Assembly: GCF_026870155.1 (NCBI RefSeq)
Contig: NZ_CP113975.1
Location: 2,046,001-2,110,000, forward strand
Source of the DNA: Flavobacterium marginilacus
GTDB taxonomy: Bacteria > Bacteroidota > Bacteroidia > Flavobacteriales > Flavobacteriaceae
DNA: 64,000 nucleotides
Reading direction: 5' to 3'
Within the stretch, counting starts at the first letter, position 1; every line of letters begins with the position of its first letter. The notes beneath the pieces are model-generated. The model had not been told where the DNA came from. It did not search any database and saw only the letters and a list, made by a program, of their open reading frames with translations. The translations under genes were made by a program, and so were the position numbers. Positions 1 through 64,000 of this stretch are shown here, piece after piece.

Positions 1-129
1 TTTAAATAATATTATTTTAAGAAAACAAACAAGAACTGAATTCAAAACAAATTAGCGAGTTACGTTTTCATCAGTAAAATGTTTCTTTTTTATTGGTAAT
101 CTGTTTCTGCCTTCTTATTCTACTGCCAA

Positions 130-137
130 TACCTTTG
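130..137 (+). promoter_or_regulatory. -7 promoter box of the MdaB-like cluster
   Basis: TACCTTTG matches the Bacteroidota -7 consensus TAnnTTTG and lies 20 bases before the first start codon. No well-spaced -33 TTG is visible, so only the -7 half is supported. Confidence 0.35.
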
Positions 138-157
138 CTACATCAAAAATTCAAAAT

Positions 158-841
158 ATGAAAACAAAATTTTTATTCGCAATGTTCATCACATTGCTGT
201 CATTCGGAACTACAATTAATGCGCAAACAAAATCTGCTGATAAACAGAAAACCGTTTTGCTTATCAATGCCCACTTAACTTATCCAGGCCTATCCGAGGG
301 TAAGTTGAATCAAGCTTTTTATAATAAAGCCAAAGAATTTTTCATTTCACAAAACTACAAGGTTTTAGAAACAAAAATTGAAGCTGGCTACAATGTAGAT
401 GAAGAAGTGGAAAAACATATGCAAGCCGATATTATCGTATTGCAAACACCCGTAAACTGGGAAAATGCACCTTGGATTTATAAAAAATATGTAGATGATG
501 TATTTACCAGTGCAATGAAAAGCGCAAAATTTCTTTCAGGAGATGGACGTTCAGCTACTGACCCAACTAAAGAATATGGAACGGGTGGAAAAATGCAAGG
601 TAAAAAGTTTTTACTTTCTGCTACTTGGAATGCTCCCGAAGAAAGTTTCAACAACCCAAAACAACCGCTTTGGAAAGGAAAAAGTGCCGATGATGCATTG
701 TCTAATATAGGTGCAAATTATGCATTTGTAGGATATACGGTATTGCCGGGACACTATTGCTACGATGTTTTTCATAACAAACATATCAAAGAAGATTTAG
801 AAAATTATCCAAAATATTTAAAAAAAGTATTAGGCCTCTAA
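158..841 (+). CDS. Exported MdaB-like NAD(P)H quinone oxidoreductase (flavodoxin-like fold)
   Basis: 227 residues. The body aligns by eye with E. coli MdaB: an N-terminal LLIN strand, the AD-I-VLQTPVNW segment, PWIYKKYVDDVF, the DGR...YGTGG loop with GKK, and TWNAP. The family uses flavin to reduce quinones with NAD(P)H by two electrons. Unlike its two downstream paralogues, this copy starts with a typical Sec signal peptide (MKTKFLFAMF, hydrophobic core, cut near NAQ at residues 21-23). That is odd for a flavin and NAD(P)H enzyme, so a periplasmic location is inferred. It is the first of three tandem copies with gaps of 36 and 17 bases, probably one operon. WENAPW replaces the WFGAPW of the paralogues. 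A decayed fourth copy with a signal peptide is at 33583. Confidence 0.85.
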   Translation: MKTKFLFAMFITLLSFGTTINAQTKSADKQKTVLLINAHLTYPGLSEGKLNQAFYNKAKEFFISQNYKVLETKIEAGYNVDEEVEKHMQADIIVLQTPVNWENAPWIYKKYVDDVFTSAMKSAKFLSGDGRSATDPTKEYGTGGKMQGKKFLLSATWNAPEESFNNPKQPLWKGKSADDALSNIGANYAFVGYTVLPGHYCYDVFHNKHIKEDLENYPKYLKKVLGL

Positions 842-877
842 GCCATTAATCAATCAACATATATAAACAAAATTAAG

Positions 878-1483
878 ATGAGTACAACAAAAAAGGTTTT
901 ATTAATTAACACACATTTAACGTATCCAGGTTGGAGCGAAGGCACACTGAATGCTTCATTTCATCAAAAAGCTAAAGATTTTTTTTTAGCGAATAATTTT
1001 GAAGTTGTAGAAACAAAAGTAGAAGATGGCTACAACGCTGAAGAAGAAGTAGAAAAGCATCTGGAAGCAGATATTATTGTTTTGCAAACCCCAATCAACT
1101 GGTTTGGTGCGCCATGGATTTACAAAAAATATGTAGATGATGTTTTTAACAGTGGTTTACAAAGTGCAAAATTTCTTGTTGGCGATGGAAGAACAAGAGA
1201 AGATGCAACAAAACAATACGGAACAGGCGGAAAAATGCAAGGCAAAAAGTTTATGGTTTCCTCTACTTGGAATGCACCAGCAGCCAGTTTTGACGATCCA
1301 AACCAAGTTTTATTTGAAGGCAGAAGTACGGCTGATGCTTTAATTCAAATTACCAGTAATTACCGTTTTTGCGGTGCTGATGTTGTTGCAGATTACAACT
1401 GTTTTGATATTTTTAAAGATGGTGATATTGTGGGAACTTTAGAAAATTATCCAGAACATTTGAAAAAAGTATTTAGTTTATAA
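878..1483 (+). CDS. MdaB-like NAD(P)H quinone oxidoreductase, second tandem copy
   Basis: 201 residues, close to the usual MdaB length, starting directly at the first beta strand (MSTTKKVLLINTHLTYPG) with no signal peptide, so cytoplasmic. It has NWFGAPWIYKKYVDDVF, DGRTRED, YGTGGKMQGKKF and STWNAP, the segments that bind flavin and substrate in MdaB. The C-terminal third (NYRFCGAD, DYNCFDI) is shared with the third copy but not the first, so copies two and three are the closest pair. It starts 37 bases after the first gene stops. Protection against quinone or oxidative stress is the family role; the actual substrate is not readable from sequence. Confidence 0.87.
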   Translation: MSTTKKVLLINTHLTYPGWSEGTLNASFHQKAKDFFLANNFEVVETKVEDGYNAEEEVEKHLEADIIVLQTPINWFGAPWIYKKYVDDVFNSGLQSAKFLVGDGRTREDATKQYGTGGKMQGKKFMVSSTWNAPAASFDDPNQVLFEGRSTADALIQITSNYRFCGADVVADYNCFDIFKDGDIVGTLENYPEHLKKVFSL

Positions 1484-1500
1484 ATTCTAATTAACTAAAA

Positions 1501-2106
1501 ATGAACAAAACCCAGACAGTACTTTTAATCAATACCCATTTAACATACCCAACATTTAGTGAGGGTTTACTGAATGCTTCATTTCATCAAAAGGCAAAAG
1601 ATTTTTTTGAAAATGCCAATTTTAAAGTATTAGAAACAAAAGTTGAAGAAGCATATAATATTGATGAAGAAGTAGAAAAGCATTTGCAAGCGGACATTAT
1701 AATTCTTCAAACTCCTATAAATTGGTTTGGTGCACCTTGGATTTACAAAAAATATGTAGATGAGGTTTTCAGCAGTGCTGGTACAAGCAAGAAATTTCTT
1801 GAGGATGATGGGCGTAGCAGAAAAGATCTAACTCGTCAATATGGAACCGGCGGATACCTGCAAGGTAAAAAATTTATGGTTTCTGCTACTTGGAATGCAC
1901 CGAAAGAAAGTTTTGAGGATCCCAACCAGATTTTATTTCAAGGAAGAAGTACGGCAGATTTCTTTATTCCAATCACCAGTAACTATCGTTTTTGCGGCGT
2001 AGATATTGTGGCAGATTATAATTGTTTTGATATTTATAAGGGTGGAGATATTGTTAGGGACTTGGAAAATTATCCATCCCATTTGAAAAAAGTTTTTGGC
2101 ATATAA
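1501..2106 (+). CDS. MdaB-like NAD(P)H quinone oxidoreductase, third tandem copy
   Basis: 201 residues, no signal peptide. It carries the same family segments as its neighbour: LLINTHLTYP, ILQTPINWFGAPWIYKKYVDEVF, DDGRSRKD, YGTGGYLQGKKF, ATWNAP and NYRFCGVD. It starts 18 bases after the preceding stop, so cotranscription is likely. The high similarity to copy two, with the same length and no gaps, points to a relatively recent tandem duplication. A hairpin about 200 bases downstream probably ends the transcript. Confidence 0.87.
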   Translation: MNKTQTVLLINTHLTYPTFSEGLLNASFHQKAKDFFENANFKVLETKVEEAYNIDEEVEKHLQADIIILQTPINWFGAPWIYKKYVDEVFSSAGTSKKFLEDDGRSRKDLTRQYGTGGYLQGKKFMVSATWNAPKESFEDPNQILFQGRSTADFFIPITSNYRFCGVDIVADYNCFDIYKGGDIVRDLENYPSHLKKVFGI

Positions 2107-2304
2107 AGCAACGGATGAAAAGTAATAATTTTAGCCTTACTAGATATTAATAGTATTAATAAAATATTGAAAATTTGGACTATTCGAATTTCTATTTGTC
2201 ATTTTAAGATAAATATATCTCTAACTCATACCTCAAAAGAGTCAGCTAAAATCTTCAAATCTTCCAACAAAAGATTCGAATTAACTCCTGTTAGGTTCAC
2301 ATAG

Positions 2305-2330
2305 AAGCCCGCTATTTAGCGGGTTTTCTT
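2305..2330 (+). terminator. Intrinsic terminator after the MdaB-like cluster
   Basis: The hairpin AGCCCGCT-ATTT-AGCGGGTT is followed by a T-rich run. Together with 2107-2304 it fills the gap after the third reductase. The TTCGAATT at 2275-2282 looks faintly like a tRNA T-loop but no tRNA can be folded. Confidence 0.65.
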
Positions 2331-2427
2331 GTTTTTATGCCTTTTTTAATTCTTTTATTTTCGAAAACCAACGAAATTGAGGATTTAAATTTGTTACTGC
2401 TTAAAAAAACATAAGAGCTCTTTTAAT

Positions 2428-2817
2428 TCATGATTTCGGATTAAAATGATGCAGAATCAGTTTGGGTGTTGCGATAACTTCTCTGCGGATATTAACCATT
2501 TTATTTCATTGGAAACTTCTGCGCACATTCGTCTTTTGAGTTGAAAAAGGAGCTTTTAATGCTGATTTTATAATCAATGAACCAGTATTTCATTTCGACT
2601 AAAAAATGTTCGGTAAACATCAGATTTTTATGGTGAATCAAAATGTGATTTTCTGATTGCAGTCCTAAATGCATAGCATTAAGTTTTACTTTCGAAAATC
2701 CGTTATTAAATAAAAAAGATACAGTAATCGAAGTGTATAGGGAAGAAATACAGTATTTTCCATTACCATAACATCATTTACGTCTTCTCCTGTAACAACG
2801 TAATTTTTGCAGACCAT
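2428..2817 (-). pseudogene. Decayed acyl-CoA thioesterase-like gene with several frameshifts
   Basis: Reading leftward from an ATG at 2817, protein-like stretches continue in changing frames for the whole 390 bases: MVCKNYVVTGEDVNDVMVME, then NNGFSKVKLNA, LGLQSENHILIHHKNLMFTE, FIDYKISIKSSFFNSKDE, and finally NIRREVIATPKLILHHF before a stop at 2428. The order and the FTEHF segment resemble small hot-dog-fold thioesterases of about 130-140 residues common in Flavobacterium, but the family call is from memory. At least three single-base shifts break it, so no full product can form. Confidence 0.5.
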
Positions 2818-2845
2818 TAGACCATTTTATATTTATTAAGGTTAA

Positions 2846-2879
2846 TAAAAAGAGGTCAGTCTAATTAAAAACTGACCTC
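2846..2879 (-). terminator. Terminator of the leftward YceI gene set
   Basis: Nine-base arms GAGGTCAGT and ACTGACCTC enclose a 10-base loop. Read leftward the hairpin is followed by TTTTT, placing it about 100 bases after the YceI stop. Confidence 0.7.
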
Positions 2880-2976
2880 AAAAAGGAAATAGTAATGTTT
2901 ACTGGCTCGTCAAATAATTAAAATGTTTTAGCCAGTTAGAATTTATTGGTAATTGTGATTTCACCACATGCTTAAT

Positions 2977-3546
2977 TTATTTGGTGATACTTATTTTAAG
3001 CAATGTAAAATTGTAAGTAATTTTTATTTTGTCAGCGATTTTTTTACTGACTACGCTTGGTATTTCAATATCAAAATCTTCGGGCTTTACTTCAAACGTG
3101 CCGTTTACAATAAGCCCGTTCGGAGATTTGGAAACTTTTACAGGTACAGAAACAGTTTTTGTTTTACCATGAATTGTCAAATCTCCATTTAAAGTAAAAA
3201 TTTTAGAGCTGGCTGTTATTTTTGAGGTATCAAAATCTTCAATTTTTCCTTTTAGCGTGGCCTTAGAAAATTTTTCGGATTCCATATAATTTTCATTAAA
3301 ATGCTCCTCCATTAAAGCAACTTTGAAACGAAAACCTTTTATCAAGACTAAAGCAGCAAAATCTCCAGTGGATTGTTCTAAAACGGCTGACACGCTTTTA
3401 TTTTCTGCCGCAACTTCTTCATACGAAGGCACAGATGCCTGAAATTTTATACTGCCGGTTTTTGTTATCACTTTTTGTGCAGATATGTCTGTATTTACAG
3501 CAATAATCAGCAGTAATGCAAAGAAATTGATAAATGATTTTTTCAT
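2977..3546 (-). CDS. YceI-family periplasmic protein
   Basis: 189 residues with a clear signal peptide (residues 1-23, ending SAQ). The mature part fits YceI: GSIKFQASVP near the start, repeated beta strands such as FRFKVALMEEHFNENYMES, KATLKGKI, LTIHGKTKTVSVPV, and a closing FTL strand. YceI proteins form a lipocalin-like barrel that binds polyisoprenoids or quinone-like lipids in the periplasm. It starts five bases after the cytochrome-like gene ends and is the last gene of a leftward set of four. Association with a cytochrome suggests a link to electron transport, which is inference only. Confidence 0.85.
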   Translation of the reverse strand: MKKSFINFFALLLIIAVNTDISAQKVITKTGSIKFQASVPSYEEVAAENKSVSAVLEQSTGDFAALVLIKGFRFKVALMEEHFNENYMESEKFSKATLKGKIEDFDTSKITASSKIFTLNGDLTIHGKTKTVSVPVKVSKSPNGLIVNGTFEVKPEDFDIEIPSVVSKKIADKIKITYNFTLLKISITK

Positions 3547-3551
3547 AATAA

Positions 3552-3938
3552 TTAATTCTCTTTAAGTCCGTCGGTATTCCATTTTAAAATTAAATCAATA
3601 TTTGTCTGAGACATTCTTCCGCCTTGAGGCATAAGTCCCTGCTGACCGTTCTGCAGCTGAATTCTGCTTAATAGACCAGCACTTTGAACAGCTGCTTTAA
3701 CTCCTGCATAAGTTGTTAAAGGCCTGAAAGATGCTGCTCCTGTGCTTGAATGACAGCTTATACAATTAGCATCAATAATTGATTTTATATTTTGTGTATA
3801 AGTAATTGTGGTCGTTGGTGTCCCAGGATCTGGTGTTGTTGGTGTCGTTGGCGTCGTTGAGATATCATCATAAGTGTCAGAATTACTGCAGCTCGTAAGC
3901 GCAGCCAGTAAAAATGTAAGTGCAATTGCTTTTTTCAT
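3552..3938 (-). CDS. Monohaem cytochrome c-like lipoprotein
   Basis: 128 residues. The N-terminus is a lipoprotein signal (LLAALTSCS, lipid Cys at residue 17), followed by a Thr/Pro/Asp-rich linker (residues 25-45). A single haem site CISCH sits near residue 60, and a downstream MPQGGRM segment could supply the axial Met. It closes with NIDLILKWNTDG, typical of small cytochrome c domains. Covalent haem and outer-membrane or inner-membrane attachment are expected from these signals. It lies between the DUF5777 barrel and YceI genes with gaps of only a few bases, so it is probably in one operon with them. Confidence 0.85.
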   Translation of the reverse strand: MKKAIALTFLLAALTSCSNSDTYDDISTTPTTPTTPDPGTPTTTITYTQNIKSIIDANCISCHSSTGAASFRPLTTYAGVKAAVQSAGLLSRIQLQNGQQGLMPQGGRMSQTNIDLILKWNTDGLKEN

Positions 3939-3957
3939 AATTAGTTATTTATAGTTA

Positions 3958-4800
3958 TTAAAATACTCTGTATAAGTTAAATCCAAAAAAGAAGTCTCCT
4001 TTGTTCCATTCGCCAGCTGCATTAGTGAGGTATCCGCTCTCGCTCATGGACTGTGAATTGGTAAAGATGAGCTGAAAAACATGTCCGCCGGTTTCGACAT
4101 CAAGTCCTACAGACAGTGGGTTTTCATAAAAATTTGGCTTGTCAAAATTGTGCATGTATTCTAAATTCAGAGATAGCCTTTTTGTTAATTTATAGCGTCC
4201 GCCTCCGCCAAAAGAAAACTGATTGTCGTTTTCGATATCGGGATTGTAAAGATTTTTATGTACAAATGAAGGAATAATTTCTAATGAAAGCTTTTTGCTG
4301 ATTTTTCTTGAAATCAGTAACTGCTGCACAGAAGTAAGCCTGTGTTTGAATTCCAGTCCTGGATATTGATCTTCTTCCAGATAAGTATTTATATCTGCTA
4401 CACTGTACCCGACAATATCAACTGGAAAATTAGCATCTTGTCTGGCCAGTCTGTATTTAAGTCCTGTTTCATACATTTTATTTAAGGTATGTCTAGAAAG
4501 ACTGACAGAAAGCCAATCTGTAACTCCGTATATACCGCCCAGTTTTGTGGTTGCATTATCAAGTCCAAAGAAACTGTTCAAGCCATCTTTTACAGTTCCA
4601 AATCGGTGAGAGACAACAAAATAAAATTCTTTCTTGGCGGGCATTTTTGTTGTCTGCAGTGTAACAAGCTGTAAGGCTTTAAATGTTGCTGTAGAATGAC
4701 TGTCCTCAACCTGAGTAGAATCAAGGCTTTTTAAAAGATCATCTTGAGAATAAGCCATAGTAGCCAATAAAAGGCATATTGGAATTAAAAATTTCTTCAT
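3958..4800 (-). CDS. DUF5777-family outer-membrane barrel-like protein
   Basis: 280 residues with a signal peptide ending at AYSQ (residue 19). The body is a series of amphipathic beta strands (EFYFVVSHRFGTV, WLSVSLSRH, LGLDVETGGHVFQLIFTNSQ, GDFFFGFNLYRVF) with an aromatic last residue, as expected for an outer-membrane barrel. The HRFGTV and GHVFQL segments match what is annotated as DUF5777. Function of the family is unknown to me. The family often occurs beside a small cytochrome and a YceI protein, the same arrangement seen here, which suggests the three work together. Confidence 0.75.
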   Translation of the reverse strand: MKKFLIPICLLLATMAYSQDDLLKSLDSTQVEDSHSTATFKALQLVTLQTTKMPAKKEFYFVVSHRFGTVKDGLNSFFGLDNATTKLGGIYGVTDWLSVSLSRHTLNKMYETGLKYRLARQDANFPVDIVGYSVADINTYLEEDQYPGLEFKHRLTSVQQLLISRKISKKLSLEIIPSFVHKNLYNPDIENDNQFSFGGGGRYKLTKRLSLNLEYMHNFDKPNFYENPLSVGLDVETGGHVFQLIFTNSQSMSESGYLTNAAGEWNKGDFFFGFNLYRVF

Positions 4801-4816
4801 AAATTGTTTGTTTTTA

Positions 4817-5212
4817 TTATTTATTAATGGTGCATTGATCTAGTTTTACTTCTTCAAAAAGTTCATCATAACCAATGCATTTGCCTTTTACGGTCAAGTT
4901 TTTGCTGATTGGCTTATTTTTGATTTCCTTATTAAAAACACAAAAAACACTATTTTCAAGAACTACTGCCGAATCTGTTTTTTTTGTTGCCAAACCAGTT
5001 ATTTCGATAGTTTTGTTTAGGTATAAAGAATCTGCTTTTTGTGGGTCAGCGGTATAATCAGCAATTAATTTTGTTGCAGCTATACTGCGTTCCGGCATTT
5101 CTGATTCTATATTTCTGGCTTCCTTAAAGAGAAATCCGTAATAAAAATAAATGCCCCCTGCAGCCACTAAAAGCGCTCCTGCAATTACATATGCTATTCT
5201 TTTTCTTTTCAT
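4817..5212 (-). CDS. Membrane-anchored OB-fold (tRNA_anti-like) protein
   Basis: 131 residues. After a short basic start (MKRKR) comes one membrane helix (residues 7-27), then a mature domain with NKTIEITGLATKK, VFCVFNKEI and LTVKGKCIGYDELFEEVKL. This strand pattern and the closing LDQC resemble the tRNA_anti-like OB-fold proteins of Bacteroidota. These are thought to be periplasmic or membrane proteins and do not act on tRNA despite the name. It is the first gene of the leftward four-gene set, 16 bases upstream of the barrel gene. No further function can be read. Confidence 0.7.
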   Translation of the reverse strand: MKRKRIAYVIAGALLVAAGGIYFYYGFLFKEARNIESEMPERSIAATKLIADYTADPQKADSLYLNKTIEITGLATKKTDSAVVLENSVFCVFNKEIKNKPISKNLTVKGKCIGYDELFEEVKLDQCTINK

Positions 5213-5503
5213 TTTTTAAGCTTTAATTTCATGAAGAACAATTTTCTTTAGATTTCAAATACTGAATCTTTTAATTTGTGTTAAGCGATTTTATAGTTGA
5301 AACATTTTGGCAGTGTTTTTTACCAAAAAAAATCTGAAGTCAGTTCTTGCTGATTTAATACTATTTTTTTCATTTATATATTCCTGTTAATGGAATCCAA
5401 TAGTAAAACAGTATTGATACAGATTACCCTACCAAAAAAATGTATTTTTTAGAAAAAAAAGCTGAAAGAAATATTGGGGTTTTACTATCTAAAGTTTTTT
5501 GGA
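5213..5503. other. Intergenic region between the OB-fold and TonB receptor genes
   Basis: AT-rich, no credible gene. It probably carries the promoter of the leftward OB-fold set. An ATTACCCTAC at 5423-5432 matches copies around the sigma-factor gene (8977, 9552). Confidence 0.4.
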
Positions 5504-8038
5504 TTAAAAAGAAACCCTAAAACTCAGGTTTGGAGTTCTTTGCAGAGAAAATGTTTCGACTTCCTCAATAGAATTTGACAGAGAACTTATTCGATAATTT
5601 TCGCTGATTTCATTTTTTCTATTCAGAATGTTTAGGATGGATATTCCTGCTTTATATTGAATTCCGTTTGCAGTTTTCCATTTGTAAGTTGTAGAAAAAT
5701 TAACTTGCGAAAAAATGGTCAAATTTGTATTGTTTGGTTTATTATAAATCAATACAGGGTTTGAAAGATCGATTCTAGAGAAGTCAGGAGATGTTTTTGG
5801 TCTTCCAGATGACCATTTTGTTCCCAATGCAATTTTAAAATTGTTTTTTTCAAAGATTCCAGCCCATGATACCGTATGTGTCAGCTCGAAATTGTTCGGG
5901 AAACTTGGGTATTCATAATCGGCAAAATTGTAATTATTGTTATTGTAAGTGTAATTTAGCCAGGTCAGAAAGTGATTCATCTTTTTTTGAATGAGGATTT
6001 CTGTACCCACTATTTCATAATCACCAGTTGTTCTCACAAACTCTAATTGGTTTTGAAATCCCTGGCTTGAACTTGTAATTCCAATTACTTTTTTATAGAA
6101 ATTTTCTACATCAAGCAGCCAGTCATTCTTTTTATAGAATAAATTTAAAGATAATTGTCTGCTTCTTTGTATAGGGACTGTTGTATTATTGGAGACAATC
6201 CAGCGTCTTTTTTCAATACCAAAATAATCCTTCTGAAGGTCAATAATCTGTTGGGAATTTTGGCTTTTTAATTCTGCTAATAGTTCTAAATTCAGATTTT
6301 TGCTAAATCCATAGTTAAACCGCAGGCGGGGTTCAGGAATGTACTTTTTGAACTTATCAATGTAGTTCAGCCGCACTCCTGCATTTAATATTATTCGGGA
6401 AAGCGTATCATTATATTTACCTTCTAATATCAGAGTATGTGTTCTTAAAACGTCTTTAATTTTGCGGTAAAAACTCGGAATGTTTACCTGCTCTAAATTT
6501 GTAATGCCAATTTCATTGAACTGATAACCATTATTAATACTAAGTTTAGAATTGAGGGTATGATTGTTTTCTAAATTAATTCCATTATTACCAACCGTGT
6601 TTTCCTGGGTAACTGTCTGGTTTTCATTCGTCGTTTTCTGGTCTCCCAAAAGTTCATAAGCAGAATTGTAAATGTTGATTTTAGTTGTGTTGAAGCTGTT
6701 CCAGTTTCTTTTCCATGACAGATTTCCTCCATAATTCTGCTGGCGCAGAATATTAGTTTCTGATTTGTTTGTGTTGTTTACAGATGCACTTTGAAAAACC
6801 TTGAGATTATCTTTTATTGTTATTAAATCGACAATCATGAGATCTTTGTGTCCTATTTTTTGAGCATATTTGAAGGTCGCATCGTAGAAATCAAATTCTT
6901 TGTCGCTCTGATAATTAATATTCTGATTTTTAGAAAAATCAGTGATTGTAGTGTTTTGAAATACTTTATTGAAATACTCTTTATATGTTGGTGTTTCCAG
7001 ATAATCAGTTATTGACTTTCGTGCAGAAATTTCAATATAACTCTTTTTTGAAAGGTTGTATTTAGCATAAATATCAGCATTAATCATGTTGATTCCTGCA
7101 CTAAAACTATTCTTTTCTGCTGTTTCAGGAGTTGAAGAAATGGCAACTACGCTGGAAACGCTTTCACCATAAAAAGCAGAACTCCCGTTTTTATAGATAG
7201 AAATAGTGTGCGCCAGATTAGGATTAAAAACAGATATTAAGCCAAAAAAATGCCCTGTTTGGAAAATTCGTATTCCATTCCATAAAAACAAGTTTTGATC
7301 GTGCGTACCTCCGCGTACATTGATGCTGGACACACTTTCATCTATACTGTTAACTCCCGGAATCTGCTGCATAGTCTGCAAGGCATCAGGTTCGATAAGT
7401 CCTGGCAGAATACCAAACTTTTTTGGTTTAATTTCAAAAGAGCCATCACTGTTTTTGGAAATTCCAGAAGCAAGAATAGCGTTAGTTTTAATTTCTTCCA
7501 GTTCTGTAATTTCAGATTCTAATACTATTTTTAGACAATCTTTAGAATCTAAATTTTCAGAAATTATTTTTTTGGTTACAAACCCAATATGACTAATCGA
7601 AAAAATATTTTTAGAACCTTTCTCAAATTCAAAATAACCCTCAGAATCTGTTGTAATTTGTGTACCGCTGCTTAAACGGACATTGGCATTTTCAATAGGT
7701 TTTTTATCAATATCAGAAAAAACATAGCCACAGATTATCTGAGGCCGACTTTCTTTTTTATAAATATTAATGAATTTTCCTTCAATAAGCTCAAATGATA
7801 AATTAGTATTTCTTGAAAGATACTGCAGTTTTTGATCTAAAGAAAGTGATTTCCCGGGTGGAATTAAATGCAGTCCGGTAACATTATCTTCCGTATAATT
7901 AAATACAACTTGATGCTGCTGTTCTATATTGGTTATTATTTTCTTAAAAGGCATGGCTTTCTCTTTGTCTTGAGAAAAAAGATTCAAGGCAAGAAAAAAT
8001 ATAAAAAACAAAAAATGAAATTGTTTGGGGAGGAACAT
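5504..8038 (-). CDS. TonB-dependent receptor with STN domain (FecA-type)
   Basis: 844 residues with a signal peptide (ends LFSQ). Domains in order: an STN (secretin/TonB N-terminal) domain at about 28-105, a carboxypeptidase-regulatory-like beta sandwich at about 105-190 (GYVFSDIDKKPIENANVRL), a plug with PGVNSIDESVSSINVRGGT near 225-245, and a 22-strand barrel closing at a terminal aromatic (LSFRVSF). The STN domain is the part that contacts a FecR anti-sigma factor in surface signalling. It directly abuts the fecR-like gene (stop at 8039, start at 8038), so it is the transport and sensing end of that operon. The substrate cannot be read; siderophores or peptides are possible. Confidence 0.88.
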   Translation of the reverse strand: MFLPKQFHFLFFIFFLALNLFSQDKEKAMPFKKIITNIEQQHQVVFNYTEDNVTGLHLIPPGKSLSLDQKLQYLSRNTNLSFELIEGKFINIYKKESRPQIICGYVFSDIDKKPIENANVRLSSGTQITTDSEGYFEFEKGSKNIFSISHIGFVTKKIISENLDSKDCLKIVLESEITELEEIKTNAILASGISKNSDGSFEIKPKKFGILPGLIEPDALQTMQQIPGVNSIDESVSSINVRGGTHDQNLFLWNGIRIFQTGHFFGLISVFNPNLAHTISIYKNGSSAFYGESVSSVVAISSTPETAEKNSFSAGINMINADIYAKYNLSKKSYIEISARKSITDYLETPTYKEYFNKVFQNTTITDFSKNQNINYQSDKEFDFYDATFKYAQKIGHKDLMIVDLITIKDNLKVFQSASVNNTNKSETNILRQQNYGGNLSWKRNWNSFNTTKINIYNSAYELLGDQKTTNENQTVTQENTVGNNGINLENNHTLNSKLSINNGYQFNEIGITNLEQVNIPSFYRKIKDVLRTHTLILEGKYNDTLSRIILNAGVRLNYIDKFKKYIPEPRLRFNYGFSKNLNLELLAELKSQNSQQIIDLQKDYFGIEKRRWIVSNNTTVPIQRSRQLSLNLFYKKNDWLLDVENFYKKVIGITSSSQGFQNQLEFVRTTGDYEIVGTEILIQKKMNHFLTWLNYTYNNNNYNFADYEYPSFPNNFELTHTVSWAGIFEKNNFKIALGTKWSSGRPKTSPDFSRIDLSNPVLIYNKPNNTNLTIFSQVNFSTTYKWKTANGIQYKAGISILNILNRKNEISENYRISSLSNSIEEVETFSLQRTPNLSFRVSF

Positions 8039-8938
8039 TTATTTTCCGTCAATAATTATTTTATTTTTTGAGACTTTTTGAGCCTTCAAATTATAGGTTG
8101 TGTTAATGATATGCAATGCTGTATTTAGATCTTTAGCGGGCAATTTGCCAGTAAATATAGACAATGTGTCTTTGTTATTTAGTTCGATCGTAATGTTGTA
8201 CTGCCTCTCGACTTCGTCCAATAGAGTTCTGAGATTCTCCTTATAAAAACATATTTGATTGTCCATCCATTCTGGTTTCAATGAATTAATTTTCATTTTA
8301 ACCTGTTTACCGTTTTCAAAACTAACGCTTTGTCCATGTGTTAATAGAATTTGAGTATCGGCATAATTTACTTTAACGCGTCCTTCATAACATGTTACAT
8401 CAAACCTGTTTTTTCTGGCTTTAACGTTAAACTGAGTTCCTAAAACCGTTACTTTTCCCAATGAAGTCTGTACTTCAAAGCGTTTTCCTTTGGATACCCT
8501 GAAATAAGCCTCTCCCTTTAGTTCAAGATGTCTGCTGTTGTTCCAGTTCCATTTTTTATAGTTTATTTCAGAACCGGAATTTAAAACTACTTCAGAATTA
8601 TCAGGTAATGAAAAAGTCGTTTTCTGGCCAAAACCTGCCGTCTCCGTTTGAGGTACTAAAAATTTCAGAGCAAAGGTAATTCCAAGCGCTATAACAAAGA
8701 CTGCGGCTGCGCGAAACATCCATTTTTTATATAAAGGAACTACTTTTGGTGCTGCTTTTTTCTGCTTAAGAATATTTGACAGCATGCTGTTTTCATCCAG
8801 ATCGCCAACTTCTAAATGCTCTGTATAATTTTTTATTTTTTGGTATTTTTCGAAATCGGGACTAGCTTTAAATACAGCTAACTCATCCTCAGATAAATCA
8901 TTGTTGAGCCATTTGGCTAATAACTGATCTTTTTCCAT
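8039..8938 (-). CDS. FecR-family anti-sigma factor
   Basis: 299 residues. The cytoplasmic N-terminus (LAKWLNNDLSEDELAVF) is followed by one membrane helix (about 71-91). The periplasmic part has the FecR domain: FSLPDNSEVVLNSGSEINY, LKGEAYFRVSKGKRFEVQT, VTVLGTQFNV, VTCYEGRVKV and LTHGQS. The C-terminal DUF4974-type domain (ELNNKDTLSIFTGKLPAKDL) follows. In the known system this protein holds the sigma factor until the partner TonB receptor binds substrate. It sits between the sigma gene (44-base gap) and the receptor (no gap). Confidence 0.9.
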   Translation of the reverse strand: MEKDQLLAKWLNNDLSEDELAVFKASPDFEKYQKIKNYTEHLEVGDLDENSMLSNILKQKKAAPKVVPLYKKWMFRAAAVFVIALGITFALKFLVPQTETAGFGQKTTFSLPDNSEVVLNSGSEINYKKWNWNNSRHLELKGEAYFRVSKGKRFEVQTSLGKVTVLGTQFNVKARKNRFDVTCYEGRVKVNYADTQILLTHGQSVSFENGKQVKMKINSLKPEWMDNQICFYKENLRTLLDEVERQYNITIELNNKDTLSIFTGKLPAKDLNTALHIINTTYNLKAQKVSKNKIIIDGK

Positions 8939-8982
8939 TGTACTGGTATTATTTGATTAAAACAATTTGGGCTTAATTTACC

Positions 8983-9504
8983 CTACTTTAATATATCAAT
9001 TTCTTTGCGTAAGCTTAACAAAGCTAAGTGGATGCGTTTTTCAACAGCCTTTACGCTAATATTTAAATCGGAAGCAATCTCGCTGTATTTTTTTCCGTCA
9101 ATTCTATGCATCAAAAAAGCAATACGCTGTTTTTCGTTTAAGTTTTCAATAGCTTTCAAAAGTTTGGCCTGAAATTGTTTTTCTTCCAGGATATATTCTG
9201 GATTTTCATTTGTTTTGTCCAAACCTGTGAAGTTTTTTTCATATCGCAAGACAACTTTTTGATGTGCAATCTGATTAAGACTGCTGTTATTTGCAATTGT
9301 ATAAACATAAGATTTTGCTTTTTCCAGCGGTACTGAAGCACAGTTCTGCCAAAGTTTTAAAAAAGCTTCCTGTGCTAAATCTTCTGCTTGGTCTGTATTG
9401 CCAAATTTGTAAAAAAGAAAATTTCGAACAGCTTTTATATGACTTTTGAAAAAAGACGAAAAAATTATTTCGTCACAAGTGTTTGATTGGTTTTTATCTG
9501 GCAT
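8983..9504 (-). CDS. ECF sigma factor, FecI-like
   Basis: 173 residues. Region 2 includes FYKFGNTDQAEDLAQEAFLK (the core-binding helix) and region 4 has ENLNEKQRIAFLMHRIDGKK followed by YSEIASDLNISVKAVEKRIH (the -35-binding helix-turn-helix). Length and order match sigma-70 family members that work with FecR. It is first in the operon and is expected to activate the receptor genes downstream. TTTACCCTAC occurs just after its reading frame and in inverted orientation upstream (9552), possibly part of its own control region. Confidence 0.92.
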   Translation of the reverse strand: MPDKNQSNTCDEIIFSSFFKSHIKAVRNFLFYKFGNTDQAEDLAQEAFLKLWQNCASVPLEKAKSYVYTIANNSSLNQIAHQKVVLRYEKNFTGLDKTNENPEYILEEKQFQAKLLKAIENLNEKQRIAFLMHRIDGKKYSEIASDLNISVKAVEKRIHLALLSLRKEIDILK

Positions 9505-9681
9505 TTATATTTTCAATTTGTGCGGTGTAAAAGTATTTGTTTTTAGTTTACGTAGGGTAAAAGTAAAGATGATTGTTTTATAGTAACATCAAATGTTATT
9601 TTTTCTGAAATAATTTGAAATGTAAAGAATGCATCCAAAACCATTGAAGCCGAATTTATTAAAAACAGTTTTAAATTTTAT

Positions 9682-9689
9682 TACCTTTG
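9682..9689 (+). promoter_or_regulatory. -7 promoter box of the lipoprotein gene
   Basis: TACCTTTG matches TAnnTTTG and ends 13 bases before the start codon at 9703, giving a very short predicted leader. Confidence 0.45.
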
Positions 9690-9702
9690 TAAAAATATAA
9701 AT

Positions 9703-10725
9703 ATGTTTACTTTAAAAAAATATTTATCATCAATACTATTTCTGTTATTATTGTCTTGTCAAAGCGAAATAAATGAACAGGATTATGATATGCAGGGAAC
9801 AGTTACCAATGTATCTCCTCTAACTACTTATCTGCAAAGGGTTGCAATGGTCAAAACGGTGCAGGATAATATAATCGATAATTCCAATTACTGTACTATA
9901 AAACTACCCTATACAGTTACCGTTAATGATGTGAAAATTGCTGTCAACACTATTGATGACTATCAAAAAGTATCAGATAATATTAATGCAAATTCGTATG
10001 ATGCTGATATTGTAAAAATAGATTTTCCAGTGACAATGGTTTACTATAATTACATTGAAAAATTAATTCCCACTCAAGCTGATTTTAATACTTTAATTGA
10101 TTATTGGAATCTTTATCCTGATCTTTTATCTAAAATTAATGGGCTGAATATTAATTATCCTATAACAATTAATATCTATAACAGTTCCAGTCAAATTGCA
10201 AGTTCTGTGTCGATTATAAGTGATCAGGCGTTTTTTAATTTCATAAAAAACATGAATAGCAGTGAGTATATTTCGTTAAAATATCCAATTTCTGTAGTAG
10301 ATTATAATAATCAGTCAAAATTGATTACAAATAATTTAGATTTTGAAAATGCTATTAAATATGCTATCGATTACTGTCCTGAAAACAACATTGTGTCACT
10401 CGATTTTACAGAAACGATAACAAAAGGTTCTTGGGAAATTCCATATTTTTTTGCTGATTCTGAAAAAACATCTTCTTATAACGGATACTTATTTACTTTT
10501 AAAACTGATAAATCGGTTGTCGCTGTCAAAGACGGTATTTCAGAAACAGGTCAATGGGAATGCAAAACACTAAATGGCGTGTGTGAATTAAAAATAAACT
10601 TCAATTCAAAATTACTAGGCGAGCTCAATAAAACCTGGAAGCTGTTTGAGTTTAATAATTCGCAGATACGGCTGCGTAATCTAAGCAGCAGTACTAGTTA
10701 TCTTTATTTTGAAAAAAAATATTAA
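9703..10725 (+). CDS. Uncharacterised lipoprotein
   Basis: 340 residues. The start has a lipoprotein signal (LFLLLLSCQS, lipid Cys near residue 19). The body contains two similar segments, IKLPYTVTVNDVKIAV...DDYQKV and LKYPISVVDYNNQSKLI...LDFENAI, plus related pieces around 110-160, so it seems to be built from three or four copies of a beta-rich repeat (xxxPxTVxxxNxxxxIxxxxDF). A final domain (about 245-340) resembles lipocalin-like strands with YLFTFKTDKSVVAV and WKLFEFNNSQIRL. I do not recognise the family. It is followed by its own terminator, so it is probably a single-gene unit. Confidence 0.75.
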   Translation: MFTLKKYLSSILFLLLLSCQSEINEQDYDMQGTVTNVSPLTTYLQRVAMVKTVQDNIIDNSNYCTIKLPYTVTVNDVKIAVNTIDDYQKVSDNINANSYDADIVKIDFPVTMVYYNYIEKLIPTQADFNTLIDYWNLYPDLLSKINGLNINYPITINIYNSSSQIASSVSIISDQAFFNFIKNMNSSEYISLKYPISVVDYNNQSKLITNNLDFENAIKYAIDYCPENNIVSLDFTETITKGSWEIPYFFADSEKTSSYNGYLFTFKTDKSVVAVKDGISETGQWECKTLNGVCELKINFNSKLLGELNKTWKLFEFNNSQIRLRNLSSSTSYLYFEKKY

Positions 10726-10736
10726 ATATTTAATCA

Positions 10737-10773
10737 AAATTCCTCAAGGCTTTTGTCTTGAGGAATTTTTTTG
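10737..10773 (+). terminator. Intrinsic terminator after the lipoprotein gene
   Basis: ATTCCTCAAG and CTTGAGGAAT form perfect 10-base arms with an 8-base loop, followed by a run of T. Confidence 0.9.
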
Positions 10774-10844
10774 TTTGGTTTCTTGTTTTAAATACTTTTT
10801 TACTGCATTTTTAATTTTCTTATTTTTATGAAAATTTATCAGAT

Positions 10845-11498
10845 ATGACATTTTCTTTCAGACCTTTCTTGTTTTCCTTTTTTCTTTTAATCCAATTGAA
10901 TTGTATTTCTCAGACTACTCTTTCGAATACACCTACGGCAGCGGAAATCAGTGATACTGCTTTTGTTAATTTGAAAGATTTCAGCAAGGATTTTGTTTAT
11001 GATATGAAATATGCAGCAGACGATAATTTTTTGAAATCTAAAGTTTATGATTGTGCCGAATGTTATCTGCGTTACAGAACTGTAAAAGCATTAATTCTGG
11101 CCAATGAAAGATTCATGAAGAAAGGTTTTAAAATTAAATTATTTGATTGTTACCGTCCGCTGGATATTCAAAAAAAGATGTGGGCGATTGTTCCAAATCC
11201 TGAATATGTTGCAAATCCGGCAAAGGGTTCAATTCATAACAGAGGAGGAGCTGTAGATATAACACTGGTGGATTTTGATGGGAAGGAATTAGATATGGGA
11301 ACTTCTTTTGATTTTTTCGGTAAAGAAGCCAGCCATGATTTTTCCGGCTTTTCAAAAGAAATCAGAAACAACAGAAACCTGCTCAAGAAAATTATGATTA
11401 AGGAGCATTTCAATTCGTTTGATTCAGAATGGTGGCATTACAATTTAAAAGCAGGATTGAATGATTCCGTTTCAAATTTTAAATGGAAATGCATGTAG
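10845..11498 (+). CDS. VanX-like D-alanyl-D-alanine dipeptidase
   Basis: 217 residues with an N-terminal signal (LIQLNCISQ; the Cys at residue 20 might be lipidated). It carries the M15D zinc-site motifs: SIHNRGGAVD (His131, Asp138) and EWWHY (Glu195 catalytic base, His198), plus the CYRP stretch with Arg104 that is conserved in VanX. These enzymes cleave D-Ala-D-Ala. Export to the periplasm suggests a peptidoglycan recycling role rather than vancomycin resistance, since no vanA or vanH neighbours are present. It stands alone between a terminator and an AT-rich gap. Confidence 0.9.
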   Translation: MTFSFRPFLFSFFLLIQLNCISQTTLSNTPTAAEISDTAFVNLKDFSKDFVYDMKYAADDNFLKSKVYDCAECYLRYRTVKALILANERFMKKGFKIKLFDCYRPLDIQKKMWAIVPNPEYVANPAKGSIHNRGGAVDITLVDFDGKELDMGTSFDFFGKEASHDFSGFSKEIRNNRNLLKKIMIKEHFNSFDSEWWHYNLKAGLNDSVSNFKWKCM

Positions 11499-11912
11499 CT
11501 CTTAAGTTATTTTTTGATACAATCCTCAGAAATGTTTTAGTTTTTTATTCTTTTTTTTGCTCTTCCTTTATTCTTAGTGTATTACGAAAAGAGTGTGTTA
11601 TCCCCTAAAAAAATTCCTATAAAATTTTAAAACCATAAGTAGTTAATTATGCGTGCGTTGCGTTTTTAGTAAGATTATGCTTTAAAAATAACGAAAAAAG
11701 TGTATTTCATCGATTAAATTGTTGTTTTATTGAAAAATGTATTTACTTAGTATTACAAATCATTTGTAAACAGTGATTTAAAAGCCCCAAAAAACAAATA
11801 CAAATAACCGTTAATTGGATTTTAAAAAAAGAACTTGAAATTCAATTTTCTGATTTAATAAAAATAAATCCATAAGATTCATTTTTATTTATCATTAAAA
11901 CCTACAGAATTT
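11499..11912. other. AT-rich intergenic region
   Basis: No convincing gene, hairpin or repeat was found. It presumably holds the promoter of the small gene at 11913. Confidence 0.4.
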
Positions 11913-12086
11913 ATGAAGAGAATTTTACAAAAATGCGTTGATTTAGATAATAAATCAGGAATTACGTTTGTTGAAGTTGTGGTAATCGGTGTACTGATTC
12001 CCAAGGTAGTCCAAAATATAAAGGACTATGTAATTAATTTTGATAAGGATCACAATAATACCAATCAAAATGTTTATACTTCATAA
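11913..12086 (+). CDS. Small uncharacterised protein with one hydrophobic segment
   Basis: 57 residues. A short basic N-terminus precedes SGITFVEVVVIGVLIPKVVQ, a likely membrane helix that vaguely resembles a type IV pilin start (G-I-T-F-V-E), followed by a polar Asn/Asp tail. Strong support for expression comes from a clean intrinsic terminator six bases after the stop. I do not recognise a family. It could be a small membrane peptide or toxin-like peptide. Confidence 0.45.
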   Translation: MKRILQKCVDLDNKSGITFVEVVVIGVLIPKVVQNIKDYVINFDKDHNNTNQNVYTS

Positions 12087-12091
12087 AAAGT

Positions 12092-12128
12092 AAAAAACCA
12101 TCTCAAATCAGTTTGAGATGGTTTTTTT
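12092..12128 (+). terminator. Intrinsic terminator after the small gene
   Basis: CCATCTCAAA and TTTGAGATGG form 10-base arms with a 4-base loop, flanked by A and T runs, so it can work in both directions. Confidence 0.9.
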
Positions 12129-12144
12129 CATTTTCAGAAACAAA

Positions 12145-12213
12145 CTATCTGTCATTTTTTTCTTTTGGAGCCATGTTACCGTCAGCTCTTATTTGCTTTA
12201 CAGAGGCTTCCAT
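12145..12213 (-). other. Possible small reading frame downstream of smpB
   Basis: Reading leftward, MEASVKQIRADGNMAPKEKN ends at a stop at 12145. The frame stays open upstream to a TGA near 12301 but no ATG, GTG or TTG lies before the internal ATG at 12213. It looks protein-like but may be the relic tail of a lost gene. Confidence 0.2.
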
Positions 12214-12312
12214 GATTTCATCAACAGTTGTGTTTATTTTAATAAAATTAAGAGCAGTTATTTTTTGATATAAATAACATTTAAAAAAAACAAAATTTCA
12301 CGAGATTTTTAT

Positions 12313-12765
12313 TTAATAAGCCTTTTTGATTCTGTCTAAATCTCTTTTGGTATCCTGCTCTTTCAAAGATTCTCTCTTATCATATGTTTTTTTACCACGG
12401 CAAAGCCCGATCTGTAATTTGGCCAGACCTTTTTCATTGGTAAATAATTTCAAAGGCACTATTGTCAGACCTTTGGCCTGTACGCTTCGAGCCAATCCTT
12501 TAAGCTCTCTTTTGTTCAAAAGCAGTTTGCGCTCACTGCGCGCTTTGTGATTGAATTGGTTCCCAAAACTATACTCTTCTATATAAGTATTAATGGCAAA
12601 AAGTTCCGTGCCGCTAAATTCACAGAAACTTTCGGTAATATTAGCTTTTCCTAATCGAATGGATTTTATTTCGGTTCCGCCCAAAACAATTCCGGCAGTA
12701 TAGGTTTCCAGAATTTCATAATCGAAACGGGCTCTTTTATTGAGTATGTTGACAGTTTTTTGCAT
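12313..12765 (-). CDS. smpB: SsrA-binding protein SmpB
   Basis: 150 residues, the usual length. It has the family hallmarks: [34 protein letters not shown], the [19 protein letters not shown] stretch, [21 protein letters not shown], and the basic C-terminal tail beginning [16 protein letters not shown] that enters the mRNA path. SmpB binds tmRNA and brings it to stalled ribosomes to tag incomplete proteins and free the ribosome. It is divergent from the VF530 gene with overlapping promoters. The tmRNA gene is not in this window. Confidence 0.97.
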
Positions 12766-12772
12766 AGTAGGG

Positions 12773-12780
12773 CAAATTTA
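12773..12780 (-). promoter_or_regulatory. smpB promoter -7 box
   Basis: Read leftward, TAAATTTG matches TAnnTTTG and lies 7 bases before the smpB ATG. A TTG lies 20 bases upstream within CAATTG (12802-12807). The predicted transcript starts at or just before the ATG. Confidence 0.6.
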
Positions 12781-12803
12781 GCAACTAATTAATGAAAGAA
12801 CAA

Positions 12804-12831
12804 TTGTTTTTGGGAAAATGCCATAAATTTG
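12804..12831 (+). promoter_or_regulatory. Promoter of the VF530 gene
   Basis: TTG at 12804-12806, 17 bases, then TAAATTTG at 12824-12831: an exact Bacteroidota promoter. The ATG follows four bases later, so the mRNA is predicted to be leaderless or nearly so. It shares the CAATTG core with the smpB promoter. Confidence 0.65.
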
Positions 12832-12835
12832 CATC

Positions 12836-13069
12836 ATGGAAAAACATCAGTCAAAAGATCCGCTTCACGGCGTTACACTTCAAAAAATAGTGGAGACATT
12901 AGTAGAATATTATGGTTTTGACACCTTGGGAGAACTGATTAAAATAAAATCGTTCAACGAAAATCCAAGCATAAAATCAAGCCTTACCTTTTTGCGAAAA
13001 ACAGATTGGGCAAGAAAACGAGTCGAAGATCTGTATATTAAAACACTTCCAAAAATACAATCCAGATAA
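12836..13069 (+). CDS. VF530-family (DUF2132) small DNA-binding-like protein
   Basis: 77 residues. It matches the VF530/DUF2132 family along its length: DPLHGVTLQKIVETLVEYYG, WDELG-like FDTLGELI, IKSFNENPSIKSSLTFLRKT and DWARKRVEDLYI. The family has a winged-helix-like fold seen in a Vibrio structure and is thought to bind DNA, but no role is established. The start is fixed by the strong promoter immediately upstream. It is transcribed divergently from smpB. Confidence 0.9.
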   Translation: MEKHQSKDPLHGVTLQKIVETLVEYYGFDTLGELIKIKSFNENPSIKSSLTFLRKTDWARKRVEDLYIKTLPKIQSR

Positions 13070-13077
13070 TTAGAAGC

Positions 13078-13160
13078 TTAATCCAGCTGTTCACTATATC
13101 TCTTGTCCCGAACCCCGGGACAACAGGATGCCGTTTCCATCTGAGCTAGGGCATTAGTTT
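13078..13160. repeat. Flavobacterium-type intergenic repeat (REP-like)
   Basis: The stretch contains TTAATCCAGCTGTTCACTAT, a hairpin TTGTCCCG-AACCC-CGGGACAA (13103-13123), then GGATGCCGTTTCCAT. This word order recurs between genes in many Flavobacterium genomes as far as I recall; only one copy is in the window. The hairpin has no T run. Confidence 0.5.
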
Positions 13161-13204
13161 TCATAATAAAGATTTAGTGTTGAATAACAAGTGATTTTTA
13201 CTAT

Positions 13205-13660
13205 TTAAAGACTCATTTCCATAATTGGCATAAACCTGTTTTTTATTGAGGTTTCGAACTCTCCAATTTTTTTGAATCCAAATTTCAGATAAAACCTTTC
13301 AGCATTTGGTTCCGAATCTAATGATATTTTTTCGAATTTTTCATTTTTCATTCGATCCAAAAAATCATTCATTAAATATTTCCCGAAGCCTTTTCCAATA
13401 TATTCCGGCAAAATAAATAAGTTGTCAAGAAGCACATTATTTTGTTCTTTGATGATGTATGAATAGTAACCGATAATTTCATTGCCATTTACTAATTTAT
13501 AAACAGAATTATTTTCAATATAATCTTTGGAAATGGTCAGGTTATTATTCCATTTCAAAATCTGCTCTTCAGAATATCCCCAATTTGCTTTTGACTTTTT
13601 TGTTATTTCTGTCAAAATCTTATGATCATCTGTGTGCGCTTTTTTGATTCCCATATTCAA
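13205..13660 (-). CDS. GNAT-family N-acetyltransferase
   Basis: 151 residues. The GNAT core is visible: a mid-protein strand NNVLLDNLFILPEYIGKGFG followed by KYLMNDFLDRM (the acetyl-CoA pyrophosphate loop, here GKGFGKYL), then KISLDSEPNAERFYLKFGFK (motif B). These enzymes transfer an acetyl group from acetyl-CoA to an amine; the substrate is not predictable. The gene lies two bases after another GNAT gene on the same strand, so the two are probably cotranscribed. The start was placed at MNMGIKKAHTDD; the MGIKK two residues later is equally possible. Confidence 0.85.
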   Translation of the reverse strand: MNMGIKKAHTDDHKILTEITKKSKANWGYSEEQILKWNNNLTISKDYIENNSVYKLVNGNEIIGYYSYIIKEQNNVLLDNLFILPEYIGKGFGKYLMNDFLDRMKNEKFEKISLDSEPNAERFYLKFGFKKIGEFETSIKNRFMPIMEMSL

Positions 13661-13662
13661 AA

Positions 13663-14214
13663 TTATTTATTCAATTTAGAATAAATCATGCTGTCTAGAA
13701 ATCGCCCTTCGTAAAATTCATTTTCAATTAAATGAGCTTCTTTTATAAAACCATTTTTAAGTAAAACTTTTTCTGAACCTGTGTTTTCAGGATCCAAAAT
13801 AGCTTCTATAGAATGCAGCTTCATATCTTTAAACCCATAATCAACTACTCTCCGCAGTGCTTCCGAAATAATTCCTTTCCCATTGTATTCAGGAAAGAGC
13901 ATGTAGCCCACTTCGGCTCTGTAGTGTTCTGGTTTCATCCGGTAATGACCAATGATTCCAATAATTTTTTCAGGTTTGTCCAGGAATGCTATTCCCCAGT
14001 TGATGCCGATGCCATTTTCAATTTTGTCATCAAACATGGCAATAAGCTCCAGAGCGTCTTCTTTATTTTTAAGATATGGCCTTGGAATGTATTTCATAAC
14101 TTCGTCGTTTGAACGCAGAGCCAAAATAGCTTCGGCATCATTTTCTATTACCCGACGCAATACTAATCGCTCCGTTTTTAATACTGGAAAAGGTAAAAAA
14201 TTGACTTCAAGCAT
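13663..14214 (-). CDS. GNAT N-acetyltransferase, RimJ/RimL type
   Basis: 183 residues. The start FPVLKTERLVLRRVIENDAE is the classic opening of RimJ/RimL-like acetyltransferases, followed by IIGIIGHYRM, RAEVGYMLFPEYNGKGIISE (acetyl-CoA loop) and LHSIEAILDPENTGSEKVLL with KNGF. Members acetylate protein N-termini or small amines and antibiotics. It is upstream of and nearly adjacent to the second GNAT, and downstream of the aldose epimerase gene by 20 bases, so a three-gene transcript is plausible. Confidence 0.88.
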   Translation of the reverse strand: MLEVNFLPFPVLKTERLVLRRVIENDAEAILALRSNDEVMKYIPRPYLKNKEDALELIAMFDDKIENGIGINWGIAFLDKPEKIIGIIGHYRMKPEHYRAEVGYMLFPEYNGKGIISEALRRVVDYGFKDMKLHSIEAILDPENTGSEKVLLKNGFIKEAHLIENEFYEGRFLDSMIYSKLNK

Positions 14215-14234
14215 ACTCTCTGTTTTTAATTGTT

Positions 14235-15086
14235 TTATAAAATCTCAATACTGAAAGCAGCGTGGAAAGTTTCATCTGCGTCCAAAACCTGAATTCCTTC
14301 TTTGTCCAAAAGCGCACCAGATTTGTCTACAGTGTCCGAATAACCGAACCATGGTTCAATGCATATAAATGGTGCATTTGGCGGTGTCCAAATTCCTAAG
14401 TCCGGAAAATCAGAAAAACTTACTTTCAAAAACGGCTTAGAATTCTCTAAAATAGTAACCGATTTGGATATTATGTTTTTAAAAACTAAAGCATCATTTG
14501 CAAATAAATCATAATTTAAATGCAATTCATTTTTGTCTAGCGCTACTTCATTTGTTGTATTCGAAATCAAACCGTCTTCCAATAAATAATAGTTCAAAGA
14601 ATCTTCTTTTTCGAATGCTAAAGAGTAATTTTTAAAATCATTAGGCAAATCAAATGCAGGATGCGCACCAATAGAAAACGGCATTTTAGATTTTTCGTTA
14701 TTAAATACTTTGTATTCAATTTTCAATGTTTTGTTCTCCAGCGTGTAAACTAAATGCAGATCAAAATCAAAAGGATATTTTTCTTTGGTTTCCGGAGTAG
14801 CGGCTAATGAAAAAGTAACGCTGTTTTCATGCTTATCAATCAATTCAAATTCCATTTCGCGCGCAAAACCGTGACGGGACAAATGGTAGTCAGTATTGCT
14901 GTACTGATAAGTATTGTTTTTTAAAGTGCCTACAATTGGGAATAAAACAGGGGAGTGCTTTCCCCAAAATTCTGGATTTCCATTCCAAATGTATTCTTTG
15001 TTTAAATTGTCTTTCAAAGAGCATAATTCAGCTCCTGTATGTTTTATTTCTGCAGTTAAAATGGCGTTTGATATAGCTGTAGTCAC
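14235..15086 (-). CDS. Aldose 1-epimerase family protein
   Basis: 283 residues, typical for the LACX/YeaD branch. Recognisable parts are AELCSLKDNLNKEYIWNGNP, FWGKHSPVLFPIVGTLKNN, HGFAREMEFEL, FSIGAHPAFDLP (catalytic His), and FICIEPWFGYSD (catalytic Glu). The family interconverts alpha and beta anomers of free or phosphorylated sugars. No signal peptide, so cytoplasmic. It is the first gene of a probable leftward unit with two GNATs; no functional link between them is evident. Confidence 0.92.
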   Translation of the reverse strand: MTTAISNAILTAEIKHTGAELCSLKDNLNKEYIWNGNPEFWGKHSPVLFPIVGTLKNNTYQYSNTDYHLSRHGFAREMEFELIDKHENSVTFSLAATPETKEKYPFDFDLHLVYTLENKTLKIEYKVFNNEKSKMPFSIGAHPAFDLPNDFKNYSLAFEKEDSLNYYLLEDGLISNTTNEVALDKNELHLNYDLFANDALVFKNIISKSVTILENSKPFLKVSFSDFPDLGIWTPPNAPFICIEPWFGYSDTVDKSGALLDKEGIQVLDADETFHAAFSIEIL

Positions 15087-15345
15087 AATTATGGTTGTTT
15101 TTAATAGTTAAAATGTTATTGTAAAGGTATTTTATAATTCTTATTTAAAGAAGGGAAACGAGAATTTATTTGAAGCTAAAATCAATCAAATTCTTAATTT
15201 TAACTTGAAAATCAATTTTTTTTCCATTAATTTGTTTTAGAATGATAAAAAACATGAAATATATACAAAATAGATAAGAAAAGTGCTTTTGGATACTATT
15301 TCACCGCTAAATACAAATTCAATAAAAAACAATAACTACCTACAT

Positions 15346-17619
15346 ATGAAAAACAATCGTTTTGGAGCCTTACTTCAAATGGCTTTATTAATTGTATTTA
15401 ATGCCGCATGGAGCCAGGAAACTCCCGCAGCAGGAACTGCAAATACCGTTCCTGTCTCAAAGTATAATTATAATGATGCTTTTGGGCCGTTTTTTTATAC
15501 AAAAGATGCCACAGCAACCCGATCCGCAAGCGGTGAACCAGGTTATGGATACTGGCAGAACAGAGCAGACTATAAATTGACTGCGAAATTAAACGAAAAG
15601 ACAAATGAAATTACTGGTACAGACATTGTAACCTATACTAATAACAGTAATGATAAACTGTCTTTTGTCTGGATGCATTTAGATCAGAATTTATTCAAAG
15701 CCGATTCCAGAGGAAATGCACTTATACCGCTTGACGGAAGCCGTAACGGAGCTAGAGGTGAAATTTTTGACGGAGGACACAAAATTAAATCTGTTAAAAT
15801 CGTCAGCACAAGTAAAGGAAAATCGGTTGAGAAAGAAGCTAAGTTCATTATTACAGATACCAGAATGCAGGTTTTCCTTCCAGATGATTTGAAACCAAAA
15901 GGAGGAACTGTAAAAATTAAAATTGATTTCTCTTTTATCTCTCCAAAAGAAGGTTCAGACAGAATGGGGGTTCTGGAAACTAAAAACGGTAAGATCTTCA
16001 CCATGGCACAATGGTATCCGCGTATGTGCGTGTATGACGATTTAAGAGGATGGAATACGAATCCTTATTTGGGAGCATCTGAATTTTATTTAGAATACGG
16101 TGATTTTGATGTTAATATTACAGTACCTTCCAATCATATAGTGGTTTGTTCAGGCGAGCTGTTAAATCCAGCTGCGGTATATACTGCCACTGAACAAAAA
16201 AGGCTTGCTCAGGCTAAACAAAGTGAAAAAACAGTATTTATCCGTACTGCCGAAGAAGTCGCAGCCAGTGCATCAAAAGCAGGAACCGCTTCTGAAAAGA
16301 CATGGCATTTTAAAATTAAGAATTCAAGAGACCTTTCCTGGGCATCTTCGCCGGCATTTATATTGGACGGAGCCCGAATTAATCTGCCAAGCGGTCAAAA
16401 ATCACTTGCGTTATCCGCTTATCCTGTAGAAAGTCAAGGAAATGAAGCCTGGGGACGTTCTACCGAATATACCAAAGCTTCGATTGAAAATTATTCTAAA
16501 AGATGGTTTGAATATCCTTATCCAGTGGCTACCAATGTGGCAGGAAATGAAGGCGGTATGGAATATCCGGGCATTGTTTTCTGCAGCTGGGAATCAAAAG
16601 GAGAGGATTTATGGGGAGTTACAGACCATGAATTTGGCCATGGCTGGTTTCCAATGATTGTAGGATCTAACGAACGCTTATTTGGATGGATGGATGAAGG
16701 ATTTAATACTTTTATCAATTCGTTAAGTTCGGCTGATTTCAATAATGGCGAATATAAAAGCAAAGTAACCGATCTTCATAAAAATGCGGATTATTTTACC
16801 AGTCCAAGTAACGAACCTATTATGAGTTCACCGGATAATATGAAGGAAAGAAATATTGGACTTTTGTGTTATTTCAAACCAAGTGCAGGGCTGATAATGC
16901 TGAGAGAACAAATATTAGGACCAGAGCGTTTTGATCTGGCTTTTAGAACTTATGTAGAACGCTGGGCTTTTAAACATCCGGCTCCGGATGATTTTTTTAG
17001 AACCATAGAGAATGTTGCCGGTGAGGATTTAGGCTGGTTTTGGAAAAGCTGGTTTGTTAATAACTGGCGTCTGGATCAAGGTGTAAATTCTGTTAAATAT
17101 GTAAAAAATGATCCAAGCAAAGGTGCGGTAATTACTATTGAGAATCTTGAAAAAATGCCAATGCCTGTGATTTTGGACATAAAAACCAAAAGCGGTAAAG
17201 TCAGCCGTGTCAACCTGCCTGTTGAAATCTGGCAGCGCAACACCAGCTGGTCTTTCAAGGCAGATACGACTGAAGAAATTGAAAGCATTGTTATAGATCC
17301 GGGTCACGTATTTCCAGATGTAAATGAAAGCAATAATACATGGAAATCTGATAAAGGGGTAATTGAAAAAGATATTATTCTGGATGCTTACTTAGGGAAG
17401 TTTTCTACCAAAGCAGCTCCATTAAAAATTGAGTTTACTGAAAAAAACAGTGTGCTGTACGCAGAAATCACGGACTATCCTAAATTTTCACTGACACTAA
17501 TTGGAAAAGATACATTTGAATCTAAAGAGGCGGGCGTTACATTCCAGTTTAACGAAGCTAAAAACGGATTTGAGATGATTATCAGCTCCAACCAAAAATT
17601 GTCTTTTACGAGAGATTAA
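15346..17619 (+). CDS. Exported M1-family zinc metallopeptidase
   Basis: 757 residues from the ATG at 15346. An in-frame GTG at 15283 exists but the ATG gives a clean signal peptide ([19 protein letters not shown]), so it is preferred. The zinc site is HEFGH (His428, Glu429, His432) with Glu451 nineteen residues on in WMDE. The upstream exopeptidase motif appears as GGMEYPG rather than GAMEN, which is usual for the Bacteroidota M1 subgroup. M1 enzymes remove N-terminal residues from peptides; an exported form probably serves nutrient peptides. A terminator follows at 17654. Confidence 0.93.
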
Positions 17620-17653
17620 AAAAGACTCTTTGTTGTTAAAGTCTTATAATGAA

Positions 17654-17721
17654 GCCGTTTAAATGAACTGCACCAAAAAGTCAGATACTATTTGGGAACA
17701 GTTTATTTAAACGGTTTTTTT
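17654..17721 (+). terminator. Long-armed terminator after the M1 peptidase
   Basis: Arms CCGTTTAAATGAACTG and CAGTTTATTTAAACGG pair with one mismatch around a 28-base loop, followed by seven T. Confidence 0.65.
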
Positions 17722-18716
17722 GTTTTCTGGATTGCAGTTATGTTAAATCTGCTTCCACCTTGCACAAATTTATTCTGCACAAATTAAACAGGCTCTATAA
17801 TTTCTGCGTCTTTAAGTCTTTAAAACACGAGAAATGAAGTTGTTTACAGGTCAAAATATTATAGACTTTAGAAAAGTTTTCTACAATGACGTGTCATGTA
17901 TAGCTTATTTAGCAGATTTACAGTATGACACCATATCAATATGTCATAATTAAAAAAAAGAATAAAGTATTGTTAGACATAATGATATAAAATATACAAT
18001 ACCGTTTTTGAATAATAAAAGGTCGTTTTTGAATAAATAAAAAAACAACTGGTAAGTTATATTTGTTGTTACTAAAGCTGGAAATAATAATAAAATTATA
18101 ATTTGATTTATAAATTATATGACTATCCGTGACTAGTACTATTTCACAGAATAAATTAGTTTTGAATGTTTTTCAAAAACTTTATCCTTTATGTTCTTTG
18201 CACCTCTGCGCCTTTGCGAGCCCAATTTCACGCAAAGGTCAAAGGGTATTTCAATATTTAGACTCTTGGTATGAGTTACGGATAGTCATAATAAATTAAA
18301 TAGATATTATAATGTTAAATCATGGGAATATTTTAGTGGCAGGCAATATAAAATCACATCTATAAAATCGAGAATAGATAATTAATGAAGACTTCAAAGC
18401 CAAATATTGTATGATAGTGGCTAATGATTATGAAATCTGGATCAAGACAATAAATTCCTTCCTATTGAAATATCAAGTTTGAAGAAGCAAAATGAGATTG
18501 ATTATTTTGATATAAAAAGTAGCTCGTAATTTTATGTTTATCGTTTTTTTGAGAAAAAACGATTGCGAATTTGACCTCTTAATTTTCTCATTTTGCCCCT
18601 ATTGATTCTTTTTTACTTAATATTACTTTGCACCTAAATATTTTGTTTGAAAATAAGGTATAGTTGGGAATAACTCGTTGTTTTTAATTTATTAATAATA
18701 AATCACTTTATAAATT
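17722..18716. other. Intergenic region upstream of the first response regulator
   Basis: About 1 kb, very AT-rich, no gene supported on either strand. It includes the inverted-repeat element listed separately and the promoter region of the response regulator, whose last 40 bases are nearly repeated upstream of the second regulator at 31730. Confidence 0.4.
18119..18289. repeat. 171-bp intergenic element bounded by inverted repeats
   Basis: ATGACTATCCGTGACT at 18119-18134 and AGTTACGGATAGTCAT at 18274-18289 are inverted copies with one mismatch. Inside is a smaller hairpin CCTTTGCG...CGCAAAGG (18211-18238) within the CTCTGCGCCTTTGCG word common in Flavobacterium intergenic DNA. It could be a small non-autonomous element or a structured RNA. 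Confidence 0.55.
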
Positions 18717-19385
18717 ATGGATTATGAAATTTTACTTGTTGATGATCTTCCGATAATTGTAGACGGCTATATTAATCTAATATCAGAAACTGATTTTCAA
18801 AAAAGAAAACCAAATTTTATAAAGAGTTATAATTGTGAAGATGCCTACAATAAAATTTTTTTAAATCTAGAAAGAGATGTAAATATTAATTTAGCTTTAT
18901 TAGATATTAATCTTCCTCCTTATAAAGATTTTAATATAAATAGCGGTATAGATTTGGCTTTACTGATTAGAGAAAAGTTTACAGATTGCAAAATAATAAT
19001 TATTACAATGTATAGTGAACCGATAACCGTAGACAGCATCATAAAAAAAATTAAGCCTGAAGGATTCTTATCTAAAAATGATATAACTTCTGAATCATTT
19101 AGATTTATTTTAAAAAAAATTATAGATGGAAGTATATATCAAAGTAAAGGAATCATGGAATCACAAAAAGAGATATTTAAAAAAAATATAAATTGGGATA
19201 TTTATGATAATGAGATATTAATCTTAATTTCTCAGGGTGTTAAAACAGTTAATCTCCCAAATTACATCCCGCTATCTATGAGTGCAATAGAGAAAAGAAA
19301 AGCTAACATAAAAGATCAGCTTTTAGAAAGAAAAGGCAGTGATAAAGATTTAATTAGTAAAGCAAAAAAAAATGGATTGCTTTAA
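18717..19385 (+). CDS. Response regulator with receiver and LuxR-like HTH (copy 1)
   Basis: 222 residues. The receiver domain (1-130) has the acidic pair VDD (Asp9, Asp10), the phospho-acceptor in ALLDINLPP, the Thr in IIITMYSE and the Lys in GFLSKND. The C-terminal part (about 160-205: NEILILISQGVKTVNLPNYI, PLSMSAIEKRKANIKDQLL) looks like a LuxR/NarL-type helix-turn-helix. No histidine kinase is nearby, so it is an orphan. A close paralogue lies at 31730, and the pair flanks the giant adhesin and its SprF-like partner. Control of that adhesin is the obvious inference. Confidence 0.85.
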   Translation: MDYEILLVDDLPIIVDGYINLISETDFQKRKPNFIKSYNCEDAYNKIFLNLERDVNINLALLDINLPPYKDFNINSGIDLALLIREKFTDCKIIIITMYSEPITVDSIIKKIKPEGFLSKNDITSESFRFILKKIIDGSIYQSKGIMESQKEIFKKNINWDIYDNEILILISQGVKTVNLPNYIPLSMSAIEKRKANIKDQLLERKGSDKDLISKAKKNGLL

Positions 19386-19515
19386 TTCAAGCTGTTTAAA
19401 CATTATTCAGTATTAAATGATAGTTTAAAAAAACGGCAGCAATATTTTATTCCTGAAATTCTGAAACCAAATAATTCTGCACTCAAAGTGAGGTGGCTTA
19501 AATCCCTCTTTTCAT

Positions 19516-19791
19516 TCAATTGAAGATGGAGTTAGAATCTTTAAAACTTTCTGAAATTGAACTCAATTTGCTTTGATGAATTCTATAAAGAGCATGATCT
19601 GTACTTACATTTTCTTTAAAAATCTCTATTCTTTCTGTTTCACATAGCTGTATAAAAAGTTCTCGACTGCATTTTAAAACCCTTTGCTTCAAGTTAAAAT
19701 CATTAATAGTCAGTGATTTATTTTGATTTAAATGAACTAAGTATAAACATTTGGCTGACTTACAATTTTTTACTGACTGTATTTTTAACAC
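19516..19791 (-). CDS. Hypothetical protein, weak support
   Basis: 91 residues beginning MLKIQSVKNCKSAKCLYLVH. Composition is protein-like (mixed charge, few repeats), with two N-terminal Cys, but there is no recognisable motif, promoter or homologue in the window. It lies in a 900-base gap upstream of the adhesin gene and may be chance. The other open stretches in 19800-20283 look like noise. Confidence 0.25.
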   Translation of the reverse strand: MLKIQSVKNCKSAKCLYLVHLNQNKSLTINDFNLKQRVLKCSRELFIQLCETERIEIFKENVSTDHALYRIHQSKLSSISESFKDSNSIFN

Positions 19792-20204
19792 AGCTAGGCA
19801 GGTTTCTGTCTTAAAATAATTGTTTTAGATGAAATTATTATTCTGATAATTACAGATTAGGAGATTGCATTTTTTATTTCGATAGAATTATTATAAGCAA
19901 CATATATGCGCCTGCATAAGTCCGTAATTTTTATTAAAAAAATCCGTAATCTGTAGAAAAATATTACTACTATTTTCGCACAAAAGCATTTGTGTTTATC
20001 ATCAAAATTTAGTTTTTCTAAGATTGTTTTTAAAAATATATAGAAAAGAAATAAAATCATAGAAAGCTATTTTACATGATCTTTCCTTAGTAATTATTAT
20101 GGAGGATGAGTCTTGAATAATATTTTTATTTGATTCTAACCAAAAAACATTCATGTTTTTTTATGTTTTATACAGCCCCAAGCTGATCAAAGTTTATGAA
20201 TGAA

Positions 20205-20238
20205 ATTGATATTATATTAAAAAGTATATAATATCAAT
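20205..20238. promoter_or_regulatory. Inverted repeat upstream of the adhesin gene
   Basis: ATTGATATTATAT and ATATAATATCAAT are perfect 13-base inverted arms separated by 8 bases, centred 62 bases before the adhesin ATG. It has no terminator-like T run, so an operator, perhaps for one of the flanking response regulators, is the better guess. Confidence 0.45.
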
Positions 20239-20283
20239 TAGTGAATTAGCGTAACAGCTAAATGAATTAAAAAAGCTTAATTT

Positions 20284-23200
20284 ATGAGAAAAAAATACTT
20301 TCCTACTAAGTACTTGTTCTTTCTTACTTTATTTATGATGTATGCCATTGGATTGGCACAATCGGCTTCAAGGGCCACTACCGGAACTGGTTTGTATAAA
20401 GATAAGATTTATTGGATTAATTGGGATTTAAATTCCGATTTAATGCAAGGTGATCTTATTACAAACGGTATAGTAAGGACTTTCACAAGTCCTTCTGGGA
20501 TAGTGTATAAGGTTACTATATCTAATATTGTTCAAACAATTTCACCAGGTACATTTTCAAGTGCAAATATTGATAGTTATACCGGAAATAATATACCATT
20601 TGGTTATGGTGGATTTAGTTCTAATAGCACAAAAATGATTGGTCTCTCAAATAAGATAACTGGAGGGCTAGGATCTGGTAACAAGGTGAATTTTAGAATT
20701 ACAGTTACGGCAACATTGCCATCTGGGACTGTAAAAAATGCTGCTGGATTAGCTATTGCTGGTTCGGAAAGTATGTCAAGTTCTTCAGAGTATTATCAAC
20801 TGTCAGTCCCTGTTACTTCACCAGTGCTGCGTTATTTAGACAAGTATATAAAAAATAATACTTGGTCAAATATGAGTACTAGGTTAATTGTATCTAATTC
20901 AGGAAGGACTATTAGAGGAACCAATCCTGCTACTGGTGAAAGCAGGGGTGATGCCCTTTTACTTGCGGAAGATGTACCCTATATTGATGTAGAATTAGCC
21001 GCCCCTGGTGGACAGCATGTTGCAATTGGTGTTTTTGAAGAATTAGATTTTTCTGATGCGCCAGTTTCTTATGGTTCAGCCTATCATATTATTAATTCAG
21101 CCTTTACAGGTGGGAATTTTCCAGATGGAAATAAAGATTTAAGCACAACAACCAATGTTTTAGATACAGATAGAGCTGTATTAGTAGATCCTTTGTTATT
21201 AATTGGTACTGATATAGATGCAGAGGGCACAGGATATAATGCCGTTGCAGGAGCAATCCCAAATGGTGATGATCTTGGTGGTAGTGATGATGAAGATGCG
21301 AGTATGAATTTTACTTGGTCGACTTGTTCAGCAACAATTAATGTTAAAAATACAACTGCCACGGCAGCTAAATTATATGTGTGGATTGATGCAAATAGGA
21401 ATGGTGTATTTGACAGCAATGAGTTAGCAACAAAAAATGTGTCTGTAGGAACCAATGGCAATGTAACAGTTCCATTATCATCGATTAAGGGGTTAAATAA
21501 TGGAACAAATTTTTATACTCGCATTAGATTATCTACTGATTTGTCACTTGCTCCAACAGGACTCGCAATTGATGGTGAGGTGGAGGATCATTGGGTTGAT
21601 ATCACGCAGTCAGTTATTTCATCAGTATCATCTCCAGTTTGTCAAGGCAGTACAGTATCGTTAACGGGCGTTAATGGTGCGGCTACATATGCTTGGACTG
21701 GTCCAAACGGATTTACTTCGTCTTTAAAATCTCCAACCATTTCAAATGCCCAACTTGTTAATGCAGGTACATATTCTTTAAAAATTACTACTGGAAGTGG
21801 GTGTGAATTTACCGAAAGTGTAGTTATTGCTATCACTGCATTGCCTTCAGCCCCGACAGCATCGGCTCAGAGTTTTTGTTCTTCGGAAGCCAAAAAAGTA
21901 AGCGATCTCTTGGTATCAGGAACAGGGATCAAATGGTATTCAGCACCGACAGCGGGGACTTTATATACAGGAACGGAAACACTTTTAACCGGCAACTATT
22001 ACGCGAGCCAGACAGTAAGTGGCTGTGGTGAGAGTTCTAGGACTTTGGTGGCTGTCACAGTGAATACAACTCCAACAGCCCCGACAGCATCGTCCCAGAG
22101 TTTCTGTTCTTCGGAAGCTAAAAAGGTAAGCGACCTGTCTGCATCAGGAGCAGGAATCAAATGGTATTCAGCGCTGACTGCAGGAACTTTATATACAGGA
22201 TCGGAAACACTTCTGACCGGCACCTATTATGCGAGCCAGACGGTAAACGGCTGTGAGAGTTCTAGGACTTCGGTATCGGTAACGGTTACGCCGTCACCTT
22301 CAGCTCCGACAGCATCGGCTCAGATTTTCTGTTCTTCGGAAGCTAAAAAAGTAAGCGGCCTGTCTGCATCAGGAGCAGGAATCAAATGGTATTCGGCACT
22401 GACTGCCGGAACTTTATATACAGGAACGGAACTGCTTTTAACCGGCACCTATTATGCGAGCCAGACGGTAAACGGCTGTGAGAGCGCTAGGACTTCGGTA
22501 TCGGTAACGGTTACGCCGTCACCTTCAGCTCCGACAGCATCGGCTCAGATTTTCTGTTCTTCGGAAGCTAAAAAAGTAAGCGGCCTGTCTGCATCAGGAG
22601 CAGGAATCAAATGGTATTCGGCACTGACTGCCGGAACTTTATATACAGGAACGGAACTGCTTTTAACCGGTACCTATTATGCGAGCCAGACGGTAAACGG
22701 CTGTGAGAGTTCTAGGACTTCGGTATCGGTAACCATTACGCCGTCACCTTCAGCCCCGACAGCATCGGCTCAGAGTTTCTGTTCTTCGGAAGCTAAAAAG
22801 GTAAGCGACCTGTCTGCATCAGGCACATCAGTTAAATGGTATTCAGCGCCGACAGCGGGAACTTTATATACGGGAACGGAAACACTTTTAACCGGCATCT
22901 ATTACGCGAGCCAGACGGTAAACGGCTGTGAGAGTTCTAGGACTTCGGTATCGGTAACCATTACGCCGTCACCTTCAGCCCCGACAGCATCGGCTCAGAG
23001 TTTCTGTTCTTCGGAAGCTAAAAAGGTAAGCGACCTGTCTGCATCAGGCACATCAGTTAAATGGTATTCAGCGCCGACAGCGGGAACTTTATATACGGGA
23101 ACGGAAACACTTTTAACCGGCATCTATTACGCGAGCCAGACGGTAAACGGCTGTGAGAGCGCTAGGACTTCGGTATCGGTAACGGTAACGCCTTCACCTT

Positions 23201-23736
23201 CAGCCCCGACAGCATCGGCTCAGAGTTTCTGTTCTTCGGAAGCCAAAAAGGTAAGCGATCTGTCTGCATCAGGCACATCAGTTAAATGGTATTCAGCGCC
23301 GACAGCCGGAACTTTATATACAGGAACGGAAACACTTTTAACCGGCAACTATTATGCCAGCCAGACGGTAAACGGCTGTGAGAGCGCTAGGACTTCGGTA
23401 TCGGTAACGGTTACGCCTTCACCTTCAGCCCCGACAGCATCGGCTCAGAGTTTCTGTTCTTCGGAAGCTAAAAAGGTAAGCGACCTGTCTGCATCAGGCA
23501 CATCAGTTAAATGGTATTCAGCGCCGACAGCGGGAACTTTATATACGGGAACGGAAACACTTTTAACCGGCATCTATTACGCGAGCCAGACGGTAAACGG
23601 CTGTGAGAGTTCTAGGACTTCGGTATCGGTAACCATTACGCCGTCACCTTCAGCCCCGACAGCATCGGCTCAGATTTTCTGTTCTTCGGAAGCTAAAAAG
23701 GTAAGCGGCACTGTCTGCATCAGGCACATCAGTTAA
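20284..23736 (+). CDS. Giant repeat adhesin, N-terminal fragment (frameshifted)
   Basis: 1150 residues up to a frameshift stop. Signal peptide at 1-25 (FMMYAIGLAQSA). Residues about 250-440 form an N-terminal region ending in a GEVED domain (AKLYVWIDANRNGVFDSNEL ... GLAIDGEVEDHWVDI). An Ig/PKD-like domain follows (TYAWTGPNGFTSS), then nine copies of a 75-residue Ig-like unit (FCSSEAKKVS, KWYSAPTAGTLYTG, YYASQTVNGCES). The unit fits the CHU_C-associated Ig-like domain (Ig_7). One extra A at 23710 shifts the frame and ends the protein after VSGTVCIRHIS. The intact gene would run to 30442 (about 3,385 residues). As read, this fragment lacks the C-terminal secretion signal. Confidence 0.85.
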   Translation: MRKKYFPTKYLFFLTLFMMYAIGLAQSASRATTGTGLYKDKIYWINWDLNSDLMQGDLITNGIVRTFTSPSGIVYKVTISNIVQTISPGTFSSANIDSYTGNNIPFGYGGFSSNSTKMIGLSNKITGGLGSGNKVNFRITVTATLPSGTVKNAAGLAIAGSESMSSSSEYYQLSVPVTSPVLRYLDKYIKNNTWSNMSTRLIVSNSGRTIRGTNPATGESRGDALLLAEDVPYIDVELAAPGGQHVAIGVFEELDFSDAPVSYGSAYHIINSAFTGGNFPDGNKDLSTTTNVLDTDRAVLVDPLLLIGTDIDAEGTGYNAVAGAIPNGDDLGGSDDEDASMNFTWSTCSATINVKNTTATAAKLYVWIDANRNGVFDSNELATKNVSVGTNGNVTVPLSSIKGLNNGTNFYTRIRLSTDLSLAPTGLAIDGEVEDHWVDITQSVISSVSSPVCQGSTVSLTGVNGAATYAWTGPNGFTSSLKSPTISNAQLVNAGTYSLKITTGSGCEFTESVVIAITALPSAPTASAQSFCSSEAKKVSDLLVSGTGIKWYSAPTAGTLYTGTETLLTGNYYASQTVSGCGESSRTLVAVTVNTTPTAPTASSQSFCSSEAKKVSDLSASGAGIKWYSALTAGTLYTGSETLLTGTYYASQTVNGCESSRTSVSVTVTPSPSAPTASAQIFCSSEAKKVSGLSASGAGIKWYSALTAGTLYTGTELLLTGTYYASQTVNGCESARTSVSVTVTPSPSAPTASAQIFCSSEAKKVSGLSASGAGIKWYSALTAGTLYTGTELLLTGTYYASQTVNGCESSRTSVSVTITPSPSAPTASAQSFCSSEAKKVSDLSASGTSVKWYSAPTAGTLYTGTETLLTGIYYASQTVNGCESSRTSVSVTITPSPSAPTASAQSFCSSEAKKVSDLSASGTSVKWYSAPTAGTLYTGTETLLTGIYYASQTVNGCESARTSVSVTVTPSPSAPTASAQSFCSSEAKKVSDLSASGTSVKWYSAPTAGTLYTGTETLLTGNYYASQTVNGCESARTSVSVTVTPSPSAPTASAQSFCSSEAKKVSDLSASGTSVKWYSAPTAGTLYTGTETLLTGIYYASQTVNGCESSRTSVSVTITPSPSAPTASAQIFCSSEAKKVSGTVCIRHIS

Positions 23737-24124
23737 ATGGTATTCAGCACCGACAGCGGGGACTTTATATACAGGAACGGAACTGCTTCTGACCGGCACC
23801 TATTATGCCAGCCAGACGGTAAACGGCTGTGAGAGCGCTAGGACTTCGGTATCGGTAACGGTTACGCCGTCACCTTCAGCTCCGACAGCATCGGCTCAGA
23901 GTTTCTGTTCTTCGGAAGCCAAAAAGGTAAGCGATCTGTCTGCATCAGGAGCAGGAATCAAATGGTATTCGGCACTGACAGCCGGGACTTTATATACGGG
24001 AACGGAACTGCTTCTGACCGGCACCTATTATGCCAGCCAGACGGTAAACGGCTGTGAGAGCGCTAGGACTTCGGTATCGGTAACGGTTACGCCGTCACCT
24101 TCAGCCCCGACAGCATCGGCTCAG
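22321..24124 (+). repeat. 1.8-kb internal segmental duplication, copy 1
   Basis: This stretch of eight units recurs at 26372-28174. The offset is 4051 bases before the insertion at 23710 and 4050 after it; the extra A is the only difference I found at the positions compared. Identity ends at 24125. Confidence 0.8.
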
Positions 24125-25678
24125 AGTTTCTGTTCTTCGGAAGCCAAAAAGGTAAGCGATCTGTCTGCATCAGGCACATCAGTTAAATGGTATTCAGCAC
24201 CGACAGCGGGGACTTTATATACAGGAACGGAACTGCTTCTGACCGGCACCTATTATGCCAGCCAGACGGTAAACGGCTGTGAGAGCGCTAGGACTTCGGT
24301 ATCGGTAACGGTTACGCCGTCACCTTCAGCTCCGACAGCATCGGCTCAGAGTTTCTGTTCTTCGGAAGCCAAAAAGGTAAGCGATCTGTCTGCATCAGGA
24401 GCAGGAATCAAATGGTATTCGGCACTGACAGCCGGGACTTTATATACGGGAACGGAACTGCTTCTGACCGGCACCTATTATGCCAGCCAGACGGTAAACG
24501 GCTGTGAGAGCGCTAGGACTTCGGTATCGGTAACGGTTACGCCGTCACCTTCAGCCCCGACAGCATCGGCTCAGATTTTCTGTTCTTCGGAAGCTAAAAA
24601 GGTAAGCGGTCTGTCTGCATCAGGAGCAGGAATCAAATGGTATTCGGCACCGACAGCGGGAACTTTATATACAGGAACGGAAACGCTTCTGACCGGCACC
24701 TATTATGCCAGCCAGACGGTAAACGGCTGTGAGAGCGCGAGGACTTCGGTATCGGTAACCATTACACCGTCACCTTCAGCCCCGACAGCATCGGCTCAGA
24801 GTTTCTGTTCTTCGGAAGCCAAAAAAGTAAGCGATCTGTCTGCATCAGGCACATCAGTTAAATGGTATTCAGCACCGACTGCCGGAACTTTATATACGGG
24901 AACGGAAACACTTCTGACCGGTACCTATTATGCCAGCCAGACGGTAAACGGCTGTGAGAGCGCGAGAACTTCGGTATCGGTAACCATTACACCGTCACCT
25001 TCAGCCCCGACAGCATCGGCTCAGAGTTTCTGTTCTTCGGAAGCCAAAAAGGTAAGCGATCTGTCTGCATCAGGCACATCAGTTAAATGGTATTCAGCGC
25101 CGACAGCCGGAACTTTATATACAGGAACGGAAACACTTTTAACCGGCAACTATTATGCCAGCCAGACGGTAAACGGCTGTGAGAGCGCTAGGACTTCGGT
25201 ATCGGTAACGGTTACGCCTTCACCTTCAGCCCCGACAGCATCGGCTCAGAGTTTCTGTTCTTCGGAAGCTAAAAAGGTAAGCGACCTGTCTGCATCAGGC
25301 ACATCAGTTAAATGGTATTCAGCGCCGACAGCGGGAACTTTATATACGGGAACGGAAACACTTTTAACCGGCATCTATTACGCGAGCCAGACGGTAAACG
25401 GCTGTGAGAGTTCTAGGACTTCGGTATCGGTAACCATTACGCCGTCACCTTCAGCCCCGACAGCATCGGCTCAGATTTTCTGTTCTTCGGAAGCTAAAAA
25501 GGTAAGCGACCTGTCTGCATCAGGCACATCAGTTAAATGGTATTCAGCGCCGACAGCGGGAACTTTATATACGGGAACGGAAACACTTTTAACCGGCATC
25601 TATTACGCGAGCCAGACGGTAAACGGCTGTGAGAGCGCGAGGACTTCGGTATCGGTAACGGTTACGCCGTCACCGGCT

Positions 25679-28600
25679 TTGCCGACAGCATCGGCTCAGA
25701 TTTTCTGTTCTTCGGAAGCTAAAAAAGTAAGCGACCTGTCTGCATCAGGCACGTCAGTTAAATGGTATTCAGCACCGACAGCCGGAACTTTATATACGGG
25801 AGCAGAAACGCTTCTGACCGGCACCTATTATGCCAGCCAGACGGTAAACGGCTGTGAGAGTTCTAGGACTTCGGTATCGGTAACGGTTACACCTTCACCG
25901 GCTTTGCCGACAGTATCGGCTCAGAGTTTCTGTTCTTCGGAAGCCAAAAAGGTAAGCGATCTGTCTGCATCAGGCACATCAGTTAAATGGTATTCAGCGC
26001 CGACAGCCGGAACTTTATATACAGGAACGGAAACACTTTTAACCGGCAACTATTATGCCAGCCAGACGGTAAACGGCTGTGAGAGTTCTAGGACTTTGGT
26101 GGCTGTCACAGTGAATACAAGTCCAACAGCCCCGACAGCATCGGCTCAGATTTTCTGTTCTTCGGAAGCCAAAAAGGTAAGCGACCTGTCTGCATCAGGA
26201 GCAGGAATCAAATGGTATTCAGCACCGACAGCGGGAACTTTATATACAGGAGCAGAAACACTTTTAACCGGCACCTATTATGCCAGCCAGACGGTAAACG
26301 GCTGTGAGAGCGCGAGGACTTTGGTATCGGTAACGGTTACACCGTCACCGGCTTTGCCGACAGTATCGGCTCAGATTTTCTGTTCTTCGGAAGCTAAAAA
26401 AGTAAGCGGCCTGTCTGCATCAGGAGCAGGAATCAAATGGTATTCGGCACTGACTGCCGGAACTTTATATACAGGAACGGAACTGCTTTTAACCGGCACC
26501 TATTATGCGAGCCAGACGGTAAACGGCTGTGAGAGCGCTAGGACTTCGGTATCGGTAACGGTTACGCCGTCACCTTCAGCTCCGACAGCATCGGCTCAGA
26601 TTTTCTGTTCTTCGGAAGCTAAAAAAGTAAGCGGCCTGTCTGCATCAGGAGCAGGAATCAAATGGTATTCGGCACTGACTGCCGGAACTTTATATACAGG
26701 AACGGAACTGCTTTTAACCGGTACCTATTATGCGAGCCAGACGGTAAACGGCTGTGAGAGTTCTAGGACTTCGGTATCGGTAACCATTACGCCGTCACCT
26801 TCAGCCCCGACAGCATCGGCTCAGAGTTTCTGTTCTTCGGAAGCTAAAAAGGTAAGCGACCTGTCTGCATCAGGCACATCAGTTAAATGGTATTCAGCGC
26901 CGACAGCGGGAACTTTATATACGGGAACGGAAACACTTTTAACCGGCATCTATTACGCGAGCCAGACGGTAAACGGCTGTGAGAGTTCTAGGACTTCGGT
27001 ATCGGTAACCATTACGCCGTCACCTTCAGCCCCGACAGCATCGGCTCAGAGTTTCTGTTCTTCGGAAGCTAAAAAGGTAAGCGACCTGTCTGCATCAGGC
27101 ACATCAGTTAAATGGTATTCAGCGCCGACAGCGGGAACTTTATATACGGGAACGGAAACACTTTTAACCGGCATCTATTACGCGAGCCAGACGGTAAACG
27201 GCTGTGAGAGCGCTAGGACTTCGGTATCGGTAACGGTAACGCCTTCACCTTCAGCCCCGACAGCATCGGCTCAGAGTTTCTGTTCTTCGGAAGCCAAAAA
27301 GGTAAGCGATCTGTCTGCATCAGGCACATCAGTTAAATGGTATTCAGCGCCGACAGCCGGAACTTTATATACAGGAACGGAAACACTTTTAACCGGCAAC
27401 TATTATGCCAGCCAGACGGTAAACGGCTGTGAGAGCGCTAGGACTTCGGTATCGGTAACGGTTACGCCTTCACCTTCAGCCCCGACAGCATCGGCTCAGA
27501 GTTTCTGTTCTTCGGAAGCTAAAAAGGTAAGCGACCTGTCTGCATCAGGCACATCAGTTAAATGGTATTCAGCGCCGACAGCGGGAACTTTATATACGGG
27601 AACGGAAACACTTTTAACCGGCATCTATTACGCGAGCCAGACGGTAAACGGCTGTGAGAGTTCTAGGACTTCGGTATCGGTAACCATTACGCCGTCACCT
27701 TCAGCCCCGACAGCATCGGCTCAGATTTTCTGTTCTTCGGAAGCTAAAAAGGTAAGCGGCCTGTCTGCATCAGGCACATCAGTTAAATGGTATTCAGCAC
27801 CGACAGCGGGGACTTTATATACAGGAACGGAACTGCTTCTGACCGGCACCTATTATGCCAGCCAGACGGTAAACGGCTGTGAGAGCGCTAGGACTTCGGT
27901 ATCGGTAACGGTTACGCCGTCACCTTCAGCTCCGACAGCATCGGCTCAGAGTTTCTGTTCTTCGGAAGCCAAAAAGGTAAGCGATCTGTCTGCATCAGGA
28001 GCAGGAATCAAATGGTATTCGGCACTGACAGCCGGGACTTTATATACGGGAACGGAACTGCTTCTGACCGGCACCTATTATGCCAGCCAGACGGTAAACG
28101 GCTGTGAGAGCGCTAGGACTTCGGTATCGGTAACGGTTACGCCGTCACCTTCAGCCCCGACAGCATCGGCTCAGATTTTCTGTTCTTCGGAAGCTAAAAA
28201 GGTAAGCGGCCTGTCTGCATCAGGAGCAGGAATCAAATGGTATTCGGCACCGACAGCGGGAACTTTATATACAGGAACGGAAACGCTTCTGACCGGCACC
28301 TATTATGCCAGCCAGACGGTAAACGGCTGTGAGAGCGCGAGGACTTCGGTATCGGTAACCATTACACCGTCACCTTCAGCCCCGACAGCATCGGCTCAGA
28401 GTTTCTGTTCTTCGGAAGCCAAAAAAGTAAGCGATCTGTCTGCATCAGGCACATCAGTTAAATGGTATTCAGCACCGACTGCCGGAACTTTATATACGGG
28501 AACGGAAACACTTCTGACCGGTACCTATTATGCCAGCCAGACGGTAAACGGCTGTGAGAGCGCGAGAACTTCGGTATCGGTAACGGTTACGCCGTCACCT

Positions 28601-30442
28601 TCAGCTCCGACAGCATCGGCTCAGACTTTCTGTTCTTCGGAAGCTAAAAAAGTAAGCGGCCTGTCTGCATCAGGAGCAGGAATCAAATGGTATTCGGCAC
28701 TGACAGCGGGGACTTTATATACGGGATCGGAAACGCTTCTGACCGGCACCTATTACGCGAGCCAGACGGTAAACGGCTGTGAGAGTTTGAGGACTTCGGT
28801 ATCGGTAACGGTTACGCCGTCGTCTGTAGGTGGTTCAGTATCTTCTAATCAAGTTATTACTTCAGGTACTTCTCCAGCAGATTTATTATTAAGCGGTAAT
28901 CTTGGTTCTGTTGTAAAATGGCAAAAATCTAACGATGCTGGATTTATCAATCCTGTAGCTATTGCGAATACATCAACCACTTTGTTGGGAAGTACAATTG
29001 GTAATCTCAGCATAAATACTTATTTCAGAGCTGTTGTTCAAAATGGTGTTTGTAACCCAGTCTTTTCAAATTCTGTTTTAATAACTATTGAAACGCTACC
29101 AGATGTAACAGTAGATGATGCAACAACTGTAGAAGGCGGAATAATAAGTTTCCCTGTGAAATTAAGCAGTCCATCGGCTACCAATATTACCGTTACATTG
29201 AATTTTGTTAACGGAACAGCAGGAAATTCAGATTATACAACTACACCGGTAACCGTAACTTTCTTGGCTGGAAGTACTACAGCAACGGCAAATGTGCAGA
29301 CAACTGATAATTTGATAAATGAAATGAATAAGGATTTTATTGTAAAAATTACTTCAACTACAGGAGCAGTTGGTAACATTAGTGATACAGCTGTTGGAAT
29401 CATTCAAGACAATGATAATACACCATCAATCAAAGCGAAAGACGATGTCATATCAAACGGAAACGGAACAACAGGAACGCCAAATGCAGGTAATGTATTA
29501 GCTAGTAGTTCAACGAATCTTGATATTTTGAATGGCAGACCGGTAGTTATTGGATTAGTGGATTTAAAAGTAGTGACACCTGCAGTTTCAAAAACACCAG
29601 GTGCCTTAGTTCCATTAATTGATATTGATACAGGAATAGTAAGTGTTCCTGTAAACACTCCAGGAGGAATTTATACTTTAACATACAGCATTTGTGAAAA
29701 AGCAAATCCTTCTTCAAATTGTAGTGAAGCTAAAGTAACTGTATTTGTGGCGAGACCTAGTATCGGCTTAGTGAAAACAGCTCACTTCAATGATGAAAAT
29801 GGAGATGGCTATGCAAATGCGGGAGAAACGATTACCTATAATTTTTCAGTAACCAATACAGGAAATGAACCATTGACAAATGTCACTGTTATAGATACTA
29901 GTTTACCAGGATTAGTGATGAAAGGAAGTCCTATAGCTGTTTTAGAAGCAGGAATGGTAAATAGTACGGCTTATACTGCTTCATATGTTATCACTCAAGC
30001 TGATATTAATTTTGGGAGTGTATCCAATCAGGCAATTGTATCTGGGACAAGTCCGACCGGTATTCTTGTAAAAGATTTATCAGATGATGGAAATAATCTT
30101 AGTGACAAACCAACTATTGTGACAATTCCAGGTTGTTCTATTGAGGTGTTTAATGCATTGTCTCCAAACGGAGATGGACATAATGATATATTCTATATCC
30201 GAGGACTGGAATGCTATCCAGATAATGCCGTGGAGGTTTATAATCGCTGGGGAGTCTTAGTATTTGAGCGGGAAAATTATAATAATGATGATCGTGCTTT
30301 TAGAGGAGTATCTGAAGGGCGAGTGACAGTAAATAAGTTTGATGAATTACCCGTCGGGACTTACTATTATATTTTTAGATATAAAGATAATGCTTCAAAT
30401 GCTCATGAAAAAGCAGGTTACTTATATATTAACAGAAAATAG
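25679..30442 (+). CDS. Giant repeat adhesin, C-terminal fragment with gliding-type CTD
   Basis: 1587 residues from the first in-frame start-like codon (TTG), although the same frame is open back to 23711, so this is the remainder of the gene at 20284. After the last Ig-like units come an Ig-like spacer (VGGSVSSNQVI), a Calx-beta-like domain (VDDATTVEGGIISFPVKLSS), a DUF11-like domain (GLVKTAHFNDENGDGYANAG, ITYNFSVTNTGNEPL), and a gliding motility-associated C-terminal domain (FNALSPNGDGHNDIFYIRG, VEVYNRWGVLVFE, LPVGTYYYIF, GYLYINRK). That domain is the type B signal for the type IX secretion system. Without a signal peptide this fragment cannot be exported. The next gene encodes the expected SprF-type partner. 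Confidence 0.88.
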   Translation: MPTASAQIFCSSEAKKVSDLSASGTSVKWYSAPTAGTLYTGAETLLTGTYYASQTVNGCESSRTSVSVTVTPSPALPTVSAQSFCSSEAKKVSDLSASGTSVKWYSAPTAGTLYTGTETLLTGNYYASQTVNGCESSRTLVAVTVNTSPTAPTASAQIFCSSEAKKVSDLSASGAGIKWYSAPTAGTLYTGAETLLTGTYYASQTVNGCESARTLVSVTVTPSPALPTVSAQIFCSSEAKKVSGLSASGAGIKWYSALTAGTLYTGTELLLTGTYYASQTVNGCESARTSVSVTVTPSPSAPTASAQIFCSSEAKKVSGLSASGAGIKWYSALTAGTLYTGTELLLTGTYYASQTVNGCESSRTSVSVTITPSPSAPTASAQSFCSSEAKKVSDLSASGTSVKWYSAPTAGTLYTGTETLLTGIYYASQTVNGCESSRTSVSVTITPSPSAPTASAQSFCSSEAKKVSDLSASGTSVKWYSAPTAGTLYTGTETLLTGIYYASQTVNGCESARTSVSVTVTPSPSAPTASAQSFCSSEAKKVSDLSASGTSVKWYSAPTAGTLYTGTETLLTGNYYASQTVNGCESARTSVSVTVTPSPSAPTASAQSFCSSEAKKVSDLSASGTSVKWYSAPTAGTLYTGTETLLTGIYYASQTVNGCESSRTSVSVTITPSPSAPTASAQIFCSSEAKKVSGLSASGTSVKWYSAPTAGTLYTGTELLLTGTYYASQTVNGCESARTSVSVTVTPSPSAPTASAQSFCSSEAKKVSDLSASGAGIKWYSALTAGTLYTGTELLLTGTYYASQTVNGCESARTSVSVTVTPSPSAPTASAQIFCSSEAKKVSGLSASGAGIKWYSAPTAGTLYTGTETLLTGTYYASQTVNGCESARTSVSVTITPSPSAPTASAQSFCSSEAKKVSDLSASGTSVKWYSAPTAGTLYTGTETLLTGTYYASQTVNGCESARTSVSVTVTPSPSAPTASAQTFCSSEAKKVSGLSASGAGIKWYSALTAGTLYTGSETLLTGTYYASQTVNGCESLRTSVSVTVTPSSVGGSVSSNQVITSGTSPADLLLSGNLGSVVKWQKSNDAGFINPVAIANTSTTLLGSTIGNLSINTYFRAVVQNGVCNPVFSNSVLITIETLPDVTVDDATTVEGGIISFPVKLSSPSATNITVTLNFVNGTAGNSDYTTTPVTVTFLAGSTTATANVQTTDNLINEMNKDFIVKITSTTGAVGNISDTAVGIIQDNDNTPSIKAKDDVISNGNGTTGTPNAGNVLASSSTNLDILNGRPVVIGLVDLKVVTPAVSKTPGALVPLIDIDTGIVSVPVNTPGGIYTLTYSICEKANPSSNCSEAKVTVFVARPSIGLVKTAHFNDENGDGYANAGETITYNFSVTNTGNEPLTNVTVIDTSLPGLVMKGSPIAVLEAGMVNSTAYTASYVITQADINFGSVSNQAIVSGTSPTGILVKDLSDDGNNLSDKPTIVTIPGCSIEVFNALSPNGDGHNDIFYIRGLECYPDNAVEVYNRWGVLVFERENYNNDDRAFRGVSEGRVTVNKFDELPVGTYYYIFRYKDNASNAHEKAGYLYINRK
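26372..28174 (+). repeat. 1.8-kb internal segmental duplication, copy 2
   Basis: Matches 22321-24124 without the extra A, so it keeps the reading frame. It could serve as a template to repair the frameshift by gene conversion. Confidence 0.8.
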
Positions 30443-30493
30443 ATTTAGTACCCTTTTTAGGATTTAATTTCTCAGGATTGTAACAAAAAAGAT

Positions 30494-31465
30494 ATGATAA
30501 AAAAGACATTATGCATAATTTTTATACTAGTGGCGGGTGCTGGTTATTCCCAACAGGACTCTCAATTTACTCAATACATGTATAATACAGTTAATATAAA
30601 CCCTGCATATGCAGGGTCAAGACAATCAATGAGTGTTTTTGCTTTACATAGAACGCAATGGGTAGGATTAGAAGGTGCACCTGTTACCAATACTTTTTCT
30701 ATTAATGCACCAAATGGTCCATTAAATGATTGTAATGTTTGTCCACATGAGACAACTGCTTTATCAGCAATGGGATTTGGCTTGTCTGTTATCAATGATA
30801 AAATAGGACCATCCGATGAAAGTAATATAGCTCTTGATTTCTCGTACACGATTAATACTTCAGAAACATATAAATTATCTTTTGGATTAAAGGCCTCAGC
30901 AAATTTCCTCAATATTGATTTTGATAAATTAAATAAGTATGATAAAAACGATTATAGTTTCGATGCTAATATAGATAATAAGTTTTCTCCAAACATAGGG
31001 GCGGGATTCTATCTGCATTCTGAGGACACATATCTAGGTTTGTCTGTTCCAAACTTCTTAGAGACAAAACATTTCGACAGGTATGCAGGTACTATTAGCA
31101 GTAGTCATGTGGCAAAAGAGAATATCAATTTGTATCTGATAGCGGGTCATGTATTTGAAGTGAGTTCGGATGTAAAATTCAAGCCTTCCGTACTTACAAA
31201 ATATGTTCAGGGAGCACCATTACAAGTTGATTTGTCAGGAAGCTTTCTTATAAATGAAAAATTTGCAGCTGGTGCTGCTTACAGATGGAGTGCCGCTGCT
31301 AGTGCTATGATAGGTTTTCAGGCAAGTTCTTCATGGTTTATAGGTTATAGTTATGACTTGGATGCAACAAGATTATCAAACTACAATTCTGGTTCTCATG
31401 AGATTTTTTTGAGATACGAATTGTTTGATCAATACGGAAGAACAATGTCTTTAAGATTTTTCTAA
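30494..31465 (+). CDS. PorP/SprF-family type IX secretion membrane protein
   Basis: 323 residues with a signal peptide ending GYSQ. The start QQDSQFTQYMYNTVNINPAY and AGSRQSMSVFALHRTQWVGL is diagnostic for PorP/SprF. The rest is a predicted outer-membrane barrel ending in SLRFF. In Flavobacterium, SprF is required to secrete the SprB adhesin, and type B C-terminal-domain proteins are usually encoded next to a dedicated SprF-like protein. It starts 52 bases after the adhesin stop, so the two are probably one operon. Confidence 0.95.
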   Translation: MIKKTLCIIFILVAGAGYSQQDSQFTQYMYNTVNINPAYAGSRQSMSVFALHRTQWVGLEGAPVTNTFSINAPNGPLNDCNVCPHETTALSAMGFGLSVINDKIGPSDESNIALDFSYTINTSETYKLSFGLKASANFLNIDFDKLNKYDKNDYSFDANIDNKFSPNIGAGFYLHSEDTYLGLSVPNFLETKHFDRYAGTISSSHVAKENINLYLIAGHVFEVSSDVKFKPSVLTKYVQGAPLQVDLSGSFLINEKFAAGAAYRWSAAASAMIGFQASSSWFIGYSYDLDATRLSNYNSGSHEIFLRYELFDQYGRTMSLRFF

Positions 31466-31471
31466 AAATAG

Positions 31472-31609
31472 ATGAAAATGAAAATATATGTTTTACTTAT
31501 GATGTCGTTGTGTGTCAGTGCTTTCGTTAAATTTTACGAAACAGATTATAAACCCAAGCCGGATTTTAATTGTAATTTCATTTTGACAATTAATGGTCAG
31601 TTCGGCTGA
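31472..31609 (+). CDS. Very small protein with signal-like N-terminus, possible relic
   Basis: 45 residues: MKMKIYVLLMMSLCVSAFVK forms a signal-like hydrophobic start, followed by a short polar tail ending NGQFG. It begins six bases after the SprF-like stop. It may be a real small exported peptide or the start of a truncated gene. No family recognised. Confidence 0.3.
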   Translation: MKMKIYVLLMMSLCVSAFVKFYETDYKPKPDFNCNFILTINGQFG

Positions 31610-31729
31610 TTCCCTGTTTGCTCCCTTTATTAACCTCCCCAAAACTCTAACCTACTAAATATTACTACATATAATTGTACTACTTAGTTTGTGATTTTTA
31701 TTTATTAACAATAAACCACTTTGTAAAGT

Positions 31730-32398
31730 ATGAATTATGAAATTTTGGTCGTAGACAACATCCCAATAATTGTAGACGGCTACATTAATCTATTATCAAA
31801 AACTGATTTTCAAGAAAACAAACCGAATTTTATTAAAAGCTATAATTGTGAAGATGCGTATAATAAAATATTTTTAAGTTTAAAAAGACAGATAAATATT
31901 GATTTAGTTTTATTAGACTCTAGCCTTCCTCCTTATAAGGAGTTTAATATTAATAACGGTGTAGATTTAGCCTTGCTGATTAGAGAAAAGTTTACTGATT
32001 GCAAAGTAATAATTATTACTATGCATAGTGAACCCGTAGCCACAGATAGAATCATTAAAAAAATCAGACCTGAAGGATTTTTTTCTAAAAATGATATAAC
32101 CTCTGAATCATTTCCGTCTATTTTCAAAAAAATTATCGATGGGAATACTTATCAAAGCAAAACAATCCTGGAGTCCCAAAGAGAATTATTTAAAAAGAAT
32201 ATTAATTGGGACAATTACGACAATGAGATATTAATTTTAATTTCTCAAGGAGTTAAAACTATTAATCTCCCAAACTACATCCCTCTTTCAATGAGTGCTA
32301 TAGAAAAAAGAAAGGCTAATATAAAAGATCAGCTTTTAGAGGGAAAAGGAACAGATAAAGATTTAGTTAATAAAGCTAAAAAAATAGGATTGCTTTAG
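31730..32398 (+). CDS. Response regulator with receiver and LuxR-like HTH (copy 2)
   Basis: 222 residues, same length as the regulator at 18717 and very similar throughout. The acceptor Asp (VLLDSSLPP), Thr (IIITMHSE) and Lys (GFFSKND) are kept. The acidic pair is VDN (Asp9, Asn10) instead of VDD, so one metal-binding acid is lost and phosphorylation may be altered. The HTH region (NEILILISQGVKTINLPNYI, PLSMSAIEKRKANIKDQLLE) is almost unchanged. The upstream 40 bases also resemble those of copy 1, so promoter and gene were duplicated together. It closes the adhesin cluster on the right. Confidence 0.85.
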   Translation: MNYEILVVDNIPIIVDGYINLLSKTDFQENKPNFIKSYNCEDAYNKIFLSLKRQINIDLVLLDSSLPPYKEFNINNGVDLALLIREKFTDCKVIIITMHSEPVATDRIIKKIRPEGFFSKNDITSESFPSIFKKIIDGNTYQSKTILESQRELFKKNINWDNYDNEILILISQGVKTINLPNYIPLSMSAIEKRKANIKDQLLEGKGTDKDLVNKAKKIGLL

Positions 32399-32499
32399 AT
32401 GGATATGAAGACAATAAGTTAAGGTGCATTTTTTGAAAGCATCTTCGGTTAGTTATTTATCAGGCATAATAAAACAGATGTTTACGAAAATTAAAAAAT

Positions 32500-33438
32500 A
32501 TGTTAGAAAAAAATGAAAACCTCCAAATTTTAGCAGACACTGCATTTGAATCAGAAAATTATGAATTAGCATATGATTACTATAATCGTCTTTTAGAAAT
32601 GAACATAGAAAATCATAATAATTGGTTAAGAAAAGGTTACTGCGCCTCACATTTATCAAAGTTTGACAGGATGTTAGACAAAGAAGTTTTGAGTTCAGTA
32701 GAGACAGTGTTAAAATTTTCAATATATAAAGAAGACGAATTAACTAATATTGCTAATCAATTTTCAACAATCATTTTTGATAAAATAGTAGAAGGTGCAA
32801 AGTTCATTCAGAATAAAATTGAGCAAGAATTCAATGCTTTACATTTAACTGCTGGTACACTTCATTTTCATAATTTTAAAAGAAATAGTATTGAAATAAA
32901 AGTATGGAGCTGTTATTCAGAGAAATTATTTCAATATTTTAAGGTTATGGATTTTGTTGTAAGAATGAAACCAACAGCAATAACTTGTGAAAAAGGTTAT
33001 AGAAGTGTTTATTATACAAACACAGTTTCTAAATATACAGGTGAACACTTTTATAAATTAGACGGTAATTATTATGAGAACATATTATTAAGAGAATTAC
33101 TTCAATTTTCTAAATATCAATTAGATATGATTTTACCTAATAATGACGTAACCAATCCGAAATCTGCTTCCGGCTGTTTTATAGCTACAGCAGCAATGGG
33201 TAATTATAACCATCCGATAGTACTTGAACTGAGGTATTTTAGAGACAGCTGGTTATTAAAAAGACTTTGGGGACAAAAGTTTACTGAATGGTATTACAGA
33301 AACAGCCCTAAAGCAGCTAATAAAATAAAAGATTCAGTTATGTTAAGAAGTATAACTTTTGCTCTAATTGTAGTACCATTATATTGTTTTTCAAAAGCTG
33401 TTAGGGCCTATGGATCTTACATTCGGCGTTATTTATAA
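32500..33438 (+). CDS. CFI-box-containing protein with TPR-like N-terminus
   Basis: 312 residues. The N-terminus (ILADTAFESENYELAYDYYN, RLLEMNIENHNNWLRKGYCA) resembles a TPR pair. A middle region of unknown type follows. From Cys226 comes GCFIATAAMGNYNHPIVLEL, RYFRDSWLLKRLWGQKFTEW, YYRNSPKAAN, the signature of the CFI-box C-terminal domain. This short module occurs at the ends of many unrelated bacterial proteins; its function is not known to me. Two hydrophobic stretches near the end (about 285-300) suggest membrane contact. It starts 101 bases after the response regulator and may belong to that transcript. Confidence 0.75.
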   Translation: MLEKNENLQILADTAFESENYELAYDYYNRLLEMNIENHNNWLRKGYCASHLSKFDRMLDKEVLSSVETVLKFSIYKEDELTNIANQFSTIIFDKIVEGAKFIQNKIEQEFNALHLTAGTLHFHNFKRNSIEIKVWSCYSEKLFQYFKVMDFVVRMKPTAITCEKGYRSVYYTNTVSKYTGEHFYKLDGNYYENILLRELLQFSKYQLDMILPNNDVTNPKSASGCFIATAAMGNYNHPIVLELRYFRDSWLLKRLWGQKFTEWYYRNSPKAANKIKDSVMLRSITFALIVVPLYCFSKAVRAYGSYIRRYL

Positions 33439-33582
33439 GTGCTATGAATATTATGACTCCAAAAGAATACCATTTATAATAAGATGCTTCAAAATTAATC
33501 TAAAGATTTTGCCTTATAAATAAATGGAGATTCATCAAGAGACAATTTTTTAGAATTAGTTATAATTTAAAAGAAGATTAAA

Positions 33583-34200
33583 ATGAAAACAAGAATATTT
33601 TTAGCAATGTTGATCTTAGCATTTGGGAATAAAACTAATGCACAGACAGAATCAGCAGGTAAGCAGAAAACGGTTTTGCTTGTTAATGTATATTTAACTT
33701 ATCCAGGATTGTCAAAAGGAAAACTTAACAAGGCTTTTTATGACAAAGCAAAAGAATTTTTCCTTTTTCAGAATTTTAATGTTTTAGAAAAGAAAATTGT
33801 GGTGGATTACAATATGGATGAGGAAGCGGAAAAGCACTTGCAAGCTGACATAATCGTTTCGCAGACGATTGACCGTAAAAACACGCCGTGGATATACCAA
33901 AAGTATGTGGATGAGCTTTTTACAAATGCAATTTTTAGTAAAAAATTCTCTCTGGCGATGGACTTTCAGAAAGAGATTCCTCAAAGAATATGGAACTGGA
34001 GGAAAAATACAGGGTAGTTTCGGAAACTGAATTAGAGGGAGTCGAAGGGGGCTAAATCCAACCCTTGATTCTCTTGCTAATATTAATAGATCGGTTAGGG
34101 GAATGATACTTTTTTTAAAAGTTTATTGAAGCATTAAGTAGGAAAAAAGTTTCCTGACTTTTTCCGTAATGATTTTTATAAAGATAGATCAGTTACAAAA
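33583..34200 (+). pseudogene. Decayed exported MdaB-like reductase
   Basis: The first 125 residues match the signal-peptide-bearing reductase at 158 (NAQTESAGKQKTVLLVN, YLTYPGLSKGKLNKAFYDKA, PWIYQKYVDELF). Near 33940 the frame slips: FLSGDG continues in the next frame, then KEYGTGGKIQG in another, then FFRNDFYKDR resembling the C-terminal part. A stop at 34017 ends the original frame. At least two indels make it a pseudogene. VVDYNMD and TIDRKNTPW show further drift. It probably arose by copying the 158 gene to a site 32 kb away. Confidence 0.8.
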
Positions 34201-34352
34201 GAACAAGGAGAAACTCATAATCAGGATGCTTTTGTTGTTTTACAACAGAGATGTTTTAGTATCTCTTAAGGCTTTAAGTATATTTTTTGGAGCTTCTTTT
34301 TTATCAAATATTCAGGATGTTTTCTGTTTATAAATTAAACTTTTATTGAAAA

Positions 34353-34398
34353 ATTCCGCCTTTCATAAATTTGTTTCGCAAAAATGTGAAGGCGGAAT
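34353..34398. terminator. Terminator downstream of uxuA
   Basis: ATTCCGCCTTTCA and TGAAGGCGGAAT pair with one bulge. It follows the leftward uxuA stop by 9 bases. The rest of 34201-34352 holds nothing recognisable. Confidence 0.6.
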
Positions 34399-34406
34399 AC
34401 AGTTAT

Positions 34407-35564
34407 TTATAAACTTCTTTTGATTCCCAGTTCCAGACCGCGTAATTCGGCCAAACCTCTCAAGCGGCCAATACCTGAATAACCAGGATTTGTTTTTTTC
34501 TTCAGATCATCCAGCATCTGGTGTCCGTGATCCGGGCGCATTGGAATGATTCTGTTGGTTTTTCTTTCCATTTTCACGATAGATTTAACCACTTCATACA
34601 TGTCTACATTTCCTTCGAGGTGATTGGCTTCATAGAAGTTACCTTCCTCATCGCGCTGTGTGCTTCTTAGGTGGATAAAATTCATTTTCTCTCCGTTACG
34701 GTCAATCATTCCGGATAAATCATTTTGAGCAATAACACCATATGAACCTGTACACATACAGAATCCGTTTGAAGGAGAATCAATGGCGTTTAACAGCTGT
34801 ACTAAATCAGCTTCAGTGCTCACGACTCTTGGCAGTCCTAAAATCGGATAAGGAGGATCGTCAGGGTGAATAGCCATTTTTACGCCAACACTCTCTGCTA
34901 CAGGAACAATTTCGCGAAGGAAATAGTATAAATTTTCTTTTAGTCTATCAGCATCGATACCGTTATATCCTTGAAGCACTTTCAGGAAATCTTCTACAGT
35001 ATACGATTCTTCAGCACCTGGTAAACCAGCGATAATGTTTTGCTGTAATTTTATTTTATCGGCATCTGTCAGTTTTTCAAAAGTGGCTTTCGCCTTCGCT
35101 TTTTGTGCTTCTGTATAGGTATCTTCTGCTCCCGGACGTTTTAGAATAAATAATTCGAAAGCAGCAAATTCATTGATGTCAAAACGCAAAGCTTTGGAAC
35201 CATCCGGCATTTCATATGACAAATCAGTTCTTGACCAGTCTAAAACAGGCATGAAATTATAACAGACAATATGAACACCGCAGGCGGCAAGGTTTTTGAT
35301 GCTTTGTTTATAGTTTTCAATGTAAGTCAAATAGTCACCTGATTGTTTTTTGATGTCCTCGTGCACTGGAATACTTTCCACAACCGAAAAAGTTAATCCT
35401 GCAGCCTCAACTTCATTTTTTCTTTTCATGATTTCATCTACTTCCCACACCTGTCCGTTTTTAATGTGGTGTAAGGCAGTTACAATTCCGGTTGCTCCAG
35501 CTTGTCTTGCATCAGCTAATTGTACTGGGTCATTTGGTCCGTACCATCTCCATGTTTGTTCCAT
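34407..35564 (-). CDS. uxuA: Mannonate dehydratase
   Basis: 385 residues, the expected length. It opens with [20 protein letters not shown] and [14 protein letters not shown], then [79 protein letters not shown], and [12 protein letters not shown]. These His, Cys and Asp residues form the metal site of UxuA, which dehydrates D-mannonate to 2-keto-3-deoxygluconate in hexuronate breakdown. It is cotranscribed after the SDR gene (23-base gap). LacI-type operators lie before the SDR gene. Confidence 0.97.
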
Positions 35565-35587
35565 AATTTCTATATTTTAAATTTAAT

Positions 35588-36400
35588 TTATATACTTTTC
35601 GCCCCGAAACCGCCATCAACTTTGATAATGGTTCCTGTAACGAATTTTGACATATCACTGCACAAGAAAAGCAGTACTCCATCTAAATCTTCAGGAACAC
35701 CAAAACGTCCCATTGGAGTATGTTCAATAATTGTAATACCTCTTGGCGTCAGTTCACCTTCTGGAGTCAGTAATAAAGCTCTGTTCTGCTCACCGATAAA
35801 AAATCCTGGAGCAATAGCATTCACGCGGATTCCTTCTCCATATTTTGAAGCTAATTCTACAGACATCCATTTAGTAAAGTTGTCAATTGCCGCTTTTGAA
35901 GCCGAATAACCAACAACTCTTGTCAAAGGACGTTCTGCAGATGCTGAAGAAATATTGATAATCACACCGCTTTTTTGTTTTGCAAAAAGCTCAGAGAATA
36001 CCTGAGACGGCAAAATTGTTCCGATAATGTTAAGGTCAAGAACTTTTTGTAAATGATCTTTCTTCAAATCATAAATTGCCTGATCCGGTCCGATAGTAGC
36101 ACCCGGCATATTACCTCCTGCAGCATTGATTAGGATATCCAGACGGCCGTATTTTTCAATAATGAAATCGCGAATGGCTTCCATTTCTTCCTGATTTAAA
36201 ACATTTCCTTTTACGGCAAATGCTTTTCCTCCTTTGCTTTCTATCCTGTCCACAGCTGTTTGTGCTTCTTCAAGAGTAAGCCCGACAATTCCTGTAGTAA
36301 CCCCCTGTTTAGCTAATACTTCAGCCATATTACTTCCCAATACACCGGCACCTCCTGTAATAAGGGCTATTTTTCCATCTAAATTAAATATTGTATTCAT
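35588..36400 (-). CDS. SDR-family oxidoreductase, probable fructuronate reductase
   Basis: 270 residues. Classical short-chain dehydrogenase: the Rossmann motif TGGAGVLG near the start, NAAGG, the Ser of NISSASAERP, and the catalytic YSASK. The closing CSDMSKFVTGTIIKVDGGFG is typical. In many Bacteroidota this SDR replaces UxuB as the D-mannonate oxidoreductase, interconverting fructuronate and mannonate with NAD(H), and sits directly before uxuA as it does here. Substrate assignment therefore rests on context. It is the first gene of the operon, after two LacI-type palindromes. Confidence 0.9.
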   Translation of the reverse strand: MNTIFNLDGKIALITGGAGVLGSNMAEVLAKQGVTTGIVGLTLEEAQTAVDRIESKGGKAFAVKGNVLNQEEMEAIRDFIIEKYGRLDILINAAGGNMPGATIGPDQAIYDLKKDHLQKVLDLNIIGTILPSQVFSELFAKQKSGVIINISSASAERPLTRVVGYSASKAAIDNFTKWMSVELASKYGEGIRVNAIAPGFFIGEQNRALLLTPEGELTPRGITIIEHTPMGRFGVPEDLDGVLLFLCSDMSKFVTGTIIKVDGGFGAKSI

Positions 36401-36444
36401 TTTTTATTATTATTTAAATTTGTTTTGATTCTATTTTGTGTTTT

Positions 36445-36458
36445 CGTGTACGTACACG
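36445..36458. promoter_or_regulatory. LacI-type operator, site 1
   Basis: CGTGTACGTACACG is a perfect 14-base palindrome, 45 bases upstream of the SDR start. Its form, with CG at the centre, is typical for LacI-family operators. Confidence 0.7.
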
Positions 36459-36555
36459 TTTTTAATTCAAAGCTTTGTTTGTTACCAATTTTATATAGAT
36501 TTAAAGAATATCTATATAAATGTAATCCTTTCTTTTAATTCAATTTATTTTTTTT

Positions 36556-36569
36556 CGTGTACGCACACG
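36556..36569. promoter_or_regulatory. LacI-type operator, site 2
   Basis: CGTGTACGCACACG repeats site 1 with one change, 111 bases away centre to centre. Two sites at this distance could allow looping between the SDR-uxuA promoter and the regulator gene. Confidence 0.7.
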
Positions 36570-36675
36570 GATATTGCAAATGTATATAAATTTAACTAAA
36601 AAAAGCGATTTTTGAAATAAAAAAATTATTTTTGTGACTTTACTTAAAATTTTAACTTAAATCTCGAAGAATATC

Positions 36676-37698
36676 ATAACAATAAAGAAAATAGCAGAAT
36701 TAGCGAATGTTTCCCCAGGCACAGTGGACCGAATCATTCACAAGAGGGGGCAGGTATCACAAGAAAATATTGATAAAGTAAATGCTATCATTAAAGAGCA
36801 TGGTTTTAAGCGAAATATTTTTGCTAGTAATCTAGCTTCCAATAAAAAATTTAAAATAGCTGTTTTTTTGCCTAAGCCTGAGAAGCTGGAATATTGGGAA
36901 AGCCAGTTAATCGGAATCAAGAAAGCTGGCGGAGATTTTGGTAAATTTGGTATTGAGTTACATTACTTTCTTTATGACTTTGACAGTGTTTCATTTAAGA
37001 AAATGTTTGCAGAGGTATTTGATTTTGAATGTGACGGACTGCTTTTTTCGCCTATCTTTCATGAAGAATCCCGAGCATTCCTAACAGATTATAAAAGGAA
37101 AAATACACCAGTAGTTATGATTGACTCAGATATAAAAAATGAAATCTCTCATTTTTATATTGGTCAGGATGCTTTTAAAAGCGGTTACCTAGCAGGAAGG
37201 CTGATTAGTTTTGCTGTAAAAAATGAACGGAATGTACTTATTGTTAAAATTACTAAAGAAATTGACAGCACTTCAACTTATTTACAACGTATTAAAGGGT
37301 TTTATGCTTTTTTTGAAGACCATCCAGAGCTAACTAATTTTAGTTTTTCGGAAACAAGCATTACTACAGATGCTGGACAGCTTACTTTGGATATGTTTAA
37401 AAATAGCTGCAGTATATTCGTTCCCAATTCCAGAGCATATGTTGTTGCACAATTTTTGGAAGAAAATAAAATTAAAGGAATAAGAATAATCGGATACGAT
37501 CTCTTAAAAGAAAATATCACCTATTTAAATTCGGGAGCAATTGACTTTTTAATTAATCAAAAGCCAGAAGAACAGGGATATATGGGAATCAATTATCTTT
37601 ATAAGAAAATTATTCTGCATGAAAATTTAGACGATGCTCACTTTATACCGCTTGATATAATTGTAAAAGAAAATTACAGCATGAGTTTAAATGAATAA
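36676..37698 (+). CDS. LacI-family transcriptional regulator with non-canonical start
   Basis: About 340 residues. The LacI helix-turn-helix (IKKIAELANVSPGTVDRIIH) is complete only if translation starts upstream of the first GTG at 36724. The frame is open back to a TAA at 36658, and between there and 36724 there is no ATG, GTG or TTG. An ATA or ATC near 36673-36682 must serve, or the start codon has mutated. The start given here is therefore a guess. The C-terminal part is a sugar-binding periplasmic-binding-protein-like domain (FKIAVFLPKPEKLEYWE, GLLFSPIF, VVMIDSD, GIRIIGYDLL). It is divergent from the SDR-uxuA operon and probably represses it. Confidence 0.8.
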   Translation: MTIKKIAELANVSPGTVDRIIHKRGQVSQENIDKVNAIIKEHGFKRNIFASNLASNKKFKIAVFLPKPEKLEYWESQLIGIKKAGGDFGKFGIELHYFLYDFDSVSFKKMFAEVFDFECDGLLFSPIFHEESRAFLTDYKRKNTPVVMIDSDIKNEISHFYIGQDAFKSGYLAGRLISFAVKNERNVLIVKITKEIDSTSTYLQRIKGFYAFFEDHPELTNFSFSETSITTDAGQLTLDMFKNSCSIFVPNSRAYVVAQFLEENKIKGIRIIGYDLLKENITYLNSGAIDFLINQKPEEQGYMGINYLYKKIILHENLDDAHFIPLDIIVKENYSMSLNE

Positions 37699-37984
37699 AC
37701 ATAACTTGAAACCTATAAACCAAGTTGTTTTTATAAAATTGCAAAAGAAACTTATGATTGTTGGTATGCAACTTATGAGAGTATTAAAAGATAATTGAAT
37801 TTAATAGACGAAATAAATTAAATCCCGATGAAGAAATAGTTGTCGTTTTTTTTATAATATAGCTCAAAAATAAGGAGAACCTTAATTAAATAATAGAGGT
37901 TTAAAGTTATATACTTATTTTAATTCTTTGTAAACCAATATGATTTTGATTCATCATCTTTATAATTAGATTGTCAAATATGCT
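37699..37984. other. Intergenic region after the LacI gene
   Basis: AT-rich, no supported gene or hairpin. It leads into decayed insertion-sequence DNA. Confidence 0.35.
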
Positions 37985-38624
37985 TTACTTGTGTATCGAC
38001 CTATTTAATCGATAGCTATATTCATCAAGATACTTTTCAATATTTAGCTCATGCATCCAAGAATAGGTACTTCTTAACCATGCTTTTACCTTTGAAAAAA
38101 AATCAGAGTTATTGCTCTTAATTTGTTCAATATTATATTACTTTTTTAACGGTTTATATCCTGTCCATTTATCGTTTTTACTTTTGCTTCCGGTGAGATA
38201 TGACTTTGAAAAATCTTGCCGAGTTCATCAGATGAATAATCGTCAATTCTTTTAAAATAAGCTCTTTTTATATTCATAAATGGTATAACCATGCTGTTGG
38301 CCGGCTAATTGAATAAGGTTTTGCCATTTGAGAAGAGGATAAACTTTTAGTAGTGGCACTCATTTCAAAAACAATTCCGAAAGCTTTACGGGTTCCAAAT
38401 TTTACTTTGGGGAAAATAGTATTTGCCGTTGGGCTCTCAACATGATGACATAAGTTGCAATCTCTGGCAAAATTTAACTTTCGAATAGTAAACTTACTAT
38501 GGTTACATTTTGAACATCTAAAGTCTCCTTTCCATTTTATTGATGCTAAATATTCTAAACAATCTAAATCAGTTTTGGATGTGTCGAAAAAATCGATAAT
38601 GCTTCCTCCTTTGAATGATTCCAT
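37985..38624 (-). mobile_element. Decayed IS1595-family transposase
   Basis: Reading leftward, the N-terminal zinc-ribbon part is intact (TDLDCLEYLASIKWKGDFRC, SKCNHSKFTI, CNLCHHVESPTANTIFPKVK), ending at ISRPTAWLYHL with a stop at 38274. In another frame the C-terminal part follows: KRIDDYSSDELGKIFQSHIS, PEAKVKT, then KVKAWLRSTYSWMHELNIEK and YLDEYSYRLNR. The central catalytic stretch of the DDE domain is deleted, so it cannot transpose. No clear terminal inverted repeats were found. Confidence 0.8.
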
Positions 38625-38681
38625 AAAAATTTTGTTTTAAGAAAGATAAGAAAATATCTTTACATTTCTATTAAATAATAA

Positions 38682-38825
38682 ATGAATGAAAATAGTGTAG
38701 GAGAACTTGAAATTCTAATTAACTGCTTAATGCCAACCGAGTTTTGGAATTTCTTTGAAATTATGAAGTTGACAACAAAGACTGTAATCTTAAAGGAAAT
38801 GGATGAAAATCTTACATCAAAGTAA
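38682..38825 (+). pseudogene. Short frame resembling an ISAon1-type N-terminal protein
   Basis: 47 residues: GELEILINCLMPTEFWNFFE and IMKLTTKTVILKEMDENL. The pattern of a hydrophobic LP-E-x-x-x-F-F-E stretch followed by alternating strands resembles the small N-terminal protein of ISAon1-type elements, but it is half length. Weak call, supported mostly by the surrounding IS debris. Confidence 0.25.
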
Positions 38826-38992
38826 TATTTAGATATTTTCCTGAAAGTAACACAGGAATTAGGGCTTAAGGTAAGTATTGAATAATTAAACTCAGATAAT
38901 AGTAAAATGTATCGGTGTTTTTATTTGATATAGTAGTGTGAAAAAGTTATTAGCATCTGTAAAATGGCAACTAAAATGGGGATTTTAAAAAC

Positions 38993-39026
38993 AAAACCCT
39001 TAAAATCAGTAGATTGAAAGGGTTTT
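38993..39026 (-). terminator. Terminator-like hairpin beside the tRNA-like scar
   Basis: AAAACCCTT and AAGGGTTTT arms. Read leftward it lies a few bases after the tRNA-like 3' end, as a normal tRNA terminator would. Confidence 0.5.
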
Positions 39027-39027
39027 T

Positions 39028-39050
39028 GTGGAATCGCCGGGAATCGAACC
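39028..39050 (-). other. tRNA 3'-end-like fragment (possible attachment scar)
   Basis: Read leftward: GGTTCGATTCCCGGCGATTC, then CA. This is a T-loop and 3' acceptor-like sequence. No matching D or anticodon arm can be folded upstream, so a full tRNA is absent. Such 3' ends are typical integrase target sites. Confidence 0.4.
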
Positions 39051-39260
39051 TAAGTCCTAAAACCCGCACTATTGCCTATATTTTACTTTGTGAAAATCTG
39101 GTGTGCCACGATTTTGCCATAAGTTTAAAAAGCCCTTGAAATCTTGGTTATTTTAAACTTTCCTGCATGAAACTGATTGACTTTAAAAGAACGACATAAT
39201 ACAATGATTACTGCAAAAGTAAACATTTTTAAGGACAATAAACTTATTAGGGCGTGATTC

Positions 39261-39404
39261 CTCATTTCAAAAACAATTCCGAAAGCTTTACGGATACCAA
39301 AATTTTGTTTTATAAAAAATTGTATTGGATGTAGGGCTTTCAATACGATGACACAAACTACAGTCTCTGTAAAATTTAATTTGCGAATAGTAAACTTGTT
39401 GTGA
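39261..39404 (-). mobile_element. Second, shorter IS1595-type remnant
   Basis: It repeats part of the 38345-38510 sequence with many changes: CATTTCAAAAACAATTCCGA and AAGCTTTACGG (reverse strand encodes FGIRKAFGIVFEM), a GGGCTTTCAA stretch, and GCGAATAGTAAACTTG. It abuts the stop codon of the cytochrome gene at 39405, so an insertion next to that gene has decayed. Confidence 0.7.
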
Positions 39405-40427
39405 TTAGTTTTCTAAAAATCCCTTGTCGCCTAATGTTTTCATAAAAGCAATTAAATTATTTTTTTCTTTCTCGGTTAGAGGAATCCTGTTGTTGTTATT
39501 TTTAAAAATAGGATCTAGATTGTCAGCATTCAAAACGCCGTTATCCAAATAATCTAAAACCGATTTTAAAGTCGGAAATTGCCCAAAGCTTCCGTAAGGA
39601 GCGGTATATTCAATATTTCTTAACGTTGGAACCCGAAAACTCATATAATCAGCAGTAATTCCTGTGACTCTAGCACGGCCAGCTTCATTAGAATCCGTAT
39701 TTAAAGGAAAACCAATGTTTCTAAAACTTTGGTCTGTGAATAACTCTGTACTGTGGCAGCTGATGCATTTTTGCTGAAATGTTTGATATCCTTGTGCTTC
39801 ACTTTCGGTAAAAGTTTCGGCTTCTTTTCGTTTTACTTTATCATATTTACTGTTGGCAGAAATAAGCGTATATTCGAACTGTGCAATGCTTTTGTAAATT
39901 CTTTCTGAAGTAATATTTTCATCTCCAAATGCTTTTCGGAATAAATCTTTGTAAGCAGCATCACCTGTAATTTTATCAATAATTTCCAAAATAGAAGAAT
40001 CCATTTCTTCATGGGTAATTATGGGAACTAAAGGCTGTTGCTCCAATTGCAATTTGCTTCCATCCCAAGTATAAAATTTCATAAACATCAGATTTTGGAT
40101 TGATGGGGTATTTCGGAGTCCTATTCTGCCTTCTACGCCGATGCCTTTTGGATTGTGATCGGCAAAAGCACTGGCTTGAATGTGACAGCTGGAACAGGAA
40201 ATCGTATTATCTGTGCTAAATCTTTTGTCAGAAAAAAGTTTTTTACCTAAGATTACTCCATATTGAGTAGGTTTATTTAAATGTACAAAACTATTTGTTT
40301 CTGGAAAATCAGCTGGAATATTCAGTGCTAATTCTGGATTATTATAAGGTATTACTTCAGCATCATCATTGCTGCAGGAGGTTAACGATAATAAAAGTAA
40401 TAGGGAACAGATTATTTTTTTCATCAT
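39405..40427 (-). CDS. MbnH-like dihaem cytochrome c peroxidase family lipoprotein
   Basis: 340 residues from the ATG at 40427, chosen because it gives a clean lipoprotein signal (LLLLSLTSCS); an upstream ATG at 40460 would add 11 odd residues. Two haem sites are present: CSSCH and CISCH (about residues 78-82 and 221-225), with LGKKLFSDKRFSTDNTISCS, GRIGLRNTPS and PTLRNIEYTAPYGSFG typical of the MauG/CcpA family. In the known MbnH-MbnP pair the dihaem enzyme oxidises a tryptophan of MbnP to kynurenine to create a copper site. Its neighbour here is an MbnP-like protein, so that role is likely. It ends the leftward copper-type operon. Confidence 0.88.
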   Translation of the reverse strand: MMKKIICSLLLLLSLTSCSNDDAEVIPYNNPELALNIPADFPETNSFVHLNKPTQYGVILGKKLFSDKRFSTDNTISCSSCHIQASAFADHNPKGIGVEGRIGLRNTPSIQNLMFMKFYTWDGSKLQLEQQPLVPIITHEEMDSSILEIIDKITGDAAYKDLFRKAFGDENITSERIYKSIAQFEYTLISANSKYDKVKRKEAETFTESEAQGYQTFQQKCISCHSTELFTDQSFRNIGFPLNTDSNEAGRARVTGITADYMSFRVPTLRNIEYTAPYGSFGQFPTLKSVLDYLDNGVLNADNLDPIFKNNNNRIPLTEKEKNNLIAFMKTLGDKGFLEN

Positions 40428-40489
40428 AAATGAATTTAAAACAGAACCGTCTATGCTCAAAGAAAAATAGACGGCTCTGAAATATGATT

Positions 40490-41353
40490 TTAGTTTTCTA
40501 CACTAGTAACTGAAAACATTCCCGAAATGTCGCTTGTACCATTTCCTCCTAAATTGTCAACAAACTTAACCATCTGAACGGCAGTGTGAATATTAGGTGT
40601 CGCATTGTTATTCATACCAGTTCCCGTTGACAAAGTAATCGTATTCGTTTTGCCACTCAATAGTTTATCAAAATCGGCTTTAATTTTAATTTTAGGAGCG
40701 TTGCTGCCAACAACTGCATTTGTAGTAAGATTTAAAGTAATGTCTCTGTAAGCATCTACGCCTTGTGTATAGTTTGGAGCAGTTCCTTCAACTGTACTTC
40801 CTGTGTGAATAGACATCTCTTTATTATCTGCACCATAAAAACCTTCAATTTTAGTAAATCGGTATCCAGTTCCCCATTCCCACATCATTTCTGTATCGTT
40901 AGCTCCAGCTGTGGCGTAGAAATTAGGAAATTTAGTTTGATTTAAAGTATTTTGATCTTGTTTAATACCCAAACCGAATTTTATTTGTTTATAAGCTGCT
41001 GATGGTATATTGCTTAACACATAGCTAAGTGTTGCAGCTTTTGACTGATCAATAACGGTGGCACCTTTATCCAAATCGTTTACGTTATAAGGTATTTCTG
41101 TTCCATCTTCTTTGATAAGACGTATATTGCTAATCACATATTTCAATTCGGAAAAATGATGTAACTGTCCTGCTGCAGATGTATTTACTGTAGCTGCTGC
41201 AGCACTTGCATTACCAAGAACAATAGGCGTATTTTTAAAAGTATTGTTGAATTCTAACGTTACATTGTTTGCGGCTGGTTCGTCATCATTAGAACATGAT
41301 GCGAATGCCAATGCGGCAGCAGATAATAAAAGGTATTTTTTTAATTTTTGCAT
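40490..41353 (-). CDS. MbnP-family copper-binding lipoprotein
   Basis: 287 residues with a lipoprotein signal (LAFASCS, lipid Cys at 20). It shows the MbnP features: VTLEFNNTF, LHHFSELKYVISNIRLIKED, KFGLGIKQDQNT, MMWEWGTGYRFTKIEG (residues 156-171), HTGS and ITLNL. In studied members a Trp is converted to kynurenine by the partner MbnH; Trp158 or Trp160 is the candidate here. The gene is 30 bases or so upstream of the dihaem gene and downstream of the small Cys protein. Periplasmic copper binding is inferred from family and context. Confidence 0.88.
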   Translation of the reverse strand: MQKLKKYLLLSAAALAFASCSNDDEPAANNVTLEFNNTFKNTPIVLGNASAAAATVNTSAAGQLHHFSELKYVISNIRLIKEDGTEIPYNVNDLDKGATVIDQSKAATLSYVLSNIPSAAYKQIKFGLGIKQDQNTLNQTKFPNFYATAGANDTEMMWEWGTGYRFTKIEGFYGADNKEMSIHTGSTVEGTAPNYTQGVDAYRDITLNLTTNAVVGSNAPKIKIKADFDKLLSGKTNTITLSTGTGMNNNATPNIHTAVQMVKFVDNLGGNGTSDISGMFSVTSVEN

Positions 41354-41380
41354 TTTATATTAATTTAATTTTTTGTATTT

Positions 41381-41776
41381 CTATTTTACTAATTTCGACG
41401 ACTGAATCAATAATAGGATAGGAGGCGGTACAAAAATTTCAAGATGCGGTTCTATTAATCTAAATTCTTTATAGATCGATACTTTATCACATAGTATTGT
41501 TTCTGGGAAAGAGACTGTAAAATCATAATTCGTGTTCAAGATAATATCAATTTTTTTACTGATGCCAGTAAGTTCTAAGTCGGTATTATCTGTTTTTTGC
41601 AGTTCTTTCTTCAAATGACATTTGCCGTGACATTGCATTTCTAGCTTATCTTTGTTAATGCAGAACTCTTTCTCTATTTCTTTTTGATTCAGTTTAAAGT
41701 GCACAATAATCAATGCCTGCTGGAAAGCCACCAGCAGGAATAGCATTGTCATTGTTATGCTAAAAACTTTTTTCAT
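41381..41776 (-). CDS. Small membrane-anchored Cys protein, copper operon (copy 1)
   Basis: 131 residues. One N-terminal membrane helix (about 5-27) is followed by HFKLNQKEIEKEFCINKDKL, EMQCHGKCHLKKEL: a C-x9-C-x-G-x-C cluster with nearby His, a plausible soft-metal site. The C-terminus has a Pro-rich FVPPPILLL stretch that is hydrophobic. A paralogue with the same KxNQxEIxK...C...CxGxC pattern and a terminal PP lies at 44982, at the other end of the TonB receptor block. I know no function for this family. A periplasmic metallochaperone or reductant for the receptor is a reasonable inference. It starts four bases after the receptor gene. Confidence 0.8.
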   Translation of the reverse strand: MKKVFSITMTMLFLLVAFQQALIIVHFKLNQKEIEKEFCINKDKLEMQCHGKCHLKKELQKTDNTDLELTGISKKIDIILNTNYDFTVSFPETILCDKVSIYKEFRLIEPHLEIFVPPPILLLIQSSKLVK

Positions 41777-41779
41777 TTT

Positions 41780-43759
41780 TTAAAAATTCAATTTTAAAGA
41801 GGTAAAAATATTGCGCCCCATTCTTGGAATATTTCCCCAATCGGCATAAGTACTGTAATATTCATTTAATAAATTTTCTGCACCAAGCTGCACAACCGCT
41901 TTAACTTTATTAATATTAAAAGTATAATCGGCAGAAAGATTCCAAATGGTATAAGCCTTGGTTAGGTCTTCTCCATATTCGGGACTGTAATTAATTTGTT
42001 CAAAATCACCATTAATGGAAGTCTGAATTCCAAAATTTTCGTGCATAAAATGAAGCGAAGTCTGATAACTTAATGGGCGGATAAATGGTAGATTTCCTCC
42101 TTTATTGTCCATTCCACGAGCATAAGTCAGCATTCCTTTCCAATGTAAATGCTCCAAAACGTCATAACTCACATTCATAGACATATTTAAAAGTTTTGCA
42201 TAATCTAATGAAGTATAACTTTTTACTCCCACCGACTGATAATTCATCGGGCTTCCCATACTTAACACCTTACCGATGATATAATTTTGGATGTAGAAAT
42301 AATTGATTTTTCCCTGAACGCTGAATTGTTCTTTTTCAAATCCCGCACTGGCATTAACTTCATAGGAGATTTCATTTTTTAAATCGGGATTTCCAATATA
42401 GTCGTAACGGTCAAAACTGTTGTAAATATAATAGCCGTAACCTTCGGAAACAGAAGGCGCTCGATGCCCATATCCAGTTCCAGCAGAGAAATTAAAATCA
42501 TCAATATTCAAATTATAGCCAGCGTGAAGACTAGGCAAAAATCTCGTTTTTTCCTGAGGTGTTCCTGGATGGAAAATCCAATTGAATTCTGCATACTTTG
42601 AATAATTATAATTCACGCCTAAAGAGCCACCTAAATTCAGTTCACTTTTTTCTGAAATATCCCAGACATTATTCATAGAGAGACCGCCATATCGGGTCGT
42701 TACCCAAGGCCAGCTGTAGGCAAACATCGTTCTCTTACTTCGATCTTGCGGATACATACGCATTTCTGCAATAGATAAATTATCGTAGGCGTTCAATTGG
42801 ATTTCAGAAGAATAACTATTTTTTTTCAAATTTGCTTTCGAGATCAAACCATAAGTCGTGCTCCAGCCCGGCATATCCATGTGAACGAGATTTTCTGGGC
42901 GAGTGGTATCATCCATATAATGTTCAATGGTGTTAAAATAAATCTTAGTATCGACCACTCTTACCAATCCTTTTTCAAATAACTGCTTGTAAGAAGCCGA
43001 AGTAATCAGCGCACGCGAAAGCGACAGGTCCATTGGTAAGGCAGGAAAACCAACATCTTTTGCCATATCAAAAATAGCATCTACCCGTACCGAAGACAAA
43101 GCAGCTGTTTTATAAGCCAAGCCTAACGAACTGTTGAATTTTTTATATTGTGAATGATTTACTTCCTTGTCATTTCCATCATAATAGTTAGCCGCTTTTC
43201 GATAAGAAATACTTCCATCGGCTACAAATTTAGAAGAGGAGTAAGAGATATTTCCAAGATTGAAAAACTGCTTGTTATTAAACTCAAATCCGCTTTGATA
43301 AGCTCCGTTCCATTTTTTTTCCAAACTAAAAGGAGTGCTTTTTCTTTTTAAATCGATGCTTCCCGCAACGGTTGCCCCGTGAAGACTTCCTTCTTGTCCT
43401 GATTTTATATCAATTCCCGAAAGATTATTACTTTCTACATAAGAAGTAATAGGATCCATTTTATCGGTACAGGCTCCAAAAACGTGCATTCCATCGATAG
43501 TAAGTGTAGAGCGTTCTGTACTCATATTATTGAGCAGAGGTTCCCAAGCGTAAGCACCACGTTTTATGAAACTAATATTGTCCAAAGAAGATAAAAAATC
43601 ATCCACTGAAACAGCCATTTTCATCTCTGTTTCAATTTTATTTTTGACAGCAGTAATCACTTTTACATCTTTCAGCTTGTTTATGCTATCGTTATGAGTA
43701 GGTTTATTTTGGGCTGTAACAGACATCGCTGCAAAAAGCAGCAGTATTAAATATTTCAT
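41780..43759 (-). CDS. TonB-dependent receptor, OprC/NosA-like copper type
   Basis: 659 residues from the ATG at 43759 (signal peptide ends SVTAQ); a longer in-frame start at 43792 would overlap the previous gene. The plug carries MHVFGACTDKMDPITSYVES, and the barrel ends in a terminal Phe. CTDKM (Cys97 to Met101) matches CxxxM and EHYMDD (His280, Met282) matches HxM. Together these are the copper-binding residues described for Pseudomonas OprC. There is no STN domain and no sigma partner. Neighbouring MbnP, MbnH and YtkA-like genes agree with copper uptake across the outer membrane. The last bases overlap nothing; gaps to neighbours are three to four bases. Confidence 0.9.
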   Translation of the reverse strand: MKYLILLLFAAMSVTAQNKPTHNDSINKLKDVKVITAVKNKIETEMKMAVSVDDFLSSLDNISFIKRGAYAWEPLLNNMSTERSTLTIDGMHVFGACTDKMDPITSYVESNNLSGIDIKSGQEGSLHGATVAGSIDLKRKSTPFSLEKKWNGAYQSGFEFNNKQFFNLGNISYSSSKFVADGSISYRKAANYYDGNDKEVNHSQYKKFNSSLGLAYKTAALSSVRVDAIFDMAKDVGFPALPMDLSLSRALITSASYKQLFEKGLVRVVDTKIYFNTIEHYMDDTTRPENLVHMDMPGWSTTYGLISKANLKKNSYSSEIQLNAYDNLSIAEMRMYPQDRSKRTMFAYSWPWVTTRYGGLSMNNVWDISEKSELNLGGSLGVNYNYSKYAEFNWIFHPGTPQEKTRFLPSLHAGYNLNIDDFNFSAGTGYGHRAPSVSEGYGYYIYNSFDRYDYIGNPDLKNEISYEVNASAGFEKEQFSVQGKINYFYIQNYIIGKVLSMGSPMNYQSVGVKSYTSLDYAKLLNMSMNVSYDVLEHLHWKGMLTYARGMDNKGGNLPFIRPLSYQTSLHFMHENFGIQTSINGDFEQINYSPEYGEDLTKAYTIWNLSADYTFNINKVKAVVQLGAENLLNEYYSTYADWGNIPRMGRNIFTSLKLNF

Positions 43760-43763
43760 TTTA

Positions 43764-44687
43764 TTAGAATAAGGTATCAATATAAAGTTCACTCTTCACT
43801 CCTTCAACTCCCGGTGTAAAATCTGTTGGGACTACCGTTCCTTTTAAAATCAGCCCATTTTGATTCATTAAGATTAAATTCAAAGTCCAATTTCCTGTCA
43901 TTGTATAGTTGACTATTCCGTGATACAAACCATCATTCTGCTGCGTCAAATCGACGTTATTGGGCGAAGAATGATTTCCCATAGAAGGTTCCGGCATTCT
44001 AGGATCGAGTTTTAAAGTGTAGCCGCTTACTTGAGAATAGGAAAATTGCGAAGCATCTGGAAACGTTCCTGCAGCGGTAGTCGGTTTATTGTATTTGTAA
44101 ATACCAGCAACCAATTTGTTTTCGGCAACTGTTGGTTTTTGGGGTGATAGCAAAGCAATATAATATTGTTCGCCGTCATTTCCTGTAAAGGCTGTCATAT
44201 TAAGATTCATGTTACTTTGTTTTTCAACAGTAATAGTGGTAGCAAGCTCCTGTTTCTTATTGGCTTCAGTAAAACTTACATATAATTTCCAGCTATTGGC
44301 TGTTGCAGTTTCATTTGTAAATACGGAATATCCAGTATAATATTTATTTACAGTATCATATTCTAAATTCGACTGATGAGGACAAGAACTTTTACTCCCA
44401 TTAATGTTGCTTATTAGGGGTAAAAAAGTGACATCCGATGCAGTTACATTCTGGTTTGTCTGTGTATTGATGATTTTCAGATGAAGTTCGTTGTAACCTT
44501 TATAAAAAGTTCCGTTTAGTGCGTCAATGCTAATTTTATAGTTACCGCTGGTAAACGAAACCGCTTCTTTAAATTCATAATATTCAGGTACTTCTAAGCT
44601 GATTTCAGCTTCGTAATCTGTTTTGTCAATCGTGCAGGAGGTAATCACAAATACTATTGCGATTAGAAAAAAATTAAAATATCTCAT
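43764..44687 (-). CDS. YtkA/FixH-like lipoprotein of the copper operon
   Basis: 307 residues with a lipoprotein signal (FVITSCT, lipid Cys at 18). It seems to have two related beta-sandwich halves: residues about 50-160 (GYNELHLKIINTQTNQNV ... FLPLISNINGSKSSCPHQSN) and about 200-300 (LKLDPRMPEPSMGNHSSPNN ... NYTMTGNWTLNLIL). The MPEPSMGNHSSP motif is the Met/His stretch seen in FixH and YtkA domains, and the SSCPHQS segment is the matching loop in the first half with Cys and His. Metal binding is inferred. It lies just upstream of the receptor gene. Confidence 0.75.
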   Translation of the reverse strand: MRYFNFFLIAIVFVITSCTIDKTDYEAEISLEVPEYYEFKEAVSFTSGNYKISIDALNGTFYKGYNELHLKIINTQTNQNVTASDVTFLPLISNINGSKSSCPHQSNLEYDTVNKYYTGYSVFTNETATANSWKLYVSFTEANKKQELATTITVEKQSNMNLNMTAFTGNDGEQYYIALLSPQKPTVAENKLVAGIYKYNKPTTAAGTFPDASQFSYSQVSGYTLKLDPRMPEPSMGNHSSPNNVDLTQQNDGLYHGIVNYTMTGNWTLNLILMNQNGLILKGTVVPTDFTPGVEGVKSELYIDTLF

Positions 44688-44981
44688 TATAAATGAATAG
44701 TCTAAAAGGGTTTAATTGCGGCATACAAACGCTATGATTTTTAAAATCAAAATGAGCGATGCCATAAATCAGGACTGATGAAATGATGCGTAAATAAAGC
44801 ATACAAGAAATAGATGCTTTTTGATACCGCAGGGAATCAGTGGTTTCAGTATCAAGAGTTATAAAGTCTATGATTTTAATTTCATAGAAACTTGAATTTA
44901 GGATGCCTACTATTAATGAATAGTTGATTTAACAACAATCATATTAAATAATTTGCACACAAATTGAAACTGAAATGATAT
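44688..44981. other. Intergenic region within the copper-type gene set
   Basis: 294 bases without a gene. It separates the second small Cys protein from the lipoprotein and may hold a second promoter, although no clear TAnnTTTG with a spaced TTG is seen. Confidence 0.35.
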
Positions 44982-45359
44982 CTATACAGAATATAGTGGG
45001 GGGTGAAAAATAAAGCCAGTAGCTCCAAGGGGTTTCTTTTTAAACAAAACAGAAGGGCTGTCTTTTACTTCAATGGCAGGAAAAATACTCAAATCCAGTT
45101 CGGTAGTGTGCTGGATATAAACAATCTCTATTTTATCTTTTAGGACATTCTGCATTTTTCTTTCATTAGAATCGTATTTTTTTAAGGTTTTACGAAGTTC
45201 ACAATGTCCGTTACAGGTATTATTGGCAATTTTTCTTTGTACACAAATAGTTTTGGCAATCTCGTCTTGGTTGATTTTGAATTTGGCATATATAATTATA
45301 TTTCCGAAAGAAGGAAGCAATAATATAGACGAAAGTAATATGACAAAAAATCGTTTCAG
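44982..45359 (-). CDS. Small membrane-anchored Cys protein, copper operon (copy 2)
   Basis: About 125 residues. The first TTG (45320) would cut off half of the N-terminal membrane helix. Extending upstream gives (M)KRFFVILLSSILLLPSFG, which lines up with MKKVFSITMTMLFLL of the paralogue at 41381, if the CTG at 45359 is used. The core is KFKINQDEIAKTICVQRKI, ANNTCNGHCELRKTL: the same C-x8/9-C-x-G-x-C cluster. The C-terminus ends IFHPPLYSV. It is the first gene of the leftward set; the predicted promoter and palindrome lie 20-75 bases upstream. Function unknown; metal handling inferred. Confidence 0.7.
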   Translation of the reverse strand: MKRFFVILLSSILLLPSFGNIIIYAKFKINQDEIAKTICVQRKIANNTCNGHCELRKTLKKYDSNERKMQNVLKDKIEIVYIQHTTELDLSIFPAIEVKDSPSVLFKKKPLGATGFIFHPPLYSV

Positions 45360-45381
45360 ACTAGTTTTTGTTTAGTGACGC

Positions 45382-45435
45382 AAAAATAGTATTTTCTTTT
45401 AAGATAAACTTATCTTAAAAGAAAATACTATTTTT
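45382..45435. promoter_or_regulatory. 54-bp palindrome over the copper operon promoter
   Basis: Two perfect 26-base inverted arms (45382-45407 and 45410-45435) are separated by two bases; the centre reads AAGATAAACTTATCTT. Read leftward, the distal arm ends in TATTTTTG (45388-45381), a -7 box that would start transcription about 15 bases before the CTG at 45359. This is a candidate metal-responsive operator. A terminator is less likely because no gene on either side ends here. Confidence 0.7.
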
Positions 45436-45729
45436 AATTTTGGATTTATTGTTGTTTAAATGAGTTTTATTTTTGCTGATGTAGATTTGAGCTATATTAG
45501 TAAGAGGTTGAATCATTATTTCTATATTTTTTAATGTTTGATAAAAGCTGTATTATGTAACCTCTTATTAATGGTAATAATTCATCGTCTCGAAAGTTAA
45601 CTGCTTTAACTTTTGAATTATTAGCATCAATTTCAAAATATGATTTGATCTATTGCAATTTCTTAACTATTTCATATCTAGTATTTGTATTAAATGGTGA
45701 AGCAGAATTGATCGGTTTTATTGGATTTT
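45436..45729. other. Intergenic region between copper operon and fic gene
   Basis: AT-rich. It contains TAAGAGGTT and AACCTCTTA as spaced inverted copies around 45500-45568, of unknown meaning. No gene found. Confidence 0.35.
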
Positions 45730-47292
45730 TTATAGGGTAGGGGGTAATTCAGCAACTGCTTTTCCTTTTAGTGTTTCATTTACCAAATATCCAAGGAATG
45801 TTGCAAATGGAATAATATTCTGATCTACACTGGCTTTTTCCAGTGCCTGCATGTATTCATCCCTTTTTTCAACAGGTATTACTGTCCATGGATATCCACC
45901 GGAGGCCAGCATAGCATTTAAAAGAAAACGTCCCATTCTTCCATTTCCATCCATATAGGGATGAATAAATACAAATATGAAATGTCCTAAAACAGCACGT
46001 ACCGAGGCTTCACTTTCTTGTTCAAGTAATTCAAAAAGAATTGGCATAGTATCACGCATAGCCTCGACGTTAAGCGGTGTGTGTTTAGAGTTTCCAATAT
46101 AGACTTGATGATTTCGATATCCTGCCAGATCCGATGCTTTTAATATGCCAGCAGCTACACTTGGATCAAATAGTTCTCTGTACCATTTGGAATGATCTTT
46201 GTCTACTTCGGAGCCAGGGTTTGCTCCCTTTAAGATTTCTTTAATTGTCTCTTTAACTTGTGTAAATGCTTGATAATAACCTCTTGCGGCCATAGCGTCC
46301 CTTTGTTTTCGATCTTCCTCATTTTCTTTTGCATCCCATTTGCCACTGCTCACTTTGACAATTAATTCCGGTGTTACACGATAGCGTTCAATTGATAATG
46401 AATGGTAAGCATCAGTAATAAAAATATCATCAATTTCTTTAAGATATGAATTAGTGTCTTTGGGTAGTCCGGGCTGACCAGGAAAGATATTTATAATATC
46501 TTCGCGCATCTGCATCCACATTAAGCGAATGCGGTTAGCATAGGGCGATCGTTCGCGCGGAGATAATTTGATATCAAGCTTATTGTTAAATGGGTCTTCT
46601 TCGCGAATATCGTAATCTGCTGCCTTGAATGTTTCAATGATCTGATCTGCTATTCTGTCACGATGTATATTGCGAAATGCACCGGCTAAACGCCCAGCGA
46701 GTGTGGTATGTCCATTCTCCAGTAATATTGGCAATAACTCAGAGGCATCCCTGATCATTGAAAGTGTCGTACGGGCATCAATTGCATTGTGAGTATAAAA
46801 AGAAGAGCTGCTATAGATAAGAGCACTCTGCAGATTGTACATCTTTATTCCTCTTTGTATCTCGATTTGATCAGGTGATACTATAGTAGTCTTTAGATTG
46901 AAAAGTGATGTATTGTATGGCAATGGGGTTGGTTTGTTGTTGCCTTCGGGGGAGCGAACAATTAACTGCTGTGGTACTGACCAGTTTCCAGAATGTATAA
47001 GCAGTGATTGATCAGCAGATATGCACCAGTTCTCCCCATATTTTTTATTAAGAAATTGAGAAATAAAATCCCAGTATGAACTAAACCAGGCAGTTGTTTC
47101 TCCTTCTTTTTCAATTGGATCTGTTGCAATATACCAGCCTTTGGAGACCTCTCGAATGAAGCCGTTTTTTACCAATAGCTGTCGATATTTTGCATTAGGG
47201 ATATCATCGGTATGTATCCCCACAATGTCCTTCTCTTGTAAGTCTTTAAGAAAAGTAAGTGCTTCTATAAATCTTTCTTTTGGTGTCGCCAT
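45730..47292 (-). CDS. Fic-family protein with N-terminal regulator-like region
   Basis: 520 residues. The Fic motif HPYMDGNGRMGR is at 444-455, with the catalytic His444, so AMP transfer (or another nucleotide or phosphate group) to a target protein is expected. The helix SLSIERY around 295-302 resembles the class II inhibitory (S/T)xxxE helix, with Arg in place of the usual Gly or Asn after Glu. The first 130 residues (YRQLLVKNGFIREVSKGWYI, then LLIHSGNWSVPQQLIVRS) resemble AbiEi-type regulators, suggesting DNA binding and self-control. Five 24-bp repeats stand just upstream of its start. No separate antitoxin gene is adjacent. Confidence 0.88.
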   Translation of the reverse strand: MATPKERFIEALTFLKDLQEKDIVGIHTDDIPNAKYRQLLVKNGFIREVSKGWYIATDPIEKEGETTAWFSSYWDFISQFLNKKYGENWCISADQSLLIHSGNWSVPQQLIVRSPEGNNKPTPLPYNTSLFNLKTTIVSPDQIEIQRGIKMYNLQSALIYSSSSFYTHNAIDARTTLSMIRDASELLPILLENGHTTLAGRLAGAFRNIHRDRIADQIIETFKAADYDIREEDPFNNKLDIKLSPRERSPYANRIRLMWMQMREDIINIFPGQPGLPKDTNSYLKEIDDIFITDAYHSLSIERYRVTPELIVKVSSGKWDAKENEEDRKQRDAMAARGYYQAFTQVKETIKEILKGANPGSEVDKDHSKWYRELFDPSVAAGILKASDLAGYRNHQVYIGNSKHTPLNVEAMRDTMPILFELLEQESEASVRAVLGHFIFVFIHPYMDGNGRMGRFLLNAMLASGGYPWTVIPVEKRDEYMQALEKASVDQNIIPFATFLGYLVNETLKGKAVAELPPTL

Positions 47293-47347
47293 TTTTAATT
47301 ATATTATTGTTAGCTATACTATAATTTACTTAAAAATTTGCATACGT

Positions 47348-47475
47348 AAGTATGTGGTTAAATTAGTATATGCAAATGTATTAAAATTAGTAAACATAAT
47401 CGTGGTAAAATTAGTAAATACCAATGTGTTTGAATTAGTAAATTCAATTGTGCTAAAATTAGTAAATGTAAATCA
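47348..47475. repeat. Five 24-bp direct repeats upstream of fic
   Basis: The core AAATTAGTA recurs at 47360, 47384, 47408, 47432 (GAATTAGTA) and 47456, exactly 24 bases apart. Read leftward, TACATTTG (47381-47374) fits a -7 box inside the array. Iteron-like operator sites for the Fic protein's own N-terminal domain are the likely meaning. Confidence 0.8.
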
Positions 47476-47696
47476 TAAAGAATATTTATATAAGCATTAT
47501 TATTTCTAGGTTTGATTAGATCAAAAAAAACATCTCGTTATTGATTCGAAGTTAAGTAATGGCTTGTATTTCTAAATGTAAATATTGTCTTTGCTCCAGG
47601 ATTATGGGAGCTTGAGCAACAAACCCTAACCTCAGATGGCAAAGCTGCACATTATACTTATAGAAATTTTAATTACATATCAATTCAGAAAAAGCC

Positions 47697-47993
47697 TTAC
47701 TGCTTTAGCGGCTTTATTGTTATTTCCACTTCGCTTCGATACCCAGGATGGTAGGAGGGCCGGTAATTTATATAGCCCATTTGCTGTAACTCCTTAAAGT
47801 ATTTATGATAGGTTGGCAGTGTGCTGATATGTGAAAGTGACATTATTTTGCTGCGGCTCACTTTAATGATGCATGTGTGTCCTTGTTTATAAGCGAGACA
47901 AAGAATTGCACTCAAAAGTGCAAAGTGCCAAACATTAAGCCTATTATCCTCTTCTAAAATTGAAAGGTACTTTAAAAGTTTTTTTAGTCTCAT
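47697..47993 (-). CDS. Small winged-helix-like protein of a mobile region
   Basis: 98 residues: NVWHFALLSAILCLAYKQGH, VSRSKIMSLSHISTLPTYHK, YFKELQQMGYINYRPSYHPG, with a basic end. The middle resembles a helix-turn-helix in which a transcription-factor-like recognition helix follows STLPTYHK. Proteins of this form are common beside excisionase-like genes in Bacteroidota integrative elements, as here (one-base overlap with the next gene). Role not established. Confidence 0.65.
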   Translation of the reverse strand: MRLKKLLKYLSILEEDNRLNVWHFALLSAILCLAYKQGHTCIIKVSRSKIMSLSHISTLPTYHKYFKELQQMGYINYRPSYHPGYRSEVEITIKPLKQ

Positions 47994-48265
47994 TATTTTG
48001 TATCGTTGAACAGATTCATTAAATCTGATTTGTTGTAATAATAAGATCCTAAAACTTTTTTGAAGCGCACTTTTCCCGTTATCCGGAGATTCTGTAATGA
48101 CGCTGCAGACATGTCCATCAGTTTCCTTACAACACGGCTTTTAAGCCATTCTGGATTTAAGTCGTTATCTTCTTTATTTTGACTGTTCTCTATAATTTGT
48201 TTGAACTGCTCTACCAGCAATTGACCAAATTGTCTCAAATCATCTTTAGTTATATTGTCGTTCAT
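47993..48265 (-). CDS. Excisionase-like MerR-type helix-turn-helix protein
   Basis: 90 residues from the ATG at 48265. An upstream ATG at 48289 is open too, but AGGAGG lies seven bases before 48265, a Shine-Dalgarno site that is unusual in this phylum and decides the start. The C-terminal half (EWLKSRVVRKLMDMSAASLQ, NLRITGKVRFKKVLGSYYYN, KSDLMNLF) is the HTH_17 excisionase fold found in integrative elements. It overlaps the next gene by one base. No integrase is visible in the window. Confidence 0.75.
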   Translation of the reverse strand: MNDNITKDDLRQFGQLLVEQFKQIIENSQNKEDNDLNPEWLKSRVVRKLMDMSAASLQNLRITGKVRFKKVLGSYYYNKSDLMNLFNDTK

Positions 48266-48289
48266 CTTCCGCCTCCTATTTTTTATCAT

Positions 48290-48845
48290 TAAATAGTCTA
48301 AGTTAGATCGGAATCTTATTTGTTACTTAAAAGTAGTGCTTTAAGTCGTTGTTAGGCATTCAAAGTCCGTACACAGTACTTTAAAATATTAAACAATCTC
48401 GGCCTTTGCGGTATCAATCTATAGATAATAAATTGATTTTATAAGAGAGAAAAAAACTGCAGAAAAATGGAATCATACATAGATGTAAGTAGTTTTAACA
48501 TTACCCACTTTAGGTGATATTTAATTTATTAAGAATCTTAAATATGGGATGCATTATCGATAGACTATCGAGCCTTTATCAATTTTTTATTGATCCAACG
48601 TGCCGTTTTTAACAATAGCACTCCAAATAATATTAAACATCCTAACAATTACAGTTACTACCCCTGAAAATAAAAGCAGTCTAAAGAGATCAAATCTGTT
48701 TATAATATACCTAAATTCGTGAAAAATATATTTGTAATTATTTTAAATTCCTGATACTATTTATTAGTCATTTGATTTACATCTTGAAGCATTTCTGGAA
48801 ATTTAAATGATTTCAATTTCGTAATTATAACAACTTCAATCTTTA
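48290..48845. other. Intergenic region upstream of the HNH gene
   Basis: No gene found. A perfect dyad TCGATAG-A-CTATCGA is at 48558-48572. The rest is AT-rich. Confidence 0.35.
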
Positions 48846-49910
48846 ATGAATTTACCTTTTTCAGATACTTTAACAACCAATAAATTAGCCTCTTCATTTG
48901 CTAATACTTCTGCTACGTATAAGTTTTATTGGTTAATTGCCATTATTGAGTTAGTTGAGAATGGCCAGACAAATATCAAAAAAAGAGCTATTTTTTCAAG
49001 AATGATAAGTAATTCCTGGTACACCGTAAATTACTTTCATGTCTCTTTCGGGAAACAGGATTTAATTCAAAAAGCAGTCCAGGATATTTTAAAATTCGAA
49101 AGCTTAGCAATCGACATCAAAAAAGATAATCTGATTTCAGTTTTAGAGAATTCCAAAAAAATTGAAACCCAAAAGTCTCTTGACCACTTTAATCTAAATG
49201 TACCTCATTGGTTTTTATCTCCTTGGTTTCCAAAAATACAAGGCGAAAATGATTCAAATTATAAAAAACGAATTTATTCATCTTCTCAAAATTTTGAGAA
49301 TGGTTGTCTTTATGGTCTACACGATGAATCAATTATCATTAATCCTATATGGATTAATTATTTAAAATTGAACTCAAAAATTCTCAAAGATTTCTGTTAT
49401 TGGAATTTGTCATTGTTTCTGCAATCAAGGAATCCGAATGTTCCGGATATTCCTAATAAGCTGATAAAACCTGCGACTAGAAACGCATTAACTAAACAAA
49501 GAACCAATTATTGGAATATTGTTTTTAAAGAATTAGGATCAGTAAACTGCATTTTTACAAACAATTAACTGCAGATAGATAATTTTGCGATTGACCATTT
49601 TATCCCGCATGCTTTTGTCTCCCACGATTTAATGTGGAATTTAATTCCAATAGATAAAAGTTTCAATTGTTCAAAAAGTGATAGGCTTCCTTCTATTGAT
49701 AAATATTTTGACAAGTTTTTCAATCTTCAAAAGACCGCTTTTGAAATCATCTACAATGAAAATCCTAAAAACAGGTTAATAGAAGATTATCTCACCATAT
49801 TTCCAAAATTGGAAAATTCTAATGATTTTGATTATTTAAGGTATAAAGAAAGTATACAGCCATTAATCACTATTGCTCAAAACAATGGATTTTCTTATAT
49901 AAATGATTAG
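48846..49910 (+). pseudogene. HNH endonuclease gene with an in-frame premature stop
   Basis: Two parts lie in one frame, split by a single TAA at 49566-49568. The first (240 residues, MNLPFSDTLTTNKLASSF ...) is the N-terminal domain of unknown type. The frame resumes at once with LQIDNFAIDHFIPHAFVSHD and LMWNLIPIDKSFNCSKSDRL P, a clear HNH nuclease core (Asp-His, His, Asn and the KSDRLP zinc or DNA-binding end). Intact length would be about 354 residues. Restoring one sense codon would rebuild the gene. A restriction or defence nuclease is likely given the neighbourhood, but the target is unknown. Confidence 0.8.
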
Positions 49911-50078
49911 TTTTATAAAGATATGAGTCAGGAGATTTTTATCGTTTTTTAGTTTGCAAGAACTTTTTTAAAAAGCAAAGTAATGAGATTTTTTCACGGC
50001 TTAGGGATGGACACTTCGTTGAGCTGGGTTCAAAAATTTAAAAAAAATGACACACAAAATTTAAAAATAATTAATTAA

Positions 50079-50110
50079 TTTGTTTTTTATGTGTGTTTAT
50101 TATATCTTTG
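50079..50110 (+). promoter_or_regulatory. Promoter of the XRE-ImmA gene
   Basis: TTTG at 50079-50082, 20 bases, then TATCTTTG at 50103-50110, 14 bases before the start. ACACAC and GTGTGT flank the region (about 50050 and 50091) as a possible operator. Confidence 0.6.
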
Positions 50111-50124
50111 AAAAAAAATAGATA

Positions 50125-51189
50125 ATGAATATTGGACAAAGAATAAGAGAGTTACGTGTAGAGAGAGGTTTTTCGCAAGATGACCTAGCAATTCGAGCAA
50201 ATTTCTCAAAATCATATATCCAGAAATTTGAAGAAGGTCAAAGAGAAATTAAATCATCACAAATGGCTCAATTAGCAGAGGCGTTTGGAATGGACATTTC
50301 AGAAATATTAAAGCCGATCAACTATACTTCTAATGAATTTGTAATTAAAAGTATTGAGTTTAGAGAAGCTAATAAACTTGAAATGGATGTAGATTATTTC
50401 ACGAAAAAGATACTTGGTCTTTTATATAAAAAATACTCTACTTATACTAAGTTGGAAAAGATTATGAATGAAAGTATTGCTTTCACAAATCCGTTAAAGA
50501 ATTTTGATGTAATTTCTTCAAATGAAAATGTTGAACAGGCTGCAAAAATTTTAAGAAAAAAATGGAAATTTGAGGATACTCCGATATATAACTTAATTAT
50601 TTTTTTAGAAGACTTGGGCGTTAAGATATTTGAAGTTGTTGAAGATGAAGATTTTGTAGGTTTTTCTTGTTGGGTTAAAAGTACACCTATAATTGTTGTC
50701 AATGCTAAAAGTACAGATGTCTCAAGAAGGAGGTTTACGATTCTTCATGAACTCGCTCATTTATTGCTAATATTTAATGAAAATGAAAATAAAGATAAGA
50801 TCGAGCGTTATTGCGATCAATTTGCTGGAGCAATGCTATTACCAGAAGAAATTCTTAAATCATATATAAACTCAACAGTTAGCATCACTCTTGAGGAGCT
50901 TAAAAGAATTAAAAGTAAATATGGTATATCTATACAGGCTATTTTAGTACGAATGGTGAATGTTAGATTAATTAACTGGGAAAAATATAAGCAATGGCAA
51001 GACATCTATAGATCATGGACTGATAAAGACATTGAATATAATGGAAGAGAAAAAGTCAGCAGATTTAATTATCTACTTGCTAAAGGTTTAAGAGAAGGGG
51101 CAATAACAAAAGATTTAGCAAGCGAACTTTCTGATATTCCTATGTCTAAATTAAGCAGTAGTGCTATAAATCAAGAGTTTTTATTCTAA
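50125..51189 (+). CDS. XRE helix-turn-helix plus ImmA/IrrE metallopeptidase
   Basis: 354 residues. An XRE domain at 1-62 (IGQRIRELRVERGFSQDDLA, FSKSYIQKFEEGQREI) is joined to an ImmA/IrrE (M78) peptidase with HELAH (His208, Glu209, His212) and downstream YCDQFAGAMLLPEE supplying the third ligand. Such proteins bind operator DNA and cleave a repressor or partner, and they often pair with a toxin. The next gene overlaps its stop codon by one base (TAATG), so translation is coupled. A Bacteroidota promoter lies immediately upstream. Confidence 0.92.
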   Translation: MNIGQRIRELRVERGFSQDDLAIRANFSKSYIQKFEEGQREIKSSQMAQLAEAFGMDISEILKPINYTSNEFVIKSIEFREANKLEMDVDYFTKKILGLLYKKYSTYTKLEKIMNESIAFTNPLKNFDVISSNENVEQAAKILRKKWKFEDTPIYNLIIFLEDLGVKIFEVVEDEDFVGFSCWVKSTPIIVVNAKSTDVSRRRFTILHELAHLLLIFNENENKDKIERYCDQFAGAMLLPEEILKSYINSTVSITLEELKRIKSKYGISIQAILVRMVNVRLINWEKYKQWQDIYRSWTDKDIEYNGREKVSRFNYLLAKGLREGAITKDLASELSDIPMSKLSSSAINQEFLF

Positions 51190-51626
51190 TGATAGTGCTA
51201 AATGACATAGAATTAATAACATGTTTAAAGCTTTTAAATATGTTGAAAAGTGCAGATTTTTATTTTTCGAATCTTTACATGACCAAAAATTATTTAACAG
51301 CTACAGAAAGACAGAGTCTTAATGTTCTATCTGGAGAAGAAAAAATAATTTTATTTGAATCAGGCTCTAATTTTTACAGTTTTTTCAATGAATTAAAAAC
51401 AGAACAATATCCAATTGGATTACCAGGAATGTCATCGGTTTATTATGCAAAGGAAAATAATATTCCAATCGTCACAGAATGTAAATTGACTAAAAGACTT
51501 GCTGAAGAAAATGGAGTTGTAGTATATAATTACGAACAAATTCTTAAATCAATTAATATTCAACAAGCACAAATTGATTATATCAATAATATGCTAATTA
51601 TGATGGAGAATAATCGAAATATTTGA
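51189..51626 (+). CDS. PIN-like protein paired with the XRE-ImmA regulator
   Basis: 145 residues. The C-terminal segment YYAKENNIPIVTECKLTKRL, AEENGVVVYNYEQIL has the shape of a PIN domain end (alternative: ...lvTxDxxL...A...gv.v...), with acidic residues at the expected places, but the first acidic motif is less clear. PIN proteins are RNases and common toxins. Its one-base overlap with the XRE-ImmA gene suggests a toxin-antitoxin-like unit. The family call is inference, so treat it as a probable PIN-like protein of unknown target. Confidence 0.6.
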   Translation: MIVLNDIELITCLKLLNMLKSADFYFSNLYMTKNYLTATERQSLNVLSGEEKIILFESGSNFYSFFNELKTEQYPIGLPGMSSVYYAKENNIPIVTECKLTKRLAEENGVVVYNYEQILKSINIQQAQIDYINNMLIMMENNRNI

Positions 51627-51823
51627 GATACGAGTATGAAAATTTATTAATAAAATAACCGAAGCAAATAGGAATATCGCTTCGGTCAGTTGAAATAAAA
51701 GTTTAGGCGCTCTTAATTTCTTCTGCAAAAGTAATAGATTTCTATTTATTACCTAATTATTCCTTGGGTTTTTAATCAAACGCCTCAGTTTTAAATTGTT
51801 TGATTGAACTAAATCTGATCACC

Positions 51824-51997
51824 ATGGCAAAAAATGGTACACCCGGAGATGGGCACCGTAATGGCACCGTTAAGGAAAGAAGTCAGACTTATAATCCAAC
51901 AACCGAGCAATGGGTTAAGCGTGATGCTAACACTGGTCGCTTTATGGATGTTAAGCAAGATGGCAATCCTTTTAAAGGAGTTCTTAAAGAAAAATAA
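51824..51997 (+). CDS. Small conserved hypothetical protein
   Basis: 57 residues: MAKNGTPGDGHRNGTVKERS, QTYNPTTEQWVKRDANTGRF, MDVKQDGNPFKGVLKEK. The same word order is familiar to me from many small proteins in other bacteria, always without known function. An ATG at 51800 would add eight residues; the MAKNG start is preferred by homology. A hairpin follows. Confidence 0.75.
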   Translation: MAKNGTPGDGHRNGTVKERSQTYNPTTEQWVKRDANTGRFMDVKQDGNPFKGVLKEK

Positions 51998-52022
51998 TTT
52001 CTTTATTGAGAGTAATTAGGTG

Positions 52023-52046
52023 TATAGCGCCTTTCAAGGCGCTATA
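52023..52046. terminator. Hairpin after the small hypothetical gene
   Basis: TATAGCGCCTT and AAGGCGCTATA form perfect 11-base arms with a two-base loop. There is no strong T run. Confidence 0.6.
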
Positions 52047-52076
52047 CTATTGTATAACTAAAAAGATAGAATTCTT

Positions 52077-52244
52077 ATGACTAATAATAAGATCACAAGA
52101 TTTCAACCGAGCCCAAAAGCTACTGTTTGCCATAAAAATAACTGTTTTACAGTTTATGGACAAGCGGCAGAATTGATTCAAGCTATTGCTATTGCTACCA
52201 CATTAGTGATTGCTGTTTCTTTGGTGGTTAAGACGTTGAAGTAG
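52077..52244 (+). CDS. Very small single-helix membrane protein
   Basis: 55 residues: a polar N-terminal half with two Cys (KATVCHKNNCFTVYG) and a C-terminal membrane helix (LIQAIAIATTLVIAVSLVV). It lies between two hairpins, 31 bases after the first, as an independent small transcript would. Family not recognised; a small toxin-like or structural membrane peptide are both possible. Confidence 0.5.
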   Translation: MTNNKITRFQPSPKATVCHKNNCFTVYGQAAELIQAIAIATTLVIAVSLVVKTLK

Positions 52245-52250
52245 ATTTCT

Positions 52251-52281
52251 AAACCGAGCTTTTATAAATAAAACTCGGTTT
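52251..52281 (+). terminator. Intrinsic terminator after the small membrane protein
   Basis: AAACCGAG and CTCGGTTT pair around a 15-base loop, seven bases after the stop. Confidence 0.7.
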
Positions 52282-52747
52282 AAATAAATTCCATAAATCA
52301 GAGAATGTAAGATTGAATTTCAATGTTTGTATGTTTGATCATTATTATGATATCATTAATATTGAGATATATACACTCGAACCAACAGTGAATATTTTAC
52401 TGACATAAATGAATAAAACTGTCAGAAAAAAATAGATTTTTCACTAGTACGGGTGACATATTGTCATTATTAAGCATTTTGACGAGTATCTTTGTAGTTT
52501 GTAGAATGTTTAATTCCCTGAAATACGCTGGCCTCAAAATTGATGCTATTATTTTGTTAATTAAGATTAGTCAAAAACTTCTCACGGTTGGACTAAATTT
52601 TATGAATCCTTGAAGAGGAGGTTCATTATTTTGGGTGTGCAAATATAATTTTTTATTTTTCTCCTACAAATTTTTTAACACTTTCCTTTTTCGGTGATAT
52701 TCGATACCGAATAAGTTTGAATGATAATCCCTAAACATTATAAAAAG
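52282..52747. other. Intergenic region upstream of the DUF2188 gene
   Basis: No gene, hairpin or repeat recognised in 466 bases. Confidence 0.35.
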
Positions 52748-52969
52748 ATGGGAAAAAATCAGCATGTAGTACCCCACAAGGATGGGTTTGCCGTAAAAGG
52801 TGCAGGAAATTCGAAGTACACAAAAATTACTTCAACGCAAAAGGAAGCGATTGATTTCGCAAGGCCAATTGCAAAAAACCAAGAATCAGAACTAGTTATT
52901 CATAGACCGAATGGGCAAATTCGAGCTAAGGATAGCTATGGGAATGATCCATATCCTCCAAAAGGATAA
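52748..52969 (+). CDS. DUF2188 protein
   Basis: 73 residues: MGKNQHVVPHKDGFAVKGAG, KITSTQKEAIDFARPIAKNQ, ESELVIHRPNGQIRAKDSYG, NDPYPPKG. This is the DUF2188 pattern in full. The start at 52748 fits the family; a longer frame from 52721 adds nine residues without support. Function unknown. A perfect palindromic terminator follows 11 bases downstream. Confidence 0.88.
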   Translation: MGKNQHVVPHKDGFAVKGAGNSKYTKITSTQKEAIDFARPIAKNQESELVIHRPNGQIRAKDSYGNDPYPPKG

Positions 52970-52979
52970 GGATTAGCTC

Positions 52980-53007
52980 AACAAGCCTAAATTAATTTAG
53001 GCTTGTT
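52980..53007. terminator. Palindromic terminator after the DUF2188 gene
   Basis: AACAAGCCTAAATT and AATTTAGGCTTGTT are perfect 14-base arms. Confidence 0.75.
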
Positions 53008-53047
53008 ATCATGTAATTAATGAAATAATATTAAAAAAGCATTTACT

Positions 53048-54304
53048 ATGGAGAATAAAGATTATTTTAAAGCACAAAGATATTTATTAGAAAATATGAA
53101 ATCAGATGATTTTATTTACACAAAAGACTTACTAGATTTAATTAGTAATGATGCACTGAAAGAATTGATTGTCAATAAATATGGGTTAGATAAAAATTAT
53201 AAAATTGAAATCTTAAAAATTGGGTATTTATATAATTTAATAAAACAATATTCTAAACGGTTTAATTTGATTCGTTTAGAAGCAAAGGAAAGTGAAGTTA
53301 CATGTGGATTAAAGTTTGATAATAAAACTCAAAAGCCTATTTATGTATTTAATATTAAAAATGGAAATGACCAAGAGGTATTCTATGATTCTATAGAAGC
53401 TGAAGCAATTTACGAGTCCATTAGTTTGTTTTATAATGATAAAAGTTTATCACAGTATGTTAAGTCATTAAGTAAACAGCCAGCAAAAAAAAGATTACTT
53501 AATGATATAAATGATTCTTGGCTAAAATACTATGAGAATAATCCCGATTCTGTTAAAACAAAATTATTTAGAATATTGAATCATCAGGATAATTTCTATT
53601 TGAAAAGCATTAATTCGTCATCTTATAAGGAATATGGTGTAGCTGAGTCTTTTGTTATGGCAATTATTGAGTTAAACAAATTCCAGAATTTAAATCCAGG
53701 AACTGAATTTATAATTTCTTCAGTTTCAATTAGCGAATCAAAATTAGATTTAATTATTTCACAAAAAAAATCTATTGCATTGGGTGAATTAGGATTTTTA
53801 AGATCATCAATTTCTATTAGAAATGAAGATCAGGGAAATACATCTTTTGGGGTTTATAGTACTCTGGAATTTTATCCTAAATCTATGGAAACAAATAAAA
53901 TATATTTATATCCTAATAAGGATGATAATGAAATAAAAAATTCTATTAGATCCACGCACACAGTTTCTCACGAAAATTTTCTAGCTGTCTTTTCAAATAT
54001 AAGTACCCTTTTTAATTTAGGAGAAGAAATGAAAAATGATTTTAAGTTTTATAAAGGTTCTAGTAGTTACGATGAATTGAAAAGTAAAATTGAGTACAAA
54101 ATTATGACTAGCAATAGTCCTTTTAAAGACATTACAAAATTAAAAGATTTATTTTCTAGAAGAAAAACAGGGCATATTGAAAATTTAGAAACATTATTAA
54201 GAATTTGTGCTGAATCTGACTCTATCGAGATGGAGTATGATTTAAAATTTAAATTACGGTATTTAATTTCTAATGTGTTATTGTATAATTCAAATAACTA
54301 TTGA
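53048..54304 (+). CDS. Uncharacterised 418-residue protein upstream of CBASS
   Basis: No domain recognised. The protein is soluble, Lys- and Ser-rich, without signal or membrane helices. The N-terminal third (MENKDYFKAQRYLLENMKSD ... LIRLEAKESEVTCG) is helical. The middle (about 185-290: ESFVMAIIELNKFQNLNPGT, FIISSVSISESKLDLIIS) looks alpha/beta. The C-terminal part has FKDITKLKDLFSRRKTGHIE. It has the same strand and very low GC content as the CBASS genes, 129 bases before the CD-NTase, but a weak hairpin lies between. It may be an independent defence gene or an accessory protein. Confidence 0.75.
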   Translation: MENKDYFKAQRYLLENMKSDDFIYTKDLLDLISNDALKELIVNKYGLDKNYKIEILKIGYLYNLIKQYSKRFNLIRLEAKESEVTCGLKFDNKTQKPIYVFNIKNGNDQEVFYDSIEAEAIYESISLFYNDKSLSQYVKSLSKQPAKKRLLNDINDSWLKYYENNPDSVKTKLFRILNHQDNFYLKSINSSSYKEYGVAESFVMAIIELNKFQNLNPGTEFIISSVSISESKLDLIISQKKSIALGELGFLRSSISIRNEDQGNTSFGVYSTLEFYPKSMETNKIYLYPNKDDNEIKNSIRSTHTVSHENFLAVFSNISTLFNLGEEMKNDFKFYKGSSSYDELKSKIEYKIMTSNSPFKDITKLKDLFSRRKTGHIENLETLLRICAESDSIEMEYDLKFKLRYLISNVLLYNSNNY

Positions 54305-54371
54305 TACCTCTAAGAGCGGGGGATAGTAATGGTAATGATCTATATCTTCTAGAATGATAAAATATTAACCA

Positions 54372-54393
54372 AGCCTACAAAATGTAGGGCTTC
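54372..54393. terminator. Hairpin between the unknown gene and the CD-NTase
   Basis: AAGCCTACA and TGTAGGGCTT pair with one bulge. It partly matches the hairpin at 52980. Confidence 0.5.
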
Positions 54394-54433
54394 CAAAACC
54401 AAAAAAAGGTCAATTAATTTAAATTATTAAAAT

Positions 54434-55714
54434 ATGGATAGATTGTATATCAAAGAAATTAATGAATATTTAGAGGAATTAGGTAAAGAACTTGATATTA
54501 CTAAAACTGAGTATGAAGCTATTGTTAAAAGTTATGAAGCTGTAGGAGATTGGCTTTCTAAAGAAACATCTTCTCTAATAAACTATAACCCTAAAATATT
54601 ACCTCAGGGATCATTTATGTTAGGGACAATTGTAAGACCTATTTGTGCTGAGGATGATATAGATATTGATTTAGTCTGTAAACTAGAGAAAAAACCTAAT
54701 TCATGGATGCAAAAAGACTTAAAGCAAAAAGTTGGACAGAGACTAAAGGATAATTCTGATTATGACAGAATGCTTTACACTTATAAAGACGGCGAATATT
54801 ATAAAGAAGGTGGCAGAAGGTGTTGGACTTTAAAATACTCAGATGTAGCAGGATATCACATGGATATATTACCATCTTTTGCAGATAGCAATTTAACTCT
54901 TTTAATGGAAAGGAAGTTCAGTAATGATGAATTAAATAAGGAAGAATTAAACAAATTAGCAATTAGAATTACCGATAATGAAAGAGACAATTATGATAAT
55001 GATACTAATGTCGAAAATTGGCATAAAAGTAATCCTTTCGGATATGCAACATGGTTTTTTAATAAAGCTCAAATAAGTAGAACAAAATTTTTCTCTCTTA
55101 ATGAATCTGTTGATCCTGTAAGAGCTTTTCAAGATGAAAAGTTACCTCTTCAAAGGGTCGTTCAACTTTTAAAAAGGCATAGGGATATTATGTTTTCTTC
55201 GGAAAATTATAATAGTGAAAACAAACCGATATCCATAATTATTACAACATTGGCTAGTAGAGCTTACGATAAGAGTGAAAATTTAATAGATGCCTATACA
55301 AATATTGTAAAAAGGATGCGAGATTTTATCGAAGAAAGAGAAAATCCTGAAACTGGAAAAATTGAAAAATGGGTACCTAACCCTGCTAATATAAAAGATG
55401 AAAATTTCGCTGATAAATGGAATGAAGTTAAACAAAAACAGGATTATTTTTATTTATGGCTTAATAAACTTGAAGAAGATTTAATAAAATTAAATGATAG
55501 TGAAGGCAAAGGTTTACAGTCTTTAAACGAAAAATTTTCTAATATGTTTGGAAATAACGTTTCTAAGAAGGTATTCTCAAATATTGGAGAAAGAAAAAGG
55601 CTTTTGAGAGAAACTGGGAATCTTAGTATGGCGACAGGAACTGGTTTATTAGGAAGCGAAGGAATTAAAGTCAAAAATCATAATTTCTTTGGAAGCATAG
55701 ATAATGGGAAGTAA
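54434..55714 (+). CDS. CBASS CD-NTase (cGAS/DncV-like nucleotidyltransferase)
   Basis: 426 residues. The polymerase-beta-like core shows PQGSFMLGTIVRPI (Gly59, Ser60), the Asp pair in CAEDDIDIDLVC (74-79) and the third acid in GYHMDILP (Asp144). A helical OAS-like C-terminal domain follows (LQRVVQLLKRHRDIMFSS). It should make a cyclic di- or trinucleotide signal on phage infection. The product cannot be read. The C-terminus reads HNFFGSIDNGK; in E2-controlled CBASS the C-terminal residue is the site of conjugation, so this Gly-Lys end is notable. Its last bases overlap the E2-like gene by 11. Confidence 0.93.
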   Translation: MDRLYIKEINEYLEELGKELDITKTEYEAIVKSYEAVGDWLSKETSSLINYNPKILPQGSFMLGTIVRPICAEDDIDIDLVCKLEKKPNSWMQKDLKQKVGQRLKDNSDYDRMLYTYKDGEYYKEGGRRCWTLKYSDVAGYHMDILPSFADSNLTLLMERKFSNDELNKEELNKLAIRITDNERDNYDNDTNVENWHKSNPFGYATWFFNKAQISRTKFFSLNESVDPVRAFQDEKLPLQRVVQLLKRHRDIMFSSENYNSENKPISIIITTLASRAYDKSENLIDAYTNIVKRMRDFIEERENPETGKIEKWVPNPANIKDENFADKWNEVKQKQDYFYLWLNKLEEDLIKLNDSEGKGLQSLNEKFSNMFGNNVSKKVFSNIGERKRLLRETGNLSMATGTGLLGSEGIKVKNHNFFGSIDNGK

Positions 55715-56201
55715 TTATTTTAGAAGAAAAAATGGATCGAAAAAAAATATTTTAGAGAAAAAAAATGAAGTAATTTCGATTAAATCCCAATTAGAAAGAT
55801 TGAAAGCTAGCTTTCCTAATATATTAATTGAAGAATTCAATAAATCTAAATTTAATATTTTACTTAAACTTAGACCCGATGTTTTTAGTAAAACATATGA
55901 TGTAAAAATTGTTTATGAAATTGATAAAGGAGTTTCCGTTTTTGTAGTGAATGAAAAACTAAAAATAGCGCAAAACAGGAAAAAACTACCTCATGTCTAT
56001 GATGAAGATTTACAAAGAATATGTTTGTATTCAAAAGATGGTGGAAATTGGGCTGCTGAGAAATCTATTGTATCAACTATTATACCTTGGGCTTCTGAAT
56101 GGTTATATTATTATGAAATTTGGTTAATAGATGGAATATGGCACGGTGGCGGTCATGATGAACATGCTAATGAAAATATAACAAAGGATGAGCAACAATA
56201 A
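55704..56201 (+). CDS. CBASS E2-like (Cap2-type, short type II) protein
   Basis: 165 residues. The core HVYDEDLQRICLYSKDGGNW, then TIIPWASEWLYYYEIWLIDG, IWHGGGHDEH fits the bacterial E2-like proteins of short type II CBASS. Cys107 is the candidate catalytic residue, with His97 upstream. In the systems studied, the E2-like protein joins to the CD-NTase C-terminus and raises its activity. There is no E1 or JAB (Cap3) partner here, which defines the short form. It overlaps the CD-NTase by 11 bases and the next gene by 14, so all three are translationally coupled. Confidence 0.88.
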   Translation: MGSNYFRRKNGSKKNILEKKNEVISIKSQLERLKASFPNILIEEFNKSKFNILLKLRPDVFSKTYDVKIVYEIDKGVSVFVVNEKLKIAQNRKKLPHVYDEDLQRICLYSKDGGNWAAEKSIVSTIIPWASEWLYYYEIWLIDGIWHGGGHDEHANENITKDEQQ

Positions 56202-57216
56202 ATTTAAAATTTTATCGATAGATGGTGGTGGAATAAAAGGTGTTTTTCCTGCCTTTTATTTAGCTTTAATAGAACAAGAACTATCCAAAAGAAGTGATGG
56301 AAAAACTAAAATTAAAGACCATTTCCATTTAATTACTGGAACTTCTACTGGTGGAATAATTGCATTAGCTTTATCATTTGGAATTCCAGCTAAAGAAATC
56401 TACGATCTATATCTTAAAAATGCTGAAAATATTTTTGGTAAAAAAAGAGGCTTTTTTGGTCGATTAAGACACTCTTCTCATGATAGAGAATTTTTAGAAG
56501 AATTAGTTAGAAATAAATTTAAAGAATATTTTAAAGGAGAAGACCCAAGAATAAAGGATTGTTTAACTAATGTTGCAATTCCAATTTATGATTTAATTAA
56601 AGGAAACCCAAGTGTGATAAAGACTCCATATCACCCAAATTTTAAAAGAGATTTACATATTCCTATTTATCAAGTTGCGATGGCTACATCAGCAGCTCCG
56701 ACTTATTTTGACCCCTATTCTTCTGATTATATAGATTTAGATGGAATGGAAAGACCTTTTAGAAATAAGGTTGACGGAGGTATGATGGCTAATAATCCAA
56801 CAATAATAGGCTTATTGGAAGCAATTAAAGCTTTTAGCAAAGAGATAAATGATTTAGAAATATTATCATTAGGCACTGGCTATAAAAAATTTACTGAAGG
56901 AAGTGATTCAAAGAGAAAAAAATGGGGATTAATTTATTGGATGGTTAAAAATGATCGAAAGAGGTTAATCGAACTATTTATGCAAAGTCAATCTCAACTT
57001 GTAGAAAATTATATTAGCTTATTACAGCAAGGAATTGATAAAACCGAGCAAGATAATCCAAACTTTGTATATGATAGAGTAAATGTGTTGTTATGTGAAG
57101 ATGATTTAATTGAGATGGACGAAAGTGATTCTAATAGAATAAAGAATTTCGCTGAATTAGCTATGGCGGAATATCACGAAAGAGGCAGTAGTATTTTAAA
57201 AAATCATTTTTATTAA
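56188..57216 (+). CDS. capV: CapV-like patatin phospholipase, CBASS effector
   Basis: 342 residues. The patatin fold is plain: the oxyanion loop DGGGIKG (12-18), the nucleophile Ser53 in GTSTGG, and the catalytic Asp196 in VDGGMMANNP. CapV cuts membrane phospholipids when it binds the cyclic dinucleotide made by the CD-NTase, killing the infected cell. Its position after the CD-NTase and E2-like genes (14-base overlap) completes the short type II CBASS operon. The effector being last rather than first is less usual. Confidence 0.93.
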   Translation: MSNNKFKILSIDGGGIKGVFPAFYLALIEQELSKRSDGKTKIKDHFHLITGTSTGGIIALALSFGIPAKEIYDLYLKNAENIFGKKRGFFGRLRHSSHDREFLEELVRNKFKEYFKGEDPRIKDCLTNVAIPIYDLIKGNPSVIKTPYHPNFKRDLHIPIYQVAMATSAAPTYFDPYSSDYIDLDGMERPFRNKVDGGMMANNPTIIGLLEAIKAFSKEINDLEILSLGTGYKKFTEGSDSKRKKWGLIYWMVKNDRKRLIELFMQSQSQLVENYISLLQQGIDKTEQDNPNFVYDRVNVLLCEDDLIEMDESDSNRIKNFAELAMAEYHERGSSILKNHFY

Positions 57217-57384
57217 TAGGAACAATTAATTTTGGAGTTATTCCCCCTATAATTCCCTCTTTACAAAATTAGGATTTATAATTCCTTGTAAATAAAGGGA
57301 TAAATGACTTAAGTTACAACTCAGTCGATATTAATGAAATAAAAAAGATGCCTAAGCACCTTTCATAATTATTTATAATTAAGT

Positions 57385-57630
57385 TTACTCACTTCCTAAA
57401 TCAAAATCATAATCCAATAATTCTTTTGGATGTTTACCCAGCCCCTTTGCCAAATCCAAAAGAGTAGTAAAAGATAAGTTTCTTTTACCATTTTCAATAT
57501 CACTTACGGTAGCTTTAATAAGTTTATCGCTATTTAATGCGACAGTATCTTGACTCAAATTTAATTCTGTTCGTAGCATTTTAATATGTAAGCCAAATCT
57601 TTTTAATTTTTCTTCCTTATGTTCCTCCAT
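57385..57630 (-). CDS. Small XRE-family regulator
   Basis: 81 residues: RFGLHIKMLRTELNLSQDTV, ALNSDKLIKATVSDIENGKR, NLSFTTLLDLAKGLGKHPKE, LLDYDFDLG. This is a single XRE helix-turn-helix domain. It converges on the CBASS operon from the other side. A perfect 18-base palindrome (57675) lies 45 bases upstream of its start, probably its own operator. Whether it also acts on CBASS is unknown. Confidence 0.9.
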   Translation of the reverse strand: MEEHKEEKLKRFGLHIKMLRTELNLSQDTVALNSDKLIKATVSDIENGKRNLSFTTLLDLAKGLGKHPKELLDYDFDLGSE

Positions 57631-57674
57631 TTTTCATCTTTTAAACAAAAGGCGCAAATAATTTCTAAAAAAAT

Positions 57675-57692
57675 GTTATAAGAACTTATAAC
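57675..57692. promoter_or_regulatory. XRE operator-like palindrome
   Basis: GTTATAAG-AA-CTTATAAC, eight-base perfect arms, upstream of the XRE gene. A related GTTATA occurs 26 bases on. Confidence 0.6.
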
Positions 57693-57831
57693 AAATAATT
57701 AATTTTTGTTATATTTGTTCATTATTCAAATTAAACATTCAATAATGCTTGCTTTGAACATATAAATAAATAATTTTGCGATTCTTCATGTAAAAATATT
57801 TGAAGCATTCGCTTTGAATCTCGGCTCTGAA

Positions 57832-57916
57832 ACTGGCGTTTTAAAAACCACGAGATGATAAGTAAGATGCTCACGCCATAGGCGTGGGCTCACTTATTCG
57901 TGGTAGGTATGCCAGT
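57832..57916. other. Long imperfect hairpin, possible structured RNA
   Basis: Nested arms ACTGGC/GCCAGT (57832, 57911), CCACGA/TCGTGG (57848, 57898), ATAAGT/ACTTAT (57858, 57892) and GCTCACGCC/GGCGTGGGC around an ATA loop. Four aligned stems in 85 bases are well beyond chance. The strand is not clear. Confidence 0.6.
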
Positions 57917-58032
57917 ACCAAGAGACGTTTAAGCTGAGTTCCATGCCTTTTTTATGCCTATTATTTTGGTACAACTCAACTTTCATTCTTAGCGTTATAC
58001 CTTTATTTTCAAGTCTCGCAATACTCTTACTG

Positions 58033-58098
58033 AATTAGTGGGGAAAGACACTGCCACCGTCTGGCTGCAACAGGCAACGGCAGTTGGCTTTCCTAATT
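58033..58098 (+). other. Second structured element in the SusC leader
   Basis: AATTAGTGGGGAAAG and CTTTCCTAATT pair at the base, ACTGCC and GGCAGT inside. Together with 57832-57916 and CCTCTA/TAGAGG (58187-58216) it forms a multi-hairpin leader before the SusC-type gene at 58262. No gene is found in 57693-58261. Confidence 0.5.
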
Positions 58099-58261
58099 TA
58101 TAAATCTTTTAAAAAAATGTGCCTATGATGAAATAAATAATAGTGTGGTTGCTTCGTACCTCGCAATGACACTGAAAAAAAATGGCCCTCTAATTCGTCG
58201 CCAAACTACCTAGAGGACCGTAGCTAATAAAACTAACATTTTACTAAACCAACCCAATATT

Positions 58262-61200
58262 ATGAATAATTTTTCATTCTCTATGGGTGGAAGGGCTTTT
58301 TGTTTCCTGTTATTAATGGGTAACATCCTGTCTTTTTCCCCTATACAAGCCAAAAATTCACTACGGCATAATCTAAGAACTGCCCAACAGTTTCAAGTTC
58401 AGGGAACTGTCACAGATGGTGGTAATCCCTTAGCGGGTGTAAGCATTTCAATAAAAGGAAAATCAATTGCCACTGTAACAGATTACAATGGTCATTACAC
58501 CCTTTCTGCGGCAGCAGAAGATATTTTAGTTTTTTCCTATATAGGATACAGAACGCAAATAGTTTCCGTGCAAAGACGCAGCATCATCAATATTAGTCTT
58601 CAGGAAAACACAACCAAACTGCAGGAGGTTAAGATTAATGCGGGATATTATTCAGTAAAGAACAGCGAACGAACTGGAAGCATTTCAAAAATAACTATCA
58701 AAGACATCGAGAAACAGCCCGTTACCAATGTATTGGCCACGATGCAGGGGCGTATGGCGGGAGTAGATATCACACAAGACACAGGAACTCCCGGCGGTGG
58801 ATTTCAAATAAAGATACGAGGACTCAACAGCCTTCGGGAAGAAGGTAATGAACCGCTGTATATTATTGATGGCGTGCCGTATTCGTCGGAAGTCATCGGA
58901 TACAGCAATACTACTAGTGGAATACCTACACCCACCAGTCCGTTAAACAGTATTAATCCCAACGATATTGAGAGCATAGAAGTTCTAAAAGATGCCGATG
59001 CGACGGCTATCTACGGTTCGCGTGGTGCCAATGGTGTGGTACTTATTACCACCAAAAAAGGTAAGGCAGGAAAAACCAATGTAACAGTTTCTGCATCCTC
59101 CGGAATTGGAAAAGTTACAAAAATGATAGACTTGATGGATACCCAGGAGTATCTGGAAATGAGAAGACAGGGTTTTGCCAATGATGGTGTTACTACATAT
59201 CCCGATTGGGCGTATGACGTTAATGGAACCTGGGATCAAAACCGTTATACCGATTGGCAGAAGGAACTTTTGGGCGGAACTGCGATAATCACCAATATGC
59301 AGGCGTCTGTATCGGGCGGTTCAGATTTAACTCAATATCTGTTGAGCGGTACCTATCATACTGAAACAACGGTACTCCCGGGAGATTTTGAGTACGACAA
59401 AGCGGCTGTCCATTTTAGCATGAACCATAGGAGTGAAGACAAAAAGTTCAAACTCACTTTTTCAACAGGCTATACCGCCCAAGATAATGTACAGCCTGAA
59501 ACCGATATTAGCCGTACTGCACGAAATCTGGCTCCAAACGCCCCCGCCTTATATGATGCCGACGGTAACCTGAATTTTGAAAACAGTACCTTTAGAAATC
59601 CATTGGCGGCACTTCGCGCCATTACCACTGCAAAAACAAATGATCTTATTGCCAATACCGTACTTAGTTATCAAATATCCCCCAGCTGGGAACTCAAGGC
59701 TAACTTAGGCTTAACGGATTTAAAGAATGCTGAACAACGGCTATTGCCTTCGACGATGTATGATCCTGCCTATCAAATCGGAAGCAGCTACTCATCCTTA
59801 TTCTCCAACAATACCCAGAGAAAATCATGGATTGTAGAACCGCAGCTTCGCTGGAACCATGATTTCGGTATCAGTAAAATTGACATACTGGTGGGGGGGA
59901 CGGCGCAGCAGCAAACTTCTTCAAGGCTGTATCAGTTTGGATATGGTTTTGCCAGCAACAGCCAGATTACAGATATAGCTTCTGCCACGCAAAAATCCAT
60001 TTATGTAAGCGATGAAACTCTGTATAAATACCAAGCCTTTTTTGGGCGGCTCAATTACAATTGGGATCAAAAATACATTGTGAACGTAACCGGTAGGAGG
60101 GATGGCTCCAGCAGATTTGGTCCAGGCAGGCAGTTTGCCACTTTCGGAGCTGTAGGTGCTGCTTGGCTGTTCTCAAAAGAAAATTTCCTCAAAGAAAACA
60201 CCGTTTTGAGTTTTGGAAAACTAAGAGCCAGTTACGGCAGTTCGGGCAGTGACCAGATAGGGGATTACCAGTATTTGGATACCTATACTTCTTCAGGTCT
60301 GAATTATAATGGGGCAATAGGTTTGGATCCCACACGACTCTACAATCCGGATTTTAGTTGGGAAATTAACCAAAAGCTGGAAGCTGCATTGGAAATGGGG
60401 CTTCTAAGTGATCGTATATTCTTTACGCTGGCTTGGTATAGAAATAAATCGTCCAATCAGCTGGTGGGAATTCCTTTGCCTGGCACAACAGGATTCAGTT
60501 CTATTAATGCCAATCTGAATGCAACGGTTCAAAATTCGGGTCTGGAATTTACCCTTAGAACCGTAAACTTTGAAGTAGCCAATTTTAAGTGGTCAACCAA
60601 TTTTAATATTTCCGCTTCAAATAATAAATTGCTTTCTTTTCCTGGACTCGAAGGCTCCACCTATTCCAATAAATATGTCATCGGAGAATCCACCAGCATT
60701 GTAAAGACGTATCAGTTCATCGGGGTCAATCCACAAACAGGACTTTATGAAGTTGCAGATGTCAATGCTGATGGAAAGATTACCTCATTAGGTGATAAAA
60801 AGACAGTTGTGGATCTCACTCCGCAGTATTTCGGAGGGTTGGAAAATCAGTTTCAATATAAAAACTGGCACTTGGATTTTCTGTTCCAGTTTGTAAAGCA
60901 GCAGAATTACGATTACAATCCCAATGTTCCCGGAGGCAGTTTTTTCAATCAGCATTCGGACATGGTTAATGCCTGGCAGCAACTTGGAGATCAGGTTCCC
61001 TTTCAGATGAATACCTCGGGTGAAAACGGGGATGCAGTAAATGCTTATTATAACTATCTGGACAGTAACGCCCCTATCGTTGACGCGTCTTTTATTCGAT
61101 TAAAAAATATTGCGCTGAGCTATGATCTGCCGCTGCAGACCATCAAAGGGGTTCATTGCAAACTGTCACTGCTGGGACAGAATGTATTAACATTTACCCC

Positions 61201-61288
61201 ATACAAAGGCGGTGATCCCGAATTTAAATATACCGCCTACCTGCCTCCGCTAAGAATAATTACCGCAGGCGTACAGCTTACTTTTTAA
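58262..61288 (+). CDS. SusC/RagA-family TonB-linked outer-membrane protein
   Basis: 1008 residues. After a signal peptide comes the carboxypeptidase-like domain (FQVQGTVTDGGNPLAGVSIS), a plug with VLATMQGRMAGVDITQDTGT, IKIRGLNSLREEGNEPLYII and DGVPY, the SusC signature IESIEVLKDADATAIYGSRG ANGVVLITTKKG, and a barrel ending VQLTF. SusC proteins import oligosaccharides or peptides as a pair with a SusD lipoprotein, encoded next. The following S9-type peptidase points to peptides. The gene is visibly richer in GC than its upstream neighbours, and no FecI/FecR pair is present. Confidence 0.95.
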   Translation: MNNFSFSMGGRAFCFLLLMGNILSFSPIQAKNSLRHNLRTAQQFQVQGTVTDGGNPLAGVSISIKGKSIATVTDYNGHYTLSAAAEDILVFSYIGYRTQIVSVQRRSIINISLQENTTKLQEVKINAGYYSVKNSERTGSISKITIKDIEKQPVTNVLATMQGRMAGVDITQDTGTPGGGFQIKIRGLNSLREEGNEPLYIIDGVPYSSEVIGYSNTTSGIPTPTSPLNSINPNDIESIEVLKDADATAIYGSRGANGVVLITTKKGKAGKTNVTVSASSGIGKVTKMIDLMDTQEYLEMRRQGFANDGVTTYPDWAYDVNGTWDQNRYTDWQKELLGGTAIITNMQASVSGGSDLTQYLLSGTYHTETTVLPGDFEYDKAAVHFSMNHRSEDKKFKLTFSTGYTAQDNVQPETDISRTARNLAPNAPALYDADGNLNFENSTFRNPLAALRAITTAKTNDLIANTVLSYQISPSWELKANLGLTDLKNAEQRLLPSTMYDPAYQIGSSYSSLFSNNTQRKSWIVEPQLRWNHDFGISKIDILVGGTAQQQTSSRLYQFGYGFASNSQITDIASATQKSIYVSDETLYKYQAFFGRLNYNWDQKYIVNVTGRRDGSSRFGPGRQFATFGAVGAAWLFSKENFLKENTVLSFGKLRASYGSSGSDQIGDYQYLDTYTSSGLNYNGAIGLDPTRLYNPDFSWEINQKLEAALEMGLLSDRIFFTLAWYRNKSSNQLVGIPLPGTTGFSSINANLNATVQNSGLEFTLRTVNFEVANFKWSTNFNISASNNKLLSFPGLEGSTYSNKYVIGESTSIVKTYQFIGVNPQTGLYEVADVNADGKITSLGDKKTVVDLTPQYFGGLENQFQYKNWHLDFLFQFVKQQNYDYNPNVPGGSFFNQHSDMVNAWQQLGDQVPFQMNTSGENGDAVNAYYNYLDSNAPIVDASFIRLKNIALSYDLPLQTIKGVHCKLSLLGQNVLTFTPYKGGDPEFKYTAYLPPLRIITAGVQLTF

Positions 61289-61305
61289 CCTTAATACATA
61301 CAGCC

Positions 61306-62724
61306 ATGATATATATACTTACTATTTTTAAAAAGCTACTTCATAAAAGTGCTAAAGAGTTGACTGCTGATAGTTGTTTCCTTATAGCGGTATGTCTGAC
61401 ACTAGCTGGCTGCGACAGCTATGTGGAGGTAGATCTTCCAGCTTCACAGCTGACAGCCAAAACAGTATTCGAAGATGCGGGAACGGCCAAAGCGGCTATG
61501 GCTGGATTGTATGCCCATATGAGAGATGGTGGCATATTGACTGGAAATTCAAACGGTGTTTCCTGTAATCTTGGCCTCTACGCTGATGAATTTGATTATT
61601 ATTACCAATATTCTGTCAGTAATTTTTATACCAATTCGCTATTTCCTGGTGATCTTGGGGTAAATGATATCTGGAACAAGAGTTACAGCCAGATTTATAG
61701 TGCCAATGCGGTTCTTGAAGGATTGGATAATTCCACATCCATCGCTGAAGCCAATAAAAAACAGTTGCAAGGGGAAGCTATCTTTGTGAGAGCCTTGCTT
61801 CATTTTTACGTGTTGAATCTCTATGGCGATATTCCCTATATCACAACAACGGATTATCAGCTGAACAGCAAAGTGTCCAGAATGCCAGCCGAGAAAGTCT
61901 ATAGCCTGATTGTGATTGACTTGAACAAAGCTATCGAATTATTATCGGAGGATTATGTTTCTCCCGAGCGTATTATTCCCAATCGCAGCACTGCCAAGGC
62001 ACTTTTGGCACGTGTGTATTTGTATATGGGACTGTATCCTGAAGCCTCGAATGCCGCCTCTGCCGTGATTAATAATCCACAATATATCTGGGAAACGGAT
62101 TTGGATAAAATATTTCTTAAAGAAAGCACCGCTACAATCTGGCAATTTATGCCGAACACCTCCGACAGTAATACTGCTGAGGGGAGTCTCTACATTTTTA
62201 CTTCCGGACCACCGCCCACAGTGGGACTTAAACCGGATTTTGTTAATGCTTTTGAACAGGGTGATCAGAGAAAAACGCATTGGATAACCGAAATAACGGA
62301 CGGAACTTTGATTTGGTATTATGCCTCTAAATACAAACAGCAGTCCACCACTCCAAGCTCGGTAGAATATTCCATAGTGTTTCGTTTGGCGGAACAATAT
62401 CTGATTCGCGCTGAAGCTAGAGCCTATCAGGGTGATCTGATTGGTGCGAAGGAGGATTTGAATCTCATACGAACCACTGCTGGTCTCCGTAACACCACTG
62501 CCGTGACTGCCGAGGAAATTAGAGCCGATATTCTCAATCAGAGGCGGTTTGAGCTGTTTACTGAATTTGGGCAGCGTTTTTTTGATCTGAAACGAACCGG
62601 AAAACTTGACGAAACCCTTTCCGCTTCTAAGACTGGCTGGAATACCACCGATAGTTTGTGGCCATTGCCTGCCCTTGAATTGAACTCCAATCCGAATCTG
62701 AATCCACAAAATTCAGGATACTAA
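61306..62724 (+). CDS. RagB/SusD-family nutrient-binding lipoprotein
   Basis: 472 residues. Lipoprotein signal LTLAGCD (lipid Cys near 36) after a long, partly polar N-terminus that may be over-extended, though the ATG 18 bases after SusC is the only close start. SusD hallmarks follow: helical TPR-like segments (IWNKSYSQIYSANAVLEGLD, LQGEAIFVRALLHFYVLNLY GD), and the C-terminal signature LRFDLKRTGKLDE-like FFDLKRTGKLDET preceded by LNQRRFELFTEFGQRF. It forms the lid of the SusC pore and captures substrate at the cell surface. Confidence 0.95.
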   Translation: MIYILTIFKKLLHKSAKELTADSCFLIAVCLTLAGCDSYVEVDLPASQLTAKTVFEDAGTAKAAMAGLYAHMRDGGILTGNSNGVSCNLGLYADEFDYYYQYSVSNFYTNSLFPGDLGVNDIWNKSYSQIYSANAVLEGLDNSTSIAEANKKQLQGEAIFVRALLHFYVLNLYGDIPYITTTDYQLNSKVSRMPAEKVYSLIVIDLNKAIELLSEDYVSPERIIPNRSTAKALLARVYLYMGLYPEASNAASAVINNPQYIWETDLDKIFLKESTATIWQFMPNTSDSNTAEGSLYIFTSGPPPTVGLKPDFVNAFEQGDQRKTHWITEITDGTLIWYYASKYKQQSTTPSSVEYSIVFRLAEQYLIRAEARAYQGDLIGAKEDLNLIRTTAGLRNTTAVTAEEIRADILNQRRFELFTEFGQRFFDLKRTGKLDETLSASKTGWNTTDSLWPLPALELNSNPNLNPQNSGY

Positions 62725-62816
62725 AATCATTATGAAATCGCCATGATTCCAAAACACAAAAAAAACATAAAGAATGGCGATACCATATTCCATTAAAAAA
62801 TAAATATTATCTCCGT

Positions 62817-64000
62817 ATGAAAGCAATGCTGATAGTAAGAAAAAAAAATGACTTCGAAATTTCGAGTTTGGCGATAGCAACCTTTTTTTTATTGCTGTGT
62901 TTCCCTCTATTTTGTCGGGGACAGCAAAATGAGCTGTTAAATGAAAACGACTATGGAAGATGGGGAACGCTCGAGGTAAAAGCCATTTCCGATCAGGGAA
63001 AATGGGCAAGTTATGCGATGCGTTACGAAAACCACAGTGATACTGTATTTGTGCAGAACACCGCTAAAAATAAAAGCTATGTTTTCCCAAAAGGAAATGA
63101 CGGTCGTTTTGGAGGCGAACAACTCTTTGCTTTTCTAGCTTCTGATTTCAAACTAAAAGTAATGGAGCTACCCACAGGCAAAATTGCGGTGTATGATAAT
63201 GTTAAGCGGTATGAGCTGGCAAAGGATGGGCAATATATAATCACCCTCAATAAAGGATACGGTGAAAAATGCCTGATGCAGATCCGCAACTCTAACGGGA
63301 AGGTAATTGACAGTATCGAGGGTATCTCTGAATATGCTTTAAATGCAGATAAGGATGCAATTATGTATGCTTCGAGTCAAAAGGATTATAGCGAGCTAGG
63401 GATTATTCATTTTGCCCACTATTCACATACTGCTGTTTCAAAAGTAAATGGCAGTCGCTTTTTTAACCTGATGTGGGATAAGGACTCTAAATCGGTGGCT
63501 TTTTTACGGGAAACAGATTCAGCTAATAAGGCAATTACAGTGAATTATTATAAAATTGCTGGTAAAAAACTATTTATGTTGGATTATGCTTCTAAAATGG
63601 GCTCAAAGAATATGGAAGTTTTTAAAGAGACAAGATTCTCAATTTCAGATGATGGCAAAAAAGTATTTTTTATGATAGCCAAAAAGAAGGATCTTAATGT
63701 GGAAAACCCGAATATTCCCGAAATTTGGCATGGGTCCGACAAATGGCTTTACGCAGACAGACAAAGACAACAGGCTGAGGGTGATATTCCAAAAGTGGCG
63801 CTCTGGTATCCTGATACGGGTTTATGTTTACAGGTCAGCGATGACGAGATGCCGTCCATTATGCTGAGCGGACAACAGGAGTACGCTGTTTTATACAATA
63901 AATTTTCCTATGGCCTGCAATCCAAGTATTATGAGGAAGCGGATTTTTACCTAACCGATCTAAAGAATGGTTCAAAAGAGCTGATACTGAAAAAGCAATC
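62817..64000 (+). CDS. S9-type prolyl oligopeptidase-like protein (partial, runs off the window)
   Basis: 394 residues are visible and the frame stays open to the last base. The start has a signal-like segment (LAIATFFLLLCFPLFCRGQQ). What follows is a beta-propeller-like series: YGRWGTLEVKAISDQGKWAS, YAMRYENHSDTVFVQN, FPKGNDGRFGGEQLFAFLAS, then KGYGEKCLMQIRNSNGKVID. This fits the N-terminal propeller of S9 family peptidases; the catalytic alpha/beta hydrolase part would lie beyond the edge. It sits 92 bases after SusD, so it probably degrades peptides caught by the SusCD pair. The catalytic Ser cannot be checked here. Confidence 0.7.
   Translation, partial: MKAMLIVRKKNDFEISSLAIATFFLLLCFPLFCRGQQNELLNENDYGRWGTLEVKAISDQGKWASYAMRYENHSDTVFVQNTAKNKSYVFPKGNDGRFGGEQLFAFLASDFKLKVMELPTGKIAVYDNVKRYELAKDGQYIITLNKGYGEKCLMQIRNSNGKVIDSIEGISEYALNADKDAIMYASSQKDYSELGIIHFAHYSHTAVSKVNGSRFFNLMWDKDSKSVAFLRETDSANKAITVNYYKIAGKKLFMLDYASKMGSKNMEVFKETRFSISDDGKKVFFMIAKKKDLNVENPNIPEIWHGSDKWLYADRQRQQAEGDIPKVALWYPDTGLCLQVSDDEMPSIMLSGQQEYAVLYNKFSYGLQSKYYEEADFYLTDLKNGSKELILKKQ

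Follow-up and report, generated by a model that had tools for sequence, protein, structure and literature searches.

The window, a 64,000-nucleotide stretch of the Flavobacterium marginilacus genome, contains six leftwards-transcribed genes that form a real, conserved operon, and a role for this operon in copper acquisition is well supported by the relationships of its products (Table 1). In the 5′ to 3′ direction the genes encode SCP2, a YtkA-type lipoprotein, an OprC-like TonB-dependent receptor, SCP1, an MbnP-like protein, and an MbnH-like protein. We consider it likely that the operon combines copper acquisition with two built-in copper switches, SCP2 and SCP1. These small Cys proteins (SCPs) look more like self-sensing switches than copper carriers, and because their anatomy and their placement upstream of the genes that they would control are those of the copper leaders CruR and CutF, they are probably nascent-chain copper sensors.

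Table 1. Features of the copper operon in the F. marginilacus window.
Feature	Position	Strand	Basis
MbnH-like di-haem MauG/CCP-family lipoprotein, two CxxCH, last gene	39405..40427	-	PF03150, 165 bits
MbnP-like lipoprotein, WxW and conserved His	40490..41353	-	PF20243, 124 bits (cut-off 27)
SCP1 (middle SCP), C-x9-CxGxC, C-terminal VPPP, just upstream of mbnP	41381..41776	-	ORF
OprC-like TonB-dependent receptor, CxxxM and HxM ligands	41780..43759	-	phmmer to OprC 6fok, E 1.3e-7
YtkA-type lipoprotein, MPxxSMGNH and later conserved Met	43764..44687	-	PF13115, 28.6 (cut-off 25.9)
SCP2–lipoprotein gap, 294 nt, expected site of copper-dependent attenuation	44688..44981	-	gap between ORFs
SCP2, first operon ORF, C-x9-CxGxC, C-terminal FHPPLYSV, CTG start	44982..45359	-	ORF
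Putative Bacteroidota -7 box of operon promoter, TATTTTTG	45381..45388	-	read from sequence
Perfect 26-bp inverted repeat, 2-nt loop, over promoter	45382..45435	.	outer edge equals end coordinate of the first-pass annotation

A first-pass annotation had placed six leftward genes at 39405–45435, and the ORFs (39405–45359), their family assignments and their conserved order bear this out. The gaps, which it described as mostly short, are indeed 62, 27, 3, and 4 nt from the MbnH end of the operon towards the SCP2 end, whereas the last, after SCP2, is long. That annotation proposed to seek the gene set in relatives, and an operon joining the OprC-like receptor, the YtkA-type lipoprotein, and the MbnP/MbnH pair is conserved in Flavobacterium, Winogradskyella, Sphingobacterium, and others. 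The lipoprotein, receptor, MbnP, and MbnH genes keep their order and strand in 80/80 loci; these 80 were the best among 207 matches to the receptor, so that the count is valid for close relatives. Among these best 80 of 207 the upstream SCP is present in 79 loci and the middle SCP in 49, the latter including a shortened SCP reading frame without Pro-Pro (L062:9985-10197). In 20 more distant loci (L011–L030) the lipoprotein gene adjoins the receptor gene in 17, and MbnP was found within about 1.5 kb in none. Loci without the metal ligands would have spoken against a copper role; the proposed copper ligands are kept in every one of these best 80 of 207 loci, far above chance. In each of these 80 loci this holds for receptor C97, M101, H280, and M282, lipoprotein M231, M236, H239, and M263, and MbnP-like W158, W160, H65, and H183, and the haem motifs of the MbnH-like protein are kept as well.

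Among the best 80 of 207 loci, the motif TAnnTTTG precedes SCP2 in 65 (15.8 expected from shuffles), and a full two-box promoter was found in only 11 of these 80 upstream regions. The -7 box is enriched ahead of SCP2 and not after it; an internal promoter in the SCP2–lipoprotein gap was considered and rejected, the box being present in 15/79 gaps vs 17.1 by shuffle. The inverted repeat over the promoter was not seen in seven relatives inspected. An RNAalifold analysis of 32 SCP2–lipoprotein gaps (the window and Flavobacterium relatives) yielded no consensus structure; within these gaps conservation is higher over about 90 nt directly ahead of the lipoprotein start. C exceeds G at 94% of SCP 3′ ends (n=154) vs 23% of controls (n=429), and the gaps themselves showed no difference from controls. 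Such a bias can mark Rho sites, but amino-acid composition and local codon use predict 0.0235 of the 0.0294 bias in 132 operon-locus SCPs; the bias is thus mostly compositional and is left out of the evidence.

The SCPs constitute an unnamed Bacteroidota family found in 119/296 genomes, with six copies in the F. marginilacus genome. The only invariant columns in 23 diverse members are C38, C48, G50, C52, P119, and P120, and an N-terminal hydrophobic segment is visible by eye in the same alignment. The Pro-Pro is 3–17 residues ahead of the stop, and lies within the last 16 residues in 132/133 SCPs vs 18/1185 other ORFs. A chance origin of this C-terminal motif is ruled out by an N-terminal-only profile, whose matches have Pro-Pro in the last 20 residues in 84/84 rows vs 14/431 background ORFs, and in 115 of the 120 database proteins among the matches listed. 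Two of the other five homologues were inspected, and both retain PPP followed by a longer tail. Different synonymous codons encode the prolines, so it is the peptide that is conserved. The distance from Cys motif to Pro-Pro is 62–69 residues in 131 SCPs and 61–73 in 83 SCPs; the spacer is near-constant in length and 25% identical, vs 44% identity around the Cys motif. SCP2 lacks a usual start, and its CTG suggests that translation may be weak; in Flavobacterium relatives the start is TTG in 30/33 (not found in three).

The gene following an SCP is on the same strand in 79/83 cases, and encodes a TonB receptor (36/76), MbnP (22), or a YtkA-type protein (4); in two cases it is an AraC regulator. 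An OprC-type CxxxM is present in 14 of the 36 receptor-size next genes vs 0/19 control receptors, and as the other 22 are without it, not every SCP neighbour is plainly a copper gene.

In the mechanism that we propose, the OprC-like receptor would carry copper over the outer membrane by way of CxxxM and HxM, the Met/His-bearing lipoprotein would receive or relay it, and MbnH would oxidise one of the MbnP Trp residues so that MbnP could hold copper. SCP2 would be the first product translated from a single promoter and SCP1 would be translated right before mbnP, both as short-lived leader proteins. The hydrophobic segment would direct the nascent chain to the Sec translocon. The ribosome would stall at the Pro-Pro, a few codons ahead of the stop, such that ~66 residues would set the Cys motif just beyond the periplasmic mouth of the translocon. 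This spacing fits ribosome plus translocon, so SCPs may sense periplasmic copper; the argument relies on mammalian translocon measurements (PMC6286305). Copper at the Cys motif would alter the pause and with it expression of the following genes, and for uptake genes it would be expected to free the pause and turn the genes off, as in CruR. The operon and its conservation, the ligands, and the SCP family with its motifs, spacing, and gene context are shown by the analysis; the inferred parts of the scheme are arrest and the binding of copper, the direction of the response, and a step of termination or unfolding. Points against the sensor reading are that SCP1 is internal, the end motif is not RAPP, SCP2 starts with CTG, and the gap has no conserved RNA structure. 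A wider and more tentative proposal, somewhat less likely than not, is that SCPs are Bacteroidota-wide co-translational sensors of periplasmic copper with the ~66-residue spacer as a ruler. Two would act in series here: SCP2 would govern the receptor and lipoprotein and SCP1 the MbnP/MbnH pair, and the copper level that switches on import would differ from that for storage or delivery.

The direction of the response could be the opposite if the SCPs behave like CutF, with copper at the exported Cys motif strengthening the pause, opening the mRNA and turning the next genes on in a tolerance or loading role instead of uptake under starvation. The CxGxC core is an instance of CxxxC, the motif of CutF (available part of PMC9973294), the long spacing suits export, and a copper resistance protein is among the relatives of the YtkA domain. 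However, copper lowers the expression of Pseudomonas aeruginosa oprC, a gene preceded by a cruR homologue (available part of PMC9426467). Hairpin opening is thought to be limited to short gaps (PMC9973294, part available), whereas the gap after SCP2 ranges from 79 to 546 nt across 79 loci of the best 80 of 207 receptor matches, and a conserved hairpin was not found in the 32 gaps analysed. We regard a CutF-like response as rather unlikely.

Less probable still, and clearly unlikely, is that the SCPs are mature chaperones of the periplasm or inner membrane whose three Cys bind Cu(I) for delivery to MbnP or to an importer in the inner membrane. The conserved Cys triad, the hydrophobic segment and the association with copper-type genes would suit such a role, but the 23 diverse SCPs share only those Cys, one Gly, and a Pro-Pro with no evident use in a chaperone so close to the stop, joined by a spacer of conserved length and little conserved sequence. 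The copies also adjoin their own targets, where one diffusible chaperone would suffice. In the first-pass annotation the small Cys proteins took part in passing copper on, which is not the best reading, as both their anatomy and their placement are those expected of leader ORFs that sense copper. The joint copper system that it proposed is supported for the receptor, lipoprotein, and MbnP/MbnH.

The receptor motifs CTDKM and HYM, which had been read as OprC copper ligands, align onto CPNRM and HIM of OprC (phmmer, 6fok). The receptor scores 74.6 bits with the copper receptor model TIGR01778, under the equivalog cut-off of 472.45, and is therefore labelled OprC-like rather than OprC. That the receptor and its partners serve haem, another metal or a metallophore, with copper incidental, is improbable: the haem/transferrin receptor model TIGR01786 does score higher (93.4 bits, both below cut-offs), but both OprC ligand pairs are kept throughout the best 80 of 207 receptor matches and the receptor is fixedly linked to MbnP/MbnH and YtkA-type proteins.

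The lipoprotein, recognised earlier as YtkA-like from its MPEPSMGNH, matches PF13115 and is a candidate copper-binding partner of the receptor. Its family profile matches copper resistance protein 9ll2 (E 4e-7); a fold search with its model gave generic, mostly Ig-like matches that are uninformative on function. The identification of the last two genes as MbnP- and MbnH-like is confirmed by PF20243 and PF03150 scores that exceed the Pfam cut-offs. The MbnP-like protein has the WxW and His, with W158, W160, and H183 invariant across 40 sequences, and a predicted model with the MbnP fold (7l6g, E 1.5e-9, TM 0.58), which together place it in the MbnP family and make it a candidate for a kynurenine/His copper site. 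A single-sequence PDB search gave a chance match only, and a profile was needed for the match to MbnP. The MbnH-like protein is a CCP/MauG family member with two CxxCH, adjoins MbnP, and has MbnH 6e1c as top PDB match of its family profile.

Regulation and mechanism of copper uptake in Bacteroidota are little described in the literature searched. If the SCPs are leaders with a different end motif, then copper receptors and MbnP/MbnH pairs in much of the phylum would be under the control of a single unnamed family. A link to copper would follow for many small proteins now called ‘hypothetical’ and for TonB receptors without an assigned role, and a testable ~66-residue rule would tell periplasmic from cytoplasmic nascent-chain sensing.

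This operon is undescribed in the literature searched, as the first-pass annotation supposed for the exact set, although in other phyla OprC-type receptors and MbnPH-like genes are reported from operons headed by cruR; the available part of PMC9426467 is silent on the two sharing one such operon. The receptor has in common with OprC (6fok) the TonB receptor type and CxxxM and HxM at aligned places, with weak overall similarity. The known MbnP/MbnH pair (7l6g, 6e1c; available part of PMC3621798) likewise has adjacent genes, WxW and His, a di-haem partner, and the MbnP fold. The window MbnP differs in having H65 and no C-terminal HVHND, and the window MbnH in having PYGSFG for PYMHDG and no HHGHxxSHG. 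Judged from these sequences, the window pair is a separate branch, both members falling below TIGR cut-offs (TIGR04052, 64.8 bits vs equivalog 140; TIGR04039, 200.2 vs 362.85).

CruR (DUF2946), the leader of bfrG/crtA in Bordetella pertussis, is similarly small with an N-terminal export signal (a putative one in the SCPs), a Cys copper motif, Pro-Pro near the stop and near-fixed spacing, and is encoded at the start of an operon that includes a copper TonB receptor; DUF2946 genes are described as systematically first in their operons (available part of PMC9426467). CruR has CxxC and RAPP 45 residues apart (give or take one or two), whereas SCPs have C-x9-CxGxC and F[HR]PP or VPPP at 61–73, SCP1 is also inside the operon, and no DUF2946 match was found at E<=1 for SCP1, SCP2, or seven other SCPs. 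In the accessible part of an arrest-peptide survey (PMC12992588), Bacteroidota are named as an exception among lineages that have RAPP/RGPP leaders linked to copper, and TonB-linked ones are seen in Gram-negatives generally. CutF, the leader of cutO in Rhodobacter capsulatus, has in common with SCPs the CxxxC core, C-terminal Pro-Pro, and same-strand next gene, and has an export signal, as the SCPs probably do (PMC9973294, part available). By the size, motif, and neighbour parts of the CutF-like rule (<150 aa, CxxxC, Pro-Pro within the C-terminal 15 residues, same-strand next gene within <=1,000 nt), SCP1 and SCP2 are CutF-like, with 131 and 125 aa, next genes at 27 and 294 nt, and the first Pro of SCP1 15th from the end; the N-terminal hydrophobic segment is a candidate for the cleavable Sec signal peptide that the rule also asks for. 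The CutF-like list D of 5,334 proteins (19% Bacteroidota, 40% after normalising), in which TonB proteins are common neighbours, probably contains many SCPs in bulk, and the words ‘spacing’ and ‘Mbn’ are absent from the available text (PMC9973294). The SCPs differ from CutF in adding a third Cys 9 residues upstream and a near-fixed ~66-residue spacing, in having target genes of uptake type, and in the longer gap after SCP2.

The six leftwards-transcribed ORFs that the first-pass annotation had proposed as a copper-acquisition operon are all present where it placed them, separated, starting from the MbnH-like gene, by gaps of 62, 27, 3, 4, and 294 nt. They encode, in order of transcription, a small Cys protein (SCP2), a YtkA-type lipoprotein, an OprC-like TonB receptor, a second small Cys protein (SCP1), an MbnP-family protein, and an MbnH-like protein; these functions are predicted from homology and anatomy. 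Pfam matches three of the products (CCP_MauG, MbnP, and YtkA), has no convincing match to SCP1 or SCP2, and assigns no family to the receptor at E≤1. The receptor does match OprC in the PDB, and C97/M101 and H280/M282 align with the OprC ligand positions. At E≤0.001 the MbnP structure model matches only chains of MbnP 7l6g, and in a profile of 40 MbnPs the WxW motif and His line up with their 7l6g counterparts. For MbnH, a profile built on 19 sequences gives MbnH 6e1c as its top match, and the lipoprotein profile has one PDB relative, the copper resistance protein 9ll2. Because the receptor, MbnP, and MbnH all fall short of strict NCBIfam cut-offs, we use the names OprC-like, MbnP-family, and MbnH-like. 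The pair encoded by the operon branches separately from most of the other MbnP/MbnH pairs aligned, among them the second pair of the same genome.

A contig scan for the receptor yielded 207 relatives, of which the 80 best were retained along with as much as 8 kb of flanking sequence on either side; all counts here are drawn from related genomes and do not represent independent events. In these best 80 the lipoprotein, receptor, MbnP, and MbnH genes share one strand and this order in every locus, an SCP precedes the lipoprotein in 79, and a second SCP lies between the receptor and MbnP in 49 (one shortened). The sequence of the one locus lacking the first SCP (L067) starts 172 bases before the lipoprotein ORF. 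The nearest named relatives of the operon are Flavobacterium species, which points to Bacteroidota as the phylum; among named hosts are Flavobacterium, Winogradskyella, Chryseobacterium, Sphingobacterium, Parapedobacter, and a Myroides MAG. Loss of the metal ligands was looked for in the same 80 loci and not found: the receptor ligands, MbnP W158, W160, H65, and H183, both MbnH haem motifs, and the Met and His of the lipoprotein MPxxSMGNH motif are invariant. Some receptor match occurs in 185 of 395 genomes of the phylum, at ≥65% identity in just ten places, this genome included.

Elsewhere in the genome an SCP, MbnP, and MbnH stand alone in that order (locus L146), and distant loci have the lipoprotein and receptor without MbnP. 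The operon therefore looks like two joined sensor-headed cassettes, SCP2-lipoprotein-receptor and SCP1-MbnP-MbnH. Where the middle SCP is missing (31 of 80 loci), control of the second cassette would fall to the first sensor alone.

The SCPs of the 80 loci form a single cluster (n=133). Across 23 diverse members that were aligned, six columns do not vary: the three Cys and one Gly of C-x9-CxGxC, and two Pro close to the C-terminus. Pro-Pro lies within the last 16 residues of 132/133 SCPs versus 18/1185 other ORFs of the same loci. Profile searches find six SCPs in this genome, SCPs in 119/296 genomes of the phylum, and 1582 matches in the protein database; among the 120 of these listed, none has a Pfam domain or functional name. 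We fetched 80 stretches around SCP matches, hand-picked from the profile-search lists and mostly outside the operon. Pro-Pro starts ≤9 residues from the end in all 84 rows (83 distinct) and the Cys motif is present in 83; the end motif is not a search artefact, since a profile lacking the C-terminal part recovers the same 84. The spacing from Cys motif to Pro-Pro is 62-69 residues in 131 SCPs (median 66) and 61-73 in 83 (median 67), with just 25% spacer identity between random pairs.

In 79 of 83 cases an SCP and the gene following it share a strand. Next genes (n=76) include TonB plug (36), MbnP (22), YtkA (4), a phenol-degradation-type outer-membrane family (4), YHS (2), and AraC (2). Among the 36 next genes whose products exceed 550 residues, 14 have an OprC-type CxxxM (ACPNRM in 8 of the 14) and 22 do not; the motif occurs in 0/19 other TonB-type proteins from the loci. 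Two further SCP loci of this genome, L149 and L147, are listed in the table. The Bacteroidota consensus -7 box is enriched ahead of SCP2 (65/80 versus 15.8 by shuffle), but not between SCP2 and the lipoprotein (15/79 versus 17.1), and the full two-box promoter occurs in 11/80 and 1/79, respectively; the -7 box counts fit a single promoter ahead of SCP2. An inverted repeat spanning this promoter is absent from the promoter regions of seven relatives compared. The SCP2 start is TTG in 30 of 33 Flavobacterium relatives and was not found in three. A better-conserved segment before the lipoprotein start has no predicted structure in Flavobacterium.

The operon lies at one end of a 179 kb segment between two copies of a direct repeat, one coinciding with an ARAGORN-predicted tmRNA; the segment looks like an integrated island and contains two more SCP operons. 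In a conspecific genome (G202) the repeat occurs as one exact copy and the receptor has no match; the other flank there does not match the window, and the site may be an empty island site. A second small-protein family, in Winogradskyella, has CxxC, 52 residues, PPP (mostly RPPP), and three last residues, and in 8/8 loci its gene precedes, by 189-252 nt, that of a protein of 789-793 residues that looks TonB-type by eye. The one member scanned has no Pfam or NCBIfam match. The family is likely another CruR-kind leader.

Coordinates of the operon-associated and other features (G000:C1, contig of this genome)
Feature	Location	Remark
SCP1 ORF	window 41381-41776 (-)	
SCP2 ORF	window 44982-45359 (-)	
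Apparent SCP2 start	window 45357-45359	CTG
Perfect 26-bp inverted repeat	window 45382-45435	2-nt loop; across promoter ahead of SCP2
Better-conserved segment	window 44688-44780, and relatives	last ~90 nt before lipoprotein start, compared with rest of gap
23-bp direct repeat, first copy	window 39028-39050 (G000:C1:2085028)	equals tmRNA-gene (ssrA) 3′ end
23-bp direct repeat, second copy	G000:C1:2263987-2264009	tmRNA here
Likely integrase	2262380-2263684	by eye; adjoins second repeat copy
Fragment	window 38274-38624	beside island end; RKAFGIVFEM; transposase-like zinc-ribbon start by eye
Fragment	window 39125-39343	beside island end; RKAFGIVFEM
L149, SCP operon	G000:C1:2240061-2248612	two TonB-type receptors, lipoproteins, PepSY_TM-like protein; names by eye
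L147, gene row	G000:C1:2256365-2258942	SCO1-like, SCP (not first), AraC-type regulator, superoxide-dismutase-like; by eye
Winogradskyella small family	about 12880-13660	L079, L081, L083, L086, L088, L092, L093, L102

The SCPs resemble the copper-sensing leaders CruR (Bordetella pertussis) and CutF (Rhodobacter capsulatus) in being small, with an N-terminal hydrophobic segment, Cys of metal-binding type, Pro-Pro right before the stop codon, a spacing that hardly varies, and a copy placed immediately ahead of each target; their CxGxC core is a CxxxC, as in CutF. CruR requires CxxC to respond to copper and RAPP for expression; relief of arrest by copper is proposed, and Rho terminates transcription ahead of the receptor gene (PMC9426467). 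Later in vitro work showed that arrest occurs at the two Pro of CruR (PMC12992588). The exported CxxxC and Pro-rich end of CutF let periplasmic copper raise cutO expression (PMC9973294). The SCP spacing of 61-73 fits the length of ribosome plus translocon (mammalian measurements, PMC6286305), whereas the 45 of CruR does not, and CruR responded without requiring its signal peptide (PMC9426467); periplasmic copper sensing by the SCPs is therefore the favoured reading. Copper would turn the target genes off, a direction taken from the role of those genes and from CruR. The L149 operon resembles the cruR-crtA-bp2921 operon in having a PepSY_TM-type gene (by eye in L149), the third gene in the latter (PMC13038864).

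A search of the main texts of published papers covering MbnH, MbnP, OprC, CruR, CutF, arrest peptides, and Bacteroidota gave no recognisable description of the operon or SCP family as such. Operons headed by cruR that carry OprC-type receptors or MbnPH-like genes are, however, already named in print (PMC9426467), and a CutF-like list compiled under nearly the same rules includes many Bacteroidota proteins (PMC9973294). The kind is already known, and what is added here is the SCP family motif, its spacing, and an operon with two sensors.
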